Source of the DNA: a virus
Length of the DNA stretch: 25,695 nt
Reading direction: 5' to 3' (one strand)
Virus record (IMG/VR): IMGVR_UViG_3300047564_002276
Coordinates: 1 to 25,695 of that record
Numbering within the stretch: the stretch's first letter is position 1; each line of letters begins with the position of its first letter. Below are positions 1-25,695 of the stretch, in pieces. Position numbers and translations under genes: made by a program. The notes below the pieces were generated by a model that worked only from the letters and a program-made list of their open reading frames with translations, did not search any database and was not told the DNA's origin.

Positions 1-979
1 AACCAGCGGCCTTGATGGCAACCCAAGTGCTGCCGCTCCAGCAGTAAACGGTGTTATTGCTGGTGTTTAGTGCCAGTTGGCCTGTGAAAACACCACTTGG
101 TGGCAGTGTGGTTACGAGGTCAACAGTGGATTCGTTGGCAAGCTTGACGGCGGTTACCGCTTGAGTGCCAAGCTCGTCTGCCGTGACGACGTTGACGGTG
201 GCGACAGTGCCAAGGCCGAGAGTTGTGCGTTGCGCTGCAGCGTCGGTGTCATCAAGTAGCGCACGGCCGGCAGCAGTACACGCGATTTCTTCGATGGTGC
301 CAGCGCCAGCAGAAGCACGGCCCAGCAGTTTGTCGGTATCGGTGGTCTGCTGGATTTTGCCGAAAGTGACGGCGTTGTCTTGGATCTTTGGCGTGGTTAC
401 GGCGTTCGCGCCGATAGCAGTGGCATCGATGGACGCGGCTTGATATTTGCTGGTACTGATGGACAGGTCGGCAAGCTTTGCCTGGGTTACGGCGCCATCA
501 GCTAAGGCTGCTGTGCCAAGGGCGGTTACCTTGTCTGTGGTAACTGCGCCGTCGGCAATTTTTGCTGTGGTTACCGCGCTGTCGGCAATACCGCCGGTCG
601 GCAGCACCACTTGGGCGTAGCTGGCCCCGTTAAAGATTTGTAGGTTGCCGCTGGCGCTGTTGAAGTAACCACGCCCTTCATAGTTGGATGTTGTAGGAGT
701 GGTGGCTTGGACGGCGATGGTGCTGTCGGCAGCCAGTTTTGCAGCCGAGATGGAGCTATCAGCAATGGCAGCCGTGCCAAGTTTTGTGGCGCTGCTTTGA
801 TCGAGTTTGCTGAGGTCAATCGACGAGGCATCAACCAGATCCAAGCCGGCATCGACCAGATCCTTGACGGTGACTTTCTTGGTCTGGCTTGCTGATATGT
901 CGGCAACGGGCAGCGCGTCGTTGGATGCAACGCTGGCCTTGGGCAGAGCCGTTAATTGGGTAATCCGCTGGTCTGCCAA
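1..979 (-). CDS. Tail fibre protein, N-terminal part (3' end beyond window)
   Basis: The reading frame stays open from a TTG at 979-977 to the left edge (about 326 residues). TTG is the likely start because an in-frame TAG lies only seven codons upstream, no other start codon lies between them, and AGGAG sits seven bases before the TTG. The product begins MADQRITQLTALP. It is rich in Ala, Thr, Asp and Gly, and repeats short units of the form AVT-x-x-K-(I/L/V) at least five times (SAVTTAKI, GAVTTDKV, GAVTQAKL, NAVTTPKI, QAVTAVKL). It also has an RTTLGLGTVAT segment of a kind common in phage fibres. Such repeats suggest a trimeric beta-rich shaft; the receptor-binding tip would lie outside the window. 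It is the last gene of the tail run, 36 bases after the preceding stop. Fibre assignment rests on repeat style and position, not on a recognised domain. Confidence 0.8.
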   Translation of the reverse strand, partial: MADQRITQLTALPKASVASNDALPVADISASQTKKVTVKDLVDAGLDLVDASSIDLSKLDQSSATKLGTAAIADSSISAAKLAADSTIAVQATTPTTSNYEGRGYFNSASGNLQIFNGASYAQVVLPTGGIADSAVTTAKIADGAVTTDKVTALGTAALADGAVTQAKLADLSISTSKYQAASIDATAIGANAVTTPKIQDNAVTFGKIQQTTDTDKLLGRASAGAGTIEEIACTAAGRALLDDTDAAAQRTTLGLGTVATVNVVTADELGTQAVTAVKLANESTVDLVTTLPPSGVFTGQLALNTSNNTVYCWSGSTWVAIKAAG

Positions 980-1015
980 AGCCGGACTCCTGGGACGCTA
1001 GTGCTATAGCTCAGT

Positions 1016-1891
1016 TTAGTCCTCTGTTTCCATCAGCAGGAAGTCCAAGGATTGTTCCAGTTCGACGCGATCGTCGTCTTCCTTGAGGATGTAGCCCGCT
1101 GGTTCGCCTACAAGCAGACGTATCTCGCCAGTGGTAACGAAATCAATCGTGCAGGTGATTGCATTATTTGTATCCACTGTCACGCCAGTTCGTGTAACCG
1201 TGGCTTGCATTTCGTAGTAAACATTATCGAGTTCGGGATTCAGTTCCTTGTCTGTCAGATACAAAGCCAGATCAAATTCACTGCCGATATCAACGCGCTG
1301 CAGTAGTTGCAGCATCAAAAGCGGTGTCTCTTTTACGCCTGTTGTTTTGTAATCAAAAAGGCAATCAATGCTGCCGTTTCCGCTGATTAAACCTGCGCTG
1401 TATTGCTTGCGAAATTTATCGCTAAGGGTTGTGGCATCGATTGTTTCACGGTCCGTATTCAAAGTGTAACCAGTTACATTTCCGAGAATGTTTGATCGTG
1501 CATCCAGAACACTTACATCGATCGCAATCGGATCGCCAGCAAAATCTTGTAGTGCGTATTCTGCGCTTCTTTGATTGTTAACAGCACTTTCAAAAGTTGC
1601 GAAAAAGCGAAGTCCGCCGACTGCGTTTACATGGATGTACGCGCTTATGCTTTGCTGTACCGTCCCAGACGACCACACGTTGGGGTTAAAACAGGCAAGT
1701 CCCCTGGGATCATCTGTCGTCAGTGTGACCCGGTCGCCGATCAGTAGGTTGTCAATTGCACGATCAAAGCTCAGGCGGTTTAGAACTGTATTAACGTCGG
1801 CAGATTCAATTTGATCCGACAGCGATGCATAGGGCGTGGTGCTGCCGCGCTTGAGCCTTACGTTGCCGTACTGTCCTAAAAAGACAGCCAT
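1016..1891 (-). CDS. Distal tail protein with tail-tube-like core
   Basis: This 291-residue protein overlaps the upstream gene by one base (TGATG), so the two are probably translationally coupled. The N-terminus (MAVFLGQYGNVRLKRG) and the part from about residue 137 on (GNVTGYTLNTDRETIDATTLSD, then GLISGNGSID and LMLQLLQR) follow the same order of motifs as the 143-residue protein just upstream and the major tail protein at 11216-11989. In between is an extra region of about 110 residues with the segments LLIGDRVTLTTDD and GGLRFFATFESA. I read it as a tail-tube-like fold carrying an insertion, probably in the distal tail near the tip and fibre. The paralogy is inferred by eye; no catalytic motif is visible. 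Confidence 0.7.
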   Translation of the reverse strand: MAVFLGQYGNVRLKRGSTTPYASLSDQIESADVNTVLNRLSFDRAIDNLLIGDRVTLTTDDPRGLACFNPNVWSSGTVQQSISAYIHVNAVGGLRFFATFESAVNNQRSAEYALQDFAGDPIAIDVSVLDARSNILGNVTGYTLNTDRETIDATTLSDKFRKQYSAGLISGNGSIDCLFDYKTTGVKETPLLMLQLLQRVDIGSEFDLALYLTDKELNPELDNVYYEMQATVTRTGVTVDTNNAITCTIDFVTTGEIRLLVGEPAGYILKEDDDRVELEQSLDFLLMETED

Positions 1892-2322
1892 CAGCCGATA
1901 ACCTCGGTGAAGTCACCGTCCATCGTGAACTGGATCGGCACCACGCTCAGCTCGCCAGTGCTGACGCTCACCTGGGCATTGGTGATGTAGGCGTTGAATT
2001 TGATGTCGTCGGAACCATCGCCGCCGACATTTAGTTCCAAGGCCACGCGATCAGACTCAGTGATGGCACCACCCTTCATGATGCGGCTCAGGAGTGCGGT
2101 GAACTGGGTGTAGCTGGCGCTTTCGCCCGACTCCAGTCTGTAGTACATCAGCGTGGCGCTGCCGGTTGCGCCTTTGACGCCGGGCGTAAAAGTATTGACG
2201 GCGCTGTCAATCGTGTTGGTGCTCAGCAGCTCGACGGTCGTATCAAGGGACCAGTCGCGGATTTTGGCGACAGGGCGACCCGCGTAAACGAGGGAACCAC
2301 TACGCCCGGTATAAAACGCCAT
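1891..2322 (-). CDS. Small tail-tube-like protein
   Basis: This 143-residue protein starts GRSGSLVYAGRPVAKIRDWS. The pattern G-x-SG-x-L-x-Y then V-x-x-(I/V)-RDWS is shared with the major tail protein (GTSGALYY, then VVGQVRDWSFE), but here the two motifs are adjacent with no insertion. The rest is beta-rich with a central G-x-x-G-x-(A/G)-T segment and a C-terminal VSTGELSVVPIQFTMDG, which parallels SLNINPDDAQSVTVNF in the main tube. It is therefore likely a minimal tail-tube-fold protein used at the tail end or tip. It lies between the 124-residue tail protein and the larger tube-like gene, with which it overlaps by one base. The specific role is not known. Confidence 0.75.
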   Translation of the reverse strand: MAFYTGRSGSLVYAGRPVAKIRDWSLDTTVELLSTNTIDSAVNTFTPGVKGATGSATLMYYRLESGESASYTQFTALLSRIMKGGAITESDRVALELNVGGDGSDDIKFNAYITNAQVSVSTGELSVVPIQFTMDGDFTEVIG

Positions 2323-2351
2323 GATCCAGCCGCTAAAGCTTATGTCTCAGT

Positions 2352-2726
2352 TTAACCAACAGCTACAAGACTGACTTGTACGCTGCTAAGTCCTGGATAG
2401 ACCGAAGTTACGCGGGGGGCTTCTTCGTAACGCCAGCGGGTATTTGGCGGTGCATCGATACTGCTGCGGGATCCGCTCCAGCCAGCAAAGACGTTTGAGG
2501 GCAGCGTAAAAGTGGTGTAGGTGCCGATTTGGGCGTTGAAATCATCGAGGAAACTTTGAGCGTTGCTGTCGGTGATGTTTTCGTAGCCCAGACGCAGTTG
2601 AGCGTTGACGCGCCGGGAGCCATACAGCATTCGCACTTCAGCACCGGAGTTGCTGCTAAAGCGTTTAACGGGCCAGTCGCCGGGGTTGTATTCGCGGCTG
2701 GCAGGTTTGATGTCTGGGAAGGCCAT
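2352..2726 (-). CDS. Distal tail protein of a family common in cyanophage-like genomes
   Basis: This 124-residue protein starts with ATG two bases after the stop of the tip gene, so it belongs to the same transcript. The sequence begins MAFPDIKPASREYNPGDWPV and includes VRMLYGSRRVNAQLRLGYENI and TFTLPSNVFAGWSG. I remember similar small proteins next to tip-attachment genes in cyanobacterial phages and prophages. It looks like a compact beta-sandwich without a signal peptide or membrane segment. Position after the J-like protein suggests a baseplate or tip component. The function is unknown and the family recollection has not been checked by search. Confidence 0.75.
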   Translation of the reverse strand: MAFPDIKPASREYNPGDWPVKRFSSNSGAEVRMLYGSRRVNAQLRLGYENITDSNAQSFLDDFNAQIGTYTTFTLPSNVFAGWSGSRSSIDAPPNTRWRYEEAPRVTSVYPGLSSVQVSLVAVG

Positions 2727-2728
2727 CG

Positions 2729-5700
2729 TTACTCCGAGTAGATAAACCGATTTGGGGTGATGACGTCGGTGGCTACGACAGATGCCCCATTTGACGTTGG
2801 AACGTGGCTAGCCACGATGCTCACTAGGCCCTCTTCATCAAGCGTAAGCTGCTCGACCATGTAGACATTTTGCTCCAGTGAGGTATTGCTGGTTGTAAAC
2901 ACGATGCCCCAGTTGTTGGGGTCAGTTACGCGGCCTCCACTGATGGTGATCGAGATGGTCTGTACGCTTTCGCTGCCGGGCCGATATGCCGATACGGAAT
3001 ATGTGCCATCAGCTAACAGATCGGCGGAAAGTACAGCGCCATCCGATGCTCGAATCACACCGTTTCGGGAAGAGTGGTAAGGATTTACCTGTGTAACTAC
3101 TTTGATGTAATTACCTGGGGCAAGGTTTAAGCCGTAAGGCGTGGTTTTGAAGCGGGCTACGTAACGGACATGCCGGCGAATGCTCAACATGTAACGCGCC
3201 ACTTTTAGCGCGTGCTCTTTGTGAGTACAGAAACTGCTGAGGTCGAAAGTTTCCTGCGGATAAGCGGTAGATCCGGCTTCGTTCCAGCGGACGGCGATGG
3301 TGCGGGTTGTGGGGAATGCGTTCTTGTAACCTTCGCGGTAACTGACGATGGCTCGGAAATCGCGGCGCTCATCCGCATCGAGGTAGTCAATCTCGAAGGA
3401 ATCTTCAATGATGTTGCCGTCGCTAAACATCGCAGCAATCGGCAGATTTGATGGGTTGATGTTGCCGTTAGCGTCGTAGGGCAGCGCGGGAACAATCGTG
3501 AATTTTCCGCTGCGAATTACGAACGAGCAGAGGTTGTAAGGCGCCAGCTCGGATACGGTGTCCCGGAAATTGCGGGCATCTGCGATGGCACCATCGAAAT
3601 AGATGTGATTTGTTTTTAGGAAGCGTGCAGTCTGGGAGAAACCGTCGTTGTCGATAAGATCTGGATCAATGACGCTGCCCAGACCAGCGCGATTGTTGGT
3701 TAGTAGGTAATACACCAGATCGCAGAACAGATTGCTGGGTCCCGTTGATCCAGTCAGCCAGTTGTAGCAGTCGACGCCCTTGGGCATCCATACGTTGAGC
3801 TGGTCTACACGATTGACGCTCTTGCTGGAACGTATGACGAGGCCCATTGTTGTGCAGGCATCGTACTGGGGCGCAATCTCCTCACCCGCGTCATCTACGT
3901 TTGCAATCGATTCGTTAATGTAGGAGATTTGATGTTCGGGGCCATCGAAGTGTGACTTTGTTAGTTCGTCGTAGTGACTAACGTCGGCAATCTGAGACAC
4001 ACGCTCAAATGTTCGAGCGTCCTCTGCAGGAACGGTTGTAGTGGTGCTTTGGACTTGTGTGATCGTGATATTTACACCAACTTGAGATAGACCGTTTACA
4101 GATGCCCAGACGTTACCGTTGGTTGGAGTAATAACATCCCGCACAACTTCATTGGCAGACCACTCGCCTGTTGATTTGTAATCGCCATCATTGGCCCCCT
4201 GTAGGGCAATACTGATTGTGTCAGGATCCCACTGGTACGACGTGCCGTATTTGGCCACATATTCTGCAGAACCAAGTTTTGCTTTGCCTCCAATAACAAG
4301 TGCCAGTGTTTTACCTTCGGCAACTTGCACCGTGAACTTGACGTTGTAATTAACCGAAGATGAACCCGATACATAACCCTGTGTGTAGGCAGTAGCAGGA
4401 TTTCCCAAGCGTTCATAACAGTAGCCGCCTTGGGCACCGCCTGCCGAGCCGGAGCTACTTTGCCCTGTGTAGCTGCCGTCCCAGCCGACAGCAGTTGGTA
4501 TGTTTGAAGCGGTTTCTGTGTACGCAGCCTGTGCGCCGTCGATTAGCTCTGAATTACTGAAGTAGTTTTTGGCTAAGACGGACTGACCTGAGCATGTAAC
4601 GCGGATGCTGCCGTAAGAATCGGATGAAAACGTGTTCGCGTAATTTGCTGTGATTTGCGTGCCGGTCATGACGACAAACGTCGCGTCATCGGCTAAGTAC
4701 TTCGACAGCAGCGCACCAGGGCGAGGAACCAAACGGTATTCGTATTGGCCTGGACGTTCTGGTTTCAGGCGAATGAAGTTGTACTGATCGACGGGCTTAG
4801 AGCCGACAATCACAAACTCTTCCCGGATGCGATACCACGAGTAGGGCGTACCATCCGATCTTGCTTCTGCGGGGCGGAATTCAACGGCGAAAGCACTTGC
4901 TCGCGCCATGAACTTATCAATAGTGCCATTGGTTAGGTTGGTGTTGTCGTTGTCAAATTCCAGCAGCTTTGGTGCCCGTGGGACGTTTTGAAAATTACAC
5001 AGCCCACTGGCCTTGTTCCACACTTGGCTTTTGATGCCGATCTCGGTTGTATCTACCGGACGTGTATTGCGAATTGAACCGATAGCAACTTGCGCCAGTG
5101 GCCAGAAAGAAGGTCCGCAGAATCCGTCAGCAGGATTATTTGGTGGTGGATCTGCATCATCTCCGCCGCCTTTGCTGGTAAAAACTTTCTCTTGCACGGC
5201 CAACGTACCAGCGATGCCGATAGTGTTTTGGCTGCCGAAGATTTCGATGCAACGCAAGTTGATGTCAATGGCTGGTCCATTTAGCCTGTAAATGTCGTTT
5301 GTGCGACTTTCAACCTTAAATAGACAGTTTCCGATTTGAAATAATTCGCCTACTTGCAGCGCGATGTCTGCGGCTTGCCTAGCCGAATCTGTTGCATTGT
5401 TGATGTCGTCTACATTTACGCCTGAACTGGCTGGGATTTCAAGATCGCCGCGTGTGAATTTGCGTGTGTTAATTTGGTAAGTAACAAAATCACCGACGTT
5501 GCAGGTGACTTCTGTGGGTGTCGTGTATGTGGAACCGTTAAAAGAAATAAGCCCCATGCACGGGCTATAGCCTGCGCCAACGCCCGGCATACCACCATCT
5601 TTGCCGTCTGCTTTTGGTCCTGCAATCTTTTTGCGTTCTGCCCTAATCCGCTCGCCGCTATCGACGCTTTCCTTCGGGCGGCTAATAATGCGCCAGTTCA

Positions 5701-6544
5701 AACGGTAAGCTGTACCGTTTTTTATTGGATTAAACAGACCGAATGTTGTGGCATTGGTGGGCTGATAGGTCTGACAAAACCCTGGACGATCAGGGCCGAA
5801 TAATGTTGGGCAGACAAAAATATCGTCCCCAGTCCACGGGTCGCCAGAAGATTGCGAGCCGCGTGATCCGTATAAAAAGTTGTTGGCTGTAATGCGGCCT
5901 GAAAGATTACCGTCGCTTGTTGTACCAGGGCGGTAGTAGAAAGCAAAACGGCTTGAATCTTGAAGCGCTAGGCCGTTGTTGCCGATGTAGATGCCAGCCA
6001 GCTCAGGGCGTTTGGCACCGGAACCAATGGTTTCACCGAGAATAAATACCAAGCGAACTGCTTGGTGACTGCCGTAGCTAAGCGTGCGTGACCACACCAG
6101 TTGGGGCTGGGTCATGATGCCGCCAGTCGCGCCAAATGACTGGACTTGATAATCACCAAACAGGATGGGGATCCGGGCGCCGTACTCCGCGATCTCCTGT
6201 ACGCCATCAAAGCCGTAGGTAGCGTTGAAGCGCTGTTGGCCACGTTGGCTGCCAAGGCGGCGCTGCTTGACTGGATCAGCCTGTTCGGGAGCACGTGGCT
6301 TGGGCGTCAGAAGGTAAGCGACGCCTTGAAATACGAGGCCAACAGCAAGACTAATAAGGACCGGAACAACAGGGCCGTTGTTGATTTCTGGAATAAGCGC
6401 GTATTCTGCCGGGCGTTCGCGGCTGCGCTTCAGCGCTTCTGCTGTAAAAAACCGGTATTCGTCTTCTGTGCAGCCTAAAAACTCAATCAGTTGGTACTCG
6501 AACGGAAGCAGGGGGATCCGCTGAAGTTGGAGATTGGTGTCCAC
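2729..6544 (-). CDS. Tip attachment / central fibre protein (lambda J-like)
   Basis: This is the largest gene (about 1271 residues), placed after the L- and K-like genes as J is in lambda. I prefer the GTG at 6544 (MDTNLQLQRIPLLPFEYQL) because GGGGAG lies nine bases upstream. An in-frame ATG at 6592, with GGAG four bases ahead, would add 16 residues, so the start is not certain. Near the N-terminus is one hydrophobic stretch (VVPVLISLAVGLVFQGVAYLL). The middle holds a Gly/Ser/Thr/Tyr-rich region that looks like an inserted beta domain. The C-terminal third, with LNLAPGNYIKVVTQ and a region around FRDTVSELAPYNLCSFVIRS, fits the hub-type fold of phage tip proteins. It probably forms the tail tip and helps recognise the host. 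The gene overlaps the NlpC/P60 gene by 58 bases with this start. Confidence 0.85.
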   Translation of the reverse strand: MDTNLQLQRIPLLPFEYQLIEFLGCTEDEYRFFTAEALKRSRERPAEYALIPEINNGPVVPVLISLAVGLVFQGVAYLLTPKPRAPEQADPVKQRRLGSQRGQQRFNATYGFDGVQEIAEYGARIPILFGDYQVQSFGATGGIMTQPQLVWSRTLSYGSHQAVRLVFILGETIGSGAKRPELAGIYIGNNGLALQDSSRFAFYYRPGTTSDGNLSGRITANNFLYGSRGSQSSGDPWTGDDIFVCPTLFGPDRPGFCQTYQPTNATTFGLFNPIKNGTAYRLNWRIISRPKESVDSGERIRAERKKIAGPKADGKDGGMPGVGAGYSPCMGLISFNGSTYTTPTEVTCNVGDFVTYQINTRKFTRGDLEIPASSGVNVDDINNATDSARQAADIALQVGELFQIGNCLFKVESRTNDIYRLNGPAIDINLRCIEIFGSQNTIGIAGTLAVQEKVFTSKGGGDDADPPPNNPADGFCGPSFWPLAQVAIGSIRNTRPVDTTEIGIKSQVWNKASGLCNFQNVPRAPKLLEFDNDNTNLTNGTIDKFMARASAFAVEFRPAEARSDGTPYSWYRIREEFVIVGSKPVDQYNFIRLKPERPGQYEYRLVPRPGALLSKYLADDATFVVMTGTQITANYANTFSSDSYGSIRVTCSGQSVLAKNYFSNSELIDGAQAAYTETASNIPTAVGWDGSYTGQSSSGSAGGAQGGYCYERLGNPATAYTQGYVSGSSSVNYNVKFTVQVAEGKTLALVIGGKAKLGSAEYVAKYGTSYQWDPDTISIALQGANDGDYKSTGEWSANEVVRDVITPTNGNVWASVNGLSQVGVNITITQVQSTTTTVPAEDARTFERVSQIADVSHYDELTKSHFDGPEHQISYINESIANVDDAGEEIAPQYDACTTMGLVIRSSKSVNRVDQLNVWMPKGVDCYNWLTGSTGPSNLFCDLVYYLLTNNRAGLGSVIDPDLIDNDGFSQTARFLKTNHIYFDGAIADARNFRDTVSELAPYNLCSFVIRSGKFTIVPALPYDANGNINPSNLPIAAMFSDGNIIEDSFEIDYLDADERRDFRAIVSYREGYKNAFPTTRTIAVRWNEAGSTAYPQETFDLSSFCTHKEHALKVARYMLSIRRHVRYVARFKTTPYGLNLAPGNYIKVVTQVNPYHSSRNGVIRASDGAVLSADLLADGTYSVSAYRPGSESVQTISITISGGRVTDPNNWGIVFTTSNTSLEQNVYMVEQLTLDEEGLVSIVASHVPTSNGASVVATDVITPNRFIYSE

Positions 6545-6858
6545 TGCACGCAACTCCCCACGCCCTCCAGAAACAGAATCCCGTTGCTCCATACGACTCC
6601 AAAAGCTCGGTGCTCTGCTGGAAGTAAAAGCACGTCACCATCATACGAAGGCTGTGCAACACGGCTGCCCCACGTCAGTAACCACCTAGCAATCTGACGT
6701 TGACTAGCCTCATACATCTTGGACGTGATTGCTGGGTACTCGATACCAAGTCGGTCAAGCACCGTTGTCACCAAGTGGATGCAGTCGATATGGCCGTCGC
6801 TGCCGTCGCTGCCGAGTTTGTACGGCAGTCCCAGCAGATCAAAACACGATGTTGCCAC
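6487..6858 (-). CDS. NlpC/P60-type tail tip peptidase (lambda K-like)
   Basis: This is a 123-residue protein of single-domain NlpC/P60 size. The N-terminal segment LGLPYKLGSDGSDGHIDCIHL resembles the Y-x-x-G-x-x-x-x-x-x-DC-x-x-L nucleophile motif of this family, giving Cys26 as likely nucleophile. His83 in EHRAFGVVW is a good candidate for the catalytic histidine. In lambda-like phages such a protein is thought to assist tail-tip assembly or local cell-wall cleavage during entry. Lambda K also carries an N-terminal JAMM domain, which is absent here. The gene overlaps the L-like gene by 20 bases and the tip gene by 58 to 106 bases, depending on the latter's start. Confidence 0.8.
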   Translation of the reverse strand: MATSCFDLLGLPYKLGSDGSDGHIDCIHLVTTVLDRLGIEYPAITSKMYEASQRQIARWLLTWGSRVAQPSYDGDVLLLPAEHRAFGVVWSNGILFLEGVGSCVQWTPISNFSGSPCFRSSTN

Positions 6859-7294
6859 TGATCGGGATGCTGCCTACAAGTTTTTGCTGGATCGTCCGGT
6901 TTGGGATATCGCCGCCCACAGCATCCAAAATACTGTTTAACACGAGTGCGACGGCTTCTTGATTCCAGTTGCCGGCAGCCACCTGTCCCGTGTAGTTGTG
7001 CAGCGTGGTTTGAGAGGACGCCGAGTTTGCTGGATCGTTGATGATGCGGACGGAGATCGTGGCGATCCAAGCGTCACGGATGGCTTCATCTGCCCATGAT
7101 CGGGCGATTTCGTTATTGGGAAACGTCAGCGTGGCGTCTATGTTGTCGCCGGAACGATTGACAGTGATGCCGCTGAAGCCGAAGGGCAAAAACGAAAAAC
7201 CGCTCACGGTCTCGCCGATCCAGAAATTCTGAAATTGCAGCGTGGAGCCGCTCGGGCGTTTAAACGTCAGGTAGTGGCCGAGTGCGATGTTCAT
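6839..7294 (-). CDS. Minor tail protein L-like
   Basis: This 151-residue protein sits between the tape measure and the NlpC/P60 protein, the place of L in lambda-type tails. It opens MNIALGHYLTFKRPSGSTLQF and is beta-rich, with a VNRSGDNIDATLTFPNN segment and an ARSWADEAIRDAWIATISV stretch, compatible with the tail-tip hub family. Lambda L carries a C-terminal iron-sulphur domain with conserved cysteines; this protein has no cysteine, so that domain is missing. Its ATG overlaps the tape-measure stop (TGATG). The L assignment rests on position and general resemblance. Confidence 0.65.
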   Translation of the reverse strand: MNIALGHYLTFKRPSGSTLQFQNFWIGETVSGFSFLPFGFSGITVNRSGDNIDATLTFPNNEIARSWADEAIRDAWIATISVRIINDPANSASSQTTLHNYTGQVAAGNWNQEAVALVLNSILDAVGGDIPNRTIQQKLVGSIPISGNIVF

Positions 7295-10200
7295 CAGACG
7301 CCTACCTTCCGGCGGGTGGAGCTACTCATTTGTAAACGGCGAAGTGCGCGAGTTTCGCCTTGCTGAGCACCTTGCTGTGCCGCTTGTGCCATGCCACGCT
7401 GGAACTGTTCGGCGGTCACGTAGTCCACGTTGTTGATGCGCTCGATGCTGTAGCGCACGTCAATGGCGCCACCGCCAGCACCACCGCCATAACTACCGCC
7501 GGATTCACCGTTGCCTGGAATAACGGCAGCACCACGTGCGCCGCCGGCATAGCGTCCCATTGCAGCACGCATCTTGCTGGCTGGGATGACGTATTCCGGT
7601 TCGCCGCCTTCGCCGATTAGTGCATTGGTTGGACCGGTTACAAAGCCGCCTTGGGCAAATGTAAAGTTCGGTGCAAAATTGCCTGCGACATCTGCTCCTC
7701 CCAAAGGATTTAATGCGCCTGGAAGTTTTACCGGCCCTTCCCCACTAAACAGACTGCCGGAACTTCCGCCAAATAACCCAAGTAATTGTTTAAACACAAG
7801 CATTGCAGTCATTTGAGCAATAATCTGTGTGGCCATACTAATAAATGCGTCTGCAATACCTTTGAACAGATTTACAAGGGCTTGTTGTGTCGTTTGAGTG
7901 CCCGTGATTATTCCTTGGAAAGCTTGTCCAAATGCGGATCCAATAGCTTGTGCGCCTTCCACAGCCATATTTATGGGGTTACTAAGTTCCTCAAGGCGTT
8001 GTTTCATTTCGTCGTACTTTTGCGTAACTTGATTATTGGGATCAAGATCTAATCCTCCTGTAAAGCCCAGCATACCTATAGGCCCTTCTCCGGCTGCCGC
8101 ACGTCCCAAGCGCCGTTGAGTTTGCTGATTAAGTATCCCAGACGCATTTAATTGATCGTACAATTCAGCCGTCTGTTGCTTTTGTATTTCTAATAGATCT
8201 TTTTCTTGATTAATTTGATCTGCTAAAGCATTTAAGTATTGAGTCTGTACGACGGCTTCGCGTTCTTCCTCGCTTAACGCTTTTGTTAACAAATCTGTAA
8301 ATGTGTACATACGTTCTATACGTGATTTACTGTACTCAGCTTGTAACTTACTTTCCGCTGTATTAGACGTAAGGACGTCTATTTCTGCTTCTGCAAGCAC
8401 AAAATTGCGCTGGGCATCACTTAGTTGCTGCCGGCGTAAAGCGGCCATGCGCTCCATCTCTTTGCGCTGGCGTTCCAGTTCTCTTGCGGCCTTTTCTGCG
8501 GCTCGGGCTTCTTCGTCCGCCAAGCGAGCTTGTTCCCGCTGAACTTCTGCTGTAATTTGCCGTTTGGCGGTTACTTCAATAAGCTCCCTTTTATTTTTAA
8601 ATACAAGCTCATTTTGTTTAATCAAACCGTCAACTACTTCCTGTGTAGCTTTGACGTTTTCACTGCGTATTTTAATCCTCGCATCGGCTTCATCTTGATA
8701 CAATTGGTTTAATTGTCTCTGTTTTTCTATGCGGATGTTGGTAAGCTTATCTTCGCTGGTAAGGCCGGGTGTAAGAGCTTGAGCAGCAGCTAGATCAATG
8801 GATGTACGTACTACGGTCTGATTTAAATTGTTACGAAATTCTGCCGCTGTTGCAACAGCTTCGCTTAAACCAGAATTCAATTGTGCTATACCTTGGTTAA
8901 TAAAATCCAGCGCGTCTTTGCCTCCAATTAACTGAATAGCAAATTCAGCTGCTGTTTTTATGCCTTTACCGAGAAGACTGAATATCTGATTTACACCTCT
9001 AAAAATTAAACTTACTGCTTCAAGTATGCCGGCTATCGCTACAGCAAGGGGCGAAGCAATTATACCTACAGTAGTTCCGATAGCATTGGTCGTTTTACGC
9101 CACGAATCGCTTAAAATATTTACGCTATTTGCGACATCTTCCGTTACACCGGGTAAGGTTCCCGTCTCGCGTGCTACTTCTTGACTAAGAATTTTTTGTG
9201 TTGTTACAGCATCCCCAACTTGAAGTAAAAGATCTAGTTGAGATTGAATTTCTTTTGTAAACCTTACTCCAGATTCTACTAGCGATGAAAAGTCTAGTTC
9301 CTTAATAGCCGTACCAATGTCGCGGATCTTGAGGAGCGCCTGGTCAAGAACCTGGCCAATAGCGCCGCCTAAAATTTGACCCCCAAAACCACTGCCTACA
9401 AACGACCCGGCGATAGAACCAAGAATTGATCCCGCGCCACCGCCGAACAGTAACGGGAAGCCCGCGCCGAGGGCTAGGTTTTCCCCGAATTTTCCGACGC
9501 TGCGCTGCATACCCCGGAAACCGGGGCTAAGCATGGGACCTGCAGTTGGAAAACCTCCTTCAGGGGCCTGCGCACTTAAACCCCGCATCTGTTTCGCTAT
9601 TCGCTGTTGACGAATAAACTCTGCAGTTTGAGCACGCGCAGCTCGCGCAGCTGCTTCAGTGCGAGCTGTAAACTCTTGTTGTCTGTCAGCTAGCTTTTTA
9701 ATCTGGGTAGCGCTTTCGGCGGCAGCCGCAGCTTGTTGGTCTAAAGATTGTTGAACACGAGCAGCTTTTGCATCAAGTCTTGAATTAACAAGCTGACGTT
9801 CAGCTTCAAATTGATCTTGTAAAACGGCGTTAAGTTCTGCACGTCCTCTACGTTCCGTAAGAATCTGCTCTGTACGACCTCTTAATTGTGAAGCTAAGGC
9901 GATCGGCGAAGCTTGACCTGGACCAATAGGCTCCGTAAAAGCAGTGGCGCCAGCGAGAAACTTTTCTTTTTTGCGCTCGGCCTGTAACGCCACAGAAGCC
10001 GCTTTTTGATCCAGCATTGCGTTTGCTTCCAAACGCCTTTTTTCCTCAAGCGCTGCTAAGGCTTGCTCCAGCTCTTTTGCGCCTTTTCGTTCGGCGAGAA
10101 TTTGCTCTGTTCTGCCGCGTAGTTGTGACGCTAAGGCTACAGGAGAGGCTTGACCAGGGCCGATAGGGCCTGCATACTGCGTAGTTTCCCGTACACCAGA

Positions 10201-10539
10201 CGCTGCAAGTCTTGCTTTTCGTTCTTGTTCTGTTATTTGTTTGAGTAACTCAGCACGCTCGCGTAAACCTGCATTTAAACTAGCTGTAGCTGTAATGTAC
10301 TTTTTAGCCGCAATAGTCGCTTCGTCTGTACCTAATGCTGCATCGTTAAAAGCGGCTGCCGCTTTCCCCACCACATCACGTAAATTATTGATATTGCGTA
10401 CAACACCTCCATCACCTATGTTTTCGAGATAATTGTTTAATTGGTTTACAAGTTTAGATGTCGCAGATACTTCATTTTGGAGGCGCTTAAGTTCTTGGGC
10501 GCCGCGTACTGCAATTTCAATATCGGCTCTGTAGGCCAC
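7294..10539 (-). CDS. Tail tape measure protein
   Basis: This 1081-residue protein with a GTG start fixes tail length and probably helps DNA delivery. Residues 1-320 and about 590-790 are long, charged, Ala/Gln/Glu/Arg-rich helices (coiled coil). Between them are a Gly-rich hydrophobic region (NLALGAGFPLLFGGGAG and following) and a second hydrophobic helix (TTVGIIASPLAVAIAGIL), as is usual for tape measures. The C-terminal part has GGFVTGPTNALIGEGGEPEY and VIPASK, a motif often seen near tape-measure C-termini. Two copies of PIGPGQASP(V/I)ALASQLRGR start at residues 125 and 204, an internal repeat of 79 residues. The central part of the gene looks more AT-rich than its neighbours. It follows the chaperone pair, as expected. 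Confidence 0.93.
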   Translation of the reverse strand: MAYRADIEIAVRGAQELKRLQNEVSATSKLVNQLNNYLENIGDGGVVRNINNLRDVVGKAAAAFNDAALGTDEATIAAKKYITATASLNAGLRERAELLKQITEQERKARLAASGVRETTQYAGPIGPGQASPVALASQLRGRTEQILAERKGAKELEQALAALEEKRRLEANAMLDQKAASVALQAERKKEKFLAGATAFTEPIGPGQASPIALASQLRGRTEQILTERRGRAELNAVLQDQFEAERQLVNSRLDAKAARVQQSLDQQAAAAAESATQIKKLADRQQEFTARTEAAARAARAQTAEFIRQQRIAKQMRGLSAQAPEGGFPTAGPMLSPGFRGMQRSVGKFGENLALGAGFPLLFGGGAGSILGSIAGSFVGSGFGGQILGGAIGQVLDQALLKIRDIGTAIKELDFSSLVESGVRFTKEIQSQLDLLLQVGDAVTTQKILSQEVARETGTLPGVTEDVANSVNILSDSWRKTTNAIGTTVGIIASPLAVAIAGILEAVSLIFRGVNQIFSLLGKGIKTAAEFAIQLIGGKDALDFINQGIAQLNSGLSEAVATAAEFRNNLNQTVVRTSIDLAAAQALTPGLTSEDKLTNIRIEKQRQLNQLYQDEADARIKIRSENVKATQEVVDGLIKQNELVFKNKRELIEVTAKRQITAEVQREQARLADEEARAAEKAARELERQRKEMERMAALRRQQLSDAQRNFVLAEAEIDVLTSNTAESKLQAEYSKSRIERMYTFTDLLTKALSEEEREAVVQTQYLNALADQINQEKDLLEIQKQQTAELYDQLNASGILNQQTQRRLGRAAAGEGPIGMLGFTGGLDLDPNNQVTQKYDEMKQRLEELSNPINMAVEGAQAIGSAFGQAFQGIITGTQTTQQALVNLFKGIADAFISMATQIIAQMTAMLVFKQLLGLFGGSSGSLFSGEGPVKLPGALNPLGGADVAGNFAPNFTFAQGGFVTGPTNALIGEGGEPEYVIPASKMRAAMGRYAGGARGAAVIPGNGESGGSYGGGAGGGAIDVRYSIERINNVDYVTAEQFQRGMAQAAQQGAQQGETRALRRLQMSSSTRRKVGV

Positions 10540-10577
10540 GGCTCCACGTCACACTCTGGTACTTCAGTTTACGGTGT

Positions 10578-10603
10578 AAAAAAGCCGCCGGGCTAGCGGC
10601 GGC
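10578..10603 (-). terminator. Intrinsic terminator after the GT gene, stop codon in its loop
   Basis: On the minus strand a seven-base-pair GC stem (GCCGCCG with CGGCGGC) closes a six-base loop and is followed by a run of T. The loop contains the TAG stop codon (10595-10593) of the chaperone fusion. It lies 40 to 60 bases before the tape-measure start, so it may reduce transcription into the tape measure. Confidence 0.75.
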
Positions 10604-11119
10604 GTTTGGCCTTTTCTATTTCCTTCTGCTGGTCTTCGTTCAGGATCTGGAAATAGGCACTCCAGCCGAGTAATTCCTCGGCGGTCATGGTTGTCCGGAC
10701 TTCGGTAAGGGTTAGGCCCAGTTCCTTGGCGACGCCAAACTGGAGCATGAGCCAGTTGTCCTTGCGGAGTTCGGCGCTCAGGATTTTGGGTCGATGGGCT
10801 CGGCGTCGTCGGTCAGAATCGCCAGCATTAGGGCCTGTAGGTCCTTGTCCTTCACCTCGTTTTTCAGCACGTCCACTTCGCCGACGCTGAACAGTTTGGA
10901 GCCGGATTCGTCAAGGGCCTTGGCGATCAGCAGTTGGAGTGCGAAGGCGTTGGCATCGTCAGACTTGGCCTGTTTTTGGGCGCGTTCGCGCTCGGCCATC
11001 GTCAGCGGAGCCACCCACATTTCAAATTTGCTGCCGTCGGACAGCTCAACTACTTTTTTGACCGGCTCCAGGTTGGCGGCCTTGCGGAGACGGTCGATTG
11101 CGCGTACAGGAACGGGCAT
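10593..11119 (-). CDS. Tail assembly chaperone GT fusion made by -1 frameshift
   Basis: The G frame stops at 10778, but an open frame lies in -1 directly after it and ends at a TAG (10595-10593). The join is CCCAAAA at 10790-10784, read C CCA AAA in frame 0, a standard X-XXY-YYZ slippery heptamer, just before frame-0 TCC TGA. Slipping back one base gives CCC AAA ATC CTG and fuses 112 residues of G to 63 residues beginning ILSAELRKDNW and ending KEIEKAKRRR. The extension contains LGLTLTEVRTTMTAEELLGW, a pattern I associate with T-type extensions of lambda-like chaperones. GT proteins bind the tape measure and tail-tube subunits during assembly and are not in the virion. Position before the tape measure agrees with this. 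Confidence 0.85.
10778..11119 (-). CDS. Tail assembly chaperone (G-like, unshifted product)
   Basis: This 113-residue product reads to the TGA at 10780-10778 when no frameshift occurs. It is charged and mostly helical, with APLTMAERERAQKQAKSDD and a C-terminal DDAEPIDPKS leading into the slippery site. It lies between the major tail protein and the tape measure, the normal position for G. Assuming lambda-like behaviour, this is the major product and the GT fusion a small fraction. The leader just upstream holds a 12-base sequence also found before the large terminase gene. Confidence 0.85.
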   Translation of the reverse strand: MPVPVRAIDRLRKAANLEPVKKVVELSDGSKFEMWVAPLTMAERERAQKQAKSDDANAFALQLLIAKALDESGSKLFSVGEVDVLKNEVKDKDLQALMLAILTDDAEPIDPKS

Positions 11120-11127
11120 ACCAGTGC

Positions 11128-11139
11128 TTGGGGTATGGG
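11128..11139 (-). promoter_or_regulatory. 12-base leader element CCCATACCCCAA before chaperone G
   Basis: This is the second copy of the element found before terL, nine bases before the G start codon and just after the major-tail terminator. See the terL copy for comparison. Confidence 0.3.
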
Positions 11140-11162
11140 ATTAGTGTAGCGGAGTAGAAATG

Positions 11163-11186
11163 AAAAACCCCGGCTGGGGGCCGGGG
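11163..11186 (-). terminator. Intrinsic terminator after the major tail protein
   Basis: On the minus strand the stem CCCCGGC with GCCGGGG closes a five-base loop and is followed by TTTTT. It lies 30 bases past the stop of the major tail protein and before the chaperone gene, so tube protein can be made in excess over downstream tail proteins. Confidence 0.85.
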
Positions 11187-11215
11187 CTTGCTGAACTGAC
11201 TGCGACAGCAGACTA

Positions 11216-11989
11216 TCAGGCGGAGGTGCTGAAGTCGAAGGTCGGGGTGCCAGCAGGGCGGAAGTTGACAGTCACCGATTGGGCGTCGTCTGGGTTGATG
11301 TTCAGGCTGGCCGAGGTCAGCACTGCATCGAAAGCGATGGAGCGGCTCAGGCTCTCGCTCAGGGTGCCGCCGCTAAACACGCGGTCGGTGTAGAGCTTGA
11401 AGGCGGCGCCGTTTTGTTGGCGCTGGAGCACGTCCTCGATCATGCGGTTGGACAGGGCGGCGTCCTCGTTGGTCATGTAGACCGTCGCGGTGCCGGTGCC
11501 ATCGCCGAAGCCGCTGATGTAGCTGCGGAAGGGCACGTACTGACCAGGGGTTTGACCGATGGTGGTTACGTCGATCTCAGCGCGGCTGATCTCGAAACTC
11601 CAGTCGCGGACTTGGCCGACAACGGCGAAGTCGGCGTAATACACCTCAAATTCGTTGGGGGCAGCCACGGTGCCATCGTCGGTGATGGCCAGGATGGTGC
11701 CGCCAGCAGAAGTCGATACGGTGAGCGCACCAGTTGCAGCGGTGTAGCTCAGCACGTAGTAGGTGGTGGCGTCAGAGATGGGCGCAGGCAGGGTGCCGGT
11801 GCCGGAGCCGCCCGTCTGGCTGTTCACCACGCGGAATTTAACCGGGTCGCCTGCCTTGAAGTTCAGGTAGGGGGCGACGGTGATTACATCGGTGCCAGTA
11901 TTGACGCCGGCTTCGCCGAAGGTGCCGGTGGTGCCGGCGGGTTTGTAGTAAAGAGCGCCGGACGTGCCGGACAAAACGGTGGTGGCCAT
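11216..11989 (-). CDS. Major tail tube protein
   Basis: This 257-residue protein builds the tail tube. I choose the ATG at 11989 (MATTVLSGTSG); a GTG at 12022 would add eleven residues, and neither has a clear ribosome-binding site. The tube motifs GTSGALYY and VVGQVRDWSFE are separated by about 95 residues holding YLNFKAGDPVKFRVV and TTYYVLSYTAATGALTVST, which I read as an inserted beta domain probably displayed on the tube surface. The rest runs FGDGTGTATVYMT, MIEDVLQRQQNG and LTSASLNINPDDAQSV. Position between the tail-terminator gene and the G/GT chaperones, with its own terminator, fits a highly expressed tube subunit. Confidence 0.88.
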   Translation of the reverse strand: MATTVLSGTSGALYYKPAGTTGTFGEAGVNTGTDVITVAPYLNFKAGDPVKFRVVNSQTGGSGTGTLPAPISDATTYYVLSYTAATGALTVSTSAGGTILAITDDGTVAAPNEFEVYYADFAVVGQVRDWSFEISRAEIDVTTIGQTPGQYVPFRSYISGFGDGTGTATVYMTNEDAALSNRMIEDVLQRQQNGAAFKLYTDRVFSGGTLSESLSRSIAFDAVLTSASLNINPDDAQSVTVNFRPAGTPTFDFSTSA

Positions 11990-12064
11990 AGGGCGTACCA
12001 AGTGGACGTTGTGGGCGGGCACTGCCCGGCTTAATACAGGTTAGCGCCTGTTCTTAAGCATCAC
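11990..12064 (-). other. Short leader of the major tail gene with small inverted repeats
   Basis: This 75-base gap precedes the highly expressed tail tube gene. It holds the inverted repeat ACAGG-N6-CCTGT (12035-12051 region) and a short GC palindrome (GGGCACTGCCC). These could be a weak terminator for the upstream neck genes or a leader structure. I cannot identify a convincing promoter in it. Confidence 0.3.
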
Positions 12065-12496
12065 CTACGACAAGACTGTTGCGACGTAGGAAGTATCAAT
12101 CCTTCCTACAAAGTGTGGGGCTTCCTCTGTCGCTGAAAATGTCGGCCCATTGATTTCGCCGACGCGGAAAAATACGCCGCTTGTTGTTTTGGCGGTGTTG
12201 TTTAGTGTCTCCAGTGCATTGACTGCTGTGGTGATCAATGCTTGGTTGCGGGCTGGGCCTTTGCCTTTTTCCGTAAAAATGCGGATAACAACAGCGCCAC
12301 GGGCGTTGTCAACGCTGCTGGTAAGCGTGGGTTCGTTGGTAATACCGAAAGTAACATTGACGCGAAGGTACTCAGTGGTGGTGTTAGGGGGGACTGCTGT
12401 GATGTTGTCGAAATACACTGGCACTGGTGGCACCAGTGCGCCAAACGCTGTAAGCAGCGGGTTTTCGACAGCGGCGCGGATTGCTTGGTAGTTCAT
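12065..12496 (-). CDS. Probable tail terminator / tail completion protein
   Basis: This 143-residue protein opens MNYQAIRAAVENPLLTAFGAL and contains TEYLRVNVTFG, then ARGAVVIRIFTEKGKGPA, and a C-terminal ETLNNTAKTTSGVFFRVGEI. This order is typical of the DUF4128/gpU-like tail-completion family, which caps the tail tube and joins it to the head. Its ATG lies inside the last codons of the upstream neck gene (four-base overlap). It directly precedes the major tail protein, the usual position. The family name is from memory of its pattern. Confidence 0.72.
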   Translation of the reverse strand: MNYQAIRAAVENPLLTAFGALVPPVPVYFDNITAVPPNTTTEYLRVNVTFGITNEPTLTSSVDNARGAVVIRIFTEKGKGPARNQALITTAVNALETLNNTAKTTSGVFFRVGEINGPTFSATEEAPHFVGRIDTSYVATVLS

Positions 12497-13041
12497 AAAC
12501 GGATGCGTCCCAGTTCTTCGTCCATTTCAATCCGTATCCGCCTATCTATAGCACCGCCACGGGCATACGTTGTGTACCAGTCAAGTGGGGCTGTGCTGCG
12601 GTTAGGGCCTTCATCATCCCCTATCAAGTCGCCGCGATAGCCGCTAACACGCGTGCCACGATCGTATTCCTTTAGCGGAGTTGTACCAGGGTCAATGAAA
12701 ATGCCTTCTGCTAAGTCGCGTGCTTCGTCTGCGTAAGATGCGAAATTTGAGATGGTGTACTTAACATCATCAAAGGCAAAACCACGCCCGCTAAGCAGTG
12801 GTGCAGGTACACGCCGTGGAACACCAGGACCGCCATCGCCTGCAGTGCGGCGTCCGTCAGTGGTTTCAATTTGCCAAGAGTTTGAAAACTTACCTGACCA
12901 CACAGGGCCTGCTTCTTGTAGATCTACGACAATTTCTTCTGCGGCGCGAGCTGGCCCTCGACTAAAAGCTGCAACAGCAAGACGATCCAGATTTTGTCCT
13001 AAGCGATCCAGTTCATTTAAAAAGCCTCCTTTACGTGCCAT
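12493..13041 (-). CDS. HK97 gp10-like neck/tail component
   Basis: This 182-residue protein has a helical N-terminus (FLNELDRLGQNLDRLAVAAF) followed by a segment with GPVWSGKFSNSWQI and VKYTISNFASYADEARDL. Such a helix followed by a (V/T)G-x-L/F-x-x-S motif and an NxxxYA motif is typical of HK97-gp10-like proteins, which sit at the head-tail joint. It overlaps the upstream gene by one base (TAATG) and the downstream gene by four. Its Gly/Arg/Asp-rich middle (residues 60-90) is longer than I would expect and may be a loop. Confidence 0.7.
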   Translation of the reverse strand: MARKGGFLNELDRLGQNLDRLAVAAFSRGPARAAEEIVVDLQEAGPVWSGKFSNSWQIETTDGRRTAGDGGPGVPRRVPAPLLSGRGFAFDDVKYTISNFASYADEARDLAEGIFIDPGTTPLKEYDRGTRVSGYRGDLIGDDEGPNRSTAPLDWYTTYARGGAIDRRIRIEMDEELGRIRL

Positions 13042-13418
13042 TACTGGGGCCTCACGATTAGGGAGTGGTAAACCGGGTTGTCGCCGCGATAAGTGGTGAT
13101 GGCGATGATCTTTGCTTCGCGGGTTGCCCCGGCTTGTTGGTACTGGATGCGGTCGGCTTCAGTTGGGTAGTAAGTGCCAAGCTCGCCCGCTCCGATGATG
13201 ACTTTGAGATCGGTTGTTTGGTAAAGACCCTCCGCCTCACGAGGACTTACGCGCGTAATAACGGCTTTGACCGTGACGGTGGTGTCGGAACCAGTGACTG
13301 CTCCAGTGGTTGGGTTGTAGGTGCGGGGTGTTGCGGTTTTGATGTACGTGATGTTTTGGCCCCAGTCGGCAAGGACTGAGGTGGGGATTGGGGCGAAGGT
13401 GGTGTCGATCAGGCCCAT
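13041..13418 (-). CDS. Probable head closure / head-tail connector protein
   Basis: The 125-residue product begins with ATG one base after the stop of the preceding gene (MGLIDTTFAPIPTSVLADWG). An upstream start in the same frame at 13508 would overlap that gene by 90 bases and adds a low-complexity extension, so I reject it. The protein is beta-rich with TPRTYNPTTGAVTGSDTTVT and DRIQYQQAGATREAKIIAI and ends YHSLIVRPQ, a layout usual for head-closure proteins. Neighbours on both sides are neck proteins. Function is inferred from size and position. Confidence 0.65.
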   Translation of the reverse strand: MGLIDTTFAPIPTSVLADWGQNITYIKTATPRTYNPTTGAVTGSDTTVTVKAVITRVSPREAEGLYQTTDLKVIIGAGELGTYYPTEADRIQYQQAGATREAKIIAITTYRGDNPVYHSLIVRPQ

Positions 13419-13419
13419 G

Positions 13420-13950
13420 TCAGCCTCGACGTAGACGGACGGCGTAGTTGGTGGCGCCGCCCATGCAGTAGGCGCCAAGGTAGGTCTGCAGCCAGGGATA
13501 GAGGTCAAATACGTTGTTCACCATGCCGGGTGTTGTCGAGCTGGACTTGTATTTGACCTTCAATTCGCCAAGTTCCACTTGGTCGTAGAGGCCGGTTGTG
13601 CCGGTGCTGCCGGTGATGGCGTCGGTGTCGTTGGCGAGGGCACGTGCCAGTTCGTAGGTGGCGACTTTGATTTCTGTCGGGATGACGGTGCAGACCAGTT
13701 CGATGCCGTCAACCTCGAAGTCTTCGCGGGGCCATTTCAGGGCTTGCGTGGTTGTGCAGCGATCGCCGTAAAAACTAAGCGCGTCGATCCAGCGGGTTGC
13801 GCTTATCAAAGCGCGGTTCTTTTGGTCGTCCGTCTTATCGGTCCAGGTGGCGGAATCGGGGACCGTCTCGAAATATGTGTTGGCAGCGGCCAGCGTCACG
13901 TAGCTATTGGCTGACGCGCCGGCAACAGTGGCATCAATGACGGCAGCCAC
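13420..13950 (-). CDS. Head-tail connector, first adaptor (DnaT-like domain type)
   Basis: This 176-residue protein opens MAAVIDATVAGASANSYVTL, followed by ANTYFETVPDSATW and NRALISATRWIDAL with ALKWPRED. This is the usual signature of phage adaptor proteins annotated as DnaT-like, which bind the portal after DNA packaging. It is separated by only two bases from the upstream small gene and by one base from the next. It is the first clearly recognisable neck gene after the capsid module. Confidence 0.75.
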   Translation of the reverse strand: MAAVIDATVAGASANSYVTLAAANTYFETVPDSATWTDKTDDQKNRALISATRWIDALSFYGDRCTTTQALKWPREDFEVDGIELVCTVIPTEIKVATYELARALANDTDAITGSTGTTGLYDQVELGELKVKYKSSSTTPGMVNNVFDLYPWLQTYLGAYCMGGATNYAVRLRRG

Positions 13951-13952
13951 AA

Positions 13953-14147
13953 TCAGTACATCCTTTGTTTGAGTCTAGCGCCAGTGCGTGACTTCCTCTG
14001 TTTGGGGAGATCGCGCAGCACCATTGAGTGATAAACCTTGGCGCCGAACATTTCCAGTTCGGCCTGCGCTTCTAAGTGTTGGCCGTACTGAACGTCGACA
14101 AAGCTGCGACAGTTATCCTGTAGTACGAAGAGACGCACTGTACTCAT
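13953..14147 (-). CDS. Small protein before the neck genes, unknown
   Basis: This 64-residue protein (MSTVRLFVLQDNCRSFVDVQ and onward, with a basic C-terminal tail KQRKSRTGARLK) lies two bases before the connector gene and reads with it. The frame stays open upstream to 14285, but that part is low-complexity and lies opposite the plus-strand gene, so I take the ATG at 14147. That ATG overlaps the ATG of the divergent gene in one CATG. No ribosome-binding site is obvious. Function unknown. Confidence 0.5.
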   Translation of the reverse strand: MSTVRLFVLQDNCRSFVDVQYGQHLEAQAELEMFGAKVYHSMVLRDLPKQRKSRTGARLKQRMY

Positions 14148-14430
14148 GCCCGCTCGCAAAGCTGCTGTTGCTGATGACAGCCTAGAAGTAAAGGAAAAAT
14201 CCGCACCGTCCGCACTGCCCGGTAACACCGTTCGCTCACTGGAACCCGTTGCTGAGGCAATCCGCGAAATGTTCGCCGGCGGCAAAGATGCAGAAACGAT
14301 CCAGCAGGAGCTGGCCGTTAGTCCTCATGTCTTTCGTGAACTGCTTAGCCACTCCTACAAAATGGTGGGTCGCGCTCCAGAGATTTTTGAGTATCAGGAG
14401 CGGATTCGGATTGGTGAGATTGAAGGCTGA
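14146..14430 (+). CDS. Small plus-strand protein with possible helix-turn-helix
   Basis: This 94-residue gene reads against all surrounding structural genes and ends a few bases before a bidirectional terminator, which supports it being real. After a low-complexity start, residues 36-68 (VAEAIREMFAGGKDAETIQQ, then ELAVSPHVFRELLSHS) look like two helices with a turn, similar to helix-turn-helix regions of small regulators. The C-terminus is charged (EYQERIRIGEIEG). Its ATG overlaps that of the divergent small gene by two bases. It could be a regulator inserted as an independent unit, but DNA binding is inference only. Confidence 0.55.
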   Translation: MPARKAAVADDSLEVKEKSAPSALPGNTVRSLEPVAEAIREMFAGGKDAETIQQELAVSPHVFRELLSHSYKMVGRAPEIFEYQERIRIGEIEG

Positions 14431-14441
14431 GTAGACAAAAG

Positions 14442-14470
14442 AAAAGGCCCCCGGTTGTGGGGGCCTTTTT
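14442..14470. terminator. Bidirectional intrinsic terminator between capsid gene and plus-strand gene
   Basis: AAGGCCCCC and GGGGGCCTT form a strong stem around a six-base loop. An A run on the left and a T run on the right mean that both strands end in U-rich RNA. It can stop the capsid transcript (minus) and that of the 14146-14430 gene (plus). Confidence 0.9.
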
Positions 14471-14487
14471 AATGTCCTGCTGAAGGA

Positions 14488-15594
14488 TCAGTAGGCAGAG
14501 GTGTCGAAGGGGGTGTTGATCAGCAGGCGAGCGACAGGCACTTGCTTGGTGGTGCTGTACACCAGGCTCCAGGAGGCGGTGTCGGCCAGGTTGCCGGTGG
14601 TGGCAGCGTTGGTCGGGTTGTCGCCAGCCACGTTCCACTTGGTGCCGGTCACGTGGTAACCGTAGTGGTAGTCGACAGCCAGGATGTCCTGCATGGACAG
14701 GATGTTGCGGTCTGCAGCCAGACGCAGGTCCTGTTGGATGCCCTCGGAAACGACGCCGCTCTGGAAGAGGTACACGGGGTACTTCTTGGCGTGGGTCGAG
14801 GTTCCGCCGGTCAGTGCAGTCAGCTGGTCGTCGATCACCACGCGGAGACCAGCGAAGGTCGCCACTTCGGTTTGGGTCACACCCACACCGCCGCCGCCCC
14901 ACACAACGGCGCCACCTGCAGACAGTGCAGAGGTGCTGAAGGTCAGCATCCCCACCTGCTGGAGGTAGTACGCAACGTTGGAGTGCATTGCGATGGAGTC
15001 GAGGTTGTCGCCTCGCTCACCCAGAACTGCCTTGGCGGCCACCACGTTGGCGACGTTCAGGAAGTTCGCCTCGGTCATCGAACCGGGCACACCAGCAAAC
15101 GTTTTGTTGGTCTGGTTGGGACCAAGCACGCCAGCGCCGGAGATGCCACCGAACAGACCCAGCAGTTGGGCTGCCAGGGTGGCGGTCTTCAGCTTGTTGA
15201 TGGCAGCGGTCAGCTGGTTGCGGACGTGGCTCAAAGGGTCCGCCCCAGAACCCAGCTTGCTCAGGTCGTCTGCGGCGTAGGCGAAGCCACGGTGCAGAAT
15301 CGTCATGATCTGCTCGTCGGCAGTGACGTTCTGGGCGGTCAGATAACCCAGGCCACCGTTCCAGCTGGAGGTGGAGAGAATCTGGGTTTCGGTGGGGGCG
15401 ATGGGGTCGAAGAAAGGTACCCGAATGCGGGTGCCGCCAGCGCGGGCATCAAGGGCAGCGTTGCGCTGGATGATGCCGCTTTGGACCCACTTCGACTGCT
15501 CGAAGATGCCCTCAGCGGTGTACTGAAGGAACTCAGGACGGGTTACAAGGTTCGAGAGAAAAGTTCCCCCGAAGTTGCTGTTAGAAGCAGACAT
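14488..15594 (-). CDS. Major capsid protein
   Basis: This 368-residue protein follows the scaffold gene and is closed by a strong terminator, as expected for the most abundant head protein. The N-terminus holds SNLVTRPEFLQYTAEG and SGIIQRNAALDARAGG, and later come TRIRVPFFDPI and ILHRGFAYAADDLSKLGSG, a pattern I associate with non-HK97-proper but HK97-fold coat proteins of the gp13-like type. The second half has DSIAMHSNVAYYLQQVGM and LRVVIDDQLTAL, then YPVYLFQSGVVSEGIQQDLR, again typical of phage coat proteins. GGAG lies eight bases before its ATG. I see no attached protease domain. Confidence 0.92.
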   Translation of the reverse strand: MSASNSNFGGTFLSNLVTRPEFLQYTAEGIFEQSKWVQSGIIQRNAALDARAGGTRIRVPFFDPIAPTETQILSTSSWNGGLGYLTAQNVTADEQIMTILHRGFAYAADDLSKLGSGADPLSHVRNQLTAAINKLKTATLAAQLLGLFGGISGAGVLGPNQTNKTFAGVPGSMTEANFLNVANVVAAKAVLGERGDNLDSIAMHSNVAYYLQQVGMLTFSTSALSAGGAVVWGGGGVGVTQTEVATFAGLRVVIDDQLTALTGGTSTHAKKYPVYLFQSGVVSEGIQQDLRLAADRNILSMQDILAVDYHYGYHVTGTKWNVAGDNPTNAATTGNLADTASWSLVYSTTKQVPVARLLINTPFDTSAY

Positions 15595-15641
15595 TGGGTA
15601 GCTCCAGTGGAGTCAAGGTTGGGGAGGTTGCCCCACAGGGG

Positions 15642-16349
15642 CTAGAGGCCGGCCTCAGCTTTCAACAACCTGGCTTTGTCGGGGTCGCTGGCAAGCATCA
15701 TCATCTGTTGAGTGATGTTCCAGTTGTCCTTAGACCAGGGGTTGGCTTGGCCGGGGAGGGAGGTATTGCGGGCACTACCCGTAACACCCATGCCGGCACG
15801 GTTCGTAGCTGCAAAATGATGCTCGTAACCGCTGCCGGGGTTCTTCAAGTTGGCGATGTATTCACCAACTGGAACTTCGACGCCGCCGACAACAGCCACA
15901 GGCTGTCCTTCTTTAGCGCGTAGGTTCTCCTGAAGTAAACGATACAGCTGATCAGGTGCCAGTGCACCAGCCTGGGAAAGTTGTGCAATCGCGGCGGATT
16001 TCACTTGTTCTTGTGTAAATCCTTGGCGGATTTGTTCCACTTCGGATTCTTTTGCCGCGAGTTGTTGTTTGAGTTCGGCGACTGTTTCCTGTGCTTGTTC
16101 CCAGAGAGTTTTGAACTCGCCGGACTCGGCTAGTTTTGCGGTTTTGGCGGATTCTTGCGCCAAACGTAGATCTTCGATCTGTTTTTGGAGGGTTTCGCGG
16201 TTTTCGCGGTCTTTGCGGCGTTCGGCGATCAACTCTTGGTTTTTCGCACGAAGCGCTTCGAGTTGGGTGGCCAGATCGAAGCTTTCAGCCACAGGCTGAG
16301 GGGCAACAGGCTCCACAGGAGTCACTGGTGCTTGCTGTTCTTCGGGCAC
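15642..16349 (-). CDS. Head scaffolding protein
   Basis: This 235-residue protein starts at GTG (VPEEQQAPVTP); the nearest upstream ATG runs straight into a stop. After a Pro/Gln/Ala-rich head, residues 25-115 form a long charged helix (LEALRAKNQELIAERRKDRE and onward), the usual coiled-coil core of scaffolds. The C-terminal part has NPWSKDNWNITQQMMMLASD, a motif I remember from scaffold proteins of similar phages. It sits directly before the capsid gene. Scaffolds guide capsid assembly and then leave. No protease motif is visible, so loss rather than self-cleavage is the simplest assumption. Confidence 0.82.
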   Translation of the reverse strand: MPEEQQAPVTPVEPVAPQPVAESFDLATQLEALRAKNQELIAERRKDRENRETLQKQIEDLRLAQESAKTAKLAESGEFKTLWEQAQETVAELKQQLAAKESEVEQIRQGFTQEQVKSAAIAQLSQAGALAPDQLYRLLQENLRAKEGQPVAVVGGVEVPVGEYIANLKNPGSGYEHHFAATNRAGMGVTGSARNTSLPGQANPWSKDNWNITQQMMMLASDPDKARLLKAEAGL

Positions 16350-16391
16350 AGTTTTGTGTTACATGGACGATACTAGTTTACAACAGAACAA

Positions 16392-17246
16392 TTAGTAGGT
16401 TCCATCGTCAAACTCGGCGTTTGCAGATACCGAAACCTCACCGTTTACAACAGTGATGTTTGTACCTGCAGTAACTGTTGCCGGATCGCCTTGATCGCCT
16501 TTTGGGATGGTGAAGTTGAGGACAGCTGCTGTGCTGCTTCCACTGTTGGTGACGACGACACTGCTGCCTGCTGAGCCAGTTGTTACGGCGCCGATGGTGA
16601 TGGTGGCCGCTGTACCTGGATCGCCTTGAGGACCCTGAGCGCCTGTTGGTCCTGTTTCCCCTTGGGGGCCTTGAGGGCCGATATCGCCCTGTACACCCTG
16701 CTCGCCTTGGATTCCCTGTTCACCCTGGATACCTTGTGCACCAACCTCGCCCTGAGGGCCGGTCAGACCTTGGATGCCTTGTTCGCCTTGGGGTCCTTGA
16801 GGGCCTGTCGCTCCAGTTGGTCCGGCAGGTCCCGTTGCGCCGGTAACGCCTCGTGGGATTGTGAAGTTGAAAATGGCGGCGGATTCTGTGCCGACGTTGG
16901 TGACAGTGGCTTCCGTGCCTGCATCGCCTGTTGTGGTGGTGCCAACCGCGATGGTTGCGGCGGTGCCGCTGCCGCCTCCGCCGGATTCGGGTAAAGCGCC
17001 TCCGACTGTTAAGCCGGTGATTTGCGTGCGGGTTGCCAGCTCAACGCCTTCGCCCCAGTCGGCGTCTGTCTTGGGGCCGTAGATCGTGAGCGGATCGAGG
17101 CTGATGTACCAGTCGCCGTCGGTGCCGACGGTGGCGCGGGGCGGGCCGTCGCCGGAGTGGATCGTGTTAAGCGCGTCGACTCGTTGGGTGAGTCGTACCA
17201 GTGCGGTGACTTGGGCGAGCGTTAGTTGCTCGGTTTGGGTGGCCAT
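16392..17246 (-). CDS. Collagen-like head protein or fibre
   Basis: This 284-residue protein overlaps the portal stop by one base. Residues 1-90 are a non-repetitive N-terminal domain ([20 protein letters not shown], then [11 protein letters not shown]). The middle is a run of Gly-X-Y triplets (for example [17 protein letters not shown]), which would form a collagen-type triple helix. On each side of the run is a related module: (A)ATI-x-(V/I)G-x-x-TTG-x-AG, then VTN-x-G and NFTIP(R/K)G. The C-terminus is a short beta-like tail ending EFDDGTY. Because it lies between portal and scaffold, it may be a head-associated fibre rather than a tail fibre. Confidence 0.8.
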
Positions 17247-18733
17247 CAGCGGGACAGCAGTTCAATCAGGCGGTCCACGCGGTCGGGCGTCATCTCGGCA
17301 TCGTCCTCTGTTTCCTCCTCGGTGTCCTCCTCGGTGTCCTCGCTCGCCTCGATCAGATTCGGGGCTTCCATATCGTTGCGGGCATACTCCGCTTCATCCT
17401 CGATATTGATGTTGTCGGGCAGGACTTCGCCGCGACGCAGGATTTCCAGCAGCATGGCGTCGCTGATCTTGCCCATCTGGTTGAGTTGTGCCAGCACAGA
17501 CACGTCTTGGCCGATCAGGCGGTAGTAGTCGAAGTCGCGGTCGATGGTGATTTCGGGCGGTTCCATGCCGACGTATTGGGCGGCGAAGGCAAAGGCTTGG
17601 TTGAGGGCGCTTTCCAGTTCTTGGCTGATGATCGAGAGGACGCTGTTGGACTGGGCTTGGTCGATGCGCTTGGCCTCGGCGGATTCGGCGACAAATTTTT
17701 GGCCGAAGAGTTTGGTGACGCCCAGCGTGGACATTTGGGATGCCAGTGATTCCAGTTCGGCCATTTGGGCGTCGAAGCTGGTGGCGTCGGCCTGTACGTA
17801 GTACGCCTTGTTGCCTGGCTGCATGGCGATGGCGTAGTTCACGCCCATCGTTGCCGAACCAGTCGTGTCGTCCCAGCCCTCTAAAACAAGGGTGGGCATG
17901 GCGGCAATGTGGAGGGCGTGGATAAGGTCGGCTTGGCGTTGGTAGTGCGTGATATTGATGTTGGCGATGTCTAGTAGTGGGGGCTGGGATACCAGCAGAC
18001 CACGGCGGTTGCTGTAGATCGGGACAAGGGGGATTTCGGTGAGGCTGTAGCCGCCGGTGGCGGTGAATTCCACGAGTTCTTGGCCGAGCGTGTACAGGTC
18101 GTAGCGGCCCGGGTAGATGACGCGCATTTCCTCAACTTGTTCTTCGCCGAATTCGTTCAGCGGGCGTACGTCATAGTCGTGGATGCGAACCTGCAGCAGG
18201 CGGTTGGTGCCGGATTCTTTGCGCCAGCCCCAGATTTGGGGGGCGTCGACGTGGACGAAGTAGGGGCGGCGGCCCATGGCGCGTTCTTCGGCCAAATTGC
18301 GGGCTGCGCTCGCTGCCGGGTAATCCACCAAAATGGCGCTGTGGCCGAAAGTGAGGCTGCTAACCAACGCGCGGCGGGCGTATTCGTTGATGTTTGAGCC
18401 CAGTCCGTCGATGTTTTGGGCGAGTTCTAGCCAGTAGGGGTCGCCCTCGATGTGGATGGGCTTGCGGAGGATGGCGCCAGCAGCGGTCTCGATCAGGCGG
18501 CTGGTGTAGGGGCTGAGGACGCTGCGGTCGACGCGGGTTTGGTAGGCGTCGTCGTCTTCACGCGGTTCCTGAGGGAGATAAGTCTCGCTCATGTCCCGCA
18601 GGTAATTCGTGCCGTTGGTAACGGCAGCCATGACGCTCCAGTCCGGCATCATGCCGATAACTTCGAGGCTGCGGACGAATGGCGATTCGCTGACTACAGC
18701 TCCAGTTGGGGGGACGTTGGCGCTGTAGACCAC
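17246..18733 (-). CDS. Portal protein (DUF4055-type)
   Basis: This 495-residue protein starts at GTG with AGGAG seven bases upstream. It forms the dodecameric ring at the packaging vertex. The N-terminal part ([20 protein letters not shown] and onward) with [20 protein letters not shown] matches my memory of DUF4055 proteins, which I take to be portals. Later come [20 protein letters not shown] and [14 protein letters not shown], then [20 protein letters not shown], in typical portal order. The C-terminus is very acidic ([17 protein letters not shown]). Neighbours are terminase upstream and scaffold/capsid downstream. The acidic tail may face the packaged DNA or the terminase. Confidence 0.88.
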
Positions 18734-18765
18734 GGCTAGGCTCCTACTTTGTACTTATTTTGGCA

Positions 18766-18963
18766 TCAATCATCGTCGTCTTCCTCGTCGTCGGGGTCGG
18801 TGATAGGCACCAGTACTTCGACGCCTTGGGCCAGCATGGTGACAAAACCGCCGAGGATTTCGGGGTTTTGGGGTGATTTGAAGACGAATGTGGCATGGGT
18901 GAGACCGTCTTCAGCATCAATTTCGATGTGAATACAGCCTCCATTTACTGTTTGGATCGCCAT
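18766..18963 (-). CDS. Small acidic-tailed protein, unknown
   Basis: This 65-residue protein overlaps the upstream gene by one base (TAATG). It has an even beta-like pattern (GGCIHIEIDAEDGLTHATFV), then FVTMLAQGVEVLVPITD, and ends in a run of Asp/Glu (DPDDEEDDDD). It precedes the portal by 32 bases and is co-transcribed with it. The acidic tail resembles the one on the portal. I do not recognise a family. Confidence 0.7.
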   Translation of the reverse strand: MAIQTVNGGCIHIEIDAEDGLTHATFVFKSPQNPEILGGFVTMLAQGVEVLVPITDPDDEEDDDD

Positions 18964-19313
18964 TAGCCGTGATAAGCAACTGCAATGTGGGGTACTACCG
19001 TGGGCGTGCCAGAGCTGATGGAGTCAATGCGCATACGGATCTTGGCGGCAGGTTTGCCGTCGTAGAAATAGACGTATTGGCCGTTGGAGTTGATGGTTTT
19101 GCCGTTCTCGATGGTGAACCAGTTGCCGTTGCCGTTGAAGCTGCACTCCAGGGCTAGTTGGAAGTTGGCGCCGCCGGTAACAGTGGCCGCAAAGGTGTAG
19201 CTGGAGGACTGCGCGGGGACTTCCATCCAGTCGTTTACGGCTGTCAGGTTGGCGCCGGTGTATTCAACGACGTTAGTGAAGTGATCCTTAGCGGTGATTG
19301 CTTTGGCGGCCAT
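18963..19313 (-). CDS. Possible head decoration or minor head protein, unknown
   Basis: This 116-residue protein is beta-rich throughout: ANLTAVNDWMEVPAQSSSYT, NFQLALECSFNGNGNWFTI and KPAAKIRMRIDSISSGTPTV. It has no membrane segment or signal peptide. It lies in the head-gene run before the portal and overlaps the next gene by one base. Size and fold type suit a small structural protein such as a decoration or accessory head protein, but this is inference. Confidence 0.65.
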   Translation of the reverse strand: MAAKAITAKDHFTNVVEYTGANLTAVNDWMEVPAQSSSYTFAATVTGGANFQLALECSFNGNGNWFTIENGKTINSNGQYVYFYDGKPAAKIRMRIDSISSGTPTVVPHIAVAYHG

Positions 19314-19327
19314 GGTTTATCTCCGGG

Positions 19328-19489
19328 TTATTTGCGACCTTTAGGTCGCTTGGCGGTTTTGGCGGCTGCTTTGAAGGCAGCGGCGGTGGGGGCACCTTTT
19401 GTGCCAGGTTTGCGCATTTTTTCGCCGCTGCCGGCTGCAATGCGTTTGCGTTTTGCAGCGATGTTGCTGTAGAGGCCGCGTTTTGCCAT
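19328..19489 (-). CDS. Small very basic protein (MAKRGLYSN-type)
   Basis: This 53-residue protein begins MAKRGLYSNIAAKRKRIAAG, followed by SGEKMRKPGTKGAPTAAAFK and AAAKTAKRPKGRK. It is very basic and would bind nucleic acid or acidic proteins. I remember near-identical small genes in many cyanophages, always hypothetical. Its ATG overlaps the stop of the DUF6496-type gene by one base (TAATG), which supports the start and coupled translation. Confidence 0.8.
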   Translation of the reverse strand: MAKRGLYSNIAAKRKRIAAGSGEKMRKPGTKGAPTAAAFKAAAKTAKRPKGRK

Positions 19490-19656
19490 TACTTTTTCCT
19501 CTTTTTGCGGGCCATGCCGGCCTCGGACATGGCAATAGCAATCGCCTGCTTGCGGTTGGTTACTTTCTTGCCCGAGCTGGACTTCAGTGCGCCAGATTTG
19601 TATTCGGACATGACTTTTTCCACCTTCTTCTGGCCTTTAGTGGGCTTTTTAGCCAT
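19489..19656 (-). CDS. DUF6496-type small basic protein
   Basis: This 55-residue protein begins MAKKPTKGQKKVEKVMSEYK and includes LKSSSGKKVTNRKQAIAIAM and SEAG, a signature I recognise from the DUF6496 family. I choose the internal ATG at 19656, because the longer start adds only a poor extension (MFTCPAD). It lies at the head of the structural run, divergent from the HNH gene, and is followed by a second small basic protein. It may act as a DNA- or head-associated protein; the function is unknown. Confidence 0.78.
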   Translation of the reverse strand: MAKKPTKGQKKVEKVMSEYKSGALKSSSGKKVTNRKQAIAIAMSEAGMARKKRKK

Positions 19657-19741
19657 ATCTGCAGGGCAAGTAAACACAGCTTACGGGGGTTGACGGATTT
19701 ATGCCGTTCTTGTACCCTAAGGCATCTACCTAGCGCATCCA

Positions 19742-20251
19742 ATGGACCGGATAACAGTCGGTGAGCATGAGTATTACTGGGACGGGCGGTACTACGCGAG
19801 GCACAAAGGACTTGTTGCGCCACGAAGGCTTCATGTAGATGTGTGGGAAGCCCATAACGGCCCCGTCCCAGCTGGCCACCACGTGCATCACATCGACCAA
19901 AACCGGCGAAATAATGAAATCGACAACTTACAGCTTGTAGATGGAAAGGAGCACGTACGCGCGCACAGTTCCACGGAAAAAGCAAAAGAACATATGCGTA
20001 CTATTCAACAATTAGGTAAAGAGGCAGCAAAAGCTTGGCATAAATCGGAAGAGGGCAGTAAATGGCATAAAGAGCATTTTGACGCGCTTATGGCAAGCAA
20101 GGGCATCCTTCAGTGCACGGAGTGCTTCAGCGAGTTTAAGCCTACTAATTTTAGGCAAAAATTTTGCTGCAAACGGTGCAATAACAGGGCCAAAATGCGT
20201 GCGTGGCGTGCTAGACAAAAAGAGGTAAATGCTACCAAACTCTATAGTTAG
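19742..20251 (+). CDS. HNH homing endonuclease (free-standing)
   Basis: This 169-residue protein reads opposite to its neighbours and converges on the large terminase gene, whose last 20 bases it overlaps. Residues 30-75 carry the HNH core, HVDVWEAHNGPVPAGHHVHH and IDQNRRNNEIDNLQLVDGKE, with His46/47, His49/50 and Asn57/58 as likely active-site positions. A C-terminal zinc finger is suggested by CTEC (125-128) and CCKRC (142-146), followed by a basic helix (RAKMRAWRARQKE). This resembles phage homing endonucleases that cut near the terminase gene and spread into empty sites. The 3' part is clearly AT-rich, fitting acquired DNA. Confidence 0.88.
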   Translation: MDRITVGEHEYYWDGRYYARHKGLVAPRRLHVDVWEAHNGPVPAGHHVHHIDQNRRNNEIDNLQLVDGKEHVRAHSSTEKAKEHMRTIQQLGKEAAKAWHKSEEGSKWHKEHFDALMASKGILQCTECFSEFKPTNFRQKFCCKRCNNRAKMRAWRARQKEVNATKLYS

Positions 20252-21482
20252 TTTTTCCGATGTTTTCACCTTTTGCAAGGTTAAATACCTGCAAACACAT
20301 ATAGCCCAGAGCGTCAAAACTATGATCTACACCTAAATTTTTGTTGGGTAGTTGTGAATTGGGTGCGTATGTGAGTGTGCGTAGAGACTTAATTAACTCT
20401 TTGCATTTTGGATTTATAAATAACCGGCGGCGTCCAGACGCATCTAGCAGCGCTGTGTTGACAGCCGTGATTTTGTCACGAATGGCCCAGGGAGATCGGG
20501 GGCTGGAGACCGTAAAACCGGATTTGCGGAGGATGTTGTGGTCGGTTGCGCCAACGCCTGAGGTCTTCCTGGCGCCTCCTGTAGGGTCCGGGCAGGCGAT
20601 CACGCGGCGCTCTACGCCAAAGCGGTTCTGGACCTCCTCGCAGAGGTCCCAGGTGGTCGCTCCACCAGTCAGTACGATCTCGTCAAATACCCACAAGTCT
20701 TCGCCTTTTTTGACGGCGCAGACAGCCGTCATCGGACTCACATTGAAGTCCACTCCAAGCAAGAGGGGTAAAACGGGTAGATCTTGGACTTGTTTGTCGA
20801 TGTTGTCGTCGCCGAATGAGACTGCAACGAGACCGCTGAGATTCTCGAAGCTGGCCTCAAACTCTTGGCGGAAGGTGCGCGGGTCGAGTTGGGCGCGAGC
20901 AGCTTCGATTTCTTCCGGTGGGACGTTATCGCCGTCGATTGTTGTGAATTGCCAGCGGCTCCAGTCCTTGTCGCCGCTATCCGCGTATTGCCAGAGTTCG
21001 TAGAACCAACTGGCGGTGCCATCCGGGGTGGAGATGAATAATGCCCAGCCTTGTTTGTCGGCGAGGGCGGGGCGAATGACCTCGAACCAGACTTCCGCGT
21101 CCATAAACGCGGCTTCGTCGAGCACCACGCCAGCCAAACTGCGGCCTCGCAGGGCCATGGCGTTTTCAGTGCCCTTCAGTTCGATGGTTGAGCCGTTCAC
21201 CAGCTCGATCTTGAGGTCCGTTTCGTTCTTTGATTTGATCCAAGCTTTCGGGACAAGGCGTTTTAGGACTTTCCAGGCAATGTCTTTCGCCATCCGGTAT
21301 GTAGGGGCGGCATAGAAAAAGGTTTCGCCCGGCCTTTCGATCGCCCCACGCAATAACTCGATACATGACAGGTAACTTTTGCCGAATCGCCGGCCAGCTA
21401 CCAATACTCTGAAGCGTTTTCGACTGGAAAATACCTCACCTTGGGCGTAGCGAAGGGTGAGTGCTCCAGCAGAATCGGGCAT
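20232..21482 (-). CDS. terL: Terminase large subunit
   Basis: This 416-residue protein packages DNA with an ATPase and a nuclease domain. Walker A is AGRRFGKS at residues 29-36, Walker B is GVVLDEAAF with Asp122/Glu123, and the coupling motif is FISTPDG (149-155). The nuclease domain has acidic positions Asp245 (LLGVDFN), Asp299 (ACPDPTGG) and Asp390 (DHSFDALGY), typical of the RNase H fold. The ATG is not near a good ribosome-binding site (AGAAGG is 17 bases away). The 3' end (20232-20440) is AT-richer than the rest, matching the adjacent HNH gene. The likely small subunit lies upstream, separated by three tiny genes. Confidence 0.95.
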   Translation of the reverse strand: MPDSAGALTLRYAQGEVFSSRKRFRVLVAGRRFGKSYLSCIELLRGAIERPGETFFYAAPTYRMAKDIAWKVLKRLVPKAWIKSKNETDLKIELVNGSTIELKGTENAMALRGRSLAGVVLDEAAFMDAEVWFEVIRPALADKQGWALFISTPDGTASWFYELWQYADSGDKDWSRWQFTTIDGDNVPPEEIEAARAQLDPRTFRQEFEASFENLSGLVAVSFGDDNIDKQVQDLPVLPLLLGVDFNVSPMTAVCAVKKGEDLWVFDEIVLTGGATTWDLCEEVQNRFGVERRVIACPDPTGGARKTSGVGATDHNILRKSGFTVSSPRSPWAIRDKITAVNTALLDASGRRRLFINPKCKELIKSLRTLTYAPNSQLPNKNLGVDHSFDALGYMCLQVFNLAKGENIGKTNYRVW

Positions 21483-21485
21483 TTT

Positions 21486-21497
21486 TTGGGGTATGGG
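21486..21497 (-). promoter_or_regulatory. 12-base leader element CCCATACCCCAA before terL
   Basis: The sequence reads CCCATACCCCAA on the minus strand and lies about four bases before the terL ATG. The identical 12-mer precedes the chaperone G gene (11128-11139). Both genes then start ATGCCCG. This may be a leader or translation signal, or a coincidence. Confidence 0.3.
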
Positions 21498-21506
21498 TAC
21501 CTTCTA

Positions 21507-21535
21507 GGGTATTACAGGAATCGAACCCCTGCCCC
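21507..21535 (-). other. tRNA T-arm-like remnant
   Basis: On the minus strand the sequence is GCAGGGGTTCGATTCCTGT followed by AATACCCT. GGTTCGATTCC is the classic T-arm core, but two extra G bases break the five-base stem. Searching the 76 bases upstream I find no matching D-arm or anticodon arm. It could be a decayed tRNA end or a remnant of an attachment site, or chance. Confidence 0.25.
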
Positions 21536-21634
21536 GGTGTAGTACAGAAGAAGAAATTGAGGATATGTCAGTAGGTTCCCTGGGTGCCGCCCAGCCCCAG
21601 GCAGCGCCGAACCCTACCCCCTAGTGCAGTTGTA

Positions 21635-21826
21635 CTAGGCCGCCAGCAGGCGTCGCACTGTGGTGCGACTGCAGCCGAGGCGGTCGGCGATCGCCTGCTG
21701 TGTCAGGCCAGCACGGCGCCAGCGCCTGGCACGCTGCTGGCGGGACTCACTAGCCCAGAGCAGGATCAGCAGGGGGAGCAGGATCAGCGCCAGCAGGATT
21801 GCGGCGGCAGTAGTGGCGGTTGCCAT
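21635..21826 (-). CDS. Small membrane-anchored helix-turn-helix protein
   Basis: This 63-residue protein has a strongly hydrophobic N-terminal helix (residues 5-24, AAAILLALILLPLLILLW) followed by a basic linker (SRQQRARRWRR). A clear HTH of the resolvase/Hin-like kind follows in residues 38-62: GLTQQAIADRLGCSRTTVRR. Basic residues after the helix favour the C-terminus facing the cytoplasm (positive-inside rule). A tiny one-pass protein with a DNA-binding tail is unusual in a terminase region. No family comes to mind. It lies between the terL leader and the next small gene. Confidence 0.65.
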   Translation of the reverse strand: MATATTAAAILLALILLPLLILLWASESRQQRARRWRRAGLTQQAIADRLGCSRTTVRRLLAA

Positions 21827-21857
21827 GGTGAGGCTACGTGGTGAGGTAGGGATGCAG

Positions 21858-22016
21858 TCAGGCTGCGCGGGAAGCGAGGGTCTGTAGAGCCAATTCGGCG
21901 AGGGTCAGCTCGCGGTAGCGAGGCATTTCCCAGTGGCTCCAATGGCCCTGGAGTCCTTCGGTGTTGCGGCGCTGGCGAGCGCAGCGAGCGATGTTTAGCC
22001 AGTCGGCGCGGGTCAT
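21858..22016 (-). CDS. Small unknown protein
   Basis: This 52-residue product from the ATG at 22016 reads MTRADWLNIARCARQRRNTE and continues HWEMPRYRELTLAELALQTL. It is helical and basic. The longer frame (start near 22220) would run through a region already used by another small gene, so I take the short version. No family recognised. Confidence 0.45.
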   Translation of the reverse strand: MTRADWLNIARCARQRRNTEGLQGHWSHWEMPRYRELTLAELALQTLASRAA

Positions 22017-22119
22017 GGTGTTCGGTGGGTGTCCGTTACTGTGTGAGTCTAGTCGATTGGTGAGCCGATTGCGAGCGATCCGGACGGATCTGTACCGGAT
22101 CGCCGATTGGCACAAGCCG

Positions 22120-22266
22120 CTAGCGACCAAGCACCAACAGCCGGCACTCGGCGGCGGAGCGACCGGCAGACTCGCAGCGCGCCAGCTGGTTTGCATTGTC
22201 GGCGCCCATAGCGAGCACACCGCAGGCGGTGAGCAGAGCGGCCAAGGTCAGGAAGCGGTTGGTCAT
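22120..22266 (-). CDS. Small exported protein or lipoprotein with two cysteines
   Basis: This 48-residue product starts at an internal ATG (MTNRFLTLAALLTACGVLAM). The N-terminus is a clear signal sequence, and LTAC could be a lipobox. The mature part has a C-x(10)-C pattern, ARCESAGRSAAECRLLVLGR. Small exported proteins of this kind occur in phages, sometimes as lysis (spanin-like) proteins, but nothing beyond the signal supports that here. The longer start at 22341 (adding 25 residues) would hide the signal sequence. Confidence 0.5.
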   Translation of the reverse strand: MTNRFLTLAALLTACGVLAMGADNANQLARCESAGRSAAECRLLVLGR

Positions 22267-22318
22267 TGGGAAGCGTGGTGGGCTTGCCTCCCATTGTTGC
22301 ACACTATCGGCGGTTTGC

Positions 22319-22774
22319 CTAGCCCTGGCGCTTGTCTTCAACGGTGATATTCAGCGTGGGTGCAGCGGCTGCCTGTTGCTCTGGCGCAGCCTCTCCAATC
22401 ACTGCGCCCATATCCTTCAGCAGCATCGCCACAGTCTGCAGCTGGCCCTTCCTGAGAGCTTTCTGAACCGTAGCTAGGCGCAAAGCCTGTATTTGGTTAA
22501 GTAGATTCTCACGAGTCTCGATTTGCTCCGTTTTAAGAATCTGCATCGCAGCTGAATAATCCCTTCCAGCTGTAACCTCAGATACTCCAAAGCGATCCAT
22601 CACCTTCTGCAGTACCTGGCGACGGGTTCCGCCCTCCAGCATCGCTGCATAGGCGAAGTTCATCCGTTCATCCATCCGCACCGATGAACCCTTACCGCCA
22701 CGCCACCGTTTAGTGGGATCGTTCGCCACCGTGAGCGGTTCATTCTTTACATCTTGTGCCTCAGAATCGGCCAC
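22319..22774 (-). CDS. Probable terminase small subunit
   Basis: This 151-residue protein with a GTG start lies on the same strand upstream of terL. Residues 48-74 (GGTRRQVLQKVMDRFGVSEV, then TAGRDY) fit a helix-turn-helix for recognition of packaging sites. A helical region with SAAMQILKTEQIETRENLLN follows, as expected for an oligomerising small terminase, and the tail APTLNITVEDKRQG resembles the short C-terminal tails of TerS proteins. Three tiny genes separate it from terL, which is unusual but not exceptional. Confidence 0.7.
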   Translation of the reverse strand: MADSEAQDVKNEPLTVANDPTKRWRGGKGSSVRMDERMNFAYAAMLEGGTRRQVLQKVMDRFGVSEVTAGRDYSAAMQILKTEQIETRENLLNQIQALRLATVQKALRKGQLQTVAMLLKDMGAVIGEAAPEQQAAAAPTLNITVEDKRQG

Positions 22775-22821
22775 GATAGGATCACAAACCCATTGGCCCC
22801 ATGCTAACCTCTAACGCCAAC

Positions 22822-22845
22822 AAAAAAGCACCGCTGAAGCGGTGC
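22822..22845 (-). terminator. Intrinsic terminator upstream of the small terminase gene
   Basis: On the minus strand GCACCGC with GCGGTGC forms a seven-base-pair stem around TTCA and is followed by TTTTTT. It stops the transcript of the early small genes (23102-22869) before the terminase gene. Confidence 0.85.
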
Positions 22846-22847
22846 GG

Positions 22848-22873
22848 ACTGAGCGAAGCGAAGGCCGCTCAGT
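22848..22873 (-). repeat. Second hairpin next to the terminator
   Basis: ACTGAGCG and CGCTCAGT form an eight-base-pair inverted repeat with a ten-base spacer, covering the stop codon of the 22869-23102 gene. It stacks ahead of the terminator hairpin and may protect the transcript end. Confidence 0.6.
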
Positions 22874-23102
22874 AGGACGGCAAGACAAAAGCAACGGTAC
22901 AACTGCCAACGGGCCTCAACTCGAAACCCTCGCCATAATCGAACCGCCGGCACCGCTGGCCAGTTAGCCCAAGGGCAGCCTTAGCGGCGGTGATGATTCG
23001 CCGGTCAGACGCGCTGGAGGGTAGCTCAAAGCTCTCACGGCGCACCCAGCTGTAATTTGCCTCGCCGCCGAACGTATCGGTCAGTTCTACATTCCAAAGC
23101 AT
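22869..23102 (-). CDS. Small unknown early-region protein
   Basis: This 77-residue protein (MLWNVELTDTFGGEANYSWV, then RRESFELPSSASDRRIITAA) has a very good AGGAGG eight bases before the ATG, formed by the last codons and stop region of the preceding gene. Such coupling is good evidence that both are real. It resembles the many small proteins between replication and terminase genes in phages. No family recognised. Confidence 0.75.
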   Translation of the reverse strand: MLWNVELTDTFGGEANYSWVRRESFELPSSASDRRIITAAKAALGLTGQRCRRFDYGEGFELRPVGSCTVAFVLPSY

Positions 23103-23105
23103 CGC

Positions 23106-23306
23106 TCAAACCTCCTCGAATTCGGCTTTGTCGCTGAGCAGACCGGGATCGTGCGCAGCATTCCAAGCGCGGCAAGCCTCGCGGGCCTCCTCCTCGCTCC
23201 AAACGTAGGCAATGTGGTGACGGGGACCCACGCCAGGTTCGCGGCCATCAGGCCAGCTGGGGTTTGCACGCCACCAAGTGCGGTGAAAAACTCGAAACTT
23301 AGTCAT
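23106..23306 (-). CDS. Small unknown protein with box leader
   Basis: This 66-residue protein (MTKFRVFHRTWWRANPSWPD and WSEEEAREACRAWNAAHDPG) starts at an ATG three bases after the leader box AAGGCTCAC. Its last codons (GAG GAG GTT TGA) supply the ribosome-binding site of the next gene. Aromatic residues and the SEEEAREACRAWN helix suggest a small globular fold. The function is unknown. Confidence 0.72.
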   Translation of the reverse strand: MTKFRVFHRTWWRANPSWPDGREPGVGPRHHIAYVWSEEEAREACRAWNAAHDPGLLSDKAEFEEV

Positions 23307-23309
23307 GGT

Positions 23310-23318
23310 GTGAGCCTT
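23310..23318 (-). promoter_or_regulatory. Leader box AAGGCTCAC, copy 1
   Basis: The minus strand reads CTAAGGCTCACACCATG, three bases before the start codon. The AAGG part can act as a ribosome-binding site. The same nonamer precedes two neighbouring genes. Confidence 0.5.
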
Positions 23319-23366
23319 AGGGTGAGGGGTCTCGTGTGTGAGTGTAGAACCGGATCCGGCCCGGCG

Positions 23367-23810
23367 TCAAGCCAAGGCCGCCAGGATGCCTGATTGTTCA
23401 GCCCGAATCGCGCAATCAGCCCGGCTGGCCCAATGGTTCTCAACAATCAGCGGATCCTGCCCAATAGTGTGGGGCGCCATCTCCGCTAAATAAGCCTCGC
23501 GGGTTGGGTACTGCCGATAAAAGGCAGCGCAGCGCAGTATCTCACGGGCAGCGGTTCCAGCGTCAATAGGTGCTATGTCGTGGATGGTGCTAGTGATGGT
23601 GGCGTAAGCAGCCTGAAAACTACCGATAGCCTCACGACCTAGCGGTTCAGGCGCCAGCCATACAGTCTCCGTCTTGACGTAGTTTCCGTAGCCGTCCCGG
23701 CAAGGAACGCCGATAGGATGCGCGGCATGATGCTGGCCGATAACGCGCCAGCCGTTACGTTCCAGTCTCCAGCGGGCTGCATCGTGAGAGGGAAGGGAAG
23801 CGGTTTGCAT
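23367..23810 (-). CDS. Unknown early-region protein
   Basis: This 147-residue protein starts one base after the leader box AAGGCTCAC (MQTASLPSHDAARWRLERNG). It contains FQAAYATITSTIHDIAPIDA and CAAFYRQYPTREAYLAEMAP. It looks helical and soluble. A second, related-looking small protein lies upstream. I do not recognise a family, and no motif of an enzyme is visible. Confidence 0.65.
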   Translation of the reverse strand: MQTASLPSHDAARWRLERNGWRVIGQHHAAHPIGVPCRDGYGNYVKTETVWLAPEPLGREAIGSFQAAYATITSTIHDIAPIDAGTAAREILRCAAFYRQYPTREAYLAEMAPHTIGQDPLIVENHWASRADCAIRAEQSGILAALA

Positions 23811-23811
23811 T

Positions 23812-23820
23812 GTGAGCCTT
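23812..23820 (-). promoter_or_regulatory. Leader box AAGGCTCAC, copy 2
   Basis: The minus strand reads CCAAGGCTCACAATG, one base before the start codon of the 147-residue protein. Confidence 0.5.
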
Positions 23821-23852
23821 GGTAGGGTTTGCTCAGTCGATACTGTACAACA

Positions 23853-24095
23853 TCAGGCGTAGGGTTCCAGTCCTAACCAAGTGCGGACCCGATTGATCCT
23901 GGCGTAGGTTGCAGCGGTTCCGTAGCGTTTCCAGTAGGCAGCCTGATCGGTGCCAAGGCTGCTGAAACGCGGTGCTGCCCAGTGGAAAAGTGCTAGGGCT
24001 TGTTGCCGTTCCAGTCCGCGCAGCTGTGTGGTGGCTTGTTTCCAGTCGTAACCCAAGAAACGCTCTGGGCGTAGGCGGGGGGCTTGATAGGCCAT
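23853..24095 (-). CDS. Small unknown helical protein
   Basis: This 80-residue protein (MAYQAPRLRPERFLGYDWKQ, then LFHWAAPRFSSLGTDQAAYW) is helical and basic. It starts two bases after the leader box AAGGCTCAC. It is the first gene of the leftward early run, divergent from the plus-strand lysis-like pair. No family recognised. Confidence 0.65.
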   Translation of the reverse strand: MAYQAPRLRPERFLGYDWKQATTQLRGLERQQALALFHWAAPRFSSLGTDQAAYWKRYGTAATYARINRVRTWLGLEPYA

Positions 24096-24097
24096 AG

Positions 24098-24106
24098 GTG
24101 AGCCTT
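24098..24106 (-). promoter_or_regulatory. Leader box AAGGCTCAC, copy 3
   Basis: The minus strand reads CCAAGGCTCACCTATG, two bases before the start codon of the 80-residue protein. Confidence 0.5.
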
Positions 24107-24143
24107 GGTTAACTTCCCCACAATACTACATCAGCCCCAGCCG

Positions 24144-24161
24144 GCAAGGGTTGACCCTTGC
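24144..24161. promoter_or_regulatory. Palindrome, possible operator between divergent genes
   Basis: GCAAGGGT and ACCCTTGC are perfect eight-base arms around TG, in the gap between divergent gene starts. A plus-strand TTGACC (24151-24156) lies inside it and could be a -35 box, so a bound protein would block that promoter. I find no convincing -10 for either strand, so operator status is inferred from position and symmetry. Confidence 0.4.
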
Positions 24162-24193
24162 GCTAATGTCGCAGGGTACGGCACACCAAGCCT

Positions 24194-24592
24194 ATGTTCA
24201 CCAGTCAACGAGACCGTAAAGACGCCAGGGAAGCTGAGCGCGAACAGCTGCGACTTGAGAAGCGCCACCTACGCGACCTGCGATGGGCGGTAGAACGTTC
24301 CAGCATCGAGGCTTCGGATTGGGCGGATTTGCTGGCGCTCCAATCCGCCCACGGTAAAGAGGGTCCCTTGCAACTCTGGCGCGAGCTTGTGCCGTACTGG
24401 CGGAACTGCCAGCGCCTTAATGGTGGCGCCGACATCCCTGCAGAACTTTTTCCACAAGCTACGGGTATTTTTTCGCGCACATCGGAACCACCTAAGGCCC
24501 CAGTCACCAGGACTAAGGCAACACCGGGAGCCCCACGCAAGACGCGTAGCGATGCGGGCAAGCGCCAACCCTCTCGCAAGGGAGCAGCATGA
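24194..24592 (+). CDS. Unknown basic protein, first gene of plus-strand pair
   Basis: This 132-residue protein has a charged helical N-terminus (MFTSQRDRKDAREAEREQLR), a middle with WRELVPYWRNCQRLNGGADI and a Pro/Arg/Lys-rich disordered tail ending PSRKGAA. Its stop overlaps the next ATG by four bases (ATGA), so it is co-translated with the RlpA-like protein. No signal or membrane segment is visible. Function unknown; the pairing suggests a lysis or envelope role but does not show it. Confidence 0.65.
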   Translation: MFTSQRDRKDAREAEREQLRLEKRHLRDLRWAVERSSIEASDWADLLALQSAHGKEGPLQLWRELVPYWRNCQRLNGGADIPAELFPQATGIFSRTSEPPKAPVTRTKATPGAPRKTRSDAGKRQPSRKGAA

Positions 24593-24906
24593 AGCGGCTT
24601 ACCCTTTTGTGGTTGCTGGCGGCCATCCATGCGCCAGCTGATGCCAGGCAAGTTACGGCAACCGTCTACCACCCTTGGTATGACGGACGCCAAACAGCTT
24701 GTGGGCAGATGTACCAACACTGGGGAATCAGCGCGGCGCATCCCTTTCTGCCGTGCGGGACTCGCCTACGGATCCAACACCAGGGGAGAGTACTGACCGT
24801 GCCAATCACCGATAGGTGTGAGTGCGGATCCGTTGATCTTTCTGCCGGGGCTGCCTACAGGTTGGGAGTTCCAATCAACGGAACCGCTACCGTCACGATC
24901 CACTAG
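24589..24906 (+). CDS. Exported RlpA-like double-psi beta-barrel protein
   Basis: This 105-residue protein begins with a signal peptide (MKRLTLLWLLAAIHAPADAR). The mature part is a small double-psi beta-barrel: YHPWYDGRQTACGQ, then PFLPCGTRLRIQHQGRVL and VPITDRCECGSVDLSAGAAY. The order (S/T)ACG, PxGTxLR(I/V), (V)x(I/V)xDRC and D(L/V)S is typical of the RlpA/expansin-like family, with Asp75 in the usual acid position. RlpA of Pseudomonas is a lytic transglycosylase that cuts glycan strands. A phage protein of this type could act in cell-wall degradation, but the SPOR domain is absent and activity is not proven. Confidence 0.8.
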   Translation: MKRLTLLWLLAAIHAPADARQVTATVYHPWYDGRQTACGQMYQHWGISAAHPFLPCGTRLRIQHQGRVLTVPITDRCECGSVDLSAGAAYRLGVPINGTATVTIH

Positions 24907-24917
24907 CGCTCCAATCC

Positions 24918-24945
24918 GGCTCCCACCACGGGAGCCCTTCCTTTT
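24918..24945 (+). terminator. Terminator-like hairpin after the RlpA-like gene
   Basis: GGCTCCC and GGGAGCC form a seven-base-pair stem with loop ACCAC, followed by CTTCCTTTT. The U tract is interrupted, so strength is uncertain. Confidence 0.6.
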
Positions 24946-24954
24946 GCCTTGGCT

Positions 24955-24980
24955 TGAGAATGATTATCAGTACCATTCTC
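24955..24980. promoter_or_regulatory. Fur-box-like palindrome
   Basis: TGAGAATGATTATCA (24955-24969) differs in one position from the 7-1-7 Fur consensus TGATAATNATTATCA. A further repeat, CATTCTCA, follows, so GAGAATG and CATTCTC also form arms of a larger inverted repeat. It lies in the gap between two convergent genes, with no obvious target gene. Iron control is a hypothesis only. Confidence 0.4.
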
Positions 24981-24984
24981 AGTA

Positions 24985-25052
24985 AGACTCGTGAGACGCG
25001 CCACGAGACAGCCGGAGGGCTGAGCACCAGCAAACCTCCCACCATGGGAGGA
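24985..25052. repeat. Two more hairpins in the gap before the nuclease gene
   Basis: CTCGTG and CACGAG around a short spacer (near 24989-25007), and CCTCCC-ACCAT-GGGAGG (25035-25051), are clear inverted repeats. Neither is followed by a clear T run in either direction. Otherwise I see nothing coding in 24946-25093. Confidence 0.4.
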
Positions 25053-25093
25053 TGTATTAACAGAATCGCCAATAAATACCAAGTATTGGGATT

Positions 25094-25356
25094 ATGAATG
25101 GCGTTCCAGTCATGAATGGCTTTTCGTCGAGGCCGTTAGGCCGAGACATGAATGGCGTTTTGTAGTGCGTCAAAGTATGAATGGCAACGCTCCAGAAAAG
25201 ATTGTTCAGCGTCGTCTAGTTCTGCCCTAGTCATCGTGTGAATGTTGGGGGTGCCGCAGCGGCGTGCCAGGACGATGGCTGCTCCAGTCGGTTTGAGGCC
25301 GGTGAGGTGGGTGAGGCCCAGTGAGTAGGCGCCACATTGGTCAATGTATGAATGGC
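25094..25356 (+). repeat. Nonamer ATGAATGGC, five copies
   Basis: ATGAATGGC occurs at 25094, 25112, 25148, 25177 and 25348, a dense cluster around the 3' end of the nuclease gene. Three copies lie inside the gene and encode parts of AIH, CHSY and GHSY on the minus strand; two lie beyond its stop. Spacing is irregular (18, 36, 29 and 171 bases). Confidence 0.55.
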
Positions 25357-25695
25357 CGGGCGGGAGGCGCTCCAGTCCGTCTTCGGCGGTCTTGGTTTTG
25401 CGGCCCACGCTGGTTTTCCAGTCCGCCAGCACCAGCTCGTTATTCTTCAGCCCCACCAAGGCGTCACAGGTGCCGGCGAAGCCTGCTGGGTGGTGAATGG
25501 AAAATTCGGAGGCGAAAATTTCGGTGACGTTTTCGGCGATCCAGTCGGATAGACCTCGGGCGTAGCCGGATGCGCTCCAGCCAACCCTGGGGACATTGGG
25601 GCGGACCCGCTTCAATGCCCATTGTGTGATCGGGGCGGGAATACGCGCCAAGCCCTGTTCGTCCCAGCGGATGGAGTTGCGCTTGTTTGCAGTGG
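25136..25695 (-). CDS. PD-(D/E)XK (RecB/Cas4-like) nuclease, N-terminus beyond window
   Basis: At least 186 residues are visible; the frame is open to the right edge, so the TTG at 25651 is not a credible start. The C-terminal domain has the RecB/Cas4-like order GFAGTCDALVGLKNNELVLA, then DWKTS (motif D-x-K), and later YIDQCGAYSLGL, which fits the QxxxY motif of this nuclease group. The catalytic set would be Asp in GTCDAL, Asp and Lys in ADWKTS, and Gln/Tyr in QCGAY. In phages such enzymes act as exonucleases in recombination or replication. The gene lies right of the plus-strand lysis-like pair and is separated from it by a structured gap. Confidence 0.82.
   Translation of the reverse strand, partial: TANKRNSIRWDEQGLARIPAPITQWALKRVRPNVPRVGWSASGYARGLSDWIAENVTEIFASEFSIHHPAGFAGTCDALVGLKNNELVLADWKTSVGRKTKTAEDGLERLPPGHSYIDQCGAYSLGLTHLTGLKPTGAAIVLARRCGTPNIHTMTRAELDDAEQSFLERCHSYFDALQNAIHVSA

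Follow-up and report, generated by a model that had tools for sequence, protein, structure and literature searches.

The window analysed here, the whole 25,695-nt stretch of the virus record IMGVR_UViG_3300047564_002276, carries a short gene at 21635-21826 on its minus strand, which starts with ATG, stops with TAG and encodes 63 amino acids, as an earlier note made from the sequence had described. The product of this ORF (21826-21635), MATATTAAAILLALILLPLLILLWASESRQQRARRWRRAGLTQQAIADRLGCSRTTVRRLLAA, is referred to as TM-HTH. Its downstream neighbour is the gene of the terminase large subunit (TerL; 20232-21482, minus strand). On the other side, on the same strand, lie a 52-aa small ORF (21858-22016), which did not group into any cluster with at least three members in the loci retrieved, a 48-aa hydrophobic small ORF (22120-22266), which belongs to cluster c7 and is a frequent neighbour in this slot, and a putative small terminase (TerS; 22319-22774), so called from its position and sequence character only and with no profile match of note. 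Two ORFs run on the plus strand: an HNH endonuclease ORF (19742-20251) that overlaps the end of TerL by 20 bases, and a small RlpA/DPBB-like protein (24589-24906; PF03330, E 4.9e-17) with a signal-like N-terminus, which runs against the main gene direction and may have a lysis or cell-wall role.

Two further features lie between TM-HTH and TerL, both read on the minus strand. A 16-bp near-palindrome, TAGTACAACTGCACTA, present in one copy at 21622-21637 and about 156 nt before TerL, is a candidate DNA site, and its first three bases are the TM-HTH stop codon. It is followed by a strongly conserved non-coding TerL leader of about 100 nt (21483-21583; CCAGGGAACCTACTGAC...GGGGCAGGGGTTCGATTCCTGTAATACCC), which is found in the same place in many TerL loci, with and without an HTH gene, and part of which resembles a tRNA T-arm. 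The leader may serve as a packaging site, contain a promoter or function as a regulatory RNA; no Rfam family matched window positions 20000-23500, leader included, at E up to 1.

The predicted layout of TM-HTH has two parts. Codons 5-24 (21755-21814, minus strand) form a predicted membrane helix with a nearly invariant proline, P18, inside it; after a two-residue break comes the basic helix 1 of a helix-turn-helix (HTH) domain (RQQRARRWRRA, codons 29-39, 21710-21742, minus strand), and the turn, second helix and recognition helix occupy codons 40-60 (GLTQQAIADRLGCSRTTVRRL; 21647-21709, minus strand). The Kyte-Doolittle maximum over 19-residue windows (KD19) is 2.85, at residues 7-25, and the HTH passes the Pfam cut-offs of both HTH_23 (28.1 bits against 24.6) and HTH_7 (27.8 against 23.8). 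An AlphaFold2 model from a 58-row alignment (mean pLDDT 86.8) places helices at 2-26, 29-39, 43-50 and 54-62, that is, a hydrophobic helix, a two-residue break and a complete three-helix HTH. The single hydrophobic helix and the HTH named in the earlier note thus both held up, and they are conserved as a unit. Its view that the layout is unusual also found support: at cut-off, no Pfam or NCBIfam model spans both halves, PHROG matches at E 0.01 or better cover the HTH half only, and weak matches across both halves, such as BatA (PF07584, 16.3 against 25.9 bits), fall far under their cut-offs. Members of the family, as defined here, have an N-terminal hydrophobic helix that leads directly into a tri-helical HTH at the C-terminus, and they carry E27 and a RARRW-type basic motif; the window protein has all of these.

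Relatives are numerous. A tblastn search of IMG/VR with the window protein gave at least 217 (80 kept), and a profile scan gave 315 (80 kept). The earlier note had proposed a search for homologues with the same two-part layout, and had named homologues without the helix, or a start downstream of it, as evidence against its reading. Among the 80 kept relatives of the first scan, 78 have an upstream start, ATG in all except L006 and L011, and a hydrophobic stretch with KD19 of at least 2.29. Only two deviate, and both seem to be decayed or frameshifted: in L057 the HTH frame lacks a start codon and no helix was seen within 120 nt upstream of it, and in L062 the hydrophobic half sits in a different frame from the HTH. 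In the window, the sole in-frame start-like codon downstream of the ATG is a GTG at codon 57, so that any helix-free HTH product would be limited to a few residues. Of 62 distinct family members, 48 carry an ATG, GTG or TTG somewhere from codon 10 to codon 42, the GTG and TTG codons mostly inside the helix. An ATG occurs there in 11 members, and in 9 of these it lies at codons 34-41, within the HTH domain, so that a start at that point would lose HTH helix 1 wholly or partly.

A gene this short, with forward-strand ORFs overlapping it and a Shine-Dalgarno-like sequence in just 4 of 62 members, might be a decaying or chance ORF. This is extremely improbable, since the frame is kept across a wide family and changes concentrate at third codon positions. 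In 32 ungapped members of 63 codons, differences at positions 1, 2 and 3 number 7516, 5178 and 14115, a pattern that already refutes a chance ORF. These 32 come from 63 sequences, the other 31 being excluded as not exactly 63 codons long with P18 and E27 in register. In the same members pN/pS is 0.50 for the membrane helix, 0.25 for HTH helix 1 and 0.34 for the remaining HTH, with residues 2-8 barely constrained (0.89); between the window and L002 it is 0.12. Ten residues are invariant in 58 aligned rows (A9, P18, E27, R35, G40, L50, G51, S53, T56 and R59). Among 95 members checked, E27, at the end of the helix, is present in all and P18, within it, in 93, the exceptions being the copy in cyanophage S-2L and L190. 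Judged from these substitution patterns, TM-HTH is a real gene under purifying selection.

TM-HTH is found in at least five genome settings, labelled from gene clusters shared within five genes and a few profile checks. After removal of near-identical stretches (150 rows to 93), the 93 distinct full-length copies include 39 before a TerL of the window's kind (the terminase group). Of the others, 18 have an integrase/lysozyme setting, 16 are near helicase or replication genes and 6 near VRR-NUC/RecT genes; 4 share one further setting, and the last 10 lie in other places. On the protein tree, which has few columns and many unresolved forks, the setting changes 22 times, against 48.8 in shuffles. 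The gene is thus not tied to one neighbour and, as far as these sequences tell, is mobile between genome settings. The adjacency to terminase genes in the earlier note therefore holds for the window and fails family-wide, with many TerL relatives lacking TM-HTH; packaging was rejected as a role across the family, as only 39 of 93 distinct copies adjoin this TerL, and a special tie to it was not supported in the form suggested. Its lysis reading is too narrow for the family, as lysozyme adjacency is confined to one subgroup, where the lysozyme (PF00959 in L162) lies tail-to-tail with TM-HTH. By eye, 13 of the 18 distinct integrase/lysozyme copies carry a near-constant inverted repeat before the start codon, CCCGGCACTGGCCGGT, with small variants (L023, L027, L033, L034, L036, L037, L041, L050, L063, L075, L076, L161 and L184, and also L206). 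This 16-mer begins 22-23 nt before the TM-HTH match and is a possible hairpin or operator.

The gap between TerS and TerL (21483-22318 in the window) is, in the window and its relatives, a hypervariable slot for tiny proteins. Besides TM-HTH, it can hold a longer HTH protein, proteins of 50-55 aa that are hydrophobic in a C-terminal stretch, 69-aa proteins that contain Cys and begin with a signal-like sequence, and others. In 79 loci newly fetched with TerL, some of which end before the slot, TM-HTH is whole in 12 and cut at a contig end in one, and the longer protein is present in 9; in 17 TerL loci that we inspected, other tiny ORFs, many of them hydrophobic, fill the slot. Where a 50-55-aa protein replaces TM-HTH, a GC-rich terminator-like hairpin followed by T's was seen by eye near the expected place of the 16-bp site (L082, 4848-5000; likewise L084, L085, L092, L095 and L100), and L085 has both hairpin and site.

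The longer HTH protein occupies the slot in 22 loci (9 from the TerL scan and 13 from a scan with the leader). It measures 116-128 aa in 18 aligned rows, an alignment (A2) that excludes L264, L269, L299 and L282, as well as L261, whose protein is identical. In the model (mean pLDDT 77.4, pTM 0.33), a long helix covers residues 6-55 and is joined by a weakly ordered linker to a C-terminal HTH similar to that of TM-HTH. The hydrophobic stretch of the longer protein is moderate to borderline, with KD19 maxima of 1.36-2.31; 5 of 21 distinct proteins fall under the customary 1.6, and in L265 the maximum falls in the linker. Conserved residues include A21 and P22 at the start of the stretch and T34, Y35 and G38 at its end. 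L282 represents a further form, whose hydrophobic part is different and whose sequence, as far as read, contains no ATG. On these predicted architectures, a longer HTH protein with another N-terminal part can replace TM-HTH in the terminase slot. That similar HTHs are found on different hydrophobic parts suggests that the pairing of the two is under selection.

In the terminase group, the 16-bp site follows the consensus TAGTAC-N4-GHACYA, called at 11 of 12 matches, and lies at or just past the TM-HTH stop in most copies. With six-base arms and a four-base spacer, the distance between the centres of the half-sites is ten bases, a spacing common to many HTH dimers. The site occurs anywhere in the TerS-TerL gap in 39 of 41 gaps with TM-HTH, 8 of 8 with the longer protein and 14 of 39 without an HTH gene. 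When the count is limited to the intergenic position ahead of the TerL leader, the figures are 31/41, 6/8 and 4/39, or 37 of 49 HTH gaps pooled against 4 of 39. The intergenic count is the fairer one, because the sites that longer-protein gaps have at about -385 and -530 fall within the coding sequence of that protein. A caveat to these comparisons is that gaps lacking an HTH gene are shorter, with a median of 644 nt against 821 nt. We also compared 39 pairs matched by TerL, at 99% down to 79% DNA identity (2 of 88 gaps were excluded for too short a TerL match). With the site counted anywhere, it was on the HTH side only in 25 pairs, on the other side only in 1 and on both in 13; for the intergenic site the numbers were 29, 2 and 2, with neither in 6. 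In the two contrary intergenic pairs, L113/L110 (99% TerL identity) and L112/L105 (95%), only the locus without an HTH gene has the site; the partners are close relatives, and the HTH side carries the longer protein.

Motif and threshold were picked after inspection of this first set of gaps. New contigs were obtained through the TerL leader and gave 51 gaps after removal of 4 that were too short, 35 known from before and 12 duplicates. In this set, which counts gaps regardless of kinship, the site occurs anywhere in 10 of 11 gaps with TM-HTH and 12 of 13 with the longer protein (22/24 in total), against 6 of 27 others, and at the intergenic position in 19 of 24 against 4 of 27 (hand count, Fisher test). 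The 16-bp site is statistically linked to HTH genes in the terminase group. In most copies it lies within about 40 nt of the TM-HTH gene, a closeness such that joint inheritance as a cassette (hitch-hiking) could explain the linkage. Around copies from the other settings (51 distinct loci, sites called at 10 of 12 matches), the site is not enriched (0.157 against 0.179 per kb), and inverted repeats there are hardly so (9.3 against 7.7 per kb). This absence speaks against the site as target, since the recognition helix is shared: LGCSRTTVRRLL is that of 18 of the 39 terminase copies and of 10 of the 18 integrase/lysozyme ones. We regard the site as a candidate target of TM-HTH.

Wherever a host is known, it is cyanobacterial, and we infer a cyanobacterial host for the window virus from the hosts of its relatives. 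Two cultured phages, S-CBS3 and S-2L, carry TM-HTH. They were found with tblastn against INPHARED using two more divergent members; the window protein itself gave no match there, BLAST low-complexity masking being the probable cause. In Synechococcus phage S-CBS3 the member is gp41 (ADF42499.1, 'hypothetical protein'), 63 aa long with the same two-part layout and a recognition region of the HTTARR type. It lies in an early-type region without an adjoining terminase, with a DNA methylase on one side and a RepA-type helicase on the other, the latter divergent from gp41 and separated from it by three hypothetical genes. The BFVD entry F4YCV4, likewise of 63 aa and with 62% identity and a TM-score of 0.88 to the window protein, is presumably this same protein. 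Cyanophage S-2L (MW334946) has an unannotated ORF (L226, 5932-6183) of 83 aa from its first ATG, or of 60 aa, which fits the family, from an inner one (6001-6183); it lies between tail genes on the opposite strand to them and has no helix proline.

A pattern scan of 84,980 species genomes gave just four loci, and true relatives only in a Cyanobium MAG, with an integrase and a phage lysozyme alongside, and a Synechococcaceae MAG; a widespread cellular family, considered as a possibility, was rejected on this count of four loci, two of them in picocyanobacterial MAGs. Two Acidobacteria loci (L163, L164) were dropped as 21-residue matches inside a sigma-like protein, and membership of a defence system was discarded, the PADLOC match of the window protein being a 22-residue HTH stretch only.

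Hydropathy and charge suggest how the protein would sit in the cell. The first ten residues hold no lysine or arginine in 61 of 62 distinct members, and 8-11 such residues follow residue 24 in all 62. By the positive-inside rule, this distribution would place the HTH in the cytoplasm. The single N-terminal helix would thus span the membrane with its uncharged N-terminus outside, and the basic C-terminal HTH would lie right at the membrane surface, because the membrane helix passes into HTH helix 1 almost unbroken. The HTH itself points to DNA binding, and the protein would likely act as a dimer on viral DNA. By keeping its DNA site at the membrane it may influence the neighbouring module, which in the terminase group would mean an effect on transcription or packaging at the TerL leader.

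The link between membrane and DNA that the earlier note had thought conceivable is, on this sequence pattern, the most natural reading. TM-HTH probably keeps viral DNA at the cell membrane or exerts control over it from that position. Our preferred explanation, in which we place slightly less than even confidence, is that TM-HTH is a minimal membrane-held putative DNA-binding protein acting on viral DNA at the membrane. Rather unlikely is an extended form, a portable cyanophage module in which a membrane-anchored HTH protein, with its own 16-bp site in the terminase lineage, pins the packaging region to the membrane. If this module were true, the fitting of different hydrophobic parts to similar HTHs in one slot would make membrane attachment itself the selected property.

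Other explanations share parts of this evidence. TM-HTH could be a membrane-held transcription regulator that a host protease cuts near P18, the freed HTH then repressing or activating. Helix-weakening residues favour intramembrane proteases, and a mid-helix proline in 93 of 95 members is in keeping with this idea, as are the operator-like place of the 16-bp site about 156 nt before TerL and the position of many integrase/lysozyme-group copies after an integrase. We consider it unlikely, however: the S-2L member and L190 lack the proline, the AlphaFold2 helix is unbroken across P18, the conserved residues of the longer protein include no mid-helix proline, and 63 residues leave no sensor part outside the membrane. 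The HTH might instead bind a protein (terminase, a nucleoid protein or a host regulator), making TM-HTH a membrane exclusion or host-takeover factor. The HTH of RodZ binds a partner protein, and TM-HTH matches this segment weakly (E 0.013; 15.2 bits over 29 residues, where the NCBIfam RodZ model NF008109 has a cut-off of 208 bits). Substitution by non-HTH tiny hydrophobic or secreted proteins in a hypervariable slot is likewise the behaviour of an accessory gene. This is quite unlikely given that residues expected in a DNA-reading helix (S-TT-RR) are among the most conserved and that HTH genes with unlike N-terminal parts are linked to one DNA site.

A small hydrophobic lysis or toxin protein whose basic HTH-like tail merely sets topology would account for the size, the one helix and the integrase/lysozyme setting of 18 of 93 distinct copies. 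It would not be expected to have an HTH half under tighter constraint than its membrane half (pN/pS 0.25-0.34 against 0.50), nor to recur in helicase, RecT and tail settings unrelated to lysis, and we consider it improbable.

If TM-HTH does bind DNA from the membrane, it is about the smallest natural protein known to us with the potential to link viral DNA to a membrane. Many viruses of small cyanobacteria carry it, although they otherwise differ from one another. If the preferred explanation is true, the site at which phage DNA is copied and packaged in cyanobacteria becomes testable through a single gene, coding for about 60 residues and present in the cultured phages S-CBS3 and S-2L. Searches of titles and abstract openings in the open-licence literature brought up no paper on a protein of this kind.

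Several known systems bear comparison. In ToxR and CadC, a cytoplasmic N-terminal HTH is followed by a membrane helix and a large outer sensor domain. These one-component regulators resemble TM-HTH in having a DNA-binding domain tied to the membrane within one chain, but in TM-HTH the order is reversed, nothing of note precedes the helix and there is no outer sensor domain. The C-terminal half is above both cut-offs for resolvase-type and homeodomain-like HTHs (HTH_7, HTH_23); unlike the proteins that carry these, TM-HTH has no catalytic or other domain and its HTH is fused to a membrane helix. A PDB profile search likewise gave matches to many regulators over stretches of HTH size.

The closest functional parallel is p16.7 of phage phi29, a protein of about 130 aa with an N-terminal membrane segment, a small helical C-terminal DNA-binding domain and a coiled coil between the two. 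A corresponding membrane segment is predicted in TM-HTH (KD19 2.85, helix 2-26), whereas the coiled coil has no counterpart, as the model helix 2-26 runs directly to HTH helix 29-39. In a PDB fold search, p16.7 was not among the best 50 of 912 matches, and none of the matches listed reached E 0.001. Like TM-HTH, p16.7 is phage-coded; one account describes it as an integral membrane protein with terminal protein and DNA as partners, its contact with terminal protein being proposed to assist in bringing displaced strands of the phage genome to the membrane, a role in the membrane anchoring of phage DNA (PMC4974454). The 63-aa TM-HTH has no linker, and its phages and hosts are unrelated to those of phi29. 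We therefore do not class it as a relative of p16.7, the coiled coil being absent; the proposed likeness is functional, in that TM-HTH would most likely work in a manner like that of p16.7.
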